64,000 bases of DNA from Pyxidicoccus parkwaysis (GTDB taxonomy: Bacteria > Myxococcota > Myxococcia > Myxococcales > Myxococcaceae). The notes under the pieces are model-generated. The model was not told the DNA's origin, ran no database searches, and saw nothing but the letters and a program-made list of their open reading frames with translations. A program made the translations under genes and the position numbers. The stretch lies in the NCBI RefSeq assembly GCF_017301735.1, contig NZ_CP071090.1, positions 7,616,001-7,680,000 on the forward strand, given 5' to 3'. Shown piece after piece: positions 1 through 64,000 of the stretch (within the stretch, counting starts at the first letter, position 1; each line of letters starts with the position of its first letter).

Positions 1-610
1 GCGGCACCTGCTCGCGCACCGGCAGCACGGCCTCGGCGCGGCCCAGGTCCACGATGATGTTGCCGCGCTCGAACCGCCGGGCAATGCCGGTGACAATCTC
101 GTTCTTGCGGTCCTTGTACTCGTTGAAGACGTTCTCCCGCTCGGCGTCGCGGGTGCGCTGCAGGATGACCTGCTTGGCCGTCTGCGCGGCGATGCGGCCG
201 AAGCCGCGGCGGAAGGTCTTCAGGCGCAAGATGTCGCCGTACTGGTCGTCCTGCGCCTTGGCCTCGGCGGCGTCCTCGTCGCGGTAGAAGATCTGGAAGA
301 CGAGCTCGTCCCCGGACTCCACCTCCATGCCCTTCTTGTGCGCCTCGCCGGTGGTGATCTGATTCACCGCCTGGACGGGGTCCACGATTTCATCCACCAC
401 GGTGATGGCCTGGAACAGCTCCACCACGCCCTTGTCGGGGTCGTACTTGGCCTCGAGCTCGCGGTCCTGGCCGAAATGCTTCTTGGCCGCGGTCTTCATC
501 GCGTCCTCGAGGGTGGCAATCAGCACAGCCCGGTCGATGCCCTTGTCCTTGGCGACCTGGTCGAGGACGAGGTTGAGGTTGACGCTCGGGTTGGCTTGCT
601 GCGTGGCCAT
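1..610 (-). CDS. nusA: Transcription termination/antitermination factor NusA, N-terminal part (3' end outside window)
   Basis: NusA binds RNA polymerase and nascent RNA and modulates pausing, termination and antitermination. The visible 203 residues begin [20 protein letters not shown] and hold the NusA N-terminal polymerase-binding domain (about residues 5-130), followed by the start of the S1 domain around [20 protein letters not shown]. The rest lies beyond position 1. The ATG at 608-610 is preceded by a good ribosome site, AGGAGA, five bases upstream. rimP lies 62 bases upstream on the same strand, the classical rimP-nusA(-infB) order, which supports the call. Identification is firm; only the truncation by the window limits it. 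Confidence 0.96.
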
Positions 611-672
611 GGTGTTCTCCTAAAAGGGTCCACGGGCGTCCCCGCTCGGAGGGATGCCCTGTATGTCGACGT

Positions 673-1158
673 CTAGAACTCGAACTCCAGGTTCGCCTTC
701 GCGATGTCCTTGAAGAGGATGTGGAAGGTTCCGGCACCTTCCACGTCCACCGAGATGCCGTCGCCCGCCACCTCGGTCAGCGTGCCGGTGAAGTTCTTGC
801 GCGGGGGCTCGCCCACCGGCCCGAAGGTCTTCACCTTCACCTTCTGTCCCTTCACCCGCTCGAAGTGAGTCGGCTTCTTCAGCGGCCGGTTCACCCCGGG
901 GCTGGAGACCTCCAGGCTGTACTCGTGGGGGACGAGGTCCTCCACGTCGAGCGCGGGGTCCACCGCGCGCGACACCTGGGTGCACTCATCCAGCCCCACC
1001 CGCCCACCCGGCTTGTCGATGAACAACCGGAGGACCCAGCCCTCGCGCTCCCGGAGGAATTCCAGGTCCACGAGCTCCAGGCCTTCACCCGCGACAATGG
1101 GGTCAAGCAGGCTCATGGCCCGCTCCTCCACCGTCTGCTTGAGGTTCTTCTCCGACAT
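673..1158 (-). CDS. rimP: Ribosome maturation factor RimP
   Basis: RimP assists late maturation of the 30S subunit. The 161-residue protein has the usual length and the typical N-terminal alpha/beta domain (GLELVDLEFLREREGWVLRL, about residues 22-41), then the SRAVDPALDVEDLVPHEYSL segment and the SPGVNRPLKK motif (near residues 88-97), which are hallmarks of the family, followed by an SH3-like C-terminal domain. The frame is open far upstream on the minus strand, but only the ATG at 1156-1158 gives the family N-terminus, so that start is used. It forms an operon with nusA 62 bases downstream. A divergent amidohydrolase starts 207 bases away, so promoters for both must lie in 1159-1365; I see no convincing hexamers there. 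Confidence 0.95.
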   Translation of the reverse strand: MSEKNLKQTVEERAMSLLDPIVAGEGLELVDLEFLREREGWVLRLFIDKPGGRVGLDECTQVSRAVDPALDVEDLVPHEYSLEVSSPGVNRPLKKPTHFERVKGQKVKVKTFGPVGEPPRKNFTGTLTEVAGDGISVDVEGAGTFHILFKDIAKANLEFEF

Positions 1159-1365
1159 AACCGGGAAATCAGTCTCCAAAAACGCGAAAAGCGGGCACGC
1201 GGCCCACTTTTCGAGGTCCATCATCGAAAAATGTGGGGCGTCCGTAGCACACGCCCCGTCGGGGTGTAAAGGAAGGACGCACCCTCCTGCTCCGGGTGAA
1301 ACCTGCCCGACAGGGCGAGGAATTCCCAGGGGTTCCGAGCCCTGGGCGGGAGTTATAACGGGCCC

Positions 1366-2169
1366 ATGCACCTCATCGCCGCCGCGCAGATGGTGTCCAC
1401 CGCGGACAAGAGCCACAACCTGGAGGTCGCCACCCGCCTCGTGCGGCGGGCGGCCGGATTGGGAGCCCGCCTCGTTGGTCTCCCGGAGAACTTCGCGTGG
1501 ATGGGGCCGGAGCCCGAGCGCGCCGGCGCCGCCGAGGGCCTGGACGGGCCCACGCTCGGCCGCATGGCGGAACTGGCCCGAGACCTCAGGGTGACGCTGC
1601 TGGCCGGCAGCGTGTTGGAAACAGGCGCGCCGGGAGGTCGGCTCTACAACACCAGTGTCCTCTTCGGCCCGGGAGGCGAGCGGCTGGCCGTGTACCGGAA
1701 GATGCACCTGTTCGACGTGGAGGTGGGTGACGGGGCCACCTACCAGGAGTCCGCCGCCGTTGCGCCGGGCACTGAAGTCGTGGCCGCGGACACGGAGGTG
1801 GGCCGGCTGGGCCTGTCCGTCTGCTACGATTTGCGCTTCCCGGAGCTGTACCGGCGGCTGTCGAAGGATGGCGCCACCCTGCTGGCGGTGCCGGCGGCTT
1901 TCACGCTGATGACGGGCAAGGACCACTGGGAGGTGCTGCTCCGGGCGCGGGCCATTGAAAACCAGGCGTACGTGCTGGCTCCCGCACAAGGTGGGAAACA
2001 CTCCGCCAACCGCCTCACCTATGGCCATGCCATGGTGGTGGACCCGTGGGGGCTGGTGACGGCGCGCGCGTCTGAGGGCGAGGGGCTGGCGGTGGCGCCG
2101 GTGGACCCGGAGCTGCAAGCGCGCATCCGCCGCAACCTGCCCTGCCTGCAGCACCGCCGACTGGACTAG
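1366..2169 (+). CDS. Carbon-nitrogen hydrolase (nitrilase superfamily, Nit/omega-amidase-like)
   Basis: The 267-residue protein belongs to the nitrilase superfamily, which hydrolyses amides and related C-N bonds. The catalytic triad is visible: Glu in LVGLPENFAW (about residue 41), Lys in VYRKMHLFDVEV (about 110) and Cys in GLSVCYDLRFPELYR (about 153). The GRLGLSVCYDLRFPELYRRL pattern and the KMHLFDVEV segment place it in the Nit1/Nit2 branch. This branch covers omega-amidases acting on alpha-ketoglutaramate and deaminated-glutathione amidases; the sequence alone does not tell which. The ATG at 1366 gives the family N-terminus. It stands alone, divergent from rimP and 68 bases before the FecR lipoprotein. 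Confidence 0.88.
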   Translation: MHLIAAAQMVSTADKSHNLEVATRLVRRAAGLGARLVGLPENFAWMGPEPERAGAAEGLDGPTLGRMAELARDLRVTLLAGSVLETGAPGGRLYNTSVLFGPGGERLAVYRKMHLFDVEVGDGATYQESAAVAPGTEVVAADTEVGRLGLSVCYDLRFPELYRRLSKDGATLLAVPAAFTLMTGKDHWEVLLRARAIENQAYVLAPAQGGKHSANRLTYGHAMVVDPWGLVTARASEGEGLAVAPVDPELQARIRRNLPCLQHRRLD

Positions 2170-2237
2170 CGTGCCGGTGGCCGGGCCCGCGCGCTTCAGG
2201 TCCCTCCTCCGCTAGACTGCAGTCCCGGAAACCCCAC

Positions 2238-2711
2238 GTGAACGGACGACGCTGGCCACCCATGCTGCTCGCGCTCGCGCTCTCGGCCTCGAGTCTCGGC
2301 TGCTCCGCCGAGGAGACGCCGCCTGCGCCCGCGCTTTCCACCCGTCCGGCCCCCGCGCCCCGTGCCCACCTCAAGGGCGTGAAGGGCGCGGTGCAAATCA
2401 AGCGCGCCACCGAGGATGACTGGAGCGTGGCGCGCGAGGGACTGGCCCTCTTCGAGAACGACAAGGTGCGCACCGAGCTGGGCGCGGGCGCGGACCTCGT
2501 CTTCGCCAGCGACGGCGGCACGGTGCACCTGGGGGGCGACTCGCTCATCGGCATCGCCGAGACGCGCCCCCGTCCGGGCCAGCAGCGCACGGACCTCACG
2601 GTGCTGCGCGGCCGCATCGACGCGGAGTTGGAGCAGCCCTCCAAGCAGTCACTCACCGTCACCACGCCGGCCGCCACCATCCAGGCGGGAAGGGAGATTG
2701 TCTTCCAATGA
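2238..2711 (+). CDS. FecR-domain lipoprotein
   Basis: This 157-residue protein has a lipoprotein signal peptide ending in SASSLGC (Cys at about residue 22), a short Pro/Ala linker and a FecR-type beta domain (about residues 43-157), seen in KGAVQIKRATEDDWSVAREG, NDKVRTELGAGADLVF and LTVLRGRIDAEL. FecR domains are often periplasmic sensors or ligand-binding beta sandwiches, but there is no sigma factor beside it here, so its role is open. The start is GTG at 2238. It overlaps the next gene by four bases (ATGA), which suggests translational coupling with the LysM protein. Confidence 0.8.
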   Translation: MNGRRWPPMLLALALSASSLGCSAEETPPAPALSTRPAPAPRAHLKGVKGAVQIKRATEDDWSVAREGLALFENDKVRTELGAGADLVFASDGGTVHLGGDSLIGIAETRPRPGQQRTDLTVLRGRIDAELEQPSKQSLTVTTPAATIQAGREIVFQ

Positions 2712-3601
2712 AGACGGCGCTCCTCATGCTGCTGGCGGGACTGGGCGCCACCGCGCAGGACACGGCGGTGGTGGGCCCGCACGAGACGCTGCGACAGGTG
2801 GCGGAACGCACCGTGGGAGACCCGGGCGCCGCGGCGGAAATCCAGGCGCTCAACGGGCTCGCCACGGACACCGTGCCCGAGGGCACGCGGCTGAAGGTGC
2901 CTGGCGGGGAGCGCGCGCTGGCGCTGAAGGCGCTGGAGACGGCGCGCACCCTGGTGGGAGACGCGGGCGCGTCACCCGCCGCCGAGGCGCGGCTCAAGGA
3001 GGCGGAGGCGCACTTCCGCGCCGCCCGCTACGCGCAGGCCTCCGAGGCGGCCAACGCGGCCGGGAAGCAGGTGGCCGCCGCCCCCACGCCGCAGTCCTCC
3101 GCCTTCAGCGTGGAGGTGGGCCGTGACGGAGGCACCACCACCGTCACCGTAAAAAAGGGCCCGCCGGTGCGCGTGGAGGCCGAGGGCGTCACCCGGCCCG
3201 TGCCTCCGGGTGTGTCGATGAGCGTGGAGAGGGGCCAGCCGCCCCCCGCGCCGCCGCCGGCCCTGGTGGCGCCGCAGCCGGGATTCCCCGAGGATGGGGA
3301 GTTGCTGAAGCGACGTCCGGACCGGGCGGGCCGGCTGGGGCCGGTGAAGCTGAGCTGGGCGGGCGTGCCCGGAGCGGAGCGTTACGAGGTGGAAGTCCTG
3401 CGCGACATGGAAGGCACGCCGGTCTTCGTCCAGGCCGTGTCCGCCGTCGAGGTGAAGCTGCCCGTGCTGCCGGCGGGCCGCTACCGGTGGACGGTGCGCG
3501 CGGTGGGGGCTGCGGGCAAATCCGAGCCCGGGCCGGTCCGGCGCTTCGAGCTGGTGTCGGAGCGGTTGAAGCTCGAAGTGCAGAAGGGACAGTGGCAGTA
3601 G
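2708..3601 (+). CDS. Secreted LysM-domain protein
   Basis: The 297-residue protein has a short signal peptide (MKTALLMLLAGLGATAQ), then a LysM-like module at about residues 20-62 (VGPHETLRQVAERTVGDPGA ... LNGLATDTVPEGTRLKVPG), which normally binds peptidoglycan glycan. A helical Ala-rich segment follows (about 65-125), then a Pro-rich linker and a C-terminal fibronectin-like domain (about 215-290; RYEVEVLRDMEG, LPAGRYRWTVRAVG). It starts inside the stop of the FecR gene, and the two probably form one periplasmic unit anchored to the cell wall. The HD-GYP gene begins 23 bases after its stop, so it may share the transcript. Function beyond wall binding is unknown. Confidence 0.78.
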   Translation: MKTALLMLLAGLGATAQDTAVVGPHETLRQVAERTVGDPGAAAEIQALNGLATDTVPEGTRLKVPGGERALALKALETARTLVGDAGASPAAEARLKEAEAHFRAARYAQASEAANAAGKQVAAAPTPQSSAFSVEVGRDGGTTTVTVKKGPPVRVEAEGVTRPVPPGVSMSVERGQPPPAPPPALVAPQPGFPEDGELLKRRPDRAGRLGPVKLSWAGVPGAERYEVEVLRDMEGTPVFVQAVSAVEVKLPVLPAGRYRWTVRAVGAAGKSEPGPVRRFELVSERLKLEVQKGQWQ

Positions 3602-3624
3602 CCACTGACTGGAGGAGCCGTACC

Positions 3625-5334
3625 GTGCGCCTTTTCAAAGCCATCCTCCTGTTGATGCTGGTGGTGGGCTTCGTCCCCACGCTGATGGTGGGCTGGCTCT
3701 CCGTGTCCCATACGCGCGAGCTGCTGGTGCGCGACGCGCAGGAGCTGGCGCAGGAGCGGGTGAAGCAGCTCCAGCTCAAGGCACAGGACTTCCTGGGCGA
3801 GCCCACCGAGGTGGTGCTGGGCCTGGCCCGCGTGCCCGGCGGCTTCTTCACGCTGCCCAGGGAAGCGCAGCAGACGCACCTGGCGTCGGTGCTCACGCAG
3901 CGGCGCGAGGTGCTGGCGCTCACCGTCTTCGGCCCGGACCGCAAGCGGCTGCCGGGGTTGCAGGCCTTCTCGCGGCACGACGTGTCCCCCAGCGCGCTGG
4001 CGGCGCACGAGGAGCGGGCCCGCGCGCTGCTGGAGAAGCTGGACGGGCTGGGCTACTCGGACGCGGTGACGGGGCCGGACGGCGCCGGGCCGGTGGTGAC
4101 GCTGGCCTTCCCCGTGGGCGAGCCGGTGAAGGGCTACATCTCTGCGGACCTGTCGCTGGCGGGGCTGCGGCGGATGCTGGAGCAGGAGCGCGTGGGCAGC
4201 ACCGGCTTCGCGTACGTGGCGGACCGGCACGGGCACCTCGTCGCGGGCGGCGGAGGCGTGGCGGGCCCGGGCGAGGACGTGTCGCGGCGCCAGCCGGTGG
4301 CGCACCTGTTGATGCAGTTGGAGCGCCACCCGGACACGGAGACGTTCCACGTGGGCAACTTCGGCGAGGGCCGGGACGCGGTGGTGGCCGCGTACACGGT
4401 GCTGCCGGAGACGGGCTGGGCCATCATCTCCGAGCAGCCGGTGGAGCACGCGTACCGGCAGGTGGAGGCCATGGAGCGCCGCATCCTCCTGGGCCTGGGC
4501 GCGGCCATCCTCGTGGCGCTGGTGCTGGCGGCGCTCTTCTCGCGAAACCTCACGCGGCCCCTCAAGGGCTTCACGAAGGGCGCGCTGGAGCTGGCGCGCG
4601 GCAAGTTCGGCGTGGAGGTGGACGTGCCGCAGAAGAACGAGCTGGGGGAGCTGGCCCAGACGTTCAACTACATGAGCAAGCAGTTGCTCGCGTACGACAT
4701 GGAGAACCGCGGCCTCTACGAGAGCCTGGAGAAGGGCTACCTCGAGACCATCGTCGCGCTGGCGAACTCCATCGACTCGAAGGACGCGTACACGCGCGGC
4801 CACAGCCAGCGGGTGGGCGACGTGGCGGTGGAGGTTGGCCGCGAGCTGAACCTCACCGAGCGCGAGCTGCGGCAGCTCCAGTACGGCGGCATCCTCCACG
4901 ACATCGGGAAGATTGGCATCGTCGAGTCCATCCTCTGCAAGCAGTCGCGGCTGACGGACCAGGAGATGGCCATCATGCGCGAGCACCCGGCCATCGGCGA
5001 CGCCATCATCGGCCCGGTGAGCTTCCTCGGCGCGGTGCGCGCGTGCGTGCGCCACCACCACGAGCGCTGGGACGGCACCGGCTACCCGGACCGGCTGGCG
5101 GGCGAAGACATCCCCCTGCTGGCGCGCATCGTCGCGTGCGCGGACACGTTCGACGCGTGCACCTCCACGCGCCCGTACCAGAAGGCCATGCCGCTGGAGA
5201 AGGCGATGGAGATTCTCGACAACCTCAGCGGCGCGCAGCTGGACCCGAAGGTGGTGCTGGCGCTGCGGCGGGTGCTGGCGAAGCAGGGCGTGCGCCTGGA
5301 GGGCCACCGGCTGCCCGTCAAGCTCGCCTCGTAG
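3625..5334 (+). CDS. Membrane HD-GYP domain protein with CACHE-like sensor and HAMP (probable c-di-GMP phosphodiesterase)
   Basis: The 569-residue protein probably hydrolyses cyclic di-GMP in response to an extracytoplasmic signal. It has a transmembrane helix at about 5-25, a periplasmic dCACHE-like region (about 30-280; STGFAYVADRHGHLVAGGGG), a second membrane helix (about 285-308), a HAMP linker and a C-terminal HD-GYP domain (about 370-555). The HD-GYP residues are intact: TRGHSQRV, ILHDIGKIGI, MREHPAIGD, RHHHERWDGTGYPDRLAGED and ACADTFDA. The frame is open upstream into the LysM gene, but the GTG at 3625 is nine bases after GGAGG (3611-3615) and gives a membrane-anchored N-terminus, so it is preferred. 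Confidence 0.9.
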   Translation: MRLFKAILLLMLVVGFVPTLMVGWLSVSHTRELLVRDAQELAQERVKQLQLKAQDFLGEPTEVVLGLARVPGGFFTLPREAQQTHLASVLTQRREVLALTVFGPDRKRLPGLQAFSRHDVSPSALAAHEERARALLEKLDGLGYSDAVTGPDGAGPVVTLAFPVGEPVKGYISADLSLAGLRRMLEQERVGSTGFAYVADRHGHLVAGGGGVAGPGEDVSRRQPVAHLLMQLERHPDTETFHVGNFGEGRDAVVAAYTVLPETGWAIISEQPVEHAYRQVEAMERRILLGLGAAILVALVLAALFSRNLTRPLKGFTKGALELARGKFGVEVDVPQKNELGELAQTFNYMSKQLLAYDMENRGLYESLEKGYLETIVALANSIDSKDAYTRGHSQRVGDVAVEVGRELNLTERELRQLQYGGILHDIGKIGIVESILCKQSRLTDQEMAIMREHPAIGDAIIGPVSFLGAVRACVRHHHERWDGTGYPDRLAGEDIPLLARIVACADTFDACTSTRPYQKAMPLEKAMEILDNLSGAQLDPKVVLALRRVLAKQGVRLEGHRLPVKLAS

Positions 5335-5412
5335 GCGCGGCTTCTCGCGCCATGCCGGCGAGAAGGATGGTAGGGAGGGCGCGGCGCTGTTGAGACTTCG
5401 GAAGGTGCAACG

Positions 5413-5751
5413 TTGAGTTTCTGGGACCGCATCAAGCCCGCCCCCAAGCCCGTCTCCGGAACGGAGGTCCGCGTGTCTCCGGACGGCTCGCGGCTGGAGC
5501 TGGGCTGGGACGACGGGGCGAAGACGTCCGCCACCGCGCAGGTGCTGCGCCAGCAGTGCCCGTGCGCCGGGTGCGTGGACGAGTGGACGAACAAGCGCAC
5601 CCTGGACGCGACGAAGGTGCCCGCGGAGCTGCGCATCAAGGAAGTGCAGCCGGTGGGCAACTACGCGCTGGCCTTCGCCTTCAGCGACGGCCACACCACC
5701 GGCATCTACCCCTGGAAGCTGCTGCGCGAGGTCACCCAGCCCGTCACCTGA
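5413..5751 (+). CDS. DUF971 (gamma-butyrobetaine hydroxylase-like N-terminal domain) protein
   Basis: This 112-residue protein consists of one DUF971/GBBH-like N domain. The conserved Cys pair is visible in LRQQCPCAGCVDEWT (about residues 51-57), as is the C-terminal FSDGHTTGIYPWKLLRE motif, in which Gly-Ile-Tyr-Pro/Phe is typical. Stand-alone members are often encoded near iron-sulfur or Mrp/ApbC genes and may bind metal or a cluster, but none of those genes is adjacent here. The apparent start is TTG at 5413, where the family N-terminus begins. The kinase gene starts one base after the stop, so translational coupling is possible. The biochemical role is unknown. Confidence 0.82.
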   Translation: MSFWDRIKPAPKPVSGTEVRVSPDGSRLELGWDDGAKTSATAQVLRQQCPCAGCVDEWTNKRTLDATKVPAELRIKEVQPVGNYALAFAFSDGHTTGIYPWKLLREVTQPVT

Positions 5752-5752
5752 C

Positions 5753-7699
5753 GTGGAGGTCGTCCTGAACGAACGCTATCGGCTCGTGCGGCTCCTGGCC
5801 TCCGGCGGCATGGCGGAGCTGTACCTCGGCGTGGCGCGCACGGAGGGCTTCGAGCGCGTGGTGGCCATCAAGCGCGTGCTGCCGCACCTGGCGCAGGAGG
5901 CGGACATCGCGCGGATGTTCGTCACCGAGGCGCGGCTGGCCATGCTGCTGCAGCACCAGAACATCGCCACCGTGTACGACGTGGGCCAGGGCCCCGACGG
6001 GCTCTTCCTGGTGATGGAGCTGGTGGACGGCTGGGACCTGGGCGTGCTGCTGCGCACGGCCGCGCGGCAGGGCGTGCGCTTCCCGCCGCACCTGGCGGCG
6101 TTCATCGTCCTCCAGACGCAGGCCGGCCTCGCGCATGCGTACCGGAAGCTGCACGAGGGGCGACCGGTGATGGCGGCCCACCGCGATGTGTCTCCGTCCA
6201 ACCTCCTCGTGTCGCGCGAGGGCGAGGTGAAGGTGACGGACTTCGGCATCGCCAAGATGGAGGGCGGTTCCTTCACGGAGCCCGGCGTCTTCCGCGGCAA
6301 GGAGGCCTACAGCGCGCCCGAGGTGCTCCAGGGCTCGCCGGCCAATGCCCTCAGCGACCAGTTCTCCCTGGGCATCGTCTTCCACGAGCTGCTGGTGGGC
6401 CGGCATCCCTTCCACGACGTGAAGGAGCCCATGGCGGTGGCATACGCCATCCTGTCGCGCGAGGTGCCGCCGCTGCCACCGGACGTGCCCGCGCCGCTGG
6501 CCGAGGCCGTGCTGCGCATGTTGTCGCGAGCGCCCGAGCAGCGCTTCCCCACGCCCGAGGCCCTGAGCGAGACACTGGCGCGCTGGCTGGCCCGCTCCGG
6601 CGAGCCCGCGACGTCACAGGCGCTGGCGGACTTCACGCGGCAGCTCACCCTGCCGCCCACGCTGCGCGAGCAGGCCGAGGCGGATGTCGGCGGAGCGAAG
6701 GCGGCGGCCGTCACGCGCCCGTCGAACCCGGGGCCCTTCTCGCTTTCGCTCTCGCCCGTGATGGAGGCGGAGGAAGAGGAGGCACTGCCCGGCGGCCCCG
6801 CGCTCAGCGTCAGTGGGCGGCTGATTCACCGGTGTGCCCGCTGTGGCTCGCCGCTGTCCTCTCCGCATGCGCCGTGTGACCGGTGCGCGGAGGAGCTCTC
6901 CCCTCCTTCGCCGGCCTTCGCTCCGGTGGCTCCTGAAGCGGTGGTTGACGCCTCGGAGGAGGCTTCCACGGCCGCCGCGTATGGCTCGGTGCCGGCCCGT
7001 ACCGCGGCGTATGGCACGCCGGGGCATGCGGCGGCTCCGGGTGTCTCCGGGGCGGCGTCCGTACGCGGCGGGCCTGGACCTGAATCGGGTTCACGGCCAG
7101 GGGTTCACGCTGGCGCAGCGGCGTCCGCGCGTGGGGCCATGGCTCCCGGTGGTGCCGCACCTGGTGCTTCCACGGCGTCGGGCCGCTCGCGCCCCGGCAC
7201 GCCGCCTCCTCCGCAGTCCGCCCCCGCCGTACCATCCGCAGAGGAGTTCATCCCGCAGCGCAGCGTGCTCCAGACACCGGCCGAATCGCTGGAGCTGGCC
7301 GAGCGCGCGCCGCGCCCGGAGAGCGATTGGCAGGAGATGGAGGACCTGCCCCGCCCTCGAAGGCGCTGGGGGCGTGCCGTGGCGGTGCTTGGCGTGCTGG
7401 TCGTGCTCCTCGCGGGTGGGCTGTGGGCCATGTCCTCCGGCGCCATGACGGTGACGGGGCTCCTGGCGAAGCTGGGCGTGCCGATGCCCTCGCCCACCCT
7501 GAGCATCATCAGCAGCCCGCCGGGTGCCACCGTCCTCATCGACGGGCGGGAGGCAGGCACCACTCCCCTCGCGGTGGACAACCTCTACGCGGCGGAAAGG
7601 CCCATCACCTTGCAGCTCAAGCTCAAGGGCCACCGCACGTGGACGGGCACCTTCCGCGGCGGCGAGCCCGTCGAGTTCAAGGTCGCGCTGGAGCGCTGA
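5753..7699 (+). CDS. Transmembrane serine/threonine protein kinase with zinc-ribbon and PEGA domain
   Basis: The 648-residue protein has a Hanks-type kinase domain at about residues 8-285: ASGGMAELYLG loop, VVAIKRVL lysine, AHRDVSPSNLLV catalytic loop, TDFGIAK metal motif and FRGKEAYSAPEV activation segment. The HRDVSPxN form is common in myxobacterial kinases. It is followed by a two-CxxC ribbon (HRCARCGSPLSS ... PCDRCAEEL, about 360-382), a long Ala/Gly/Pro linker, a membrane helix (about 545-565) and a periplasmic PEGA domain (about 582-648; IISSPPGATVLIDGREAGTT). The GTG at 5753 is used; a start slightly downstream, after GGAGG at 5755-5759, is possible. The substrate is unknown. Confidence 0.92.
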   Translation: MEVVLNERYRLVRLLASGGMAELYLGVARTEGFERVVAIKRVLPHLAQEADIARMFVTEARLAMLLQHQNIATVYDVGQGPDGLFLVMELVDGWDLGVLLRTAARQGVRFPPHLAAFIVLQTQAGLAHAYRKLHEGRPVMAAHRDVSPSNLLVSREGEVKVTDFGIAKMEGGSFTEPGVFRGKEAYSAPEVLQGSPANALSDQFSLGIVFHELLVGRHPFHDVKEPMAVAYAILSREVPPLPPDVPAPLAEAVLRMLSRAPEQRFPTPEALSETLARWLARSGEPATSQALADFTRQLTLPPTLREQAEADVGGAKAAAVTRPSNPGPFSLSLSPVMEAEEEEALPGGPALSVSGRLIHRCARCGSPLSSPHAPCDRCAEELSPPSPAFAPVAPEAVVDASEEASTAAAYGSVPARTAAYGTPGHAAAPGVSGAASVRGGPGPESGSRPGVHAGAAASARGAMAPGGAAPGASTASGRSRPGTPPPPQSAPAVPSAEEFIPQRSVLQTPAESLELAERAPRPESDWQEMEDLPRPRRRWGRAVAVLGVLVVLLAGGLWAMSSGAMTVTGLLAKLGVPMPSPTLSIISSPPGATVLIDGREAGTTPLAVDNLYAAERPITLQLKLKGHRTWTGTFRGGEPVEFKVALER

Positions 7700-7709
7700 G
7701 CCCCGCGCC

Positions 7710-8240
7710 TCACTTCACGAGGCGCAGGTGGCCCCGGCGCGGCGTGGGCGGATCGTCCTTGGGCTCGTCCGTCGGCGGCGTGGGTGGCACCTCGGGCGCG
7801 TCACTGGCGCGCGTGTCTCCCGGCATGGGCACCTCGCGCAGGAAGGTGCGCGGACGCTCGGCGGCGACGGGCACCACCGGCACGGGCTGCGGCGGACGCG
7901 CCGACGCGGGCTGCTGGAGCAGCTCCGGCGGCATGTCGTCCGGGTACATCCAGAACTCCTTCGTCACGTGGCTGGCAATGGCGAACAACGCCGACCAGGG
8001 CACCGCCACCGTGAAGCGAGAGCCGGAGAAGCTCAGCGTGCAGCGCACGCCCCACTCGCCCACCGTCAAATCCGGCGGGTCGAAGCGGTAGGAGAGGTTG
8101 AGGCGCAGGTGGCCCTCTCCCCTGAGAGAGGCGGGGACGAGCACACCGGGGCGGCGCGCGTCCAGGTGGATCATCACCATCCCCTGGTCGAGCGCGGCCA
8201 ACAGCCGCTCCTTCTTGTCGAGACCCTTCTTGTCGTCCAT
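7710..8240 (-). CDS. sspB: SspB-type ClpXP adaptor
   Basis: SspB tethers ssrA-tagged proteins to ClpXP. The 176-residue protein has an N-terminal SspB-fold domain (about residues 12-115; DQGMVMIHLDARRPGVLVP, LRLNLSYRFDPPDL, CTLSFSGSRFTVAVPWSAL), a long Pro/Asp-rich linker and the C-terminal tail RRGHLRLVK. That tail closely resembles the ClpX-binding (XB) tail of Escherichia coli SspB, RPALRVVK, and is the strongest evidence. The ATG at 8238-8240 starts the family N-terminus; the frame runs further upstream only inside smpB. The gene lies 34 bases after smpB on the same strand, so tagging and tag-reading factors are co-encoded. Confidence 0.88.
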   Translation of the reverse strand: MDDKKGLDKKERLLAALDQGMVMIHLDARRPGVLVPASLRGEGHLRLNLSYRFDPPDLTVGEWGVRCTLSFSGSRFTVAVPWSALFAIASHVTKEFWMYPDDMPPELLQQPASARPPQPVPVVPVAAERPRTFLREVPMPGDTRASDAPEVPPTPPTDEPKDDPPTPRRGHLRLVK

Positions 8241-8274
8241 CCGGTGTACGGCGAGAGAAATTCGGGCGCCCCTC

Positions 8275-8763
8275 TCAACGTCGGCGCATCGCCCGGTCCA
8301 TCTCCCGCTTCGTCTCCCGCTCCTTGATGTCCTGGCGCCGGTCCTCGTGTTGCTTGCCGCGGCAGAGCCCCAGCTCCACCTTGGCTCGCCCGTTCTTGAA
8401 GTACAGCACAAGCGGGATGATGGAATAACCCCGCTCCCGCACCTTCGCCGCCCAACGGTCGATTTCCGCCCGGTGCAGCAGGAGCTTCCGGCCCCGGGTG
8501 GGCAGGTGGTCGAAGACGCTGGCGGCCTTGTACGAGCCGATGTTCGCGTTGAGCAGGAACAGCTCGCTACCCTTGGGGAGCGCGTAGGCGTCCGACAAGT
8601 TGGCGATTCCCTCCCTCAGCGACTTCACCTCGCTGCCGGTCAGCTCCAGCCCGGCCTCCAGCTTCTCGTCCACCGTGTAGTCGAAGCGCGCACGCCGGTT
8701 CTCGGTGATGACCTTCACCCCGGGCTCACCGCCGGGTCCCTTCGACTTGCCGCTGGATGTCAT
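8275..8763 (-). CDS. smpB: SsrA-binding protein SmpB
   Basis: SmpB binds tmRNA and delivers it to stalled ribosomes for trans-translation. The 162-residue protein matches the family across its length: ITENRRARFDYTVDEKLEAG, LTGSEVKSLREGIANLSDAY, NANIGSYKAASVFDHLPTR, RKLLLHRAEIDRW, GYSIIPLVLYFKNGRAKVEL and the basic tail GLCRGKQHEDRRQDIKERE, which inserts in the mRNA channel. The ATG at 8763 gives a roughly 15-residue hydrophilic extension before the core. It sits between panC (16 bases upstream) and sspB (34 bases downstream). No tmRNA gene is recognisable in the window. Confidence 0.97.
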   Translation of the reverse strand: MTSSGKSKGPGGEPGVKVITENRRARFDYTVDEKLEAGLELTGSEVKSLREGIANLSDAYALPKGSELFLLNANIGSYKAASVFDHLPTRGRKLLLHRAEIDRWAAKVRERGYSIIPLVLYFKNGRAKVELGLCRGKQHEDRRQDIKERETKREMDRAMRRR

Positions 8764-8779
8764 ACGCGTCCCGGGTCTC

Positions 8780-9637
8780 CTAACCGGCCAGCGGCATGTT
8801 GTCGATGAGGCGTGTCGTCCCGCTGAAGGCCGCGACGAGCAGGCGAGCAGACTGGCCGGGCTCCACCAAGGCCAGGGGCTTCAGCCGCTCCGCGTCCACC
8901 AATTCCACGTAGTCCTCGCGCAGGCCCGCCGCCTCCAGCTCGCGCCGCACGGCGCCCACCAGCACGCCCGCCTCCCGGGTGCCCTCCCGCAGCAGGGCCT
9001 GGGCCGCCTTCAGCCCACGCGAGAGGGAGAGCGCCCGCTTCCGCTCCTCGGGGGACAGGTAGGCATTGCGGCTGCTCATCGCCAACCCGTCCGGCTCGCG
9101 CACCGTCGGCATTCCGATGATGTCCGCGCCCAGGTGCAAATCGCGGTTCAGCGCCTTGATGACCTGGAGCTGCTGGTAGTCCTTCTCCCCGAAGAGCGCC
9201 ACCTCCGGCCGGAAGAGGCACAGCAACTGGGTGACAATGGTGGCCACGCCACGGAAGTGGCCGGGCCGCCTGTCGCCACACAGGCCCTGGCTGACGTCCG
9301 TCACCTCCACGTACGTCTGGTACCCCGGGGGGTACATGGCCTTCGGGTCCTCCGGCGCGAAGACGACATCCACGCCCGCGCTGGCGCACTTCGCCACGTC
9401 CCCCTCCAAGTCGCGGGGGTAGCGGGACAAATCCTCCCGGGGACCGAACTGGGTGGGGTTGACGAAGATGGAGGTGGCCACCACGTCGGCACGGGAGCGC
9501 CCCTCGCGCATGAGCGAGAGGTGCCCCTCGTGCAGGTAGCCCATGGTGGGCACCAGCGCGAGCCGGCGCCCCTCACGGCGCAGTCCCGCAACCCACGCCT
9601 TCACCTCCGCCACGGTTCGCAGGACTGCGGTGGCCAT
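8780..9637 (-). CDS. panC: Pantothenate synthetase
   Basis: PanC joins pantoate and beta-alanine with ATP to make pantothenate. The 285-residue protein shows VPTMGYLHEGHLSLMR (HIGH-like, about residues 29-44), TSIFVNPTQFGPREDLSRYP, PGHFRGVATIVTQLL, FGEKDYQQLQVIK and VREPDGLAMSSRNAYLSPEE (KMSKS-like region, about 180-199), all typical of the family. The open frame continues upstream into panB, but the ATG at 9635-9637 matches the family start and lies two bases after the panB stop, indicating a panBC operon. The stop is 16 bases from smpB. No panD or panE is visible nearby. Confidence 0.97.
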   Translation of the reverse strand: MATAVLRTVAEVKAWVAGLRREGRRLALVPTMGYLHEGHLSLMREGRSRADVVATSIFVNPTQFGPREDLSRYPRDLEGDVAKCASAGVDVVFAPEDPKAMYPPGYQTYVEVTDVSQGLCGDRRPGHFRGVATIVTQLLCLFRPEVALFGEKDYQQLQVIKALNRDLHLGADIIGMPTVREPDGLAMSSRNAYLSPEERKRALSLSRGLKAAQALLREGTREAGVLVGAVRRELEAAGLREDYVELVDAERLKPLALVEPGQSARLLVAAFSGTTRLIDNMPLAG

Positions 9638-9639
9638 GG

Positions 9640-10557
9640 CTAGACCGGTACCCCGTAGACGGGGCCAATCTTCTCGCCACCCTCGGCGGGGGCCGAAGAG
9701 GACGACTCCGCGCGCGGCGCCGGGCTGCCGGCGACGAGGCGGATGTTCTTGTTCGACTTGAACGAGTGGTCCTCGTCGGGGAACGCGCCCTGGCGGACCT
9801 CGGAGAAGAAGGCGCCCGCGGCCTCCGTAATCGAGCCGTGCAGGTTGGCGTAGCGCTTGACGAACTTCGGCTTGAAGTCCGGGTTCATCCCCAACAGGTC
9901 GTAACAAACGAGGACCTGGCCATCACAGTCCACGCCCGCGCCAATGCCGATGGTGGGGATGGACAGGCTCTGCGTCACCGTGCGCGCGAGCTCCAGCGGC
10001 ACGCCCTCGAGCACCAGCGCATAGGCACCGGCCTGCTCCAGCGCCAGCGCGTCATCGAGAATCTTGCGGGCCTGGTCCTCGTCACGGCCCTGGACGACAT
10101 AGCCGCCCATCTTGTGGACGGACTGCGGCGTCAGCCCCAGGTGGCCCATGACGGGGATGCTGGCGCGGGTGATGGCTCGCACCGTGTCGGCGAACTCGGC
10201 GCCGCCCTCCAGCTTGATGCTGCCCACGCCACCCTCGGACACCATGCGGCCGGCGTTGCGCACCGCCTCCTGCGGCGACACCTGGTAGCTCATGAAGGGC
10301 AAATCCCCCACCACGTGGGCCCGGCGCGCGCCGCGCGTCACGGCGGCGCAGTGGTAGACCATCTGGTCCATCGTCACCGGCAGCGTGGAGTCATGCCCCT
10401 GGACCACCATGCCCAGCGAGTCACCTACCAGCAGCACGTCCGCACCAGCCTGGTCCAGGATGTGGGCAAACGTGGCGTCGTAGGCGGTAACCATGCAGAT
10501 CTTCTGGCCGATCTGCTTGAAGCGCTTCAGCGTGTGGATGGTGACCTTGTCCTTCAC
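9640..10557 (-). CDS. panB: 3-methyl-2-oxobutanoate hydroxymethyltransferase (ketopantoate synthase)
   Basis: PanB transfers a hydroxymethyl group from methylene-tetrahydrofolate to ketoisovalerate, the first committed step to pantothenate. The 305-residue protein has the TIM-barrel signatures [89 protein letters not shown] and [17 protein letters not shown]. It carries about 35 extra, low-complexity C-terminal residues ([17 protein letters not shown]). Translation starts at GTG 10557, supported by an exceptionally strong ribosome site just upstream. panC follows after two bases. Confidence 0.97.
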
Positions 10558-10560
10558 GGT

Positions 10561-10569
10561 TCACCTCCT
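10561..10569 (-). promoter_or_regulatory. Very strong ribosome binding site for panB
   Basis: On the minus strand the sequence reads AGGAGGTGA, a full complement to the 16S anti-Shine-Dalgarno core, three bases before the GTG at 10557. It decides the panB start codon and is notably stronger than most ribosome sites in this window. Confidence 0.85.
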
Positions 10570-10721
10570 GTTGTCGTCGGGTTGAACGGCCTTGGCGGAC
10601 CCTTTCGCCTCTCGCCGTTCCTCGCGGAATCGCCGGAAGCTGAAGGTCCTGGGCGCAGTCTAACGCCCTCCAGGCGGCCGTGGGGGCCTGGAGGGCCTGC
10701 ATCCCGCCGGAAGCCTGGACG

Positions 10722-11366
10722 TCAGGTCTTCCGGGAGGCCTTCGGAAGGTAATGCTGGGTCCCCGGCTTCGCCTTCCGGATGGTGGCCAGGAGGTCTTCC
10801 CGGTCCGCCTCGTTGTTGACGAAGTCGATGTCCGACGTGTCCACCACCAACAGCGGCGTCTCCGTGTAGTGGAAGAAGAACGTGTTGTAGGAGTGGACCA
10901 GCCCCTCCAGATACGCGGAGTCGAACTTGCGCTCGAACTCGCGGCCGCGCTTCTTGATGCGTTGCAGCAGCACGTCCAGGCGGGCCTGGAGGTAGACGAC
11001 GAGGTCCGGCTTCGTCACGCGGGGCCCGAGCGCCTCGAAGACGCGCTCATAGAGGGCGAGCTCGTGGGCCTCCAGGTTGAGGTGCGCGAAGATGCGGTCC
11101 TTCGCGAACAGGTAGTCGCTGACCGTCATCGAGCTGAAGAGCTCTTGCTGGAAGAGCTCCTGCTGCTGCCGGAAGCGCGACAGGAGGAAGAAGACCTGCG
11201 TCTGGAACGCGTACTTCTGCCGGTCCGCGTAGAAGTTGGCGAGGAACGGGTTCTCCTCCACCACCTCGAGGATGCGCCGGCCTCCCAGCCGCTCCGCGAG
11301 GATGTTGGAGAGGCTCGTCTTGCCCACGCCAATGGGCCCCTCGACCACGATGTACCGTAAGTCCAT
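10722..11366 (-). CDS. Deoxynucleoside kinase (deoxyadenosine/deoxyguanosine kinase family)
   Basis: The 214-residue protein phosphorylates deoxynucleosides for salvage. It has the P-loop VEGPIGVGKTSLSNIL (about residues 8-23), a substrate-binding stretch EVVEENPFLANFYADRQKYA (about 34-53; EE and DR/K patterns), QTQVFFLLSRFRQQ and the lid and Arg region around LDVLLQRIKKRGREFERKFD. This resembles the bacterial Dgk/Dck group rather than thymidine kinase. The open frame extends upstream, but the ATG at 11364-11366 puts the P-loop at the normal distance from the start. It is an isolated leftward gene; substrate preference cannot be read from the sequence. Confidence 0.87.
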   Translation of the reverse strand: MDLRYIVVEGPIGVGKTSLSNILAERLGGRRILEVVEENPFLANFYADRQKYAFQTQVFFLLSRFRQQQELFQQELFSSMTVSDYLFAKDRIFAHLNLEAHELALYERVFEALGPRVTKPDLVVYLQARLDVLLQRIKKRGREFERKFDSAYLEGLVHSYNTFFFHYTETPLLVVDTSDIDFVNNEADREDLLATIRKAKPGTQHYLPKASRKT

Positions 11367-11522
11367 CCGCCGAGGCCTCCCGACCACGGAATGCGTGCCT
11401 CGAGGCCGCGCGCCCACTCGCGCGAGGGCACGGCCACGCACCCGGGCGGATAACACAACATGGGCGCTGGAATCCGGCAATTTTCCACGGCCGCACCGGG
11501 CGTCCGGGCCGCGTGCGCTCCC

Positions 11523-11551
11523 TTGACGCTCTGGAGGGCATTGCCTACGGT
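11523..11551 (+). promoter_or_regulatory. Candidate sigma-70-type promoter for the small ORF at 11593
   Basis: TTGACG (11523-11528) and TACGGT (11546-11551) are separated by 17 bases and face rightward, 41 bases before the ATG at 11593. The -35 element is close to consensus; the -10 is weaker. Confidence 0.45.
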
Positions 11552-11592
11552 CCGCGCGACTTCATGGCGTGTGCGCGGGACGGTCTCCGGAC

Positions 11593-11871
11593 ATGAGCGG
11601 CAGGCAGCGGGTGAAGACGGTGGTGGTGCTGGACGAGGCCCGTCAGAGCACCGCTACCAGGACCGCGCCCACACCGCCGGTGGAGGAGGATCCTCTCTAC
11701 GGCGTGGTGCTGCTGAAGGCGGCGATGGAGTTGAAGCGGCGGCAGGACGGCTCGGTGGAGGACATCCTCCGCGGCGTGCTCGCCCGCATGCGGATTCCGG
11801 AGGCCCGGTTCTTCGCCTGGCTGGAGCAGCAGGGCGGCCTGCTCCAGGCGCTGGGCGTGCGCGAGCGCTGA
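11593..11871 (+). CDS. Small hypothetical protein
   Basis: I do not recognise this 92-residue protein. It has a Thr/Pro-rich N-terminal third and a compact, probably helical C-terminal two thirds (EEDPLYGVVLLKAAMELKRR, GSVEDILRGVLARMRIPEAR, FFAWLEQQGGLLQALGVRER). It has no signal peptide, Cys motif or membrane helix. The ATG at 11593 is chosen because a plausible promoter ends just upstream; a GTG at 11569 would add eight residues. It is a single rightward gene convergent with rsmA. Codon use matches its neighbours, which suggests a real gene, but no function is proposed. Confidence 0.55.
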   Translation: MSGRQRVKTVVVLDEARQSTATRTAPTPPVEEDPLYGVVLLKAAMELKRRQDGSVEDILRGVLARMRIPEARFFAWLEQQGGLLQALGVRER

Positions 11872-11926
11872 AGCTCTACGCGAGCGCCCTGGACACCTGA
11901 GCCCGGGCCCGCGCGAGCGCGCTCCC

Positions 11927-12787
11927 CTACTCCTCGTCCAGCTTTGGCACGGGCACCGGCGTCACCACGGGCCCCAGCGCGCGCTCAATCGCGGCGAACT
12001 CCTCGGGCGCGAGCGTCTCCGCGCGCCGCTGCGAGTCCACGCCCGCGGCGGCCAGCGCGGCGGCCAGCACTTCCGGCGAGCCGAGCGTCGGGTCCGACTT
12101 GATGGAGTTGATGAGCGTCTTGCGCCGGTGCGCGAAGGAGGCCTTCACCACGCGGGTGAAGCGGGCCTCGTCCACAATCGGCGCGCGCGGGGCCTTGCGG
12201 CGGGTGAGGCGCAGCACGGCGGAGTCCACCTTCGGCGGCGGATGGAAGCGCCAGGCCTCCAGCGTGAGGATGTTCTCCGCATCGAAGTGCAGGCCGAGCA
12301 GCACGGTGAGCAGGCCGTAGTCGCGGTTGCCGGGCTCCGCGGCGAGCCGCTCCACCACCTCCTTCTGCAGCGTGAAGACGGCGCGCGTGACGTGGGCGCG
12401 CTGCTCCAGCACGCGGAAGAGGATGGGGCTGGTCAGGTGGTACGGGAGGTTGCCCGCCACGGCCACCTCGGGCACGCCGGCCACCTGGGCGAAGTCCACC
12501 GTGGCGGCGTTGCCGGCCACCACCTTCACGCCCGGAATCGCCTCCTTCTCCAGCACCGTGAGCATGTCGCGGTCTCGCTCCACCGCGGTGACGCGTGCGC
12601 CGGTGGCGGCGAGGAAGCGCGTGAGGTGGCCGAGGCCCGGGCCCAGTTCCACCACCGCGTCGCCCTCGCGCAGGAGGAGCGCGTCGGCGATGGTCTCCAG
12701 GGCGTCCTCGTCCCCGAGGAAGTTCTGCCCCCAGCTGTGCTTGGGGCGCAGGCCGTGTCGCTTGAGGATGTCTCGAGGCTGTTCCAC
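11927..12787 (-). CDS. rsmA: 16S rRNA dimethyladenosine transferase (A1518/A1519)
   Basis: RsmA (KsgA) dimethylates two adjacent adenines near the 3' end of 16S rRNA. The 286-residue protein shows the N-terminal KHSWGQNFLGDEDALETIAD, the SAM motif VVELGPGLGHLTRFLAATGA, VTAVERDRDML, the catalytic NLPYHLTSPILFRVL and the C-terminal SFAHRRKTLINSI. The start is GTG at 12787: it lies seven bases after AGGGAG and 13 bases after the tsaD stop, while upstream codons in the frame only reproduce tsaD sequence. tsaD and rsmA therefore look co-transcribed, both acting on structural RNA. Confidence 0.96.
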   Translation of the reverse strand: MEQPRDILKRHGLRPKHSWGQNFLGDEDALETIADALLLREGDAVVELGPGLGHLTRFLAATGARVTAVERDRDMLTVLEKEAIPGVKVVAGNAATVDFAQVAGVPEVAVAGNLPYHLTSPILFRVLEQRAHVTRAVFTLQKEVVERLAAEPGNRDYGLLTVLLGLHFDAENILTLEAWRFHPPPKVDSAVLRLTRRKAPRAPIVDEARFTRVVKASFAHRRKTLINSIKSDPTLGSPEVLAAALAAAGVDSQRRAETLAPEEFAAIERALGPVVTPVPVPKLDEE

Positions 12788-12800
12788 CGTCTGTCTCCCT

Positions 12801-13796
12801 CTACATGCGCCAGGCGGGGTCCGCCGCCAGCTTGAAGTCCCCGCGCAGGCCGCGGCGGTACGCCTCATACCCCGCCACCGCAATCATGGCCCCGTTGTCC
12901 GTGCACAACCGCACCGGCGGCAGGTACATGCTCAGCCCCCGCTCCTCCGCGCGCGCCTTGCACAGCGCGCGCAGCCGCGAGTTGGCCGCCACGCCTCCAC
13001 ACAACACGAGCTGCTTGTGGCCCAGCCGGCGCGCGGCGGCCACCAGCTTCTTCGACAGCACGTCCGCCACCGCCTCCTGGAAGGACGCGCACAGGTCCGC
13101 CAGCGCCTGGCCTCCCGGGACGCCGTGCTTCTGCACGTGGTGCAGCACCGCCGTCTTCAGGCCGGAGAAGGACACGTCGAAGTTGTCGCCGGGAAGCGCG
13201 CGCGGGAAGCGGATGGCCTCCGGGTCTCCCTGCTGCGCGAGCTGGTCGATGGGCAGCCCGCCCGGGTACGGCAGCCCGAGGATGCGCGCCGTCTTGTCGT
13301 ACGCCTCGCCGGCCGCGTCGTCGCGCGTGCTGCCCACCAGCTTGTACCGGCCATAGGCCTGCACGTCGTAGAGGCTGGTGTGGCCTCCCGAAACCACGAG
13401 CCCGAGGAACGGCGGCTCCGGAGCTTCTTCGATGAGGCGGATGGCCAGCAGGTGGCCCTCCAGGTGGTTGGCGCCGACGAAGGGCTTGCCGGTGGCGAGG
13501 CTCAGCCCCTTGGCCACCTGCACGCCCACCAGCAGCGCGCCGATGAGGCCCGGGCCGGAGGTGACGGCGATGAGGTCCACGTCGTCGAGCGTCTTCTGCG
13601 CGCGGGTGAGGGCCTCGTGGACGACAGGCATCACCTGGACGATGTGGTTGCGGCTGGCCAGCTCCGGCACCACTCCGCCCCAGCGCCGGTGGATGTCCAC
13701 CTGGGTGGAGACGACGTCCGACAGCACGCGCCGGCCGTCCTCCACGACGGCGGCGGCGGTTTCATCACAGGAGGTTTCCAGTCCGAGGACGAGCAA
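12801..13796 (-). CDS. tsaD: tRNA N6-adenosine threonylcarbamoyltransferase TsaD
   Basis: TsaD transfers the threonylcarbamoyl group to A37 of ANN-decoding tRNAs. The 331-residue protein has the ASKHA-fold motifs MLVLGLETSCDETAAAVVED, GVVPELASRNH, VTSGPGLIGALLVGVQVAKG, the metal-binding NHLEGHLLAI (His-x3-His, about residues 108-115), VSGGHTSLYDV, LPYPGGLPIDQLA, FSGLKTAV and LVLCGGVAANSRLR. Length and all motifs are normal. The ATG at 13796 is directly at the family start. It precedes rsmA by 13 bases. Confidence 0.97.
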   Translation of the reverse strand: MLVLGLETSCDETAAAVVEDGRRVLSDVVSTQVDIHRRWGGVVPELASRNHIVQVMPVVHEALTRAQKTLDDVDLIAVTSGPGLIGALLVGVQVAKGLSLATGKPFVGANHLEGHLLAIRLIEEAPEPPFLGLVVSGGHTSLYDVQAYGRYKLVGSTRDDAAGEAYDKTARILGLPYPGGLPIDQLAQQGDPEAIRFPRALPGDNFDVSFSGLKTAVLHHVQKHGVPGGQALADLCASFQEAVADVLSKKLVAAARRLGHKQLVLCGGVAANSRLRALCKARAEERGLSMYLPPVRLCTDNGAMIAVAGYEAYRRGLRGDFKLAADPAWRM

Positions 13797-13841
13797 GGCG
13801 GCTCACTTCTCCGAGGCGATGGGAGCCGCTCGCCTGCCCGC

Positions 13842-16679
<2,838 letters not shown>

Positions 16680-16880
16680 TCACTTCACTGCGGACTTCAG
16701 AGAGCCTGACGCGGGAGCATCCTGCCCGCTTTCCAGGCATGTCAATGGCTTGGGGAGGCGGAGCGTCTGGCTGTCCCCCCGCTGGACAGGCATCAGCCTG
16801 AGCCGGCTTGCGGGGAGAGCCGAGAAGGCCCGCTGCTGACACCCGCTCGATGCATGAGGAGCGCGGGTGCCCTCGGGGCG

Positions 16881-19800
16881 TCAGCGGAAGAAGCCGCCTT
16901 TCTTCGGCGGGTTCTTCTTGCGCATTTCGATGAGGCGCAGCTCCTGGTTGGCCTCGAGGTGCTTGGAGTTGGCGCGCACGGCCTCGCGGAAGTGGCGCTC
17001 GGCGCGGTCCATGTCGCCCTCGACGCGGGCGATGACGCCGAGCTGGTAGTGGGCGCGGTCGCAGTTGGGGTCCGTGCGCACGGCGTCCGCCATCATCTGC
17101 TTGGCCTTGGCCATGTCCGCCTTGCGCGCCGGGTCCATGTAGATGGCCCACGCGCGGGCGGCGAGGTACAGGGGCTTGGGGTCCATCGAGTACGCGCGGT
17201 CGTAGTGGTCCGACGCGGTGGTGAAGTCCCGCTTGCGGAAGAAGACCTCGCCCATCTTGTAGAGGTCGTCCGGGCTGCTGTCGGGGCGCCCCGCGGTGCG
17301 GGCCGCGGGGCCGGATGGCGCGGCGGCGGCCTGGGCAGACGCCTTGGGCAGGGACTGAGCGGACTGGAGGTTCTGCACGTACGCCTTGCGCCGGGCGTCG
17401 TCGTAGAGGACCTCGTAGGCCTCGCGGATGGCCTCGAAGACGGCGGTGATTTTCGGCGCGAGGTGGGGAATCGTCGGGGGCAGCCGGTCCGGGTGGAAGA
17501 GTTTGGCGAGGCTGAGGAACGCCGACTTCACCTGGTCCCTCGGCGCGTCCTGCGAGACGCCGAGCACGAAGAAGTGGTCGCGCTTGGCCTGGATGTCGGC
17601 GTAGCGCTGCTCGATTTGTTGGGCGAGGCGCGCCTCGTCGGGCTTGGGCGGCTCGGTGGCGGCGGGAGGTGTGGCCTGGGCGGGCTGGGCGGCGGGGTCA
17701 GTCGTGGGAGTGGCACCCACCACGGCGGGGCGCGCGCCGAGCACGCCCATGTTCTCCATCGCACGGCGCAGCAGGCGCTGGCGCCGGAGCTTCGCTGCCT
17801 CGTCGGGATTGGAGGGGTCTGCCGCCACGTCGTCCTCGTCGAAGTCCCAGTCGTCCAGGTCTCCGGACGGCTCGGCCCATGCAGTCTGTCCAGTTGGGCC
17901 AGTGTTGTCACCGGGGAAGGTCCCCGTCACTCCAGGTGCCACCGGTTCGAAGGTCGCTTCAACAATGGCCTCCACGGGAGGCTCGTCGAATTCGACGCCC
18001 GCCGGATTGACATTCGAGCGGACGAGCGATTCCAGGTGGGAGTCCACCTGCTGGAGGGCGGCCTCGAAGGAGGCGGTGAGGTTGTCGGCGCCCTCGTCCT
18101 TGTCGAAGGCGACGATGCGCCACAGGTCCTCCTCCCCTGCCTTGGGGGCAGCGGGGCCCAGCTTGAGCGGCGGCGGCGCGGCCTTGGGCGCGGGACGGGT
18201 GGCCCAGAGGCTGTCGTCGTCCGCGCTCGAGGACGCCGGAGTGAGGACCGGTGGAGCGCTCCGAGGCGCGGCCGCGCGAGCCGGAGGCGGCGGCGCGGAG
18301 GGCGTGAGCACGGGAGGTCCGGAGACGGGAGCGGCCCGGGCCGAAGCGGGAGGGGCGGGGAGCGGAGTGGAGGCGGGGACGGCGTCTTCCCAGACCTCGG
18401 GCTCGACCTCCAGGAGGGGCAGGTCCTCGGCCTCGGTGTTGGCCGGGGCGGACTGGGAGGAGTCGCGAGCCTTCCACGGCTCCTCCTGCACGGGGACGAG
18501 GTGGTCCTTGGTGCGGGTGGGCGGCGTGGTGCGGGGAGGCTCCTCGGCGAGCCAGGGCTCGAGCGGTTGCTTCTGCGAGCGGCGCTGGGCTTCCTCCAGG
18601 TCGTGAAGGAGCGCGGCCTGGGCCAGCTGGCGCGCGATGCGGAGGGTGTCGGTGCTCTCGGGCTGGGACGGGAGGTCGAGCGAGGAAGCGGCGGAGGGAG
18701 GGACGGCGTCCGCCCAGGAGGCGGGGGCCTTCGGGGGCTCGGCGTCGGCGGGGATGATGTCGCCGACATCGAGGGCGAGGGCATCGGCTTCTTCGGAGGG
18801 AGTCGGGGTCTGCCGGGCCTGGCGGGCCTCTTCGGCGCGACGGGCTTCCTCGGCGAGGCGGGCCTCTTCGGCCTTGCGAGCCTCCTCGGCGCGCTGGGCC
18901 TCCTCCGCGAGGCGGGCCTCCTGCTGGCGGTGCTCGTCTTCGAGACGCGTTGTTTCGGCGAGCCGGGCCTGCTCCGCGAGACGCGCCTCCTTCGCACGGC
19001 GCACCGCTTCGGCACGGCGGCGCTCGACCTCGAGCCGCAGGGCCTCGGCATGGCGGACTGCTTCCTCCTTGCGAGCTTCCTCGGCGAGACGGGCCTCTTC
19101 GGCCTTGCGAGCCTCCTCGGCGAGCCGAGCCTCTTCAGCGAGGCGGGCCTCTTCAGCGAGGCGGGCCTCTTCAGCCTTGCGAGCTTCTTCAGCGATGCGG
19201 GTTTCTTCGGCGAGGCGGGCCTCTTCAGCCCGGCGGGCCTCCTCCGCAAGACGGGATTCTTCCGCCTTACGAGCCTCTTCAGCCTGACGCGCCTCTTCCG
19301 CGAGGCGGGCCTCTTCGGCGATGCGCTCCTCTTCCGCCCGACGCGCTTCTTCAGCGATGCGCGCTTCTTCAGCCAGCCGTGCCTCTTCGGCGAGACGACG
19401 CTCCTCCGCGACGCGAGCCTCTTCCGCGAGACGAGCTTCCTCGGCCCGACGCGCCTCTTCAGCCAACCGAGCCTCTTCCGCGAGACGCTCTTCCTCACGG
19501 CGACGCTCTTCGGCGAGACGGGCCTCCTCGGCCCGACGCGCCTCTTCAGCGATGCGGGCCTCCTCGGCGAGACGGGCCTCTTCCGCCAGCCGAGCCTCTT
19601 CCACGAGGCGGGCCTCTTCGGCGAGACGAGCTTCTTCAGCCCGACGCGCCTCTTCGGCGATACGGGCCTCTTCAGCGAGGCGAGCCTCCTCCGCGATACG
19701 GGCTTCTTCGGCGAGGCGGCGCTCTTCCGCTACGCGCGCTTCCTCCGCGAGGCGGGCCTCTTCTGCGCGACGTGCCTCCTCTGCGATGCGGGCCTCTTCT

Positions 19801-22580
19801 GCGCGACGTGCCTCCTCTGCGATGCGGGCCTCTTCAGCCTGGCGCGCCTCTTCGGCCAGGCGACGCTCTTCCGCGAGGCGAGCCTCTTCCGCCAGCCGAG
19901 ATTCTTCCGCGATGCGGGCCACTTCGGCGATGCGGGCCTCTTCAGCGAGACGGGCCTCTTCCGCAAGCCGAGCCTCTTCAGCGCGGCGTGCCTCCTCTGC
20001 AAGCCGGGCCTCTTCAGCGAGACGAGCCGCTTCAGCCAGCCGCCGCTCTTCCTCTTCGGCGATGCGCTCCTCTTCCGCCCGACGCGCTTCTTCAGCGATG
20101 CGGGCCTCTTCGGCCAGCCGCGCCTCTTCGGCGAGGCGCCGCTCTTCCTCGATGCGGGCCTCCTCTGCGCGACGCGCCTCTTCCGCGAGTCGGGCTTCCT
20201 CCGCCAGGCGCGCCTCTTCGGCGAGACGCTCCTCCTCGACACGGCGCGCTTCCTCTTCGGCGAGTCGCGCTTCCTCCGCCAGTCGCGCTTCTTCGGCGAG
20301 GCGCTGCTCCTCTTCTTCGAGTTTGCGGCGGATCTCTTCGACCCGGCGCGCCTCCTCCGCGAGCCTCAGTTCTTCCTGGAGTCGCGCCTCCTCGATTCGG
20401 CGCAGTTCGGCGAGGCGAGCCTCTTCAGCCAACCGCGCCTCTTCCGCAAGGCGAGCCTCTTCAGCGAGCCGAGCCTCCTCTGCGAGACGCTCCTCCTCGC
20501 GGCGACGCTCTTCGGCCAGCCGAGCCTCTTCCGCGAGCCGAGCCTCCTCCCGACGCCGTTCTTCTTCGAGGCGAGCCTCCTCCGCGAGACGGGCTTCCTC
20601 GGCAAGGCGGCGCTCCTCCTCCTGACGCGCCTCCTCTGCAAGCCTTCGCTCCTCCGCGATGCGGGCCTCTTCCGCAAGACGGCGCTCCTCCGCGAGTCGA
20701 GCCTCTTCGGCGAGCCGAGCTTCTTCCGCGAGGCGCGCCTCTTCCGCCCGGCGTGCTTCCTCAGCGAGTCGTGCCTCTTCCTCGCGACGAGCTTCTTCAG
20801 CCCGGCGTGCCTCCTCAGCGAGCCGTGCTTCCTCGGCGAGACGAGCCTCTTCAGCCAGTCGCGCCTCTTCGGCTCGACGAGCCTCCTCCGCCAGCCGAGC
20901 CTCCTCCTCAAGGCGGCGCTCTTCCTCAAGCCGAGCTTCTTCGGCCCGTCGAGCCTCCTCCGCGAGCCGCGCCTCTTCAGCGAGTCGAGCCTCTTCCGCC
21001 AGCCGTGCTTCCTCGGCTCGGCGCTCTTCTTCCTCGGCTCGGAGTCGGGCCTCTTCGGCCAGCCGAGCCTCTTCCGCGAGCCGTGCTTCCTCGGCTCGGA
21101 GTCGGGCCTCTTCGGCCAGCCGAGCCTCTTCCGCGAGCCGTGCTTCCTCGGCTCGGAGTCGGGCCTCTTCGGCCAGCCGAGCCTCTTCCGCGAGCCGAGC
21201 CTCTTCGGCCAGTCGAGCCGCTTCCGCAGCCTGACGCCGCTCCTCTTCGCGGCGAGCCTCTTCTTCGGCGCGACGCCGCTCTTCCTCTATCCGTGCCGCC
21301 TCGGCGAGTCGGGCTTCCTCCTCTGCTCGCAGCCGCTCGGCTTCGCGTCTCGCCTCCTCCGCACGGCGGGCCTCCTCCTCGGCCTTGCGACGCTCGTCTG
21401 CAAGCCGAGCCTCTTCGGCCAGTCGTGCCTCTTCAGCGAGCCGTGCTTCCTCCGCGAGCCGAGCCTCTTCGGCCAGTCGAGCTTCTTCGGCGAGGCGAAG
21501 CTCCTCCGCGATGCGAGCCTCTTCGGCAAGGCGGCGCTCCTCGGCAATGCGGGCCTCTTCAGCGAGCCGAGCCTCCTCGGCCAAACGAGCCTCTTCGGCG
21601 AGCCGAGCTTCTTCCGCGATGCGGGCCTCTTCAGCGAGCCGAGCCTCCTCGGCCAAACGAGCCTCTTCGGCGAGCCGAGCTTCTTCCGCGATGCGGGCCT
21701 CTTCAGCCCGACGCGCCTCCTCCGCAAGCCGAGCCTCCTCGGCCAAACGAGCCTCTTCAGCCCGACGCGCCTCTTCCGCCAGCCGAGCCTCCTCCGCCCG
21801 ACGAGCTTCCTCCGCAAGCCGAGCCTCCTCCGCAAGCCGAGCCTCCTCCGCCCGCCGCGCCTCCTCCGCCCGCCGCGCCTCCTCCGCGAGCCGCTCCTCC
21901 TCCGCCCGTCTCCGAGCTTCCTCCTCCGCCTCGCGCCGGGCCTTCTCCCGCGCCTCCCACTCCTCCACCGACAGCGCCTGAACGCCCCCCTCGCGCTCCA
22001 GCACGAGCAGCAGGGCCTCCTGCGCGGCCGTCAAACCGTCCGGCTGCCGGAACTCCGCCAGCGTCTCCAGGAACTCGCGCTCCGCCGCATCCGTGAGCCA
22101 CGGCGCACACCGCGCCACGTCCTCGCAGCGAAACACCCGCGCCGCCCGCGCCCCTTCACCGGGCACCTCCAGCGCCGCGCGCACCACCCGCGCACCCGCA
22201 ATCGGCCGGAAGTCCTCCTCCACCGTCCCGGGTTCGAATGCCGCGCGCTCGGCCAACTCACTCAGCCGCCGCACGTGGGCGAGCACCTGCTGCTCCACCA
22301 CCGCGTCCGGCTCCAGGCCGTACTCCTCCAGCAACTCCTCGTCCGGCGTCCCCGCCCCACCCCGCGCCCACAGCGCGTCCAGCGCCTCCGCGCCCAGCAT
22401 CCCGCTCTGCAGGAGCGCCTGCGCCGGGCTCTGGTAGCCAAACTCCAACCGCGTGCCCACGAGGTTCCCCTCGCGCAGCAGCAGTCGCGACTCACGCCCT
22501 CCCGCGGAAAGCGTCAGCCTCCCGGTGGCTCGGGTCTTGTGGGCGGAGTACAGCGCTTCGGCGGCCTGCGACGGGGTCAT
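16881..22580 (-). CDS. Giant Ala/Glu/Arg-repeat protein with C-terminal J domain and TPRs
   Basis: The 1,899-residue protein starts with a globular region (about 1-205; TRATGRLTLSAGGRESRLLL, LREGNLVGTRLEFGYQSP, resembling DUF4388), then about 1,040 residues of a six-residue repeat of the type LAEEAR, a Pro/Ala-rich acidic segment (about 1260-1640), a J domain (about 1657-1735; HFFVLGVSQDAPRDQVKSAF, with the diagnostic HPD in AKLFHPDRLP) and TPR-like repeats to the end (DLYKMGEVFFRKRDFTTASD). A J domain recruits DnaK; the repeat should form a very long helix. The ATG at 22578-22580 gives MTPSQAAEALYSAHK; the frame is open slightly further upstream without a family-supported start. No known name is assigned. 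Confidence 0.85.
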   Translation of the reverse strand: MTPSQAAEALYSAHKTRATGRLTLSAGGRESRLLLREGNLVGTRLEFGYQSPAQALLQSGMLGAEALDALWARGGAGTPDEELLEEYGLEPDAVVEQQVLAHVRRLSELAERAAFEPGTVEEDFRPIAGARVVRAALEVPGEGARAARVFRCEDVARCAPWLTDAAEREFLETLAEFRQPDGLTAAQEALLLVLEREGGVQALSVEEWEAREKARREAEEEARRRAEEERLAEEARRAEEARRAEEARLAEEARLAEEARRAEEARLAEEARRAEEARLAEEARLAEEARRAEEARIAEEARLAEEARLAEEARLAEEARIAEEARLAEEARLAEEARLAEEARIAEERRLAEEARIAEELRLAEEARLAEEARLAEEARLAEEARLAEEARLADERRKAEEEARRAEEARREAERLRAEEEARLAEAARIEEERRRAEEEARREEERRQAAEAARLAEEARLAEEARLAEEARLRAEEARLAEEARLAEEARLRAEEARLAEEARLAEEARLRAEEEERRAEEARLAEEARLAEEARLAEEARRAEEARLEEERRLEEEARLAEEARRAEEARLAEEARLAEEARLAEEARRAEEARREEEARLAEEARRAEEARLAEEARLAEEARLAEERRLAEEARIAEERRLAEEARQEEERRLAEEARLAEEARLEEERRREEARLAEEARLAEERRREEERLAEEARLAEEARLAEEARLAEEARLAELRRIEEARLQEELRLAEEARRVEEIRRKLEEEEQRLAEEARLAEEARLAEEEARRVEEERLAEEARLAEEARLAEEARRAEEARIEEERRLAEEARLAEEARIAEEARRAEEERIAEEEERRLAEAARLAEEARLAEEARRAEEARLAEEARLAEEARIAEVARIAEESRLAEEARLAEERRLAEEARQAEEARIAEEARRAEEARIAEEARRAEEARLAEEARVAEERRLAEEARIAEEARLAEEARIAEEARRAEEARLAEEARLVEEARLAEEARLAEEARIAEEARRAEEARLAEERRREEERLAEEARLAEEARRAEEARLAEEARVAEERRLAEEARLAEEARIAEEARRAEEERIAEEARLAEEARQAEEARKAEESRLAEEARRAEEARLAEETRIAEEARKAEEARLAEEARLAEEARLAEEARKAEEARLAEEARKEEAVRHAEALRLEVERRRAEAVRRAKEARLAEQARLAETTRLEDEHRQQEARLAEEAQRAEEARKAEEARLAEEARRAEEARQARQTPTPSEEADALALDVGDIIPADAEPPKAPASWADAVPPSAASSLDLPSQPESTDTLRIARQLAQAALLHDLEEAQRRSQKQPLEPWLAEEPPRTTPPTRTKDHLVPVQEEPWKARDSSQSAPANTEAEDLPLLEVEPEVWEDAVPASTPLPAPPASARAAPVSGPPVLTPSAPPPPARAAAPRSAPPVLTPASSSADDDSLWATRPAPKAAPPPLKLGPAAPKAGEEDLWRIVAFDKDEGADNLTASFEAALQQVDSHLESLVRSNVNPAGVEFDEPPVEAIVEATFEPVAPGVTGTFPGDNTGPTGQTAWAEPSGDLDDWDFDEDDVAADPSNPDEAAKLRRQRLLRRAMENMGVLGARPAVVGATPTTDPAAQPAQATPPAATEPPKPDEARLAQQIEQRYADIQAKRDHFFVLGVSQDAPRDQVKSAFLSLAKLFHPDRLPPTIPHLAPKITAVFEAIREAYEVLYDDARRKAYVQNLQSAQSLPKASAQAAAAPSGPAARTAGRPDSSPDDLYKMGEVFFRKRDFTTASDHYDRAYSMDPKPLYLAARAWAIYMDPARKADMAKAKQMMADAVRTDPNCDRAHYQLGVIARVEGDMDRAERHFREAVRANSKHLEANQELRLIEMRKKNPPKKGGFFR
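18830..21950 (-). repeat. Degenerate 18-bp coding tandem repeat with recent 36-, 57- and 72-bp duplications
   Basis: About 3.1 kb of the J-domain gene is built from 18-bp units that encode six residues such as LAEEAR, RAEEAR and IAEEAR. Within it are exact longer duplications: a 57-bp unit in three near-complete copies (21034 to about 21198), a 72-bp unit in two full copies plus part of a third (21546 to about 21708), and a 36-bp unit in two copies near 19770-19830. These show recent expansion or contraction by recombination or slippage. The repeat also keeps several other frames free of stops on both strands. Confidence 0.9.
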
Positions 22581-22614
22581 GCTCCACCGCAGTGTAGTCC
22601 CTCTACACGCCCCC

Positions 22615-23118
22615 TCAACTTGCCGGGGGTGCCTGCCTGGCCGCTCCGCTGAACGCCACCTGACGCAGCGCCTCGTACGCGCCAATCCCCACCGACGTGG
22701 ACAGGTTCAGACTCCTACGCTCCGCGAGCATGGGAATCGTCACCGGCGTCCCCGAGCCACCCTCCATCACCTCGGGCAACAGGCCTGTAACTTCCGAGCC
22801 GAACACGAGGTGGTCCCCCTCCTGGAAGCGCGCCTCGTACAGCGACGTCCCGGCCCGCGCGGAGAACAGCCACCGCCGGGCCTCCGGGTAGTCCGCGACG
22901 TACGCCGCATAGGTGGGATACAGCCGGAGGAACACCTTGTCCCAGTAGTCCAGCCCCGCCCGCTTCAGGTGCCTGTCGTCGATGGAGAACCCCAGCGGCT
23001 CCACGAGGATGAGGCGGCAGCCCGTCACCGCGCACAGGCGGGCCACGTTGCCCGTGTTGGGCGGAATCTGGGGGGACACCAGGACGAGATGCAGCGGACG
23101 CGCCAGGGGTTCGAGCAT
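22615..23118 (-). CDS. trmL: tRNA (cytidine/uridine-34-2'-O)-methyltransferase TrmL (SPOUT family)
   Basis: TrmL methylates the wobble ribose of certain leucine tRNAs. The 167-residue protein has the minimal SPOUT catalytic domain with the three knot motifs: LVSPQIPPNTGNVARLCAVT (about 13-32), VFGSEVTGLLPEV (about 105-117) and IPMLAERRSLNLSTSVGI (about 128-145). The KRAGLDYWDKV segment is also characteristic of TrmL. The ATG at 23116-23118 is used. A DUF192 gene starts 17 bases away on the other strand, so the two promoters must overlap the neighbouring coding sequence or be very compact. It is 34 bases upstream of the giant J-domain gene and may be its operon leader. Confidence 0.92.
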   Translation of the reverse strand: MLEPLARPLHLVLVSPQIPPNTGNVARLCAVTGCRLILVEPLGFSIDDRHLKRAGLDYWDKVFLRLYPTYAAYVADYPEARRWLFSARAGTSLYEARFQEGDHLVFGSEVTGLLPEVMEGGSGTPVTIPMLAERRSLNLSTSVGIGAYEALRQVAFSGAARQAPPAS

Positions 23119-23135
23119 GGGATAGAAGGCGCTAC

Positions 23136-23492
23136 ATGCGCTGGAGGGTGAACAACGAGACGCGGCAGAAGCTCCTGGCGGACCGGGCCGAGCAGGCCAC
23201 CGGGTTCCTCCAGCGCTTCAAGGGGCTGATGGGGCGACGCTCGCTCGCCGTGGGCGAGGGGCTGCACATCCTCCCCTGCAACTCCATCCACACGTTCTTC
23301 ATGCGCATCCCCATCGACGTGGTGTTCCTGGACCGCCAGGGCGTCATCGTCAAGCAGTTGTCCGCGCTCCCGCCCTGGCGGGCAACCTCCGTCTACTTCC
23401 AATCACGCTCCGTGTTGGAGTTGCCGGCGGGCGTCCTGGACGCGAGCGGCACCCGAGAGGGTGACCGGTTGACCTTCGAAGAGGTCTCCTGA
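23136..23492 (+). CDS. DUF192 protein
   Basis: The 118-residue protein is a single DUF192 domain. Visible signatures are ATGFLQRFKGLMGRRSLAVG, LHILPCNSIHTFFMRIPIDV (the conserved His-Thr-Phe-x-Met-x-x-x-Ile-Asp core, about residues 52-66), VFLDRQGVIVK and SVLELPAGVLD. Many family members are exported, but this one has no clear signal peptide from the ATG at 23136. The family has no established biochemical function. It runs divergently from trmL and ends 114 bases before the PP2C phosphatase, which seems to have its own promoter. Confidence 0.85.
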   Translation: MRWRVNNETRQKLLADRAEQATGFLQRFKGLMGRRSLAVGEGLHILPCNSIHTFFMRIPIDVVFLDRQGVIVKQLSALPPWRATSVYFQSRSVLELPAGVLDASGTREGDRLTFEEVS

Positions 23493-23534
23493 GCCGTCCG
23501 TTCCCCGCCTGAATACCGGGCAGGCGCGCGAGTT

Positions 23535-23564
23535 TTGACCGTTTTCCGAGGGCTTTGTTACTCT
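23535..23564 (+). promoter_or_regulatory. Candidate promoter of the PP2C phosphatase gene
   Basis: TTGACC (23535-23540) and TACTCT (23559-23564) are 18 bases apart, and the -10 is preceded by TGT, an extended -10 arrangement. The element lies 42 bases before the ATG at 23607 and faces rightward. Confidence 0.5.
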
Positions 23565-23606
23565 GCGGCGCCAGTTTCCCGCCCCTCCCAGATAGAGTTC
23601 CCGAGC

Positions 23607-24371
23607 ATGCGTATCGAAGTCGCCGGCAGCACCCACGTCGGGATGAAGCGGAATCACAACGAGGACAACTTCCTGGTGCTCCCGGAAGAGAACCTCTACT
23701 GCGTGGCGGATGGCATGGGTGGCCATTCCTCTGGCGAGATTGCCAGCCGCATCGCGGTGGACGAGCTGGGTGAGTTCTACCGGCTGACGTCCAAGGACCA
23801 GGACAGCACCTGGCCGTTCAAGATGGACAAGGCGCGCAACTACGACGAGAACCGGCTCGCCACCGGCATCAAGCTCGCCAACGCGCGCATCTTCGAGAAG
23901 GCCAGCATCGAGACGAAGTTCAAGGGCATGGGGACGACCATCGTCACCGTCCACTTCGCCAGCGACGTGGCCTACGTGGGCCACGTGGGCGACAGCCGCG
24001 TGTACTTCTTCCGTGCCGGCACGCTCAAGCAGGTGACGGAGGACCACTCCCTGCTCAACGACTACCTCAAGGCGAAGAAGCTCTCGCCGGAGGAAATCGA
24101 AAACTTCCCGCACAAGAACGTCATCGTCCGCGCGCTGGGCATGAAGGAGAACGTCCAGGTGGACGTCTCGCGCGTGGAGCCGCAGGAGGGTGACGTCTTC
24201 CTGCTCTGCTCGGACGGCCTGAGCGGCATGGTGACGGACGCGCAGATGCAGGACATCCTCCAGCGCACCCCCGAGCTGGACAAGGCCTGCGGCCAGCTCA
24301 TCGACCTCGCCAACGCCGCCGGTGGCAATGACAACGTCACCTGCGTGCTGGCGCGCTACCACGCCGCCTGA
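23607..24371 (+). CDS. PP2C-family serine/threonine protein phosphatase
   Basis: The 254-residue protein dephosphorylates Ser/Thr phosphoproteins and is a natural counterpart to the Hanks-type kinases of this organism. The metal-binding PPM motifs are complete: MKRNHNEDNFLVLPEENLYC (about 13-32), CVADGMGGHSSGEIAS (about 32-47), AYVGHVGDSRVYFFRAG (about 117-133), LLCSDGLSGMVTD and AGGNDNVTCVLARY (near the C-terminus). There is no sensor or membrane segment, so it should be cytoplasmic and constitutively folded. The ATG at 23607 starts the domain exactly; further upstream codons belong to the putative promoter. Confidence 0.94.
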   Translation: MRIEVAGSTHVGMKRNHNEDNFLVLPEENLYCVADGMGGHSSGEIASRIAVDELGEFYRLTSKDQDSTWPFKMDKARNYDENRLATGIKLANARIFEKASIETKFKGMGTTIVTVHFASDVAYVGHVGDSRVYFFRAGTLKQVTEDHSLLNDYLKAKKLSPEEIENFPHKNVIVRALGMKENVQVDVSRVEPQEGDVFLLCSDGLSGMVTDAQMQDILQRTPELDKACGQLIDLANAAGGNDNVTCVLARYHAA

Positions 24372-24400
24372 GGCGGAAGGCCTCGCGGCACCGTCATGAC

Positions 24401-24436
24401 AAAGGGGCGCCGGAGGACTCCTCCGCGCGCCCCTTC
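24401..24436. terminator. Bidirectional hairpin terminator between the PP2C gene and murU
   Basis: AAGGGGCGC-CGGAGGA and TCCTCCG-C-GCGCCCCTT form an almost perfect 16-bp inverted repeat with a single bulged C. It lies between two convergent genes (stops at 24371 and 24462) and can serve both strands. Confidence 0.75.
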
Positions 24437-24461
24437 GACGTTCCGGGCTCTGCTTCTTCCG

Positions 24462-25493
24462 TCAACGTCCCGTGAGCGGCGCGGGAATCCGGTGCTTCCC
24501 CCACGCGAGCACCTCGGACAGCGTCTCGCCTGCGGCCACCTCGGTCTCCTCGAACACGGCGGCGCGCTGCGCCTTCACCCCGTCGCCCAGCTTCGCGCCC
24601 GGGCCCACGGACACGCCCGGGCCCACCGAGGCCCCAGCCGCCACGAAGGCGCCGCGCCCGATGTACACGGGCCCCTCCACCAACTCCGTGTCCACCTGCG
24701 CCTCCGGAGACAGCCACGCGCCCCCGGGCCCGCGCATCGTGCCGGCCAGCGGCGAGTCCGCGCCCAGCCACTCCAGCCGCACGCGCCCGGCGAGCACGTC
24801 CTGCACCGTGGCCAGGTAGCGCGAAGGCGTGCCGAGGTCGGACCAGTACCCGTCCACCCGCACGCCGCGCACCGTCTGCCCGGCCTGCATGGCGCGCACG
24901 TACACCTCGCGGTTGATGTCCTCGGGCCCCTCGGCCGTCATGAAGTCGAAGATGCGCGGGGACATCACGTGCACGCCCGTGAAGTGCCACGGCGTCAGCC
25001 CCTCACCGCCGGGGCCATGTCCGGCGATGCGCCGCACGCGGCCCGCGCCGTCCAGCTCCACCGCCGCGTACTTATCCGACTCGGGCATGGGCTGGAGCAC
25101 CATGGTGGCCACCGCGCCGGACGCCCGGTGCATGGCCACCACGGGGCGCAGGTCCACCGGGTAGAGGATGTCCCCGTTGAAGACGATGAAGTCATCCCCG
25201 GCGAGGAAGTCGCGCAGGCCGCGGATGCCGCCGCCGGTGCCCTGGATGACGGGCTCGTGCACCACGTGCAGCGGCAGCTTCACGCGCGCGCACTCGGCGC
25301 GGGCCACCTCCGCCATGGTGTCCGGCAGGTGGTGCGTGTTGATGCCCACCGCCGTGACGCCCGCGGCCTTCAGCACCGCGAGGTGATAGCGCAGCAGCGG
25401 TTGCCCGAGCAGCGGCATCGCCGGCTTGGGCCAGCGCTCGGTGAGCGGACGCAGGCGCGTACCCAGGCCTGCGCAGAGGACCATCGCCTTCAT
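24462..25493 (-). CDS. murU: Sugar-1-phosphate nucleotidyltransferase, probable MurNAc-1-P uridylyltransferase (MurU) with beta-helix tail
   Basis: The N-terminal part (about 1-235) is a nucleotidyltransferase: MKAMVLCAGLGTRLRPLTER, WPKPAMPLLGQPLLRYHLAV, VIQGTGGGIRGL, FIVFNGDILYPVD and VDGYWSDLGTPSRYLATV. The C-terminal 90 or so residues carry hexapeptide-type left-handed beta-helix repeats (YIGRGAFVAAGASVGPGVSV). Its partner 28 bases upstream is an AmgK-like kinase; in Pseudomonas the amgK-murU pair converts recycled MurNAc to UDP-MurNAc and bypasses de novo synthesis. MurU there is about 220 residues without the helix, so this 343-residue form is an extended variant. A mannose- or GlcNAc-1-phosphate specificity remains possible. 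Confidence 0.75.
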   Translation of the reverse strand: MKAMVLCAGLGTRLRPLTERWPKPAMPLLGQPLLRYHLAVLKAAGVTAVGINTHHLPDTMAEVARAECARVKLPLHVVHEPVIQGTGGGIRGLRDFLAGDDFIVFNGDILYPVDLRPVVAMHRASGAVATMVLQPMPESDKYAAVELDGAGRVRRIAGHGPGGEGLTPWHFTGVHVMSPRIFDFMTAEGPEDINREVYVRAMQAGQTVRGVRVDGYWSDLGTPSRYLATVQDVLAGRVRLEWLGADSPLAGTMRGPGGAWLSPEAQVDTELVEGPVYIGRGAFVAAGASVGPGVSVGPGAKLGDGVKAQRAAVFEETEVAAGETLSEVLAWGKHRIPAPLTGR

Positions 25494-25521
25494 TGTCGCC
25501 TCCCCTTCCCGGGAGCCCGCC

Positions 25522-26562
25522 TCAGGCGGCCAGCTCGGGGACGTACTTCGCCACCAGGTCCTGCAGCTTGCGCAGCTCCGGCTTCCGGGCGAATGCGTCT
25601 CGCACGTAGCGCAGCGACGCGGGGATGGACACCAGGAAGCCCGGGTTGCCCTTCACGCGGTTGATGAACTCGAAGCGGCCCGCGTCCTTCAGCTTGCGCT
25701 GGATGGTGAGCAGGTCGAAGAACGACTTGAACGACGCCGCGTCGATGCGCTCGCCGCTCGCCTCCTGGAACGTCGCGATGTAGCGGTCCAGCATGCCGTC
25801 CACGAAGTTGCGGTCCAGCTCCACGTAGCTGTCGCGAAGCAGGGCCACCAGGTCGTACTGGCGCGGGCCCTGGAGCGCGTCCTGGAAGTCGATGACGACC
25901 AGCTCGCCCTCCTTCACCATGATGTTGCGGCTCTGGTAGTCGCGGTGCGTGAAGCCACGCGGCGCGGCGGCGAGCTGCTTCGCGATGCTCCGGAAGGTGC
26001 TGTCGAGCTCGGTGCGCTCGGCGGCGGTGGGCTGCTTGCCGCTCCACGCCTCCAGGCCCCACTCGCGGAAGTGGTGCAATTCCCAGTCGTACAGGTCCTC
26101 GTCGAACGCGCGCGTGAAGGCGAGGCACTCGGGGTCCTGGTGCTTCTCCGCCTGCGCGCGCAGGCGCGCGAGCAGGTCCACCGCGCGGGTGTAGAGCGCC
26201 TCGCGGTGCTTGCCGCCCTCCAGCGCGGACTCGAAGGTGATGTCGCTCAGGTCCTCGAGCACCATCATCCCCGCCGGCTCGTCGTAGCGGAGGATGCGCG
26301 GCACGCGCACGCCCAGCTTGTCCAGGTAGCGGTGCACGTTGACGAAGGGCAGCTCCTTCGGGGGCTCACCCTTGGTGGCCTCCTCGCTCTTCTTCGTCGC
26401 GTCCAGGGGCATCACCATCACCACCCAGCTCTCCGGCGCCGCGCCAACGCGGTAGTACGAGCGGTTGCTGGCGTCGCCCTTCAGCTTCTTGATGGCGGCA
26501 TGGGGAACGGGACGGCCAATGGCCTGTCCCACCTGGTCGCGCAGGGCGGCCTCGAGTTCCAT
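25522..26562 (-). CDS. amgK: AmgK-like anomeric N-acetylmuramate/N-acetylglucosamine kinase (APH fold)
   Basis: The 346-residue protein has the aminoglycoside-phosphotransferase fold: GDASNRSYYRVGAAPESWVV at the N-terminus, LEDLSDITFESAL, the Brenner motif FTHRDYQSRNIMV (about residues 203-215) and the metal-binding VIDFQDALQGPRQYDLVALL followed by RDSYVELD. The combination IDFQDAxxGPxxYDLVxLLRD is characteristic of AmgK rather than drug-modifying enzymes. It probably phosphorylates C1 of MurNAc and GlcNAc released by cell-wall turnover, feeding the adjacent MurU. The ATG at 26562 begins the conserved N-terminus. A 384-base divergent region separates it from cbs. Confidence 0.8.
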   Translation of the reverse strand: MELEAALRDQVGQAIGRPVPHAAIKKLKGDASNRSYYRVGAAPESWVVMVMPLDATKKSEEATKGEPPKELPFVNVHRYLDKLGVRVPRILRYDEPAGMMVLEDLSDITFESALEGGKHREALYTRAVDLLARLRAQAEKHQDPECLAFTRAFDEDLYDWELHHFREWGLEAWSGKQPTAAERTELDSTFRSIAKQLAAAPRGFTHRDYQSRNIMVKEGELVVIDFQDALQGPRQYDLVALLRDSYVELDRNFVDGMLDRYIATFQEASGERIDAASFKSFFDLLTIQRKLKDAGRFEFINRVKGNPGFLVSIPASLRYVRDAFARKPELRKLQDLVAKYVPELAA

Positions 26563-26946
26563 ATCGACGGGGTTCTCCAGAGGGGGTTGAAACGAGACTC
26601 CCGAGTATGGGAGGCGCCCCCATCCGGGTCAAAGCCCACGAGCGGCGAACGGCCGTCAGCCCTCCGGGCTGTCACGTACGAGACTCGGGCACCCTACCTC
26701 CCACACCCGTCTCGCCGCGTCGAACGCGCCCGGTACCCGAGCAGCGGAGCCAGGGCCCGCCACCGGTGCGCGCCACCCTCGACGCACTCCGGCATGAGGC
26801 CGGGCAAGGCCCGGGGCTCATGGGGTCTGGAAGGACGCCGCATCCGGGCCTGTTGCACTCCGAAGGGCCGAGACGTCGCGTGCTGTCGACCGGGCCCGGG
26901 CGGCGACATATAAGACGCGCCGCGAACCCTTTTTCCGGAAGCAGCA
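26563..26946. other. Divergent intergenic region amgK/cbs
   Basis: This 384-base gap holds no credible gene on either strand. The right end carries a candidate promoter for cbs. No clear hexamers were found for the leftward amgK gene, and no riboswitch or operator was recognised. Confidence 0.5.
26886..26914 (+). promoter_or_regulatory. Candidate sigma-70-type promoter of cbs
   Basis: TCGACC (26886-26891) and TATAAG (26909-26914) are spaced by 17 bases, with the start codon of cbs 32 bases further on. The -10 is the best TATA-type hexamer in this gap. Confidence 0.55.
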
Positions 26947-28314
26947 ATGGACACCCACGACAACATCCTCACCGCCATCGGTCACACGCCGCTGGTCAAG
27001 CTCAACAAGCTCGTCGGCCCGAATGACGCCACGGTGCTCGTGAAGTGCGAGTTCATGAACCCGGGCGCGTCCATCAAGGACCGCATGGCGCTCTACATCA
27101 TCGAGAAGGCCGAGCGGGAGGGGAAGCTCAAGCCCGGTGGCACCATCGTGGAGAACACGTCCGGCAACACCGGCATGGGCGTGGCGCTGGCGGCGGCGGT
27201 GAAGGGCTACAAGTGCATCTTCACCATGCCGGACAAGATGTCCCTGGAGAAGATCAACCGCCTCAAGGCCCTGGGCGCGCAGGTGGTGGTGACGCCGACC
27301 AACGTGCCGGCCGAGGACCCGCGCAGCTACTACGAGACGGCCAAGCGCCTGTTCCGCGAGACGCCGGGCGCCTTCATGCTGAACCAGTACCACAACCCGG
27401 ACAACATCGAGGCGCACTACAAGCTCACCGGTCCGGAGATCTACGAGCAGACCGAGGGCAAGTTCGACTACTTCGTCTCGGGCCTGGGCACCGGCGGCAC
27501 GATGAGCGGCGCCGGCAAGTTCCTCAAGGAGAAGATTCCCGGCCTGAAGAACGTGGGCGTGGACCCGGAGGGCTCCGTCTACGAGGGCTACTTCAAGACG
27601 GGCAAGCTGACCGAGCCGCACGTCTACAAGGTGGAAGGCATCGGCGAGGACATGCTGTGCGGCGCCATGGACTTCAAGGTCGTGGACGACGTGCGGCAGG
27701 TGGATGACCGCCAGTGCTTCATCGCGGCGCGGCGGCTGGCGCGCGAGGAGGGCATCTTCGCGGGTGGCTCTTCCGGAGCGGCGGTGCACGTGGCCGTGCA
27801 GCTGGCGAAGGAAGTGGGCAAGGGCAAGACGATTGTCGTGGTGCTCCCCGACTCGGGCAGCAGCTACATCAGCAAGTTCCACTCGGACGAGTGGATGCGC
27901 GACAACGGCTTCATGGAGGAGAAGGGCACCGGCACGGTGCGGGACATCATTGGCGACAAGCGCAAGGACGTGAAGACGGCGCGCAAGGGCGACAAGGTGG
28001 ACCAGGTGGTGGAGACGATGCGGGGCCACGGCATCAGCCAGATGCCCGTCGTCACCGAGGACGGCCGCGCGGTGGGCATGGTGCACGAGTACGACCTGCT
28101 CAACGCGCTGGTCGCCGGGAAGGTGAAGTTCTCGGACGCCATCGACGCCATCGTCTCGCCGCTGCAGGGCGCGCTGTCGCCGGACACCAGCATCGCCCGC
28201 CTGCGCGAGGTCTTCGCGCAGGACAACGTCGCGGTGGTGAAGGAGGGCGAGAAGGTCGTGGCCATCGTCACGAAGATCGACCTCATCGACTACCTGCACC
28301 GCACGGCGGCGTAG
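26947..28314 (+). CDS. Cystathionine beta-synthase with C-terminal CBS-domain pair
   Basis: The enzyme condenses homocysteine with serine to cystathionine. The 455-residue protein has a fold-type II PLP domain (about 1-315) with the Schiff-base Lys in MNPGASIKDRMALYI, the SGNTGMGVALAAAVKGYKC loop, GTGGTMSGAGKFLKEK phosphate loop and GGSSGAAVHVAVQLA. A CBS-domain pair follows (about 335-455; GISQMPVVTEDGRAVGMVHE, VAVVKEGEKVVAIVTKIDLI), probably regulatory; there is no haem-binding N-terminal extension. A cystathionine gamma-synthase homologue lies at 38341-39486, so both transsulfuration enzymes are in the window. The last codons and the terminator are duplicated 1,785 bases downstream. Confidence 0.93.
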   Translation: MDTHDNILTAIGHTPLVKLNKLVGPNDATVLVKCEFMNPGASIKDRMALYIIEKAEREGKLKPGGTIVENTSGNTGMGVALAAAVKGYKCIFTMPDKMSLEKINRLKALGAQVVVTPTNVPAEDPRSYYETAKRLFRETPGAFMLNQYHNPDNIEAHYKLTGPEIYEQTEGKFDYFVSGLGTGGTMSGAGKFLKEKIPGLKNVGVDPEGSVYEGYFKTGKLTEPHVYKVEGIGEDMLCGAMDFKVVDDVRQVDDRQCFIAARRLAREEGIFAGGSSGAAVHVAVQLAKEVGKGKTIVVVLPDSGSSYISKFHSDEWMRDNGFMEEKGTGTVRDIIGDKRKDVKTARKGDKVDQVVETMRGHGISQMPVVTEDGRAVGMVHEYDLLNALVAGKVKFSDAIDAIVSPLQGALSPDTSIARLREVFAQDNVAVVKEGEKVVAIVTKIDLIDYLHRTAA

Positions 28315-28395
28315 TCGTCCACACCAGGCGCTGAAGCACGGAGGGCCTCCACGCACCCGTCATGGGAGCGGGAGGCCCTCGGTGTTTTCGCGGGC
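28303..28395 (+). repeat. 93-bp perfect direct repeat, copy 1 (3' end and terminator of cbs)
   Basis: This copy starts in the last four codons of cbs (ACGGCGGCGTAG) and runs through its terminator to CGGGC at 28395. It is identical, base for base as far as I can read, to 30088-30180. The two copies bracket the three-gene cassette. Confidence 0.95.
28341..28387 (+). terminator. Rho-independent terminator of cbs
   Basis: GAGGGCCTCC (28341-28350) and GGAGGCCCTC (28371-28380) form a 10-bp stem followed by GGTGTTTT. It lies 26 bases after the cbs stop. Confidence 0.85.
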
Positions 28396-28430
28396 CCCCG
28401 GCTTGCACTGCGAGGCGGGATGGAGGGCAC

Positions 28431-28856
28431 GTGGGCGCGGACTTCTTCCGGCAAGACCAATCAGACGAGATTACTCCCCCGAATCTGGGCATGGAGGCGA
28501 CCTATGCGGAGCACATCGTGCACGCGCGCGGCAAGCGCACCCAGTACACGTCGCTCAGCACGGACCCCTCATGCATCAAGGACTTCGGCCCGCAACTCTG
28601 GCGATTCCATGAGGCTCCCGCCGCGGCAGATGGACATCGGGTCCTGGGTCACCAGGACCTGGTTGCAACGCTTCGCGAAGAGCTGACGAGCTCGCGGGAC
28701 CGCAAGGCTCGCGAGCTGGCAGCGCGCGCCCTGCCCAGGGCCATTCAGCGCAAGGAAGCGCTCGTGCTCTGGGCCTTCGACATCTCACGCATCAGCCGCA
28801 AGGAACTGTCCGAGTGGGCAAGACCTCACGTGCGGCGCTACTTTACCCGGGCGTAG
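28431..28856 (+). CDS. Cassette gene A: unrecognised protein
   Basis: I cannot name this 141-residue protein. It has no signal peptide or membrane helix. A conspicuous N-terminal segment reads YAEHIVHARGKRTQYTSLST (about residues 27-46), followed by IKDFGPQLWRF; the Tyr-Thr-Ser-x-Ser with an upstream Arg is faintly like the beta-strand motif of ADP-ribosyltransferases, but this is only a resemblance. The C-terminal half is helical and basic (RKARELAARALPRAIQRKEA, SRISRKELSEWARPHVRRYF). The GTG at 28431 is five bases after GGAGG; the ATG at 28491 is an alternative. Gene B follows after two bases. The GC content of the first 60 coding bases is about 55%, low for this window. Confidence 0.6.
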   Translation: MGADFFRQDQSDEITPPNLGMEATYAEHIVHARGKRTQYTSLSTDPSCIKDFGPQLWRFHEAPAAADGHRVLGHQDLVATLREELTSSRDRKARELAARALPRAIQRKEALVLWAFDISRISRKELSEWARPHVRRYFTRA

Positions 28857-28858
28857 CC

Positions 28859-29671
28859 ATGGACCTCTTCTCCTGCCGCAACTGCATCTACAACCCCTCC
28901 CAGGGCCTGACGCTGGGCATGGGGAGCGGGTACTGCATGAAGTGGCGCTCGCTCATCGAGCGGCCCGGGCAGACGACCTGCAAGTACCTGCACCGGAAGG
29001 ACCTGCCTCGCTTTCTCACCGAGGAGTCCCTGCTCGAGCATGCGGAGGAGTTCGCCGCCTGTCCTTCCATGGCGGACCTGGCATCTCACGAGCCGCGAGC
29101 CCAACGGGCCCCCAGCGAGAACCGTGACGCTTCCATCAATCCGCTGACCTGGGAGGTCATCACCTGTCATTCGAGTGATGACCGTCGACTCGCGGCCCGC
29201 TTTCCCCTGTTCTTCGCGGGGTCTGTCGACGGAGAACGGGCCATGGTCCATGCATGCCTCGTCCGCGGCGGCCTTCATCCCGGTCCCCTCTCAGCACAGG
29301 GATGGGACTGGGCGTCCAGCCTCCTGGACGACCTCGACCGCGACGTCTTCCTGGACGGCTCTGCCTTGCTCGAAACAGGTACGCCACCGGGCGACGCGAT
29401 CCAGAGTGCACGCTGGGAGGTGTTCTTCGCCCGGCTCTCGGGACTGCAGGAGCTGGGGTGGCACGCGTCCATCGACGCGCTGAAGTTCCCCATGGATGAG
29501 CTGGGGACCGTGGTCGCCGAGCAGAACTGGTCCGCGCTCCGAGACGCGCTGGGACTTCTCAAGCAACGCTGGCGCCCGTTGCTCGACACTCCTCCCGCGA
29601 CGGCGCTGCCGGTGCTCAAGGACAAGGCTGTCAGCAAGGGGCAATCCAGCCCGCTTCGGGAGCTGCACTGA
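28859..29671 (+). CDS. Cassette gene B: protein with N-terminal four-cysteine motif
   Basis: The 270-residue protein is not recognised. Its N-terminus holds a probable metal site, Cys-x2-Cys-x17-Cys-x15-Cys (FSCRNCIYNP, GSGYCMKW, TTCKYLHRKDLPRFL, about residues 5-42), suggesting a zinc ribbon or an iron-sulfur site. The rest looks globular: LTWEVITCHSSDDRRLAARF, LFFAGSVDGERAMVHACLVR, SLLDDLDRDVFLDGSALLET and ELGWHASIDALKFPMDELGT. There is no signal peptide or membrane helix. It begins two bases after gene A and ends in a TGATG overlap with gene C, so the three are translationally coupled. Confidence 0.65.
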   Translation: MDLFSCRNCIYNPSQGLTLGMGSGYCMKWRSLIERPGQTTCKYLHRKDLPRFLTEESLLEHAEEFAACPSMADLASHEPRAQRAPSENRDASINPLTWEVITCHSSDDRRLAARFPLFFAGSVDGERAMVHACLVRGGLHPGPLSAQGWDWASSLLDDLDRDVFLDGSALLETGTPPGDAIQSARWEVFFARLSGLQELGWHASIDALKFPMDELGTVVAEQNWSALRDALGLLKQRWRPLLDTPPATALPVLKDKAVSKGQSSPLRELH

Positions 29672-30099
29672 TGTACGCGACGTCACACCGGGTCCTGTCC
29701 CCCTCGGGTAAGCGGGAGGGAATCAACGTCTTCCTCAGCCTCCACCAGGGCACGCCTCACGCCGGTTCCATCGACTGGGGCAGACCCTCCGTGGAGGCGG
29801 TTGCGGAGCAGACGCCGGGCGTCCTGAGCGAGAGCGACTGCGACATCCCACCGGGCGGCAACACGGTGAGGAGCTATCTCGACGTGGTCGCCAGGGACGG
29901 CACTCCGGTGGAGATGCTGGGCGCCGCGCTGGACGCATTCGAGCGACAACTCTCGGAAGCGCGGCTCCCCTTCACCCATCATTTCAACCAGGTGGGCATC
30001 CGGTTCGGAGCCGTCATGGAGCTCGAACCGGAGCGGGTCGAGGAGTTCCAGTCACTCAGAAACCGGCTCCTGCGCTTCCTCGAGCGGACGGCGGCGTAG
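29671..30099 (+). CDS. Cassette gene C: unrecognised protein whose 3' end is shared with cbs
   Basis: The 142-residue protein is unknown. Readable segments are INVFLSLHQGTPHAGSIDWG, DCDIPPGGNTVRSYLDVVAR, PVEMLGAALDAFERQLSEAR and a C-terminal helix ERVEEFQSLRNRLLRFLERT. It is acidic and has no Cys cluster, signal peptide or membrane helix. The ATG at 29671 shares its A with the TGA of gene B. The final codons (TAA-stop in protein letters) and the terminator are identical to the end of cbs, so the reading frame appears to have been joined to, or brought with, a cbs-type 3' end. Confidence 0.65.
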   Translation: MYATSHRVLSPSGKREGINVFLSLHQGTPHAGSIDWGRPSVEAVAEQTPGVLSESDCDIPPGGNTVRSYLDVVARDGTPVEMLGAALDAFERQLSEARLPFTHHFNQVGIRFGAVMELEPERVEEFQSLRNRLLRFLERTAA

Positions 30100-30180
30100 T
30101 CGTCCACACCAGGCGCTGAAGCACGGAGGGCCTCCACGCACCCGTCATGGGAGCGGGAGGCCCTCGGTGTTTTCGCGGGC
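30088..30180 (+). repeat. 93-bp perfect direct repeat, copy 2
   Basis: This is the second copy of the cbs 3' end and terminator, offset by exactly 1,785 bases from copy 1. It ends three bases before the stop codon of the leftward FG-GAP lipoprotein gene, so the ancestral junction was probably cbs-terminator-lipoprotein gene without the cassette. Confidence 0.95.
30126..30172 (+). terminator. Terminator of the cassette (duplicate of the cbs terminator)
   Basis: The same 10-bp stem (30126-30135 with 30156-30165) and GGTGTTTT tail as at 28341, here 26 bases after the stop of gene C. Confidence 0.85.
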
Positions 30181-30182
30181 GG

Positions 30183-32768
30183 CTACGGCGTGGGGAACAC
30201 CTTCAGCGTGCCGTCCTTGAGCAGCACCACCAGCTCCGGCTTCGCGTCACCGAACAGGTTCACCGGCGCGGCCCACACCGGGCGCGCCTCCAGCGGATAG
30301 CGCACCACGGGCCGGTAGCGGCCCCCGCCCGCGCCCTTCACCACCACCACGGTGCTGTCGGCGTCCCTGCCCAGCAGGTCCACGACTCCGTCGCCGTCCA
30401 CGTCCACCGCCTGCAGCGCCGCCTTTCCCGCGGCCTTCAGCGGGCACTCCAGCGCAGACTCGAGCGTGCCGCCCGTGTCACCCCGGAGGACGTTCATGCT
30501 TCCCGGCAGCGACATCAGCAGGTCCGCCCTCCCATCCCCGTCCACGTCGCCCGCGCTCCCCGTGCCGAACGTGTTCGGAGGATAGAAGCCCTCCCCCGCC
30601 ACCACCTTCCCCTCCTTCGTCGTGTAGTTGAGGTTGAGGGCCATGGTCAGGTGGACGAGGTCCAACGTGCCGTCCCCGTTGAAGTCGGCGGCGACGGGCG
30701 GGGCGGTACCGCCACACTGGTCATCCGGCTCGATGTTGTGGTCGGGCAGGGAGTTCACCTCCATGTCGCCCCCACCGCGGTTGGTGAGGAGGCCGCCTCG
30801 TGTGATGCAGGGCGTGCGGAGGCTGGCGGCCAGGTCCACGCGCCCGTCACCGTTGAAGTCCCCCACGGACAGGTAGCCACCTTCGTCCGCGTACGTCTGC
30901 ATGACGGTGCCCTCCTTGGGGAAGGTGCCCTGGCCCTGGTTCATCCAGAGCTGGAGGCCATGCCAGGAGAGCGTGGCGAGGTCGGAGAGGCCATCGCCGT
31001 TGAAGTCACCCGCGGCGACCTGGAAGAAGTCGGCGTCCTGGATGACGTCACGCGCCTGGAGGCGCCCCTCGCCGTCACCGAGCAGCAGGCGCACGCCCCG
31101 CTCGCGGCCGCGCAGCGCGAGGTCGGTATGCGTGTCGCCGTCGAAGTCTCCCACCGCCACGGGCTCCAGCGACGCCTGCACGTTCCCCATCCCCGCGGCG
31201 GTCATCGTCAGCAACGGCTCGGGCGCCGGGCCCCCGGCCTGGGCGTCCTGGAGCACCATGGGGCAGCGGGGCGCGATGGGAGCCTCGGTGTGCGGTGCGC
31301 GCGGCACGGTGTAGACGGAGACGACGTTGTCCCCGGCTTCCGCCACCAGGAGCTCGGCGGTGCCGTCCCGGTCCAGGTCCGCCACGGCGGCGTCGCTCGG
31401 CTGGCGGCCCGTGGCCAGCACCTGGGGCTTCTCGAAGCCGCCGGACCCATTGCCCCGCCACAGCGAGACCTGTCCGGCCTCCCGGTGCACGAGCACCACG
31501 TCGGGCTTCCCGTCCGCATCCACGTCCGCCACCACGAGCTGGCTCGCCTGGGTGGAGATGGCCGTCATGAGGCCAGTGGAGAAGCTGCCGTCCGCACGGC
31601 CCAGGTACGTCCACAGCTCCTTGCCGTCCACCGCGACGAGGTCGTTGTGGCCGTCGGCATCGAGATCCGCAGTGGCCAGCAGGTCCGGTCGCCGGTCCAC
31701 GAGCTCGAACGGCGCGTAGTAGCCGGAGGCGTTCTCGGAGAAGCGCGTCAGGGGCCAGTAGCTCGTGGCGAGGACGACGTCCATGTGGCCATCCCCGTCG
31801 AAGTCGGAGACGGTAGCGGCGGTGTTCTCATCGAACAGGTTGATGACCGATTGCGACTCCTTTCGGTTGAAGGGATGGGGAACGAAGCTGCCCGGCCCGT
31901 CGGAGACAAGAATGCCGAAGGCGCTGCTGGTATTCGGTCCGTCGTTGTCGTTGCTGCCGCCCAGGGCCCAGGTGTGCGGAGGCGTGGTGGCGTTGCCGGG
32001 CCAGAAGCCGAGGCTGGAGATTTCGCCACCCGCGAGGTGGAGGGGCTCCTCCACGAAGGTTCCATTGCCCCAGCCCGTGTAGAGCTGCGCGCCGTACCGC
32101 GTGCCCAGCACCACGTCCGCCAGGCCATCCCCGTCCGCATGTCCCGCCGCAATCCGTCCGCTGGAGCTGTGGAGCTCCCTGCGCCAGGCGGGCTTGCGCA
32201 GCGCGCCCTTGCCGTCATTCAGCAGCAGCACGAAGTGGCCCGACCGGGCCTTGTACTCGCTGTAGAAGCCCGCGCCGCGGTCATTCACGGCGACATCCGG
32301 CGCGCCGTCGCCGTTGAAGTCGGCCACCGCGAGCCCGCCCGGGGACACGCCCGCGTAGTACGACGCGCGCCACTGCTGCCCGTGCCGCGCTGGCCCACCC
32401 GACGCGGGAGGGACGCCTGCATCCGGCGAGGACGTTCCGCCATCGCTCCCCGGTGTGCCCGCGTCCGTGCCGCCGTCTCCACCCGGCTGGGAGCCTCCAT
32501 CCGGTGCGCCCGCGTCCGGGACATGGGACGTGCCACCGTCCGCTCCGGCGTCGGTGTCGGGAGGCTCCATGATGTTCCCGCCGTCCGGAATCTCCGGGTC
32601 GAAGCCGGCATCGCTTCCAGAGTCAGGGGCAGGCATGGGCGACTCATCCGGGGGCGGCTGCTGCTCATCCTCCGAATCCGCGCCCCCGCTGCACGCCGCG
32701 AACAACAGCATCCCCAGCGCGCACGCAGACCCGCGCGCCGCGCGCCCCCACGCTCCATTCCGCTTCAT
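30183..32768 (-). CDS. FG-GAP/VCBS-repeat lipoprotein, paralogue 1
   Basis: The 861-residue protein is a probable surface lipoprotein. The signal peptide ends in MLLFAAC (lipidated Cys at about residue 25), followed by an Asp/Gly/Pro-rich linker (about 30-130). About twelve FG-GAP/VCBS repeats follow, each with a calcium-binding type loop such as DFNGDGAPDVAV, DFDGDGHMDVVLA, DVDADGKPDVVLV, DFNGDGRVDLAASL and DVDGDGRADLLMS; they should build one or two beta-propellers. Such domains bind calcium and often mediate adhesion or ligand binding. The ATG at 32766-32768 starts a canonical lipoprotein signal. The gene at 33540-36047 is a close paralogue with the same order of repeats. Confidence 0.85.
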   Translation of the reverse strand: MKRNGAWGRAARGSACALGMLLFAACSGGADSEDEQQPPPDESPMPAPDSGSDAGFDPEIPDGGNIMEPPDTDAGADGGTSHVPDAGAPDGGSQPGGDGGTDAGTPGSDGGTSSPDAGVPPASGGPARHGQQWRASYYAGVSPGGLAVADFNGDGAPDVAVNDRGAGFYSEYKARSGHFVLLLNDGKGALRKPAWRRELHSSSGRIAAGHADGDGLADVVLGTRYGAQLYTGWGNGTFVEEPLHLAGGEISSLGFWPGNATTPPHTWALGGSNDNDGPNTSSAFGILVSDGPGSFVPHPFNRKESQSVINLFDENTAATVSDFDGDGHMDVVLATSYWPLTRFSENASGYYAPFELVDRRPDLLATADLDADGHNDLVAVDGKELWTYLGRADGSFSTGLMTAISTQASQLVVADVDADGKPDVVLVHREAGQVSLWRGNGSGGFEKPQVLATGRQPSDAAVADLDRDGTAELLVAEAGDNVVSVYTVPRAPHTEAPIAPRCPMVLQDAQAGGPAPEPLLTMTAAGMGNVQASLEPVAVGDFDGDTHTDLALRGRERGVRLLLGDGEGRLQARDVIQDADFFQVAAGDFNGDGLSDLATLSWHGLQLWMNQGQGTFPKEGTVMQTYADEGGYLSVGDFNGDGRVDLAASLRTPCITRGGLLTNRGGGDMEVNSLPDHNIEPDDQCGGTAPPVAADFNGDGTLDLVHLTMALNLNYTTKEGKVVAGEGFYPPNTFGTGSAGDVDGDGRADLLMSLPGSMNVLRGDTGGTLESALECPLKAAGKAALQAVDVDGDGVVDLLGRDADSTVVVVKGAGGGRYRPVVRYPLEARPVWAAPVNLFGDAKPELVVLLKDGTLKVFPTP

Positions 32769-32965
32769 GGTGCAGCACTCCCGATGCTCGGCCCCGGAGA
32801 GCAGGTGTACACGTGCGACGGACAGTGCAAGTCGCGACGGCACGCCCGTCCTCCCGGCCGATGACGGGCGCATCGGCGGTTGGAGGCGCACTGGAGGAAC
32901 GTGTCCTCCAGATGACGGACCGCACCCGCGTGCGACGGTCGACAGAGGAACGGGTGTTCCACTCC

Positions 32966-33030
32966 CGAAAACGAGAAGGCCCCACGCCCCCGAAGAGGGA
33001 ACGTGAGGCCTCGGTGTCTTCGTGGGCCTG
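32966..33030 (-). terminator. Terminator after the MaoC gene
   Basis: On the minus strand AGGCCCACG and CGTGGGGCCT (33029-33021 and 32986-32977) pair, with an inner CGAAGA/TCTTCG stem, and are followed by TCTCGTTTT. It is just downstream of the MaoC stop at 33040. Confidence 0.65.
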
Positions 33031-33039
33031 ACGCGTGGG

Positions 33040-33483
33040 CTATGCCGTGCGCCGGGCGAAGAGCGCGTTGGCCACTTCGCTCATCACCACGTCGCCGTGC
33101 TGGTTGCGGACCTCGAAGCGGAACTTGATGGCGCCGCGGTCCTGCTTGCTGCGCGACGGCGTGGTGGAGAGTACCTCCGTGCGGACCGTCAGCGAGTCCC
33201 CGGGACGCACGGGCTTGAGCCAGCGCAATTCGTCCAGGCCGGGAGAGCCAAGGCTGGCGGCCTTGCCCAGCAGTCCCTCCACGATGATTTTGTGGCAGAT
33301 GGAGGCGGTGTGCCATCCGCTGGCGATGATGCCGCCGAAGATGCTGTCGCGGCCGCCCTCGTCGCTCAGGTGGAACGGCTGCGGATCGAACTGCTTGGCG
33401 AAGGCGATGATTTCCTCGCGCGAGATGACGTACGGCCCGTACTCGCTCACCTCACCCTGCTGGAAGTCGTCGAAGTAGCGCAT
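33040..33483 (-). CDS. MaoC-like (R)-specific enoyl-CoA hydratase/dehydratase
   Basis: The 147-residue protein has a single hot-dog fold of the MaoC type. The catalytic motif is visible as AFAKQFDPQPFHLSDEGGRD (Asp and His, about residues 25-44), followed by FGGIIASGWHTASICHKIIV and the typical core LDELRWLKPVRPGDSLTVRT. Members hydrate trans-2-enoyl-CoA or act in related acyl-CoA steps. The ATG at 33483 gives MRYFDDFQ, the usual family start; an ATG at 33495 would add four residues, and neither has a clear ribosome site. It sits between the two FG-GAP paralogues and is unrelated to them in function. Confidence 0.88.
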   Translation of the reverse strand: MRYFDDFQQGEVSEYGPYVISREEIIAFAKQFDPQPFHLSDEGGRDSIFGGIIASGWHTASICHKIIVEGLLGKAASLGSPGLDELRWLKPVRPGDSLTVRTEVLSTTPSRSKQDRGAIKFRFEVRNQHGDVVMSEVANALFARRTA

Positions 33484-33539
33484 GCCGCGTGTCATAAAAC
33501 CGCGGGCCGGCGCGCGCCAGCCCGCGATGCGCCGCGCGT

Positions 33540-36047
33540 TCACGGAGTGGGGAATACCGTCAGCGTTCCGGACGCCGTCAGCACCACCAGCTCCGGCCGC
33601 GAGTCACCGAGCACGTTCACCGGTGCGGCCCACAGCGGCCAGGGGTCCACCCGGTAGCGCATCACGGGACCGTAGGCGCCGCCACCCTTGCCCAGGCTCA
33701 CCACGACAACGCCCGCCGAATCCCTCCCGAGCAGGTCGGTGATGCCATCGGCATTGACGTCCACCGCCTCCAGTTGCGCCTTTCCCGCAGCATCCAGCCG
33801 GCACGACAACTCGGACTCGAGCGTGCCGCCCGCGTCACCGCGCAGGACGCGCAGCCCCATCTCATCGGACAGGAGCAGGTCCACCGCTCCATCACCGTCG
33901 ACGTCGCCCGCGCTGTAGGTGCCACGGCCGCTCGTGTATTGCACGGCGTTGAAGCCTTCGCCCGGAAGCACCGCTCCCTCCTTCGTCAGGTAGTTGAGGT
34001 TGAGCGCGAGCGTCGTGTGGACGAGGTCCAGCAGCCCGTCCCGGTTGAAGTCGGCGACGATGGGCCGGATGTTGCTGCCACACTGGTCGTCATTCTCGAT
34101 GTTGTGGTCGGGCAGCGCGGTCAGCTTCAGGTCGCGTCCTCCCTGGTTCATCAGGAGGTAGCCCCATGTGTTGCACCACGCGGTGAGGCTCGCGGCCAGG
34201 TCCATTCGCCCGTCGTGGTTGAAGTCCGCGGCCACCAGGTGTCCGCCTCCCGCCACGGACGCATGGATGTACGTCGTCTCCTCTTCGAAGTCTCCCTGCC
34301 CTCGGCCCCACACCAGGTGGGCACCATACATGCCGACCACGGCCAGGTCGGTCCGGCCATCGCCGTCGAAGTCCCCCGCCGCGAGGTGCTCGACGTTCCT
34401 TCCCCGGAGCACGTCGTGCGTCCGGAAGTGCCCGTCCGCGTCCCCCAGAAGCAGCCGCACGCCGCTGTCGTAGGTCCCCAGTGCGAGGTCCAGGTGCCCG
34501 TTGCCGTCGAAGTCAGCCACCGCCACCTTCTCCGTCCCCACGCCGGCCTTCATCGTCAGCAGCGGCTCGGGCGCGGCGCCCGGGGCCACGTCGTCACGCA
34601 GGTTCATGGGGCAGCGAGGTGTGAGGGGTGCCTCGGTCACGGGCTCGCGTGGGACGGTGTAGACGGAGACGACGTTGTCGCCCGCTTCCGCCACCAGCAG
34701 CTCGGACACGCCATCGCGGTCCAGGTCGGCCACGGCGGCGTCGCTCGGCTGACGGCCCGTGGCGAGCACGGCGTGCGCATCGAAGCCTCCCCTGCCGTTG
34801 CCGCGCCAGAGCGTGAGTTGACCGGCCTCACGGTCCAGCAGCAGCACGTCCGGCTTCCTGTCATCATCCACATCCGCGACGACGACGCGGCTCGGCTGCG
34901 TGGGCAGGACCTGCATGAGGCCGAGGGAGAAGTTTCCATCGCTCCTCCCCAGGTACGTCCAGAGCTCCTTCCCATCCACCGCCACGAGGTCCGCGCGACC
35001 ATCGCCGTTGACGTCCGCGCTCGTGAGCAGGTCGACGCGCCGCTCCGCGAGAATCTCCCCCATGAAGGTATGCGCCGGCGTCTCGAAGAAGCGTGACAGC
35101 GGCCACCGGTCCGAGGAGAGGACGATGTCCAGGTGGCCGTCCCCGTTGAAGTCTCCGACCGCGGCCGCCGTGGCCTCGTCGGTCCACGGCACCAGCGGTT
35201 GCCCATCCACCCAATTGATTCCACGGGGCTGGAGCAGGCCGCTCCCGGTGGAGACCAGGAGCCCGAAGCCCGCATCGGTAGGAGGCCCCTGGTATCCGGG
35301 CTCGTCACTCCCCACGGCCCAGACGCGGGGAGCCCCTTCGCCCTGGCCCGACCAGAAGCCCAGGTTCGAGATGTGGCCGCGAGCCAGGGGCGTGGACGCG
35401 TCGACGAACGAGCCATCTCCCTTGCCGGCAAGGAAGAGGGCTCCCCCATGCGTGCCCAGCACCACATCCAACACGCCATCCGCGTCGCCATGCCCGACGG
35501 CAATCCGCCCCGAGGAGGAAGGGAGGCTGCGTCGCGTGGAGGGCTTCTCCAGCCCCCCCTTCCCATCGTTCAGCAGCACGACGAAGCCGCCCTTCGGAGC
35601 CTTGTACTGGCTCAGGAGGCCGGCCCCCAGGTCGTTGACCGCGACATCCGGTGCGCCGTCGCCGTTGAGGTCGCCCACGGCGAGGCCACCCGGCGCCACG
35701 CCCGCGTAGTACGACGCGCGCCAGTGCCTGCCGTGCTGGGCGGGGCCTCCTGACGCGGGAGGTTCGCCCACGTCCGGAGGTGGCGTTCCGCTGTCATCCC
35801 CGGCTGGCGCACCCGCGTCGGTGCCGTCACTTCCGTCGCTTCCATCATTCGGAGCGCCGGAGTCCCCTGCGGCCGGAGCCGGGGCGATGGTTCCGCTGCT
35901 CGGAACCTCCTCGATGGGAACGAAGGGCGGCTCCTCCGAGGGAGGCTGTTGCTCCTCTCGCGAATCCACGCTCCCGCCACCACAGCCCACGAGCAACAAC
36001 CCCAGCGTCCACGCGGCCCCGCGCCCCAACACCCTGCTCGACTTCAT
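33540..36047 (-). CDS. FG-GAP/VCBS-repeat lipoprotein, paralogue 2
   Basis: The 835-residue protein mirrors paralogue 1: a lipoprotein signal ending in LGLLLVGC (Cys at about residue 22), an Asp/Gly/Ser-rich linker, the block GGPAQHGRHWRASYYAGVAP, then about twelve FG-GAP repeats (DLNGDGAPDVAV, DFNGDGHLDIVLS, DVNGDGRADLVAV, DFDGDGRTDLAVV, DVDGDGAVDLLLS). Whole stretches match paralogue 1 almost exactly, for example LATGRQPSDAAVADLDRDG and LLVAEAGDNVVSVYTVPR, and the C-terminus ends in the same VFPTP. The upstream regions are also similar. This is a clear gene duplication with divergence; the ligand is unknown. Confidence 0.85.
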   Translation of the reverse strand: MKSSRVLGRGAAWTLGLLLVGCGGGSVDSREEQQPPSEEPPFVPIEEVPSSGTIAPAPAAGDSGAPNDGSDGSDGTDAGAPAGDDSGTPPPDVGEPPASGGPAQHGRHWRASYYAGVAPGGLAVGDLNGDGAPDVAVNDLGAGLLSQYKAPKGGFVVLLNDGKGGLEKPSTRRSLPSSSGRIAVGHGDADGVLDVVLGTHGGALFLAGKGDGSFVDASTPLARGHISNLGFWSGQGEGAPRVWAVGSDEPGYQGPPTDAGFGLLVSTGSGLLQPRGINWVDGQPLVPWTDEATAAAVGDFNGDGHLDIVLSSDRWPLSRFFETPAHTFMGEILAERRVDLLTSADVNGDGRADLVAVDGKELWTYLGRSDGNFSLGLMQVLPTQPSRVVVADVDDDRKPDVLLLDREAGQLTLWRGNGRGGFDAHAVLATGRQPSDAAVADLDRDGVSELLVAEAGDNVVSVYTVPREPVTEAPLTPRCPMNLRDDVAPGAAPEPLLTMKAGVGTEKVAVADFDGNGHLDLALGTYDSGVRLLLGDADGHFRTHDVLRGRNVEHLAAGDFDGDGRTDLAVVGMYGAHLVWGRGQGDFEEETTYIHASVAGGGHLVAADFNHDGRMDLAASLTAWCNTWGYLLMNQGGRDLKLTALPDHNIENDDQCGSNIRPIVADFNRDGLLDLVHTTLALNLNYLTKEGAVLPGEGFNAVQYTSGRGTYSAGDVDGDGAVDLLLSDEMGLRVLRGDAGGTLESELSCRLDAAGKAQLEAVDVNADGITDLLGRDSAGVVVVSLGKGGGAYGPVMRYRVDPWPLWAAPVNVLGDSRPELVVLTASGTLTVFPTP

Positions 36048-36281
36048 CGCCACTCCCCGCTGCCGGCCCCGTGCAGCAGGTGTGCACGTGCCATGCGCAG
36101 TGCAAGGCGTGGCGGCAAGCCGGGTCTCCAGGCCAAGGCCAATCGCATCCATTGCCGGCGGCTCTCGCCTCGTGAACAGGGACTGCGGCGCGCCCCGCAC
36201 GCTCGGATTGCCCACGGCGGGAAATGTTCTTCCCACGGACGACGGGAGGCCCTGGCACGGCGCCGACACGGAAGCGTGGTG

Positions 36282-38153
36282 CTACGGATTCACGGCCGCA
36301 CCGGCCTTCGGCTCATCCTCATCCGCCACGTCCTCCAGCCGGTCCGCCGGAGGCAGCGGCTGGTCGAAGCGCAGACCCTCGGGCGCGCGCGCCGGGTCAT
36401 CGACGGGACCGGGCGCCGTCTCCAGCGACTGCGCCTTCATCGCCGTCGCCGTCACCGTCGCCGGCAGCGTCTTCGTGAGCGTGAGTGTGTCCTTCACCGC
36501 CCCCGCGGAGGAGATGAGCCGCGCCGTCAGCGTGCCGCCATCCACCGCCACGTCCATGAAGCCATACGTCGTGTTGTCACGCTTCGCGGTCCACGACGGC
36601 TGGCTGCCAGGGAAGGGCCGCAGGGTGGCGCCGCCGCTGCCCACCACGATGTATGGGATTCCGCGCGTGCCCGACGGAGCCACCGCGTCGCCCTTCATCG
36701 CCTTGCTGCGCTCGTAGTTGTGGTCATGCCCGGTGAGCACCAGGTCCACGCCATTCGTCTCGAAGATGGGCCCGTACGTGCGGCGCATGGTGAGCTGTGA
36801 GGCATGCTCGCCGCTGGACCAGGGCGGGTGGTGGAAGAAGACAATCTTCCAGGGCTGCTTCGTCGCCGCCAGGTCCTGCTCCGCCCACGTCTTCTGCGCG
36901 CTCGCCGAGCACCGGTCCGTCGTCGCCATGCCGATGGCGCAGTTGGAGTCGAGCGCCACGAAGTGCACGTTGCCCCAGTCGAACGAGTAGTAGCGCTCCG
37001 AGCGCGCCGGGTTGTTGGTGGGCAGGTAGAAGTTGTCCAGGTACGGCTGCCCCTGGTCCGTCACGTACTCGTGGTTGCCCAGTGAAGGGAAGATGGGCAC
37101 CTCGCGGAGCAGGGCCGCCATCGGGGTGAACATGCGGTCCTGGAACTCCTGCTCCGTGCCGGACGAATAGGCGTTGTCGCCGAGCGCCACCAGGAACTCA
37201 CCGCGCCACTCCGGCTTGTTCATCATGGCAATCACGGCCTTCTGTGAGCTGCCGCCCGTGCCGAAGTCGCCCATGGTGGTGAAGCGCACGCGCGGCGTGC
37301 CCGACGCGGACGCGGTGCGGAACGAGCGCACGCCCGTGACGGAGCCGCACGCCTCCACGCTGTAGCCGTACGTGCGGCCCGGCAACAGGCCCGTCAGCGT
37401 CACCGCGTGACGCCAGCCCGCCGCGCTGGCCGTCGCGGTGCGGGACAGGTCCGTGCCCTCGCCGTAGCGCACGAAGGGCGTGCAGGACACGCCGGAGCGG
37501 AAGGCGATGATGGCGCTCGTCTGTCCCACGCTCTGCAGGTACGGCAGGCGCGGCAGCGCTGGACCCGCGTCCGCCGTGGGCACCGGAGTGGGCGGAGGAG
37601 TTGTCTGCTCGGCGCAGGCGCGCGACTCGGTGATGGAGGCCCAGTCATTCACCGTGTTGCCATTGACGGTGATGCGCACGTAGCGGGCCTGCCGCGCGCT
37701 GAAGGCATACGTCTGCGCGGAGGTGTTGAGCGCGCTCGTGCCCGAGTACGCCTGCGTGAAGGTGCTGCCATCCGTCGACGTGGAAACGACGAAGTTGTTC
37801 TGCCGCGTGTTGCCCTGGTGCCAGGCCACGGTGGCGCCGGCCACCGCCTTCGAGGCGCCCAGGTCCATGGTGAGCCAGGCGCCCTTGCCCGGCCCGCTCC
37901 AGCGGGTGGTGAGGTTGTCGTCCTGCGTATTGGCGGCGACGCTGCCGGCGCCGTCGTCACCGCTGGCCATGACGGCCGAGGTGGGAAGGATGTTGCAGCC
38001 GGTGGCCGTCAAATCCGTCGTCGCGCCGCGCGCGTCGGGCGCGGGCAATTCAACGGGAAAGTCCTGGTCGGTGGTGGGAGTGGGGAGCGAGTCACAGCCG
38101 GAAGCGGCCGCGAGCAGCGCACCCAGCGCTAAGCAGAGGGGACGGTTGCGCAT
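36282..38153 (-). CDS. Discoidin (F5/8 type C) metallophosphoesterase lipoprotein
   Basis: The 623-residue protein has a lipoprotein signal ending in AAASGC (Cys at about residue 20), an F5/8 type C carbohydrate-binding domain (about 65-180; DDNLTTRWSGPGKGAWLTMD, ARYVRITVNGNTVNDWASIT), a fibronectin-like or purple-acid-phosphatase N domain (about 195-285; LPYLQSVGQTSAIIAFRSG) and a calcineurin-like phosphoesterase domain (about 290-500). Metal ligands are visible in TTMGDFGTGG, ALGDNAYSSG, SLGNHEYVTD, IVFFHHPPWSSGEH and LVLTGHDHNYERS. It likely acts outside the inner membrane on phosphate esters. The ATG at 38151-38153 gives the signal peptide; upstream in-frame codons are discarded. Confidence 0.9.
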   Translation of the reverse strand: MRNRPLCLALGALLAAASGCDSLPTPTTDQDFPVELPAPDARGATTDLTATGCNILPTSAVMASGDDGAGSVAANTQDDNLTTRWSGPGKGAWLTMDLGASKAVAGATVAWHQGNTRQNNFVVSTSTDGSTFTQAYSGTSALNTSAQTYAFSARQARYVRITVNGNTVNDWASITESRACAEQTTPPPTPVPTADAGPALPRLPYLQSVGQTSAIIAFRSGVSCTPFVRYGEGTDLSRTATASAAGWRHAVTLTGLLPGRTYGYSVEACGSVTGVRSFRTASASGTPRVRFTTMGDFGTGGSSQKAVIAMMNKPEWRGEFLVALGDNAYSSGTEQEFQDRMFTPMAALLREVPIFPSLGNHEYVTDQGQPYLDNFYLPTNNPARSERYYSFDWGNVHFVALDSNCAIGMATTDRCSASAQKTWAEQDLAATKQPWKIVFFHHPPWSSGEHASQLTMRRTYGPIFETNGVDLVLTGHDHNYERSKAMKGDAVAPSGTRGIPYIVVGSGGATLRPFPGSQPSWTAKRDNTTYGFMDVAVDGGTLTARLISSAGAVKDTLTLTKTLPATVTATAMKAQSLETAPGPVDDPARAPEGLRFDQPLPPADRLEDVADEDEPKAGAAVNP

Positions 38154-38265
38154 GGTGGGAGCCCAAACGGTGTCCACCAGGCGACATTCCATTTTGTGAC
38201 GCGGCACCCCATGGCCCGGCCGATGTGCGTGCGGCCAGTCGAGTGCTCGCGAAGCGCGGACACAC

Positions 38266-38310
38266 GAAGGGCCTCCGCGCGTCTCCAACTGGAGAAGCAG
38301 GGAGGCCCCC
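38266..38310 (-). terminator. Terminator after the cystathionine gamma-synthase gene
   Basis: On the minus strand GGGGCCTCC and GGAGGCCCT (38309-38301 and 38276-38268) pair, with a second short hairpin CTCCAGTTGGAG in the loop. It is 31 bases after the stop at 38341. Confidence 0.65.
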
Positions 38311-38340
38311 GGTGGCTCGGTTCGCTGAAGAGCGGGCGGG

Positions 38341-39486
38341 CTACTTCACCGTCTCGAGCGCCTGCGCGAGGTCATCGCAGAGGTCCTGCGCGTCCTCGAT
38401 GCCCACGGACAGGCGGATGAAGCCGTCGGCGATGCCGAGCTTCTCGCGCGTCTCCTTCGGGATGGAGGCGTGGGTCATGATGGCAGGGTGCTCGATGAGC
38501 GACTCCACGCCACCGAGCGACTCGGCGCACGCGAACACCTTCACCGTCTTGAGGAAGGTGCGCGCGGCCTCCAGGCCGCCGTGGATGTCGAAGGTCAGCA
38601 TGCCGCCGAAGCCCTTCATCTGCTGACGCGCGAGCTGGTGCTGCGGGTGCGTCTCCAGGCCCGGGTACGTGACCTTCTTCACCTTCGGGTGCGTGGCCAG
38701 GAACTGGGACACCTTCATCGCGTTGTGCGCGTGGCGGTCCATGCGCACGTGCAGCGTCTTCACGCCGCGCAGCACGAGGAAGCTGTCGAAGGCGCCGGAC
38801 ACGCCGCCCACCGCGTTCTGGAGGAAGTACATCCGCTCGGCGACGTCATCGCGGCTGGTGCAGACGAAGCCGCCCACCACGTCGCTGTGGCCGTTGAGGT
38901 ACTTGGTGGTGGAGTGCGCCACCACGTCGAAGCCGAGGTCCAGCGGCCGCTGGAAGTACGGCGTCATGAAGGTGTTGTCCGCGACGGACAGGATGTTGTG
39001 CTTCTTCGCCACCTCGGCGATGCGCGCCAGGTCGATGAGCTTGAGCATCGGGTTGGTGGGGGACTCCACCCACACCATCTTCGTCTTCGGCGTAATCGCC
39101 GCCTCGAAGCTGCCCGGCTTGGACAGGTCCACGAAGGAGAAGTTGAGGCCCGAGCGCTTGAAGACCTTGTCGAAGATGCGGAAGGTGCCGCCGTACACGT
39201 CATCGGACACGACGACGTGGTCGCCCGCGTCGAGCATGTGCATCAGCATGTCCGTGCCCGCGAGGCCGGAGGCGAAGGCGGCGCCGTACTTCGCGCCCTC
39301 GAGCGCGGCGAGGCAGTCCTGCAGCGCCTTGCGCGTGGGGTTCTGCGTCCGGCTGTACTCGTAGCCCTTGTGCTCTCCGGGCCCGTCCTGGACGTAGGTG
39401 GAGGTCAGGTACACGGGCGTCATGATGGCGCCCGTCGTGGGGTCCGGCTCCTGGCCGGCATGAATGGCAAGCGTGTCGAAGCGCAT
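38341..39486 (-). CDS. Cystathionine gamma-synthase/gamma-lyase family PLP enzyme
   Basis: The 381-residue protein is a fold-type I Cys/Met metabolism enzyme. It shows FDTLAIHAGQEPDPTTGAIM, YEYSRTQNPTRKALQDCLAA, FASGLAGTDMLMHMLDAGDH, WVESPTNPMLKLIDL, SVADNTFMTPYFQRPLDLGF and the PLP lysine in VAHSTTKYLNGHSDVVGG (about residue 199). Gamma-synthase makes cystathionine from an acylated homoserine, gamma-lyase breaks it to cysteine; the sequence does not decide. The cystathionine beta-synthase gene at 26947 makes a lyase role (reverse transsulfuration) plausible. The ATG at 39484-39486 yields the standard N-terminus. Confidence 0.9.
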   Translation of the reverse strand: MRFDTLAIHAGQEPDPTTGAIMTPVYLTSTYVQDGPGEHKGYEYSRTQNPTRKALQDCLAALEGAKYGAAFASGLAGTDMLMHMLDAGDHVVVSDDVYGGTFRIFDKVFKRSGLNFSFVDLSKPGSFEAAITPKTKMVWVESPTNPMLKLIDLARIAEVAKKHNILSVADNTFMTPYFQRPLDLGFDVVAHSTTKYLNGHSDVVGGFVCTSRDDVAERMYFLQNAVGGVSGAFDSFLVLRGVKTLHVRMDRHAHNAMKVSQFLATHPKVKKVTYPGLETHPQHQLARQQMKGFGGMLTFDIHGGLEAARTFLKTVKVFACAESLGGVESLIEHPAIMTHASIPKETREKLGIADGFIRLSVGIEDAQDLCDDLAQALETVK

Positions 39487-39550
39487 GGGCGGGGAAGTAA
39501 CACAGCCCTCCCGCACACGCACCAGGAGCGCCGCTGACTCGCGCAACTCC

Positions 39551-40312
39551 CTACTCGAACTTCCCGTGCCGGCCCGCTCCCCGGGCGAAGCGGGTGGCTC
39601 CGGCGATGGACTCGGACTCCAGCACCTTGACGCCGCGCTCGAACTCCTGACGCAGTGCTTCCTCCAGGCCCAGGCCCGCCTGCTCGTAGGCGGAGGCCCG
39701 GTCGGCATTCATACAGGCCTGGGGGAAGGCGGCGACCTCGCGGGCCAGCGCCTCAGCGGCCTCCCGGGCCTGGCCCTTCGGCACCACGCGGTTGACCAGT
39801 CCCATGGCCAACGCCTCCTGGGCCGACACCGGACGTCCGGTGAGGATGAGGTCCAGGGCTCGCGACAGGCCGATGAGCCGGGGGAGCCGTACAGTTCCGC
39901 CATCGATGAGCGGTACACCCCAGCGCCGGCAGAAGACGCCGAGCACTGCGTCCTCCTCGGCCACGCGCAAGTCGCACCACAGCGCCAGTTCCAGCCCGCC
40001 CGCCACCGCATGGCCGGAGATGGCTGCGATGACGGGCTTGCTGAGCAACAAGCGCGAGGGACCCATGGGGCCGTCGCCATCCGGAGCGAGCCGGTTCGGC
40101 CGTCCCTCGGAGATGGCCTTGAGGTCCGCGCCCGAGCAGAAGGTGCCGCCGTCGCCGTGGAGGACGCCCACGTGCGAGTCGGGGTCCGCGTCGAAGGCAC
40201 GGAAGGCGGCCGCGAGCTCCTGCGCGGTGGGACCGTCCACCGCGTTGCGCACCTCGGGACGTTGGAGGACGACGGTGGTGATGGGGCCGTTCTTCTCGAC
40301 GCGGACGCTCAT
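39551..40312 (-). CDS. Enoyl-CoA hydratase/isomerase (crotonase) family protein
   Basis: The 253-residue protein has the crotonase fold with the oxyanion-hole motifs GTFCSGADLKAISEGRPNRL (about 55-74) and ISGHAVAGGLELALWCDLRV (about 96-115). One catalytic glutamate expected after AVLGVFCRRWGVP in hydratases is not obvious; the sequence reads FCRRWGVPLIDGGTVRLPRL, which is the pattern of a crotonase subgroup of uncertain chemistry (EchA-like). It may act in fatty-acid or amino-acid degradation. The ATG at 40312 gives a normal N-terminus. It is 68 bases after the small gene at 40381 and 64 bases before the gamma-synthase gene, all leftward. Confidence 0.86.
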   Translation of the reverse strand: MSVRVEKNGPITTVVLQRPEVRNAVDGPTAQELAAAFRAFDADPDSHVGVLHGDGGTFCSGADLKAISEGRPNRLAPDGDGPMGPSRLLLSKPVIAAISGHAVAGGLELALWCDLRVAEEDAVLGVFCRRWGVPLIDGGTVRLPRLIGLSRALDLILTGRPVSAQEALAMGLVNRVVPKGQAREAAEALAREVAAFPQACMNADRASAYEQAGLGLEEALRQEFERGVKVLESESIAGATRFARGAGRHGKFE

Positions 40313-40380
40313 GACCGGAAGTCTCGGTCAGGGGTCCTCGCCCGGGAAGCCCGGTGGGCCGAAATCAAACGCGAGGCCCC

Positions 40381-40953
40381 TCACGTCTTGGGCTCCGCCT
40401 TGGGGCGCTCGACCCAATCCAGCTCCTCGACGACCTCTCGCTCCATGACCATCCCATCGAGCGCGAAGCGAATCGACACGAGCCGTGCGAGGCCGTCCAC
40501 CTCGGGCCCGCACGGAGGCCCCCATAGAGGCGGAACCTTGAGCGCCTGGAACGTGAGCGTCTCGCCGTCGAATGCGGGCGGGCGCAGCCGGGCTCCCAGC
40601 CCCCTCTCCCGCAGCACATGCGCGACGAGGTTGTCTTCTTCAGGGCCGACGAGGCGGCCCACCGAGTACTCCTTGCCCACGGCCCACGCGAAGCCCTCGG
40701 GTGTGTCCATCATCGCCGCGCGAAGCGCTGCTGGCTCGAGACTCTTCAGCAGCGCGCCCAACGAGTCGAAGTGCGTGTAGCCACCGCTATCGTCCTTCAC
40801 GCCCCATGCTTCCATCAGCGTTTCGGACTCGCCGTCGTACATGCCGTCGTCCCGCCAGTCGCTGATGTGGGCGAGCTCACGCCCGCCCACATTGGCGAAG
40901 GGACGCACGCTGTGGTGGTAGTGCCACTTCTTCTTGTCGCGCTTGCCCGGCAT
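40381..40953 (-). CDS. Hypothetical protein
   Basis: I do not recognise this 190-residue protein. It is soluble, with no signal peptide, Cys motif or membrane helix. It starts with a basic His-rich MPGKRDKKKWHYHHSVRPFA and continues GGRELAHISDWRDDGMYDGE, TLMEAWGVKDDSGGYTHFDS, AVGKEYSVGRLVGPEEDNLV and ARLVSIRFALDGMVMEREVV. Codon use is normal for the genome. It lies 16 bases after the DUF2147 gene on the same strand and is probably co-transcribed with it. Confidence 0.6.
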   Translation of the reverse strand: MPGKRDKKKWHYHHSVRPFANVGGRELAHISDWRDDGMYDGESETLMEAWGVKDDSGGYTHFDSLGALLKSLEPAALRAAMMDTPEGFAWAVGKEYSVGRLVGPEEDNLVAHVLRERGLGARLRPPAFDGETLTFQALKVPPLWGPPCGPEVDGLARLVSIRFALDGMVMEREVVEELDWVERPKAEPKT

Positions 40954-40969
40954 TCGCGCGAGGCCCGGA

Positions 40970-41434
40970 CTACTCCGCGCGGACCCAGCGCTGCGTGCGG
41001 CCGAAGGCGGAGATGCCGATGAAGCCGCGGACCTTCAGCTTCTTGCCCCCGTCCTCGACGGCAATCTTGCACTTGTACGTCTTGCCATTGGCCGGGTCCA
41101 TGATGGTGCCACCCGTCCACTCGTCATCGTCCTTCTTGAGGTTCTGGAGGATGACCATGCCGAGGATGGGCTTGTCCTTCAGCGCGCCCTCGCACTTGTC
41201 GCAGACCGGGTTCTGCTCCTCGTTGGGCTCGCGGAACAGCTTTTCAATCTTGCCGAAGAGCTTCCCGTTCTCCTCGTAGATGGCGATGACGGACTTGGGC
41301 TTCTTCGTCTCGTCATCGATGGTCGTCCACCGGCCCACCGGCGTCGCCGTGTCCGCCTTCGCGTCCTCCGCGAAGGAGCTCGAGGCGAACAGCACGGTCA
41401 ACGCGGCCAGTCCCAACCAACGGCTTGCAATCAT
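40970..41434 (-). CDS. DUF2147 secreted protein
   Basis: The 154-residue protein has a Sec signal peptide (MIASRWLGLAALTVLFASSS, cleavage near FA-EDA) and a DUF2147 beta domain: VGRWTTIDDETKKPKSVIAI, GKLFGKIEKLFREPNEEQNP, CDKCEGALKDKPILGMVILQ, WTGGTIMDPANGKTYKCKIA and LKVRGFIGISAFGRTQRWVR. DUF2147 proteins are periplasmic, small lipocalin-like barrels of unknown ligand. The ATG at 41432-41434 follows GGAGG by eight bases, which decides the start among several in-frame choices. Confidence 0.88.
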   Translation of the reverse strand: MIASRWLGLAALTVLFASSSFAEDAKADTATPVGRWTTIDDETKKPKSVIAIYEENGKLFGKIEKLFREPNEEQNPVCDKCEGALKDKPILGMVILQNLKKDDDEWTGGTIMDPANGKTYKCKIAVEDGGKKLKVRGFIGISAFGRTQRWVRAE

Positions 41435-41584
41435 TCGGAAGTCCTCCGGTGCGGGGTTTCGTTCGCGGATGAAGACTACCCCGGAGGGTTCCATATTCAG
41501 AGAAGACATCGCGAGCCCGCGGCCCCTCATGACGCAGCGCGCGGGCCGTGGCGGATTCCGCTGCGCGGAACGGCCCTGTCCCGC

Positions 41585-42268
41585 TCACGGCGCGTGCGCG
41601 CCCTCCCCCGCCTCCGCGCCGCCGTGGATGAGCCGCGCCACCGTGCGCAGGTCGTCGATGAACGCGTCGAGCTGCGCCTCGCGAGCCTCCGGGTCCGGGG
41701 CCCGAAGAATGGACGACGGGTGCACCGTGGCCACCACCACGCGCGCCCAATCCGACGACATGGGCTGCCCGCGCGACTGCGTGACGCGGAAGTCCTTTCC
41801 CAGGAGCGCCTGCGCGGCCGTGGCGCCGAGGCAGACGATGACGTCCGGGCGGAACACGCGAATCTCCGCCTCCAGCCACGGCAGACAGGCGCGGACCTCT
41901 GACGTGTTCGGCTTCGCGTGGATGCGCCGCTTCCCCTGGCCGGTCCACTTGAAGTGCTTCACCGTGTTGGTGACGTACACCTGCGAGCGGTCGATGCCGG
42001 CCGCCTCCAGCGCCTCGTCCAGCAGCCGGCCGGACGGCCCCACGAAGGGCTTACCGGCGCGGTCCTCCTGGTCTCCCGGCTGCTCCCCCACCAGCATGAC
42101 TCGGGGGCCGCGATGGGGCCTTCCGGCGGGCTCACCGAAGACGGTCTGGGTGCCCGTCTTCCACAGCGGGCACGCCTGGCAGTGCGAGGCCGCCTTTCGG
42201 AGCTTGTCGTACGTCGGGGACTCGGGGATGAGAGGGGCCGCGGTCTGGACGGGAGGACGCTTGGGCAT
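41585..42268 (-). CDS. udgX: UdgX-type uracil-DNA glycosylase
   Basis: The 227-residue protein belongs to the family 4/5-like uracil-DNA glycosylases with a four-cysteine iron-sulfur site (HCQACPLWKTGTQ near the N-terminus and later ACLPWL). It carries the motif VGEQPGDQEDRAGKPFVGPS and, decisively, the KHFKWTGQGKRRIHAKP loop with the KRRIH signature of UdgX, whose His forms a covalent link to uracil-containing DNA in Mycobacterium smegmatis. The C-terminal motif is ATVHPSSILRAP. The ATG at 42266-42268 is used. Its start overlaps the start of the divergent methyltransferase. Confidence 0.88.
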   Translation of the reverse strand: MPKRPPVQTAAPLIPESPTYDKLRKAASHCQACPLWKTGTQTVFGEPAGRPHRGPRVMLVGEQPGDQEDRAGKPFVGPSGRLLDEALEAAGIDRSQVYVTNTVKHFKWTGQGKRRIHAKPNTSEVRACLPWLEAEIRVFRPDVIVCLGATAAQALLGKDFRVTQSRGQPMSSDWARVVVATVHPSSILRAPDPEAREAQLDAFIDDLRTVARLIHGGAEAGEGAHAP

Positions 42269-43253
42269 GGCTGATTCAGAAGGTAACCACGGCGCGCAAG
42301 GGGCAGCCGACCCGGTGGGTATGTTCGCCAACCGGCTGCGCAAGGACGCGAAGCACTTCCGCAAGTGGGCCAGGGCCGAGGGGCTGACGGCCTTCCGCGT
42401 CTACGACAGGGACATTCCCGAGTACCCCTACGCGGTGGACCTCTACGGCGACTGCGCGCACGTGGTGGAATACCCGCGCCGCCGCGCCATCAAGTCCGGA
42501 GCCGCCGAGGCCCAGCGCGAGGAGGTCCTCGCCGCGGTGACGGAGGTGCTGGGCATTCCGCCCGAGCGCATCTTCGTGAAGACGCACACGCCCCAGCCGT
42601 GGGGCCGCTCGCAGTACGGCCGGGTGGGCCAGGACAGCGGTCGAATCGTGGTGGAGGAGCAGGGCCTGAAGTTCTGGGTGAACCTCGGCGACTACCTCGA
42701 CACCGGCCTCTTCATGGACCACCGCAACACCCGCGCGCGCGTGCGCACGGAGGCGAAGGGCAAGCACTTCCTCAACCTCTTCGCGTACACCGGCGCCTTC
42801 ACCGTGTACGCCGCCGCCGGAGGCGCCGCGAGCACCACCACGGTGGACCTGTCCAACACGTACCTCGACTGGGCCGAGGACAACCTGGACCTGAACGGGC
42901 TCGCGGATGCGCGGCACACGCTCATCCGCGCGGATGCGAAGGCGTGGGTGGAGGCGCAGGTAGACGGGCCGGAGCGCTATGACCTCGTGGTGTGTGACCC
43001 GCCGTCCTTCTCCACGTCGAAGAAGATGTCCGGCAGCTTCAACGTGCAGCGCGACCACTCGCGCCTGCTGTCCGCCATCCGGGCGCTGCTCGCACCCGGC
43101 GGCATCCTCTACTTCTCCACCAACTTCCTCGGCTTCGAGTTGAACGACTCGGCCGTGCGCGGAATGGGCGTGGAGGAAATCACTCCCGGCTCCATTCCGG
43201 AGGACTTCCAGCGGAAGGAAATCCACCGGTGCTGGCGGATGGTGGCCCCCTGA
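42267..43253 (+). CDS. Stand-alone RlmK-type 23S rRNA (guanine-N7) methyltransferase
   Basis: The 328-residue protein matches the C-terminal half (RlmK) of the E. coli bifunctional RlmL, which makes m7G2069 in 23S rRNA. Readable blocks are FRVYDRDIPEYPYAVDLYGD, VNLGDYLDTGLFMDHRNTRA, HFLNLFAYTGAFTVYAAAGG, STTTVDLSNTYLDWAEDNLD, DLVVCDPPSFSTSKKMSG, FNVQRDHSRLLSAIRALLAP and ILYFSTNFLGFELNDSA. The THUMP and m2G domains of full RlmL are absent. The ATG at 42267 follows GGAGG (42252-42256) by ten bases; an ATG at 42321 is a less supported alternative. Confidence 0.85.
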   Translation: MADSEGNHGAQGAADPVGMFANRLRKDAKHFRKWARAEGLTAFRVYDRDIPEYPYAVDLYGDCAHVVEYPRRRAIKSGAAEAQREEVLAAVTEVLGIPPERIFVKTHTPQPWGRSQYGRVGQDSGRIVVEEQGLKFWVNLGDYLDTGLFMDHRNTRARVRTEAKGKHFLNLFAYTGAFTVYAAAGGAASTTTVDLSNTYLDWAEDNLDLNGLADARHTLIRADAKAWVEAQVDGPERYDLVVCDPPSFSTSKKMSGSFNVQRDHSRLLSAIRALLAPGGILYFSTNFLGFELNDSAVRGMGVEEITPGSIPEDFQRKEIHRCWRMVAP

Positions 43254-43271
43254 GTCACCGGGGGCCACCTG
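43241..43271. terminator. Hairpin between rlmK-like gene and the Cys-rich lipoprotein gene
   Basis: GGTGGCCCCC and GGGGGCCACC (ten base pairs) flank TGAGTCACC, which contains the stop codon of the methyltransferase gene. It lies between convergent genes and could terminate on both strands. Confidence 0.55.
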
Positions 43272-43284
43272 CTTCAGCGAAGCG

Positions 43285-44463
43285 CTACAGCCAGCAGACG
43301 TTGTCGAGGCAGCGCTCGCCGGCGGGGCACTCGCAGTTGGCGACGCAGGCCTTGCCGCTGCCCTGATTCACGGGCTTGCACACGCCCTCGGAGCACATGT
43401 TGTTGACGGGGCACTCGCAGTTGGCGCGGCACACCGTCGAGGTGCCCGCATCCGCCGGAGGCGGCGGCGTGGGCTGCTTGCAGTAGCCGCTGGTGCACAC
43501 CTGACCGGAGGGGCAGTCGCAGTTGGCGGCACACGCGGTGCCCGTGCCCGTGCCCGCGTCCGGCGGAGGAGGCGGCGGCGTGGGCTGCTTGCAGTAGCCG
43601 TTGGTGCACACCTGACCGGAGGGGCAGTCGCAGTTGGCCACGCACGCCTGGCCCGGGTCCGGCTGCGTCGACTTGCACTGGCCATTCGTGCACACCGCAC
43701 CGGCGGGGCAGTCGCAGTTGGCGCGGCACTCGCCTCCGGTGGGAATGGGCATGCAGTAGCCAATCTCGCAGGCGTACTCGGGCGGGCACTCGGTGGTGGA
43801 GTCACAGGACGCGCGGCAGTGGCCATCCACGCAGTCCTTCCCACTCTCGCACTGGTAGCCGGACGTGCACGCGGTCGGGTCCGGCGGGCGAGCGCGGCAC
43901 ACGCCAGCGACGCACGCATCCGTGGAGGAGCACTGCGCGTCCGTCGAGCAGCCGTGGTAGCAGGTGTTGTTGATGCAGTAGTTCCCCGTCCCGCAGTCTG
44001 CGTTCAGCCGGCACGTCGTGCTGCTGCCAGCGTCCGGACGCGTTCCTGCATCCGTCCCGCCGTCCGTGCGCGTGCCAGCGTCCGTCCCGCCGTCCGTGCG
44101 CGGCGTGCCCGCGTCCACCGTCCCGCTGTCCGGGCGCGAGGTGTTGGGGACACAGAAGTGGTCCGCGCACTTGTTGCCGGAGCCACAATCCGTGTCACGC
44201 GCGCACGGCGAATAGCAGACGTTGTTGACGCAGACCTTGCCCTTGTCGCAGTCGCGCGAGGAGTGGCAGCTCGTCGAGTCGTCCGGCACTTCGTAACAGC
44301 AGTTGTCGCGGCACGACTCGCCACTGCCACAGTCCAGGTCGCTGTAGCAGTAGTCGTCGTCGTCGAACCAGTCGTCGTTCTCGTGGATGATGCAGCCCGG
44401 AAGGGTCGATCCAAGCAAAAGCACGAGCGACAGCATCACGCTGTGCGCGGGGGTGTTCCTCAT
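43285..44463 (-). CDS. Cysteine-rich repeat lipoprotein
   Basis: The 392-residue protein has a lipoprotein signal ending in GSTLPGC (Cys at about residue 24) followed by more than 45 cysteines in repeats of about 20-35 residues such as CAANCDCPSGQVCTNGYCKQ, DCGTGNYCINNTC and CRDTDCGSGNKC-like units, separated by Asp/Ala/Gly/Thr and Pro linkers. The repeats resemble the disulfide-rich Dickkopf/EB-type modules often seen in myxobacterial surface proteins. It is likely held on the outer membrane surface and stabilised by many disulfides. The ATG at 44463 is clear. The divergent region to the sigma factor contains a conspicuous AT-rich inverted repeat. Confidence 0.8.
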   Translation of the reverse strand: MRNTPAHSVMLSLVLLLGSTLPGCIIHENDDWFDDDDYCYSDLDCGSGESCRDNCCYEVPDDSTSCHSSRDCDKGKVCVNNVCYSPCARDTDCGSGNKCADHFCVPNTSRPDSGTVDAGTPRTDGGTDAGTRTDGGTDAGTRPDAGSSTTCRLNADCGTGNYCINNTCYHGCSTDAQCSSTDACVAGVCRARPPDPTACTSGYQCESGKDCVDGHCRASCDSTTECPPEYACEIGYCMPIPTGGECRANCDCPAGAVCTNGQCKSTQPDPGQACVANCDCPSGQVCTNGYCKQPTPPPPPPDAGTGTGTACAANCDCPSGQVCTSGYCKQPTPPPPADAGTSTVCRANCECPVNNMCSEGVCKPVNQGSGKACVANCECPAGERCLDNVCWL

Positions 44464-44555
44464 GAGTAGCTACTCCGAGAAAGTTGGGGGACCGGTCCGG
44501 CCACCGGGTGGGTTGGGCGGGTTCAGGCGCGTTGGACGCCGGAGGCAGTACGGCT

Positions 44556-44576
44556 GATCAAACAATAATTTTGATC
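44556..44576. promoter_or_regulatory. AT-rich inverted repeat between divergent lipoprotein and sigma genes
   Basis: GATCAAA and TTTGATC are separated by seven bases (CAATAAT), a 21-bp perfect dyad in an otherwise GC-rich region. It is 44 bases before the sigma factor start and 93 bases before the lipoprotein start, a fitting place for an operator. Confidence 0.5.
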
Positions 44577-44619
44577 GGCCGCATTGGGAGCGGCGACCCA
44601 GGGAGTACGGAGGTAGTCT

Positions 44620-45369
44620 GTGCTGGCCTGGACCTTTCACATCGACGGCGAAGCGTTGCTGAATGGCGCCAAACCGTTGCATGCCCCAGAGGGAGCGCCC
44701 GCGGTGTTCTTCAGAGGAACTCGTTCACTGGCGGAAGTCCCCGCGCCGGCGGAGCGCCTCGGGAGCGACGTGTCCGCGCCGGTGAGCGCGGACGAGACGC
44801 GGCTCCAGTTCCTCGTGCGGCGTGTCCAGGACGGTGACCTCTCCGCTTTCGAGCAGCTCTATCAGCTCACGAGAATGGACGCGGCGCGGACGCTGCAACA
44901 CCTGGTGGGCAACCGCGTGGAGGTGGAGGATCTGCTGCAGGAGACGTACCTGCGGCTGCTCACGGCGGTGAAGGGCTACCGGGGCGAGTCGCGCTTCCGG
45001 ACCTTCTTCTATCGGGTGTGCTCCAACGTGGCGCTGTCGCACCTGCGCTGGAAGCGAAGGCGGCCGGAGGACTCGTTCGCGGAGCCACCGGAGCTGGTGG
45101 CGCAGGGAGAGGACCCGGAGCACGAGGCGCAGCGGCGTCAGGCGGCGCGACTGGTGGAGCTGGCGCTGGAGCGGCTGAAGCCGAAGAAGCGCATCGTCTT
45201 CGTCTACTACGAGCTGTGCGGGATGAGCCCGGACGAGATTGCAGAGGCGGTGGGAAGCTCGGCCAACACCGTCCGCAGCCGGTTGCACCACGCGAGATTG
45301 GAGTTCAACGAGGCCATGCAACGACTGCTCGTCGCTCGTCGACCCGGAGGTCCCCATGGCAGGCCATGA
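44620..45369 (+). CDS. ECF-like RNA polymerase sigma factor
   Basis: The 249-residue protein directs RNA polymerase to specific promoters. It has a non-conserved N-terminal extension of about 65 residues, then region 2 (about 68-135; LVRRVQDGDLSAFEQLYQLT, VEDLLQETYLRLLTAVKGYR, FRTFFYRVCSNVALSHLRWK) and region 4 (about 165-235; RIVFVYYELCGMSPDEIAEA, SSANTVRSRLHHARLEFNEA) with a short linker and no region 3, as in ECF factors. The GTG at 44620 lies six bases after GGAGG. Its end overlaps the anti-sigma gene by 14 bases, the usual arrangement for a sigma/anti-sigma pair. Confidence 0.9.
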   Translation: MLAWTFHIDGEALLNGAKPLHAPEGAPAVFFRGTRSLAEVPAPAERLGSDVSAPVSADETRLQFLVRRVQDGDLSAFEQLYQLTRMDAARTLQHLVGNRVEVEDLLQETYLRLLTAVKGYRGESRFRTFFYRVCSNVALSHLRWKRRRPEDSFAEPPELVAQGEDPEHEAQRRQAARLVELALERLKPKKRIVFVYYELCGMSPDEIAEAVGSSANTVRSRLHHARLEFNEAMQRLLVARRPGGPHGRP

Positions 45370-47101
45370 GGTCCCGGCACTGTGGGCACTGGCGGCGGGG
45401 GAGCTGGACGCGGACGAGCGGGCCCGCGTGGAAGCGCACGTGGCTGGGTGCGCGGAGTGCGCGCGAGAGCTGGAGCGGATGAAGCAGACGCGCGCGGTGA
45501 TGCATGAGGCGCGCGAGGTGACGCCGGAGGTGCGCTGGGAGGAAGTGGACGCCAAGGTTGTCGCGGCGGCGAGAGGCGCGTTGCGGAGGCAGCCGAGCTC
45601 GTGGCTGTCACGGGCGCAGGTAGCGACCATGGCATCCGCGCTGCGGCTCCCGGGGGCGAGGACTCCTGCCATGGCGTCCGCCACGCCCCGGTCCCGGCTC
45701 CCATGGGCTCTCATGTTCGCGGGGGCCTGCGCGGTGGTGTTGGGCTTCTGGTTGTTGCGGACGCCCGAGGTGACACCGGGGCCCGAGGTCGCGGTGGTAC
45801 GCGAGGGCGACGGTGTTCCTGGCACTGCGGTGCGCGATGACGGTGCAGGAGCGGAGCATGCCGACGGTGCTCGGGGCTCGGCGTCATCAGGGAATCCGTC
45901 CGACGTGCCGTCGGACAATGAGCGTCTCGATATGGCGCAGGCGGAGCACACCGCGGGCGCAATGGTGCGCGAGGCAGGTGGCGCGGAGCGAGCGCTCCAG
46001 ACGGGCACGAAGCTGCGCTCGGGCGTGGCGGTGCGGACGCCCTCTCGGTCCACGGCGTTGCTGCGGCTCCCGGATGCGAGCCGGGTTCATCTGTCATCGG
46101 GCTCGGAGGTGGAGCTGTCCCGGGCGGAGGCGCGCGACGTCCACCTCAGGGTGAAGCAGGGCCGGCTGTCGGTGCAGGCATCGCATGCGCAGCGAGAGAA
46201 GTTCCTGGTGGAGGCCGCGGGCCTGCGCGTGTCCGTGGTGGGGACCGTCTTCACGGTGGAGCGCACGGAGCACGGCGCGGCGGTGGCCGTGGCGGAAGGC
46301 CGCGTGCGCGTGGAGGCGGAGGGACAGCCCGCGCGATTCGTGAGCGCGGGCGAGCGTGTGGAGCTGGATGACGCGCAGAAGACGCTGAAGCACGCGCCTG
46401 TGTCGGAGCACGACCGGCGCGCCTTCGCGGAGCTGAGCGCTCCGGTACAGGGCAATACCGTTGCAACCGAGGCAGTGGCGCAGAAGACGCAGGCTCCGGC
46501 TCCGGAGAAGCCAGCGGTCGCCACAAAGGAGCCGCGGCAACAGGTGGCCCCTGCAACGCCTCGTGCGGGAGGCAAGGCCGCTGCACAGAAGGAGCACCCC
46601 GCGTTGCCGGAAGAGACTCCCGTGCGCCCGCAGGCTGTCGCTGAAGCTGCACCAACCGCCGTACCCCTGACGCCTCCGGGAGCAGAGCCGGACCAGGAGT
46701 TCGCGCCCTACCCCGCGAAGTCCGTGACGGAGCAACTCCCGCCGAAGACGGCCACCGAGCCTCCCCCGGCCGTGGCGGAGGCGCCCACGCGTAACGACAA
46801 GAACAAGAAGGAGCCGCCGGTTCCGTTGGCGCTCCTGTCGAACGACGCGGACGAGCGGTTCCTCGGCTACGCGCGCATGCAGTTGAGCCCGCGCACCTGC
46901 GAGAGCTTCCTCATCGGGCTGGAAGAGATTGCGCAGCGCAGCCCACGACAGGCGCACCGCGAGCAGGCGCGCTACCTGCGTGCCCGGTGCTTCGAGGAGA
47001 AGCTCCAGCCGAAGGCCGCCAAGAGCGAGTACCGCCAGTACCTCAACGAGTTCCCGCGCGGTCGCTATGTCCGCGAGGCGAAGACAGCGCTGCTGCCCTG
47101 A
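45356..47101 (+). CDS. Membrane anti-sigma factor with FecR domain and TPR-like tail
   Basis: The 581-residue protein probably sequesters the upstream sigma factor. Residues 1-50 have the zinc-binding anti-sigma pattern EAHVAGCAECARELERM (His-x3-Cys-x2-Cys). A membrane helix follows at about 120-138 (LPWALMFAGACAVVLGFWLL). Residues about 195-330 form a FecR domain (GTKLRSGVAVRTPSRSTALL, VHLSSGSEVELSRAEARDVH, RVRVEAEGQPARFVSAGERV), a likely periplasmic sensor. A Pro/Ala/Lys linker precedes a C-terminal TPR-like segment (about 495-581; GYARMQLSPRTCESFLIGLE, SEYRQYLNEFPRGRYVREAK). The ATG at 45356 is six bases after GGAGG. Combining all four parts is unusual. The final 52 bases recur twice downstream. 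Confidence 0.85.
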   Translation: MAGHEVPALWALAAGELDADERARVEAHVAGCAECARELERMKQTRAVMHEAREVTPEVRWEEVDAKVVAAARGALRRQPSSWLSRAQVATMASALRLPGARTPAMASATPRSRLPWALMFAGACAVVLGFWLLRTPEVTPGPEVAVVREGDGVPGTAVRDDGAGAEHADGARGSASSGNPSDVPSDNERLDMAQAEHTAGAMVREAGGAERALQTGTKLRSGVAVRTPSRSTALLRLPDASRVHLSSGSEVELSRAEARDVHLRVKQGRLSVQASHAQREKFLVEAAGLRVSVVGTVFTVERTEHGAAVAVAEGRVRVEAEGQPARFVSAGERVELDDAQKTLKHAPVSEHDRRAFAELSAPVQGNTVATEAVAQKTQAPAPEKPAVATKEPRQQVAPATPRAGGKAAAQKEHPALPEETPVRPQAVAEAAPTAVPLTPPGAEPDQEFAPYPAKSVTEQLPPKTATEPPPAVAEAPTRNDKNKKEPPVPLALLSNDADERFLGYARMQLSPRTCESFLIGLEEIAQRSPRQAHREQARYLRARCFEEKLQPKAAKSEYRQYLNEFPRGRYVREAKTALLP

Positions 47102-47205
47102 GTCCCCGCGCAGCCAGTACGCCTGCGAGGCGAGGACCACGCTACTGCCCCGAGCTCCCGCGCGGCCGCTATGTCCGCGAGGCGGAAACGGCGCTGCTGC
47201 CTTGA
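47050..47205 (+). repeat. Three 52-bp tandem copies of the 3' end of the anti-sigma gene
   Basis: Copies lie at 47050-47101, 47102-47153 and 47154-47205. Copy 1 is the coding end (FPRGRYVREAKTALLP and TGA). Copy 3 keeps the same residues almost unchanged and ends in TGA; copy 2 is more diverged. Copies 2 and 3 are non-coding relics after the stop codon. Confidence 0.85.
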
Positions 47206-47352
47206 GCCCCGCGCGAGCCTGACTGGCCTTGCCGCAGACGAGCTGCGGCTATCCGTGCGTATGGCGGCTTCGAGCCCATGCGACACCCACGGCCACGGAC
47301 CACACGAGGCATCTCAGCTACGGGTACTGCTCTCCGCTTCGCAGCATCAGCG

Positions 47353-48540
47353 TCAGCCGTCCGTGCCCGTGCGCAGCAGCTTCTGCGGCGGCTCTGTCGC
47401 ATTGCCACGCGCCACCAATTCGCGCACCACGGACTCCAGCGCACGGATGCGGCGGCCCGCTCGTCCCGGGGCCCACTGGGGCACATCCGGCCCGCGCAGC
47501 AATTCCATGGCCTGCTCCACCCCCCCCGCCTTGCCCTTCAGCGCACGCGCCGTGGCCAGCCGCACATTGCGCGCCGGTCGCCGGGTAACGCCTCCCGCCC
47601 ACAGCAAATCCAGGGCAAACGTCGTCCACACTGCCAGCTCGTCATCCGGACGGAGGAACGCCTCGAACCGCGCCAGCGCCTGCGCGCGAGGCTCACCCGC
47701 GAGCAGCACTTCCTCGGATAGCTCCACGTGCAGCGGCGTGCTGCGCGCCAGCGGGAGCTCGGGGGCGATGACAGCCTCGAATCGCTCACCGGTGGCGGGA
47801 CGGCAGGCCACCGCATGCACCAGCTCGGAAGGAATGTCCGTTCCAGAAGGGTGCGCGTTGGCCTCGCCGTAGAAGACGACGAGCTTCTCGAAGCTGTCGG
47901 CCAGCGCGCGCAGCTCCAGCGGCGGACGCCACGGGCCGAAGTAGATGCGGCGCCGGTTCGGCGTCGTCCGCTGCGACTGCCGCTCCAACTGCGTGTCCAC
48001 CATGTACTCGAACGCCTTGAGCATGGTGTCGAAGCGCGCCGGGTCGCCCTCCAGGATGCCCAGCATCTCCACCACGGCCTCGATGGTGGACACGCAGTGG
48101 TCCGCGGGCTCGGAGCGGATGCGGTAGTTGCTCGGCCGGCGGGGCACGAAGCTGATGCGCGGCAGGCTGGCGAGCAGCGGGTTGCGCGAGACGACCTTCT
48201 TCGCCTGGGGCCACGTGCCGTCCACGACGATGATGGTCTCCGGCGGATTCTCCCGCGCCTCCTCGACGGTGATGGCGTTCTCCCCGGGGAAGAGCACGGC
48301 CACCGACTCCGGCTTCGCCGCGAGCTGCTCGATTCGCGCGTGGCCGGTGAAGTCCACGCCCTCGTGCAGCTCGGCGTTGTTCAGCGCCAGCCGCGCCATG
48401 CGCGCCGTGCCGATGGCCACTCGCCGCTCACGCGGATGCTGGAGGAAGACGACGCGCGTGCGCGTCTCCAGCGGGGGCGGCAGTTGCGCGCAGTAGCACG
48501 CACTCTCGGGACGGCGGCAGCGAAGGCACAGGTTACGCAC
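47353..48540 (-). CDS. DTW-domain protein (tRNA-uridine aminocarboxypropyltransferase family) with C-terminal extension
   Basis: The N-terminal part (about 1-190) is a DTW domain, the family that includes TapT/TuaA enzymes adding the acp group to uridine in tRNA. It has the cysteine cluster CLRCRRPESACYCAQL, FLQHPRERRVAIGTARMARL, VLFPGENAI, the signature VVDGTWPQAKKVVSRNPLLA (here Asp-Gly-Thr-Trp) and FVPRRPSNYRIRSEPADHCV. About 200 further residues are helical and Leu/Arg-rich (LHVELSEEVLLAGEPRAQAL, AMELLRGPDVPQWAPGRAGR) and do not match anything I recognise. The ATG at 48540 begins the Cys cluster directly. Confidence 0.85.
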   Translation of the reverse strand: MRNLCLRCRRPESACYCAQLPPPLETRTRVVFLQHPRERRVAIGTARMARLALNNAELHEGVDFTGHARIEQLAAKPESVAVLFPGENAITVEEARENPPETIIVVDGTWPQAKKVVSRNPLLASLPRISFVPRRPSNYRIRSEPADHCVSTIEAVVEMLGILEGDPARFDTMLKAFEYMVDTQLERQSQRTTPNRRRIYFGPWRPPLELRALADSFEKLVVFYGEANAHPSGTDIPSELVHAVACRPATGERFEAVIAPELPLARSTPLHVELSEEVLLAGEPRAQALARFEAFLRPDDELAVWTTFALDLLWAGGVTRRPARNVRLATARALKGKAGGVEQAMELLRGPDVPQWAPGRAGRRIRALESVVRELVARGNATEPPQKLLRTGTDG

Positions 48541-48748
48541 AGGCAGCCTTTACGGTACGCACCCGGGCGGGGCAAGCACTGCCGACAGGAGGCCCGGAGT
48601 GCGGCCGGGGAGTCAGCCGGCACCGCCTCCCCAGGGCGCCGAGAAGGCAGGCGCCTTCAGCGAGCATCCAAGGCCCCGGGCCGAAGCGGCCCCGGGTGTG
48701 GCGAAGATGTCCCCCCGTGCGGCCATGTGACGGAGTACAGAAGTCCCC

Positions 48749-49513
48749 GTGAATCTGCTCCTGCTCTTCGACGAGGACTTCCTCCCGGACGGCACCGCCC
48801 GCCTCACGGGCCGCCGCGCGCAGCACGCCCGCGAGGTGCTGCGCGCCGAACCCGGCGAGTCCCTGCGCGTGGGCCGCCTCGGAGGCCTCACCGGCGCGGG
48901 CGAGGTGCTGGAGAACAGCACCGGCGTCCTCCACCTGCGCGTCTCCCTCACCGAGCCCCCGCCACCGCGCGCGGGCGTGGACCTGCTCCTCGCCATTCCC
49001 CGCCCCAAGGCCCTCAAGAAGGTACTCCCCGCGGTGGCCTCGCTCGGCGTGGACCGCGTGGTGCTCGTCAACGCGGCCCGCGTGGAGAAGAGCTACTTCG
49101 ACTCCAAGGTCCTCGACGCCGCCTTCGTGCGCGAATTGCTCCTCCAGGGACTGGAGCAGGCCCGGGACACACACCTGCCCGAGGTCCTCATCCGCGAGCG
49201 CTTCCGCCCCTTCGTCGAGGACGAGCTCGACGCCCTCTTCGGCCCGAGCGCCGTCCGGCTGCTCCCCCACCCGCCCGCGAAGCAGCCCCTGCGCGCGGCG
49301 GGCGCGGACACCGCCGAGCGCGTGGTCCTGGCCATCGGCCCCGACGGCGGCTGGGTCCCCTTCGAGGCCGACCTCCTCGAAGCGCACGGCTTTCGCCCCT
49401 TCTCCCTGGGCCCGCGAATCCTCCGGGTGGAGACGGCCGTGCCCGTCCTCCTGGGACAGGTGGCCCTTCTGCGAGAGGACATTGTCCCCAGGGCCGAGCC
49501 AACTCGGACTTGA
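48749..49513 (+). CDS. rsmE: 16S rRNA (uracil-1498-N3)-methyltransferase
   Basis: RsmE methylates U1498 in the 30S decoding region. The 254-residue protein has the N-terminal PUA-like domain (GRRAQHAREVLRAEPGESLR) and the C-terminal SPOUT domain with IPRPKALKKVLPAVASLGVD, RVEKSYFDSKVLDAAFVREL, LLQGLEQARDTHLPEV, VVLAIGPDGGWVPFEADLLE and FSLGPRILRVETAVPVLLGQ. The start is GTG at 48749, matching the family length. It is followed by the aminopeptidase after 34 bases. About 208 bases separate it from the divergent DTW gene, and I see nothing distinctive there. Confidence 0.94.
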   Translation: MNLLLLFDEDFLPDGTARLTGRRAQHAREVLRAEPGESLRVGRLGGLTGAGEVLENSTGVLHLRVSLTEPPPPRAGVDLLLAIPRPKALKKVLPAVASLGVDRVVLVNAARVEKSYFDSKVLDAAFVRELLLQGLEQARDTHLPEVLIRERFRPFVEDELDALFGPSAVRLLPHPPAKQPLRAAGADTAERVVLAIGPDGGWVPFEADLLEAHGFRPFSLGPRILRVETAVPVLLGQVALLREDIVPRAEPTRT

Positions 49514-49547
49514 AGGGCCGCCGGGCGCTGTTGAAGAGTCACACGCC

Positions 49548-51092
49548 ATGGCCACGTCCACCCCCTCCGCAACGTCCTCCGCCACCGACGGCAATGCGCA
49601 GCCCGCCGTGGGTGAGCAGCAGCCCCTCGTCACCTCGGAGCCGCAGGCCCCCCAGGCCCCGCCCGCGAAGCCCGCCACCCACGACACGGTGCCGCCCCCG
49701 GCCCTGCTCGACTTCATGATGAAGCGCTGGAAGCCGGGCGCGAAGAAGCTGCCGCCGAAGCTGAAGAACGCCGACGCCTTCCACGCCCGCCGCCGCGCCC
49801 TCTCGAAGCTGTTCCCCGGTGAGACGCTCATCGTCCCCACCGGCCACGAGAAGGTGCGCGCCAACGACACGTACTACCGCTTCCGGCCGGGCAGCGACTT
49901 CTACTACCTCACCGGCAACACCGAGCCGGACTGCGTCCTCGTCCTCCAGCCGAAGGAAGGCGGTGGCCACACCGACCTCCTCTTCGTGGAGCCCAACCCG
50001 GGCCGCAGTGACGCCACGTTCTTCACGGACCGCAACAAGGGCGAGCTGTGGGTGGGCCCGCGCCTGGGCGTGAAGGAGAGCCAGGCCCGCTTCGGCGTGG
50101 ACGAGGCGCGCGGGCTCGACGGGCTGAAGGACTACCTCGCCGGCCTGAGCGGCGCCGCCACGAAGCCCACGCGCGTGCTGCGTGGCTTCTCGCCCAAGGT
50201 GGACACGCAGGTGGCCGAGGGCGGAGACCGCGACAAGCAGCTCGCCCAGGCGCTGTCCGAGATGCGGCTCCTCAAGGACGCACAGGAACTGCGCGAGCTC
50301 CAGGCCTCCATCGACTCCACCCAGCGTGGCTTCGAGGACGTCATCCGAGGCCTCAAGACGGCGAAGACGGAGCGCTACGTGGAGGGCATCTTCAACCTCC
50401 GCGCCCGAGTGGAGGGCAACGACGTGGGCTACGGCACCATCGCCGCCAGCGGCTCGCATGCGTGCGTGCTGCACTGGACGCGCAATGACGGCCCGCTCGT
50501 GCCCGGAGATTTGCTCCTCCTCGATGCGGGCGTGGAGGGCCACACGCTCTACACCGCCGACATCACCCGCACCCTGCCGCTGTCCGGGAAGTTCTCCAAG
50601 GAGCAGCGCGAAATCTACGAGCTGGTGCTGGAGGCGCAGGAGCAGGCCATTGCGGCGGTGAAGCCGGGCAACGACTTCATGGAGCCCAACCGCGTGGCCA
50701 TGCGCGTACTGGCCAAGGGCCTGGAGAAGCTCGGCATCCTCGAGGACGCCGAGGTGGCGCTGAAGGACGAGCACCAGTTCTACAAGCGCTACTCACTGCA
50801 CAACGTCAGCCACATGCTGGGCCTGGACGTGCACGACTGCGCGCAGGCGCGGCAGGAGGCATACAAGTACGGCAAGCTCCAGGCGGGCATGGTGCTGACG
50901 GTGGAGCCCGGCCTGTACTTCCAGACGGACGACCTCACCGTGCCACGGCGCTACCGCGGCATCGGCGTGCGAATCGAGGATGACGTCGTCGTCACCGCGC
51001 GCGGCTGCAAGGTGCTGTCCGGGAAGATTCCCCGCACCGTGAAGGACGTGGAGGCGTGGATGAAGAACGTGTGGAAGACCGCCAGGAAGTAG
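49548..51092 (+). CDS. pepP: Xaa-Pro aminopeptidase (M24 family)
   Basis: The 514-residue enzyme removes an N-terminal residue preceding proline. After a low-complexity N-terminal extension of about 50 residues it has the aminopeptidase P N domain (FHARRRALSKLFPGETLIVP, FYYLTGNTEPDCVLVLQPKE) and the creatinase-like pita-bread domain. Metal ligands are visible in LLLLDAGVEGHTLYTADITR (Asp, Asp), the HNVSHMLGLDVHD histidine, LTVEPGLYF (Glu) and GVRIEDDVVVT (Glu). The ATG at 49548 is chosen; the extension carries no signal peptide, so the enzyme should be cytoplasmic. Confidence 0.92.
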   Translation: MATSTPSATSSATDGNAQPAVGEQQPLVTSEPQAPQAPPAKPATHDTVPPPALLDFMMKRWKPGAKKLPPKLKNADAFHARRRALSKLFPGETLIVPTGHEKVRANDTYYRFRPGSDFYYLTGNTEPDCVLVLQPKEGGGHTDLLFVEPNPGRSDATFFTDRNKGELWVGPRLGVKESQARFGVDEARGLDGLKDYLAGLSGAATKPTRVLRGFSPKVDTQVAEGGDRDKQLAQALSEMRLLKDAQELRELQASIDSTQRGFEDVIRGLKTAKTERYVEGIFNLRARVEGNDVGYGTIAASGSHACVLHWTRNDGPLVPGDLLLLDAGVEGHTLYTADITRTLPLSGKFSKEQREIYELVLEAQEQAIAAVKPGNDFMEPNRVAMRVLAKGLEKLGILEDAEVALKDEHQFYKRYSLHNVSHMLGLDVHDCAQARQEAYKYGKLQAGMVLTVEPGLYFQTDDLTVPRRYRGIGVRIEDDVVVTARGCKVLSGKIPRTVKDVEAWMKNVWKTARK

Positions 51093-51108
51093 GCGGCCCG
51101 CCGCACGT

Positions 51109-51146
51109 CGCGGGAGGGCGGTGCGAGTGCGCCGCCCTCACCCGCG
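51109..51146. terminator. GC-rich hairpin between convergent pepP and DUF2914 genes
   Basis: CGCGGG-A-GGGCGG pairs with CCGCCC-TCA-CCCGCG around a ten-base loop. It lacks a T-run, so termination is inferred from stem strength and position only. Confidence 0.45.
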
Positions 51147-51234
51147 ATGCAGTCCCGGCCGCGCTCCCTCGCCCACCGGAGCGAAGCCGGTACGGTGCCC
51201 ACCAGACCCGAAGTCGGGTGCCATCGCGACGGTG

Positions 51235-52701
51235 CTACTGCGCCGTTCCTTCCGCTGTCGGCGCGGTCTCACCGGGCTCGGTGCCCACCGAGCCTGGAGT
51301 CGGAGCCGGCGCGGGCGTGGTGCCGCCCGTGGGCTTCGAGGGCTCGCCGGGCTTCACCGCCGCCGACTTGCGCGTCTTCTCGTAGTCCTCCTGGGACAGC
51401 GGCTTGAGCTCCTTGAGCGTGGAGTACTCCAGCTTGTACTGGCGCGGCTCGGTGCGCGCGTCCGGGGCGACGGAGAAGTTGATGCGGTGGATTTCGTGCC
51501 CGTCCTCCGTCTCCAGCACCACGCGCCAGGCACCGGGCTTCAGGTTGGAGGTCGTCGCGTAGTAGCGGTAGCCACCGTCCGTCCCGTTGCTGCTCACGTT
51601 GGCCATGAAGCCGTTGCCGTACGTCGTCCAGCCCTTGTCGGGGTGGTCGTAGTACCAGCGCACGCGGACCTTGTACGGCGCGAAGCCCTTGGGCGCGAAG
51701 ATGCGGAAGAAGTAGTACGGCTTGTCGCCCGGCTGCATGGCGAAGTCCGGGCCGAACCACGTCCACGGCTTGAACCAGACGGAGTCGTCCACCGAGGAGA
51801 GCTGGTACACGCCGGGGCTCACCCGCTCCACCTTGTGGTAGATGTCCGCGAACTGCACGGCCACCGGTAGCGGCGGAATCACGCCCAGCAGGTAGAGCAC
51901 CAGCAGCGCCGCCTGCACGCCGAAGCCCGGAATGGCCACGTTGCGGATGAGGAACTCCACGTCCGGACGCCAGCGCTGAATCAGCCGCATCAGCCCGAAG
52001 ACGTTCGCGCTGCCCAGCGTCACCGCCAGGAGGAACACCCAGAAGCCCATGCGGCCAATCACCACGGGCAGGAGGCACGCGAAGTAGAGCGTCACGCACA
52101 GGCTGAGCAGCACCACGCGGATGACGGGGCCCACCTGCCGGAAGCGCGGCAACTCGTTGGCCACCAGCAGGGCGAAGAGGCCCACCACGAACAGGTAGGG
52201 CGTGAAGCCCGACGTGGCCTTGAACAGCAGCAGCATGAAGACGCTGAGCAGGCTTCCGAAGAGGAAGTGCACCGCTTCCTCGCGCCAGCGCCACACCTTG
52301 GAGAGCAGCCTCGGCGGCTCCGTCCCCTCCGGGAAGCGCTGCTCCAGCAGCAGCAGCCCGGTGAGGATGAGCAGGTACGCGAAGCTCTGCACCAGCGTCA
52401 GCGTGTCGTCGATGCGGCTGAGCGAGACGACGTCGTAGATGAAGCCGCCGAAGAAGAAGAGCGCCATCTCCCACATCTCGTGGCGGGCGCGGAACTCCTG
52501 CACCTTCTCCATGAGGGTGGGCGTCTTCTGCGTGTCGACCAGGTCATCCGGGTCCACCGCCGCGGCGGGCGAGTGGGTCGGAAGCGCGACGGCGGCGTTC
52601 GTATCGGGGATGACGACATTCCCGGAGGCGGCCGGAGTCCCCGGCGCTTCGACGGTGTCGTCCTTCTTCTCGGGGCTGTTGGGCTGTGTTGCGGTGGCCA
52701 C
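51235..52701 (-). CDS. Polytopic membrane protein with C-terminal DUF2914
   Basis: The 488-residue protein has a disordered N-terminus (about 1-75), about seven to eight membrane helices (about 80-300; ALFFFGGFIYDVVSL, SFAYLLILTGLLLLEQ, PYLFVVGLFALLVANEL, VVLLSLCVTLYFACLLPVV, WVFLLAVTLGSANVFGLM, AALLVLYLLGVIPPLPV) and a soluble C-terminal beta domain of the DUF2914 type (about 325-430; YYFFRIFAPKGFAPYKVRVR, WYYDHPDKGWTTYGNGFMAN, GAWRVVLETEDGHEIHRINF), then a Pro/Thr tail. The Trp/Tyr-rich C domain should lie outside the cytoplasm. Function is unknown. The start is the ATG at 52701. Confidence 0.8.
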   Translation of the reverse strand: MATATQPNSPEKKDDTVEAPGTPAASGNVVIPDTNAAVALPTHSPAAAVDPDDLVDTQKTPTLMEKVQEFRARHEMWEMALFFFGGFIYDVVSLSRIDDTLTLVQSFAYLLILTGLLLLEQRFPEGTEPPRLLSKVWRWREEAVHFLFGSLLSVFMLLLFKATSGFTPYLFVVGLFALLVANELPRFRQVGPVIRVVLLSLCVTLYFACLLPVVIGRMGFWVFLLAVTLGSANVFGLMRLIQRWRPDVEFLIRNVAIPGFGVQAALLVLYLLGVIPPLPVAVQFADIYHKVERVSPGVYQLSSVDDSVWFKPWTWFGPDFAMQPGDKPYYFFRIFAPKGFAPYKVRVRWYYDHPDKGWTTYGNGFMANVSSNGTDGGYRYYATTSNLKPGAWRVVLETEDGHEIHRINFSVAPDARTEPRQYKLEYSTLKELKPLSQEDYEKTRKSAAVKPGEPSKPTGGTTPAPAPTPGSVGTEPGETAPTAEGTAQ

Positions 52702-52791
52702 GGCGGTTCCTCGGGGAAGCGGCCCGTGAGTCTAGCCGCTCCAGGGGGAGGTGGTCTCCCCCTCCCCCCTCGCCCGAAGGTCCGCGAGGCC

Positions 52792-53112
52792 TCAGGCCGG
52801 CGACTTGCCGGCCACCAGGTCCGCCAGCTCGCCGCGCTCGGCCAGCTCCATGAGGATGTCGGAGCCGCCGACGAACTGACCGTTGATGAAGACCTGCGGA
52901 ATGGTGGGCCAGTTGGTGAAGTCCTTGATGCCCTGACGGACCTCGGGGTCCGCCAGCACGTCCACCGTGTGGACCTCGCCGTAGGGCTGCAAGAGCTGCA
53001 GCGCGCGCGCGGAGAAGCCGCACTGCGGGAAGAGGGCGTTGCCCTTCATGAAGAGGACGATTTTGTGCGACTGCGTCTCCTTCTCCAGCCGGGCCTTGAT
53101 CTCAGGGTTCAT
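52792..53112 (-). CDS. grxD: Monothiol CGFS glutaredoxin (Grx4 family)
   Basis: The 106-residue protein carries KIVLFMKGNALFPQCGFSAR, with the CGFS active site (about residue 31) of class II glutaredoxins that bind and transfer [2Fe-2S] clusters with glutathione. The TIPQVFINGQFVGGSDILME segment supplies the cis-Pro and GG-SD glutathione motifs. The usual Thr-Pro after MKG is replaced by Asn-Ala. The gene ends a three-gene leftward set, algH-bolA-grxD; CGFS glutaredoxins form complexes with BolA proteins in cluster trafficking and iron sensing. Confidence 0.93.
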   Translation of the reverse strand: MNPEIKARLEKETQSHKIVLFMKGNALFPQCGFSARALQLLQPYGEVHTVDVLADPEVRQGIKDFTNWPTIPQVFINGQFVGGSDILMELAERGELADLVAGKSPA

Positions 53113-53127
53113 CGACAGCGTCTCCTT

Positions 53128-53385
53128 CTAGCGGGGCCCGAGCTTCTGCCACTGCTCGGGCGAATAGGTCTTCAGCGCGAGGGCGTGCAGCTCGCCCGTC
53201 TTCAGCCACTGCTGCAGGGGCGCGTACACGAGCTGGTGCTGCTGCACCATGGGCTTGCCAGCAAAGGCCGGGCTCACCACCCGCGCCTCGAAGTGGTCTC
53301 CCGTCCCGGTGGTATCTCTAACCTCCACCTCGGAGCCCGGCAGGGCCTCGAGGATTCGGGCACGGACGAAATCGGCGTCGAGCAT
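53128..53385 (-). CDS. BolA-family protein
   Basis: The 85-residue protein is a BolA/IbaG-like domain: ARILEALPGSEVEVRDTTGT, GDHFEARVVSPAFAGKPMVQ, QHQLVYAPLQQWLKTGELHA and ALKTYSPEQW. The His in QHQLVYA is the conserved cluster ligand shared with CGFS glutaredoxins. The short form with GTGDHFEARVVS resembles IbaG more than E. coli BolA. The ATG at 53383-53385 overlaps the stop of algH by one base (TGATG), and grxD starts 15 bases downstream, so the three genes are one unit. Confidence 0.92.
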   Translation of the reverse strand: MLDADFVRARILEALPGSEVEVRDTTGTGDHFEARVVSPAFAGKPMVQQHQLVYAPLQQWLKTGELHALALKTYSPEQWQKLGPR

Positions 53386-53999
53386 CAGTTCATCCCCCTT
53401 CCCATCACCAGCATGGCCGGGTCCACGCCCATGCCACGCAACGTGGTCTCCCACAACTTCGCGGGCTCCTGGCCGAGCACCGCCTCGGCCGTCGCCTCGG
53501 CGAAGAGCCAGGAGCCGGCGGCAATCTCACTCTCGAGCTGCTTGGGGCCCCAGCCCGCGTAGCCCAGGCAGAAGCGCAGGCGCGGCGAGGGGTTCTCCAG
53601 CAGCGGCCCCAGCGCATCCAGCGTCACGCTCAGGAACAGGCCGGGCAGCACCGAGTGCTTCTCCGGCAGCTCCGTGTCGTCGTGGAGGACGAAGCCGCGC
53701 TGCGGCTCCACCGGGCCGCCGATGAAGACAGGCTGGGCCGTGCGCGCGGAGGCGATGCCCATGTTCTGCCCACGCGCCAGCTCGCCGAGCGTGAGCGGGG
53801 CACCCCGGTTGATGACGAGCCCCATGGAGCCCGTCTCCGCGTGCTCAATCATCAGGATGACCGAGCGGTAGAAGTTCGGGTCCCCGAGCTGGGGCATGGC
53901 CAGCAGGAGTCCGGGAGCGAGGTTCTTCACGGCAGGAGCATCAACCGTTCGCGAAGGCGGCGCAACCGGAACCCGTGCCACGGGCTCCGGTCCGTCCAC
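53385..53999 (-). CDS. YqgE/AlgH family protein
   Basis: The 204-residue protein is a YqgE/AlgH domain: NLAPGLLLAMPQLGDPNFYR, SVILMIEHAETGSMGLVINR, PVFIGGPVEPQRGFVLHDD, RLRFCLGYAGWGPKQLESEI and AAGSWLFAEATAEAVL. Despite its name from alginate regulation in Pseudomonas, the family has no settled biochemical function. The GTG at 53999 adds about 23 residues before the core; a GTG at 53930 (VKNLAPG) matches the usual start and may be the true one. It is translationally coupled to bolA. Confidence 0.88.
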   Translation of the reverse strand: MDGPEPVARVPVAPPSRTVDAPAVKNLAPGLLLAMPQLGDPNFYRSVILMIEHAETGSMGLVINRGAPLTLGELARGQNMGIASARTAQPVFIGGPVEPQRGFVLHDDTELPEKHSVLPGLFLSVTLDALGPLLENPSPRLRFCLGYAGWGPKQLESEIAAGSWLFAEATAEAVLGQEPAKLWETTLRGMGVDPAMLVMGRGMN

Positions 54000-54020
54000 C
54001 CGCGCGACATGCGGGCGGCG

Positions 54021-54482
54021 TCAGTGCCAGCTCGTGTGCTTGGACTGAAGCGCCTCGGCGAGCTTCTCCGGGTTGAGCGGCTTGCCGATGAAGAGGTCCG
54101 CGCCGAGGCCCTTGCACTTGCGCGCCATGGCCGCGTCGCTCATGGCGCTCACGCCGATGAGGACGGACTGCGGGAAGCGCTCGCGCAGCTTCGACATCAG
54201 CGTGGCGCCGCTGCGGCCGGGGAGGAAGACGTCGACGACGGCGGCGTCCATGCGCTTGTTGCGCACGGCGAACTCCGCCTCCTCGGCGCTGCCCACCGGC
54301 AGCGGCTCGTAGCCCCAACCCGCCAAGAGCTCCACGAGGATTTCGCGGTGCGTGGGGTCGTCCTCGACGACGAGCACCGCGCCGCGCACGGGTTCGAGCT
54401 TCAGGTCGTCATTGCGCGTGGTGCGCTCGCTCGAGTCGTGGCCGGTGGAGGTGGGCAGCTCTTCGACGGTGGGGAGGGACAT
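54021..54482 (-). CDS. Single-domain response regulator
   Basis: The 153-residue protein has a 35-residue polar N-terminal tail and one receiver domain (about 35-150). Key residues are present: acidic pair in AVLVVEDDPTHREILVELLA, phospho-acceptor Asp in DAAVVDVFLPGRSGATLMSK, Ser/Thr in LIGVSAMSDAAMARKC and Lys in DLFIGKPLNPEKLAEAL. There is no output domain, so it presumably acts by protein contact or in a phosphorelay. The ATG at 54480-54482 fits; the frame is open 15 codons upstream across the terminator of the transporter operon and is ignored. No histidine kinase is adjacent. Confidence 0.9.
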   Translation of the reverse strand: MSLPTVEELPTSTGHDSSERTTRNDDLKLEPVRGAVLVVEDDPTHREILVELLAGWGYEPLPVGSAEEAEFAVRNKRMDAAVVDVFLPGRSGATLMSKLRERFPQSVLIGVSAMSDAAMARKCKGLGADLFIGKPLNPEKLAEALQSKHTSWH

Positions 54483-54499
54483 GAGTGCACCGGTTGGGC

Positions 54500-54524
54500 A
54501 AAAGGTTTCCGTGTGATGGAAACC
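54500..54524 (-). terminator. Rho-independent terminator after the ABC transporter genes
   Basis: On the minus strand GGTTTCC, ATCACAC loop and GGAAACC are followed directly by TTTT. It lies between the permease stop at 54585 and the response regulator start at 54482. Confidence 0.85.
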
Positions 54525-54584
54525 CACCCCCCAACGTTGGGAATTCCATGGGAGGAGGTGCTTCTCCCACCCCTTCGCGCCTGC

Positions 54585-55397
54585 TCAGGCGGCGCGGCGA
54601 GGGGCTGACTGGAGCGCCTGGGAAGCGAGCGAGGCGCCGAGCACCAGCAGCACGAGCAGGGCCCACGCGGGCAGGACGACGCGGCCACCGCCCTCGTAGA
54701 TGAGGGCCGCGTAGCTGGTGCCGAGGTAGCGCCCCAGGGACATGGGCTCCATGCGGGCGATGCCGAAGAAGCTCACGGTGGACTCGGTGAGGATGGCGGC
54801 GGGGAGGCGGCTGAGGAACACGGCGAGCGCGAAGGGGCGCAGCGCGGGCCACAGGTGGACGCGCAGGAGGTGGACCCCTCCCCCGCCGAGCGCCCGAGCG
54901 GCCGTGACGTACTCCTGTGACTCCAGCGTGGCGAGCCGGTTGCGGAACATGCGCGCGGGGCCGGCCCAGCCCACGAGGGCGAGTGACGCCACCATGAGGC
55001 CGAAGGGCCCGAGCCCTCCGCCCATGCCCGCGTCGGAGAGGGACTGGCCCGCGAGCTGGAGGACCATGACGACGAGGACGTCGGGTAGCGCGAAGACGGC
55101 GTCCACGGCGCGCAGGATTGCCTGCTCCACGGCGCCGCCGGTGAGGCGTGCGACGGCGGCGACGGTGAGGCCGATGAGCGTGGACAGCGCGCCCGCCGCG
55201 AGGCCCACGGCGAGGGAGACCCAGAGCCCGCCGAAGGCCAGCTCGCACACCGTGCGGTCCGGACGCGTCGGGTCCATGCCGAGGGGACAGGTGCTCGCGA
55301 GGGCCTCGGGGAAGAGGCGGCCCGCGACGAGGCTGAGGACACCGAGGCCAATCAACAGCGTCAGTCCGAAGCGGGCCCGAGCGGGGACGCGACTCAT
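54585..55397 (-). CDS. Peptide ABC transporter permease (DppC/OppC type)
   Basis: The 270-residue protein is an inner-membrane permease with about six helices: RFGLTLLIGLGVLSLVAG, GLWVSLAVGLAAGALSTLIG, ALPDVLVVMVLQLAG, FGLMVASLALVGWAGPARM and ALLVLLVLGASLASQAL. The EAA-type coupling loop that docks on the ATPase is ATLESQEYVTAARALGGGGV (about 155-174), with HLLRVHLWPALRPF after it. It starts four bases inside the upstream permease gene (ATGA), so both are made together. A terminator follows; no ATPase gene of this system is nearby. Confidence 0.87.
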   Translation of the reverse strand: MSRVPARARFGLTLLIGLGVLSLVAGRLFPEALASTCPLGMDPTRPDRTVCELAFGGLWVSLAVGLAAGALSTLIGLTVAAVARLTGGAVEQAILRAVDAVFALPDVLVVMVLQLAGQSLSDAGMGGGLGPFGLMVASLALVGWAGPARMFRNRLATLESQEYVTAARALGGGGVHLLRVHLWPALRPFALAVFLSRLPAAILTESTVSFFGIARMEPMSLGRYLGTSYAALIYEGGGRVVLPAWALLVLLVLGASLASQALQSAPRRAA

Positions 55398-56278
55398 GTC
55401 GTCGCCTCCCGCGAGCGAGGGTCCACCGCGTAGCGCACCACTTCCACCGCGAGGCTCACGAGGACGAGCAGCGACGCGAAGGTGGTGGTGGCCACGACGA
55501 CGACAGCCACCTGCTTGTTGAGCACCGCGAGCACGTAGAGCTGGCCGAAGTATGGCAGTCCGAAGACGCGCTCCGCGGCGAACGAGCCCGCGAGCAGAGA
55601 CGTGGCCACCGGCCCCACGGCGTCGAGCAACGCGGGCCACACATTGGGCAGCACGTGACGGCGCAGCACCGTGCCACGCGAGAGGCCCTTGCCCAGCGCG
55701 GTGCGCACGTAGTCGCGAGACAGCTCCGTCTCCAGCGAGTCACCAACCAGCGTGCCCAGGAAGATGCCGGGCCACACGGAGATGACGAGCGCCGCGCACA
55801 ATTCCGGAAGCATGTGCCCACGCTCCACCACGCCGGGAGCGAGCAGCAGCGCAGGGATGAACACAGGCGTTCCGAAGGCCACCGCCGGCACCGCGTCACC
55901 GAGCGCCGCCCACTTCCCTCGACGCCAGCGCGTGCGCAGCAGCGCAAAGCCCAGCGCCCACGCGAGCGCGAGCGGCAGCGCCATCAGTCCCACGCCCACG
56001 CTGCCGGAGAGCTTCAGCAACAACTCATCACCGGTGATGCCCTGAGCGCTGGTGCCCAGTCGCTCACCGCGAAACAACTTCTCCCAGGGACGCAGAAAGC
56101 CCAGCGGCTCACCGATGCCGAGGTCGCGCTGATACGAAGCGGCCAGCTCCTTCGACACCTGCCGCTTGGCCTCCGTCTCCGTGGTGAGCGGCAACGTGGT
56201 CATGAGGAAGTACGAGGCCACCGCCACCAACGGAACCAACACCAACTGCCTCGTGAGCTTCTGCGCCACGAGCCTCAT
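55394..56278 (-). CDS. Peptide ABC transporter permease (DppB/OppB type)
   Basis: The 294-residue protein is the second permease of the system. It shows an N-terminal helix QLVLVPLVAVASYFLMTTLP, a periplasmic part (SYQRDLGIGEPLGFLRPWEK), further helices (GLMALPLALAWALGFALL, FIPALLLAPG, ALVISVWPGIFLGTLVGDSL) and the EAA-type loop ELSRDYVRTALGKGLSRGTV followed by RRHVLPNVWPALLDAVGP. The DYVRTALGKGLS pattern is classical for DppB/OppB. The ATG at 56276-56278 is used; the long open frame upstream is non-coding repeat-containing DNA. Confidence 0.87.
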   Translation of the reverse strand: MRLVAQKLTRQLVLVPLVAVASYFLMTTLPLTTETEAKRQVSKELAASYQRDLGIGEPLGFLRPWEKLFRGERLGTSAQGITGDELLLKLSGSVGVGLMALPLALAWALGFALLRTRWRRGKWAALGDAVPAVAFGTPVFIPALLLAPGVVERGHMLPELCAALVISVWPGIFLGTLVGDSLETELSRDYVRTALGKGLSRGTVLRRHVLPNVWPALLDAVGPVATSLLAGSFAAERVFGLPYFGQLYVLAVLNKQVAVVVVATTTFASLLVLVSLAVEVVRYAVDPRSREATT

Positions 56279-56428
56279 TGCAGGCCCCCGGCGCGGGTTG
56301 CTTCCGAACAGCCAGGCAACCGCATCAACTGAGGAGCAATGCACCGCCGTGTTAGCGACTGCGCCCCTCGCACCACCTGAATCTCGATGCGCGGCCCTGC
56401 ACATGCCCCCTCCGCGCGGCGGACTCGC

Positions 56429-56442
56429 GGAATGAACATTCC
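56429..56442. repeat. Palindromic repeat GGAATG-AA-CATTCC, copy 1
   Basis: Six-base arms flank AA. The common context CGCGGAATGAACATTCCTTC is shared with copy 2, 78 bases away. Confidence 0.8.
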
Positions 56443-56506
56443 TTCCGCAGCACCACGAGGCCGGGCAGAGGGACATCGGTCCGCGTCCACCGCGCGGTGG
56501 ACGCGC

Positions 56507-56520
56507 GGAATGAACATTCC
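56507..56520. repeat. Palindromic repeat GGAATG-AA-CATTCC, copy 2
   Basis: Identical palindrome to 56429-56442; the matching context extends from GCGCGG on the left to CTTCCG on the right. Confidence 0.8.
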
Positions 56521-56630
56521 TTCCGAGGCCGCCCGACGGCGCGCGGAGCCGCATCCGCATCCGCATCCGAGTGCGCTCCCGATGCGAAGCCTCCGCGCAA
56601 GCAGGGCAATGCCCCATCGCACCAGGGGCC

Positions 56631-58331
56631 TCATGGCGTCGCCCCTGCCCGTGCTTCCGTCGCGGGAGCGAGCCGCAGCGAGCGCAGCGCGAGGAAGTTG
56701 AACGGGTCCACATCCATCCCGTGCAACCGGGCCCGAGCCCGGTAGTAGCGGTCCGGATGGTAGATGGGCGCAATCACCGCCTGCTCACCGACGAGCACTT
56801 CCTGAGCCTGCGCATACAACGCGCGCGCCTTCGCCTCGTCCGGCTCGCCGTCCCCCGCCTCCAGCAGTCGCTCGAAGCGGGCCATGGGCTCACCACCCGC
56901 CTGCGTCTCCCAGCCCGTCTGGTGATTGCCCTCACGCTCGAACAACGTGAAGAACGTATTCGGGTGCGCGTAGTCCGCACCGAGCCGCCGCATGTACAGG
57001 TCATACACGCGAGGCCCCTGCGCGGAGCGGCGAGCCACCTCCGCCGAGAAGTCCGAGCGAGGCTCCACCACCACCTGTACGCCCACGCGAGCCAACTGCG
57101 CGGCCACGCGCTCGGCAATCGCCACCTCCGGCACGAAGCCATCACCCTGCCGGTAGATGAGCCGCAGCGGCCGGTCCAACCCCGGCACGCCCGCGAGCGC
57201 CGCCCGCGCCGCCTCGAGCGAATAACGAGGCAGCCGCGCGGCCTCCTCGGCGGTCGCGGCGCCGGGCAGCTCCGGAGGCAGCAGCGTGTTGGACGGACGC
57301 GACGCCGGCAGCAGTCCCGCCACCAGCGCATCCCTGTCCAACGCCATCGCCAGCGCGCGCCGCACCTCGGGCCGGTTCAACGGAGGCCGCTCCGTGTTGA
57401 ACGCGAGGAAGTACGTGGACAGCAGCGGTTCGCGTTGCAGGTCATCCGGCCGCCGCACACGCAGCGCCGCGGCACTGTCCACGAAGACGAAGTCCACGCG
57501 GCCACGCTCGTACAGCGCGGGACCGATTTCAGACTTCATCAGCGTAATCACCGGAGCAGGCGTCTCCCCGGGCCCGAGCGGCGGAGGAAACGCCGAGGCC
57601 GGGTTGTAGACGAGCCGCACGCGCTCTCCCGCACGGTCCCACTGCTCGACACGGTACGGCCCCAGCGCGAGCGGCCGTCCATCTCTCGGCCGGTCGAAGT
57701 AGTCGCGGACCTCCTCGTCCGACTTCCCCTCCAGGTCCGCCGAGGGCGCGGGGTAGAAGATGTACACATTCGCCACGCGAGCCAGGAAGTAGCTGCGCGG
57801 CCGCGCCAGCGTCACCCGAAGCGTGTGCGCGTCCACGGCCTCCACGCCCACGCGCTCCAGCGCCGCGCGTACCTCGGCCTCGGGAGCACCGCGCTCCTGG
57901 AGCGTCAGTGCCTCCACCGCGCCGTCCAGGTCCGCCATCTCCCCACGCTCACGTCCACGCAGCGCGCGCCGCCAGCCGACGACGAAGTCGCGCGCGGTGA
58001 GCGACGAGCCATCCGACCAGCGCACGTCCTGCCGCAGGTGGAAGGTATAGATTTCGCGCCCCTTCAAGTCGCCCGCCCGCTCCCACCGCTCGGCCAGGCC
58101 GGGCTGCACGGAGTTGTCCGGCCCCAGCATGGTGAGGCCGCGCTGCGTGGCCAGCATGACGGGGTAGTTCGCCCAGCTCTCGGGGTCCGAGTAGCTCCAG
58201 TCGAGCGTGGTGGGCATGGCCGGCACTACCACCTTCACGCCCGGGTCCGGCTGGAAGCCACACGGCCCGCAGGCCGTGGCCGCCAGGGCCAGCACGAGGA
58301 ACGTCCACCGGAGTCGAGCGCGGGAGGCCAC
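56631..58331 (-). CDS. Peptide/solute-binding lipoprotein of an ABC transporter (SBP family 5)
   Basis: The 566-residue protein captures oligopeptides or similar solutes for the permeases downstream. The lipoprotein signal ends in LALAATAC (Cys at about residue 21). The family 5 core is visible: [100 protein letters not shown] and the C-terminal [20 protein letters not shown]. The GTG at 58331 gives the signal peptide. An unusual 352-base gap lies between this gene and the permease genes. Confidence 0.88.
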
Positions 58332-58367
58332 TTGGGCCCCGTTGTACCCCGAAGCCCCCGCGCTCCG

Positions 58368-58423
58368 AAAACAGAGAAGCCAGGACCCCGGCGACCTCGG
58401 TCGTCCGGCATCCTGGCTTCTCT
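58368..58423 (-). terminator. Rho-independent terminator of lon
   Basis: On the minus strand AGAGAAGCCAGGA (58423-58411) pairs perfectly with TCCTGGCTTCTCT (58385-58373), followed by GTTTT. It is 47 bases after the lon stop. Confidence 0.85.
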
Positions 58424-58470
58424 TCAACGCAGGGCTCCCTCAGTCAGAGGAAGCCTTCATGTCACCGCGA

Positions 58471-60933
<2,463 letters not shown>

Positions 60934-61025
60934 GTATCCGCCACCTGCTGGCCTGTCGGGGAGACAGGCCATTGAAGAGTTGCCCGTCTGTCCGCCTGGA
61001 GAGCGCACACACGGGGTGAAGCACG

Positions 61026-61034
61026 TCTATAACA
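61026..61034 (-). promoter_or_regulatory. Candidate extended -10 promoter element of lon
   Basis: On the minus strand the sequence reads TGT-TATAGA, an extended -10 motif, about 92 bases before the lon start. No good -35 hexamer lies at normal spacing; instead a perfect dyad occupies that position. Confidence 0.45.
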
Positions 61035-61049
61035 CGGCGATTTCGGGCG

Positions 61050-61078
61050 CCGTTCCCCGCCTCAAGATTGGGGAACGG
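61050..61078. promoter_or_regulatory. Perfect inverted repeat upstream of lon
   Basis: CCGTTCCCC (61050-61058) and GGGGAACGG (61070-61078) are separated by 11 bases. It lies just upstream of the candidate lon -10 element and just after the peptidase gene, so it may be an operator for lon or the terminator of the peptidase gene. Confidence 0.5.
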
Positions 61079-61131
61079 TGTCCTGCCATCAAGGGAACAC
61101 CCCGAGCTTCCTTGGGCGTCCGCCGGGTATG

Positions 61132-63357
61132 TCAGCGGCCCTGCGCCGCCACCCCACCCTGGCGCATCTCCACCTCCAGGGCGTGGAATAGGAACGCGAA
61201 GAGGTCCGCGCTGGACTCAATCTGCTTGGCCACCTGGTCCGCGCCACCGTGGCCCGCGTTGGCTTCAATCCGCAGCAGGGCAGCCGAGCGGTTGCCGGCC
61301 GCGTTCTGCACGGCCGCCACGAACTTGCGGGCGTGCATGGGGTCCACCCGGTCGTCATGGTCCGACGACATCATCAGCAGTGCCGGGTAGCGCACGTCCG
61401 GCCGCACGTGGTGGTAGGGCGAGTAGGCGTACAGCGTCTTGAACTCCTCGGGCTTCTCCGGCGTGCCGTACTCCGGAATCCACGTCCTGCCGCTGCCGAA
61501 GAGGTGGTAGCGGACCATGTCCAGGAGCGGCACGGCGCACACCACCGCGCCGTAGAGCTCCGGGCGCTGCGTCATGGCCGCGCCCACCAGCAGGCCGCCG
61601 TTGCTGCCGCCGTGGATGGCCAGCCGGCGCGGCTGCGTGTACTTCTCTTTGATGAGGTACTCGGCGGCCGCGTTGAAATCATCGAAAACGTTCTGCTTGC
61701 GCTCCAGGCGGCCGGCGTCGTGCCAGGCCTTGCCGTACTCGCCACCACCGCGCAGGTTGGCCACCGCGTACACGCCGCCCGCGTCCAGCCAGGGCAGGAT
61801 GCTGGCCCGGAAGACGGGCTCCATGCTCACGTTGAAGCCGCCGTACCCATAGAGCAGCGTGGGCGCGGTGCCGTCCTGCTTCAGGCCCTTGCGGTACACC
61901 AGGAACATGGGCACGCGGGTGCCGTCCTTGGACGGGTAGAACACCTGCTGCACCGTGTACGCGTCCGGGTCCATGGGCAGGTCCACGCGCGCCCACTCCT
62001 CGGACTTCCCGGTGCTGACGGACGTCTTGTAGACGAGCCGCGGCGTGGTGAAGGACGTGAAGACGTAATAGGCCTCGTCCAGGTCCTCCAGACCCACCAG
62101 GTTGGACGCGGCGCCCACCCCGGGGAGCTGCACGGTGCGCACCGGCTTGCCGTCCAGCGTGGCCACGCGCACCTCGGTGGCGGCGTCCTTGAGGTACTCC
62201 AGCGCCAGGTGCCCGCCGATGACCTTGGTGCTCTGCAGGGCGGCGACCGGGTCCTCGGGGACGATTTCCTTCCACTGGGCGCGCTCGGGCTTCGCCGGGT
62301 CCACCACGAAGACGCGCTGGCGCGAGGCGCCCTCGTCCGTGGTGACGTAGAAGCGGTCCTTCCACGCGGTCAGCTCGTACTTCGCGCCGTTGCCCTTCAC
62401 GAGCAGGCGGAAGTCCTTCTCGCCCGGCCGCTTCCAGTAGATGTCGTTCTCGCTCCAGCCGCGGATGACGTAGACGAAGAGGTACTTGCCGTCCCGGCTC
62501 AAGTCGGACTGGAGGAAGGTGGTGGGGTCACCCGTGCGCGGGTACACCAGCGCGTCCGTCTTCGGGTCCGTGCCCAGCTTGTGGTAGCGGATGGTGGTGT
62601 AGCCGGGCCGCGCGTCCACGGGGATGCTCGGGTCCGTGGGCAGCCACTCGTAGTAGAAGCCCTGGTTGTCCGGCGTCCACTTGGGCGAGGCGTACTTGCC
62701 GCCCTCAATCACGTCGACCTTGGACCACTCGCCGGTGTCCACGTCCATGACGTGCAGCACGGCCTCGTCCGCGGCGTTGGGCTTCTGCGAGAAGACGACC
62801 TTCTTGCCGTCCCACGAGGGCGCCCACATGCCCATGGAGATGGTGCCGTCCTTGCTCCACGTGTTCGGGTCCAGCAGCACCTTCTCCGTGCCGTGCTCGC
62901 TGGGCCGCCAGTAGACGATGGACTTCTCCTTGTCCTTGTGGGTGCGGACGAAGAAGAAGCGACCGTTGCGGCGCGACGGCGGGGAGATGGAGTCCGCGTA
63001 GAACAGCTCCTTGAAGCGGCGGGCGAGCGCGTCGCGGCCCGGCATCTTCGCGAGCTCTCCGCGCGCCAGCGCGTCCTGCGCCTTCATCCACGCCTGCACC
63101 TCGGGGGCCTTCTCGTCCTCCAGCCACCGGTACGGGTCCGCCACCTGCACGCCATGCAGCGTGTCCACCTGGGCTTCCGCCCGGGACGCGGGGTAACTCA
63201 TTCGCGAGGACTCCTCCTGGGCCGACGCGGGGATGGCCGGCCTTGTCATTCCCCCGGGTGCCGCGGACGCGGACGCCGGAAGCTCCTCTCGCGCCGCCTC
63301 CTTCTGGCTGGCACACGCGACGAGGGACAGCAACGCGGGGACGAGCAGCTTTCTCAT
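61132..63357 (-). CDS. S9-family prolyl oligopeptidase lipoprotein
   Basis: The 741-residue serine peptidase cleaves peptides after proline. A lipoprotein signal ends in LLSLVAC (Cys at about residue 15), so it should be periplasmic or outer-membrane bound. Residues about 60-450 are the seven-bladed propeller ([40 protein letters not shown]), and about 470-735 the alpha/beta hydrolase domain with nucleophile in [20 protein letters not shown], the acid in [20 protein letters not shown] and the His in [11 protein letters not shown]. The [12 protein letters not shown] motif is also typical. The ATG at 63355-63357 is chosen for the signal peptide. It lies between lon and clpX. Confidence 0.92.
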
Positions 63358-63509
63358 GGGGCTCCAGCACATACAGAAAGGCCCCCGGCCGTCCCACAAA
63401 AAGTGTGGCTGTGCCGTAACCGCACGGCCCCTCTCCAGACACGCGGGGCGCGTCCGAGGGGCCATTCATGGCCGCCCTGACGCGCCCCGTCATGTTTCAT
63501 TCAAACACC

Positions 63510-63528
63510 GGCCCCCAGAGGAGGGGCC
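63510..63528 (-). terminator. Hairpin after clpX
   Basis: GGCCCC and GGGGCC flank a seven-base loop, 12 bases after the clpX stop, with GGTGTTTG as the downstream minus-strand sequence. It is a modest terminator candidate. Confidence 0.5.
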
Positions 63529-63540
63529 CGAAGGTCCGCG

Positions 63541-64000
63541 CTAGGCGGACTCCTTCTTCGGCTCCGTGGCTTCCTTCTCCTGCGAGTGCAGGACGACGGG
63601 CTCGCTCTTCTTGAGGATGACCTCCTCGGAGATGAGCACCTCGCGGGCCGTCTTGCGGGACGGGATTTCGTACATCACGTCCAGCATGGCCGACTCGAGG
63701 ATGGAGCGCAGGCCGCGAGCGCCGGCCTTGCGGCGGATGGCCTCGTTGGCGATGGCCTTCAGCGCGCCGTCGGTGAACTTGAGCGCCACGCCGTCCAGCT
63801 CGAAGAGCTTGCGGTACTGCTTGGTGAGCGCGTTCTTCGGCTGGTTGAGGATGTTGATGAGCGCGGGCTCATCCAGCTCCTCCAGCGCGGTGATGATGGG
63901 CAGGCGGCCGATGAACTCCGGAATCATGCCGAACTTCAGCAGGTCCTCCGGCTCCACGTGCTTGAGCAGCTCCGTGAGGTTGCGCTGCTTCTTGGACTGG
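63541..64000 (-). CDS. clpX: ATP-dependent Clp protease ATP-binding subunit ClpX, C-terminal part (5' end outside window)
   Basis: ClpX unfolds tagged substrates for ClpP, including those presented by SspB. The visible 152 or so residues are the end of the AAA+ module and the C-terminal small domain: [20 protein letters not shown] with sensor-type segment, [40 protein letters not shown] and the sensor-2 helix [20 protein letters not shown], followed by [20 protein letters not shown]. The tail beyond this ([16 protein letters not shown]) is charged and variable. The Walker motifs and zinc-binding N domain lie past position 64000. Confidence 0.95.

Follow-up and report, generated by a model that had tools for sequence, protein, structure and literature searches.

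In the stretch of Pyxidicoccus parkwaysis DNA analysed here (the window; 64,000 nucleotides, contig NZ_CP071090.1, positions 7,616,001 to 7,680,000), one gene encodes a J-domain protein in which a DUF4388-like head is separated from a J/TPR end by about a thousand residues of Ala/Glu/Arg-rich hexads. Judged from the residue pattern and from structure models, a single charged alpha-helix fits this tract better than a coiled coil, a beta-helix or disorder. The protein may be a cytoplasmic tethered co-chaperone, in which the head docks, the single helix serves as spacer and the J/TPR end activates DnaK, a reading to which we assign a probability of about 0.5.

The gene and its parts are listed in Table 1. 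The frame first opens with a TTG at 22685, but the likely start is the ATG at 22580, because relatives become similar from MTPSQ onwards; 16881 is the last base of the stop codon. The DUF4388-like head described in the earlier note was recovered as a similarity below the Pfam threshold (PF14332, 17.1 bits, cut-off 25); five other heads of the family scored 11.4-19.7 bits, and 52.5 was reached by a relative belonging to a different family of the order. PATAN and DUF4388 are taken here to be one domain. The J domain and the TPRs of that note were both found above their cut-offs, and the H, P and D of the HPD motif were invariant in 27 aligned rows. The TPR array was strongly conserved, was modelled as seven helices and was matched by consensus TPR structures. 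The second linker motif was also shared by helix-less relatives from outside the family, and the C-terminal KKGGFFR occurred in variant forms in many relatives and was missing from some (e.g. L114 and L119). Among named organisms, the C-terminal part was matched most closely in Myxococcus sp. RHSTA-1-4 (91%) and Pyxidicoccus caerfyrddinensis (89%). Neither a signal peptide nor a membrane segment was seen when the translation was inspected by eye, which makes a cytoplasmic location probable.

Table 1. Parts of the J-protein gene, its neighbours and two related genes of the same genome (positions in the window).
Feature	Residues	Positions	Strand	Description
Whole J-protein gene	1-1899	16881..22580	-	1,899 aa; head, long charged helix (predicted), linker, J domain, TPR
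Head	1-205	21966..22580	-	Divergent DUF4388 (PATAN)-like part, then a part that looks like a winged helix in our reading of the model
Charged tract	209-1250	18831..21956	-	1,042 aa of LAEEAR hexads, no Pro/Gly, predicted helix
Linker	1251-1667	17580..18830	-	Pro-rich and acidic; conservation mostly poor
Linker motif E-DLWRIV...SFEAALQQVDSHLESLV	1484-1520	18021..18131	-	Conserved; alignment of 22 rows, own included
Motif DPSNPDEAAKLRRQRLLRRAMENMG	1588-1612	17745..17819	-	Conserved; AlphaFold2 helix
J domain with HPD	1668-1734	17379..17579	-	PF00226, 45.9 bits, cut-off 27.8
TPR array	1770-1889 (about)	16914..17273	-	PF00515 (TPR_1), 30.0 bits, cut-off 27.8
C-terminus KKGGFFR	1893-1899	16884..16904	-	Basic/aromatic
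Downstream neighbour	940 aa	13842..16664	-	REC, DUF4388, Pro-rich, one hydrophobic segment (by eye), TPR
Upstream neighbour		22615..23118	-	SpoU/TrmL-type RNA methyltransferase, PF00588; 34 bases from the gene
L072				DUF4388-J-TPR; own genome
L073				Receiver-like-DUF4388-J-TPR; own genome

The bounds of the charged tract were set by a composition threshold, which refined the roughly 1,040 residues at 18830-21950 of the earlier note to those in Table 1. Its composition is 34% E, 28% A, 22% R and 10% L, with only 0.9% Lys. The six-residue rather than seven-residue period was borne out, with a self-identity of 0.722 at lag 6 against a composition expectation of 0.255, and of 0.249, that is, at chance, at lag 7; 19 breaks of the hexad phase were found by a phase-fitting script. 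Within the hexad, position 1 is L in 57%, R in 22% and I in 11% of cases, position 2 is A in 87%, and positions 3 to 6 are E (97%), E (93%), A (79%) and R (99%). The constant framework is thus made by the charges (E3, E4 and R6, 93-99%), and variation falls on the hydrophobic position, which R occupies in 22% of units. The Glu-Arg pairing at i+3 and i+4 claimed before was confirmed by 65 opposite-charge pairs per 100 residues compared with 32 in shuffles, and like charges at these spacings were nearly absent (3 versus 34). The tract contains 359 acidic and 240 basic residues, for a net charge near -119.

Adjacent hexads differed at pS 0.74 and pN 0.14, a ratio that is rough at saturation, and the 76 LAEEAR units were spelled in 61 DNA ways (132 DNA forms among 157 complete units). 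Synonymous sites are thus saturated and the amino acids are kept, showing that the protein sequence of the hexads is under selection and that most units are old. Recent DNA slippage as the whole story is excluded by this saturation, albeit with the rough ratio there. When an ideal hexad query was run against the organism's own 13.2 Mb genome (150 of 454 first-look candidates scored), 15 of 17 matches fell in the J-protein gene and two weak ones elsewhere. Antisense reading frames are also open across the repeat (16854-22652, + strand), comprising a mirrored frame of 1,932 aa and others including one of 1,048 aa, which are probably a by-product of GC-rich codon repetition. Elsewhere in the window, a 111-base tandem repeat of about two copies was observed at 43408-43638.

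AlphaFold2 was run on residues 1-330 with 17 relatives, covering about 121 residues of the repeat. The model had a mean pLDDT of 88.8 and showed one unbroken helix from 205 to 329, the confidence along the repeat dropping from 97 to 62 towards the cut end. This outcome deserves attention because AlphaFold2 reportedly turns perfect repeats into beta-solenoids, as stated in the accessible part of one account (PMC11795689). On these predictions there is a good chance that the tract is helical. A model of 335 C-terminal residues (27 rows, mean pLDDT 80.7, pTM 0.43) contained a predicted helix at the RRQRLLRRAMENMG motif, the J domain and the TPR array (pLDDT 97-98 over most of its length), joined by low-confidence links. 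For the head, Foldseek returned nothing at E 0.001 or better, a PDB sequence search gave no match at E <= 1, and VIA-align gave no clear relative, residues 145-207 weakly matching other chains (best Z 4.1). Head residues 45-107, the helical part of the model, aligned weakly to the N-terminal domains of the pilus/secretion ATPases PilF, MshE and PilB, with Z 3.2-3.5 in five entries and 2.2 in a sixth; the MshEN family was not listed for the head by Pfam at E <= 1.

The preference of the earlier note for a single helix over a classical coiled coil is supported by the AlphaFold2 helix, by the absence of a heptad and by a low hydrophobic amplitude at period 3.5, which was 0.037 in the tract, compared with 0.057 for designed single helices and 0.134 for tropomyosin. 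With neither a 7- nor a 3.5-residue hydrophobic period, the tract lacks the signature of a heptad coiled coil, and it has that of single alpha-helices, namely E/R-rich opposite charges at i+3/i+4 and no hydrophobic seam. The coiled-coil predictor proposed in that note was less helpful: COILS-type scoring gave a high score of 1.72 for the first 420 tract residues, which does not discriminate because designed single helices scored still higher (1.94 and 2.56), and it was the period analysis that told against a heptad.

That the tract is one chain alone is likely, and its Arg content makes this less sure than the helix itself, since Arg-rich designed single helices aggregated in the accessible text of one report (PMC5347031) and the tract is almost free of Lys, which counts against a simple monomer. 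The same finding, together with the COILS-type score, the Leu or Ile at about 68% of hexad positions 1 and an extra-family stretch (L132) that contains 20 Pro/Gly and whose hydrophobic signal at 3.5 residues is stronger (0.073), would favour a multi-chain helical rod or bundle, held by Arg-Glu contacts or a non-heptad coil and acting as a filament or scaffold with the J domains at one end. We consider this doubtful, though deserving of some weight, because lag 7 or 14 is the main period in none of 67 tracts, a strict hexad rotates Leu by 240 degrees per unit and so leaves no seam, and the net charge opposes bundling.

As a single helix, the tract would have a contour of about 156 nm, so the span of roughly 150 nm given in the earlier note holds as contour length; as reach it does not, the root-mean-square end-to-end distance being about 65 nm when calculated with a persistence length of about 15 nm. 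Such a persistence length is published for single alpha-helices, whose typical size is put at 40 to about 200 residues in the part of the source at hand (PMC5347031), and it makes the tract a semi-flexible chain and no rod. The further comparison made in that note, that the helix is longer than the envelope is thick, has no basis for a protein that is probably cytoplasmic.

The search for the gene covered 96 genomes of the family. The C-terminal query matched at E <= 1e-10 in 95 of them and strongly (E <= 1.9e-53) in 85, the weaker matches being paralogues or cut assemblies. The earlier note had named disruption of the frame in close relatives as evidence against its reading; the frame was intact in 53 of the 55 loci holding both ends on one contig, own locus included, which rules out an artefactual frame. 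Of the two others, one has a stretch of Ns together with a frame shift (G075) and one a frameshift in a short-read assembly (G030). In the remaining 30 of the 85 strongly matching genomes the frame runs off the contig end, probably because the repeat disrupts short-read assembly. Among the 11 genomes without a strong C-terminal match, the head was found in five and not in six, namely G023, G049, G053 and three small genomes of genus g23 (2.1-2.7 Mb); the latter trio is the best case for true absence, the assemblies of G023, G049 and G053 being in 670 or more contigs. One locus (L093, BNCN01000011.1) is titled Comamonas sp. KCTC 72670 and carries a Myxococcus-like gene with Myxococcus-like neighbours, so that the title looks wrong.

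The length comparison among strains suggested earlier showed that the tract is not fixed. In the intact loci it measured 53-1,318 residues (median 874), with 647-1,131 in 21 loci of the own genus and 1,141-1,318 in five loci of genus g6 (Corallococcus). In Myxococcus xanthus strain AM003 it has 825 residues. Since the length drifts nearly twofold within one genus, a fixed ruler is ruled out and the tract is better described as a long spacer. The dominant period was surveyed in 67 distinct tracts of at least 100 residues (65 in the family plus L132 and L133 outside it; 71 rows, four loci entering twice), shorter tracts and the two loci with a gap or frameshift being left out. It was a multiple of 6 in 58, a multiple of 8 in five and another in four. 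Family tracts contained 0-5 Pro/Gly each, and this was maintained through changes of repeat type. Across the family, the constant element is a long, Pro/Gly-poor chain of A, E, R and L in which opposite charges stand three to four residues apart, and not any particular repeat; this supports a single helix, which needs such spacing, whereas a heptad coiled coil does not.

The spread of lengths over the family and within the own genus, and the differing repeat types of its lineages, would also suit a tolerated, slippage-prone, low-complexity linker of selectively neutral length, in which only the ends matter. This appears unlikely to us, given that the amino acids of the hexads are retained in spite of synonymous saturation, that 8 of the 14 genera represented by intact loci have no tract of 600 residues or fewer (two of these eight with a single locus), and that the near-absence of Pro and Gly persists across repeat types. 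Outside the family, relatives in family f3 (L136 and L138) retain the head, the RRQRLL motif, the J domain and the TPRs without the helix, so that the spacer was probably inserted or expanded between pre-existing ends; in relatives from families f7 and f8 (L131-L133), whose contigs end before the head is reached, the charged stretches are built on other repeat types.

A left-handed parallel beta-helix, as in LpxA and LpxD, is suggested by the conformity of LAEEAR to the hexapeptide pattern [LIV]-[GAED]-x2-[STAV]-x and by matches to the NCBIfam LpxD (8.8e-23) and YdcK (4.3e-22) models, all far under their cut-offs, and it is very improbable, as L, I or V fills only 122 of the 174 would-be inward positions and R, K, Q, A or H the other 52 (about 30%), Gly is absent, the phase breaks 19 times, relatives have octads and other periods, and AlphaFold2 gives helix. 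The tract (18831-21956) is an annotation trap in this respect, since LAEEAR mimics the hexapeptide motif of beta-helices. The NCBIfam LpxD/LpxA/YdcK matches and a Pfam Plasmodium_HRP match (93.3 bits, cut-off 45.8) were rejected as compositional and not homologous.

The gene neighbours are conserved as well. The downstream neighbour, with Pfam matches to PF00072, PF14332 and TPR families, is the next gene downstream, in the same orientation, at every one of 78 family loci but L099 (77 of 78), and a SpoU-family methyltransferase is upstream in relatives too. The recurrent order is AmgK-like phosphotransferase, nucleotidyltransferase, PP2C (opposite strand), methyltransferase, J-protein gene and REC-DUF4388 gene, seen across the family and partly outside it. 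Strong matches were found in 85 of 96 genomes for the J-protein C-terminus, in 85 for the REC-DUF4388 neighbour and in 84 for both, the common loss being weak evidence because adjacent genes are lost together in assembly gaps. Over the 77 loci, the N-terminal part of the neighbour (138-335 residues aligned) was 75-99% identical (median 95%), and the J-protein head was much less conserved, at 34-93%. No dnaK gene was found beside the J-protein gene; three other J genes of the genome lie within 2 kb of one.

The genome (a single contig) gave 17 J-domain matches, 14 of them above the cut-off, and 18 Hsp70 matches, 12 of them strong; for M. xanthus, 16 J-domain proteins are reported in the accessible part of the source (PMC10313047). 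DUF4388 was found in three other J proteins of the genome (L071, L072 and L073), making DUF4388 plus J a recurring module. The first of these, at 3557-10183 (- strand) of its own locus L071, is a giant of 2,208 aa that begins with a receiver-like part and continues with a long charged stretch, whose charge pattern has a period of 7.0, and then DUF4388 and J. By its sequence it is a possible second long-helix co-chaperone with another repeat type. L072 and L073 resemble the J protein in the order DUF4388, J and TPR and in the HPD; they differ in that no long charged helix was seen by eye in their translations.

Single alpha-helix (SAH, ER/K) domains are also found in myosin-10 and caldesmon, and the very long E/R-rich stretch of trichohyalin has been proposed to be one extended helix, like the tract, although trichohyalin is a eukaryotic hair-follicle protein without J domain or DUF4388. 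In bacteria, domain II of TolA is a long Ala/charged helix between two ends, as in the tract. TolA domain II differs in being periplasmic and 110-335 residues long, according to the portion of the source consulted (PMC12204202). The SAH domains of proteins such as myosin-6, as described in the accessible text (PMC5347031), are alike in E/R(K) richness, opposite charges at i+3/i+4 and the lack of a seam, and unlike the tract in size, the latter being hexad-based and almost Lys-free.

J proteins with a located job are represented by TopJ of Mycoplasma, whose match to the studied protein is confined to the J domain, and by the DnaK1/DnaJ3 pair of Nostoc punctiforme, in which DnaJ3 is bipolar and DnaK1 is found at the leading poles and interacts with PilB (PMC9239167, in part). 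In the accessible text on these proteins a long charged helix, as in the J protein, is not mentioned. Given that this DnaK/DnaJ pair acts at pilus motors in cyanobacteria (same partial source) and that the proteins co-occurring with SgmX in M. xanthus include PATAN proteins in the text at hand (PMC11580455), a pilus or motility link of the J protein may be noted, only as a lead. A literature search with thin coverage of subscription journals found no study of the J protein among the listed papers inspected, and a word search of PMC5812594 gave nothing on bacterial or longest helices. Within the reach of these searches, the architecture and the spacer length look new, the component parts being of known kinds.

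The suggestion of the earlier note that DnaK or a client is positioned at a distance stays a hypothesis. In the tethered co-chaperone that we favour, the DUF4388-like head would dock on a partner, for which the REC-DUF4388 membrane-protein product of the adjacent gene is the first candidate, as adjacency and the shared domain type suggest. The salt-bridged single alpha-helix of about 1,000 residues would act as a semi-flexible spacer, and at its far end the linker motifs, the J domain and the TPRs would capture clients and switch on DnaK there, the last step being suggested by the HPD. Points against this reading are the sub-threshold DUF4388 score of the head, the falling AlphaFold2 confidence along the repeat and the lack of an adjacent dnaK. 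More speculatively, and with little probability as a whole, the two genes might form a signalling-chaperone device, in which the phosphorylated membrane regulator (REC-DUF4388-TM-TPR) captures the head, the helix sweeps the J domain through a volume tens of nanometres wide and the action of DnaK is thereby directed to a chosen site within the cell.

To our knowledge, a spacer of about 1,000 residues is the longest of its kind proposed in a bacterium. If it is one helix, it would be about five times the upper end of the typical natural single-helix range, as far as the source goes (PMC5347031), built from a simple hexad and retained across most of one bacterial family. With the same ends on either side, tract lengths from 53 to 1,318 residues provide a natural series for tests of what spacer length does. 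If the tethered co-chaperone reading is true, distance and place, and not general folding, would define the task of this bacterial J protein.
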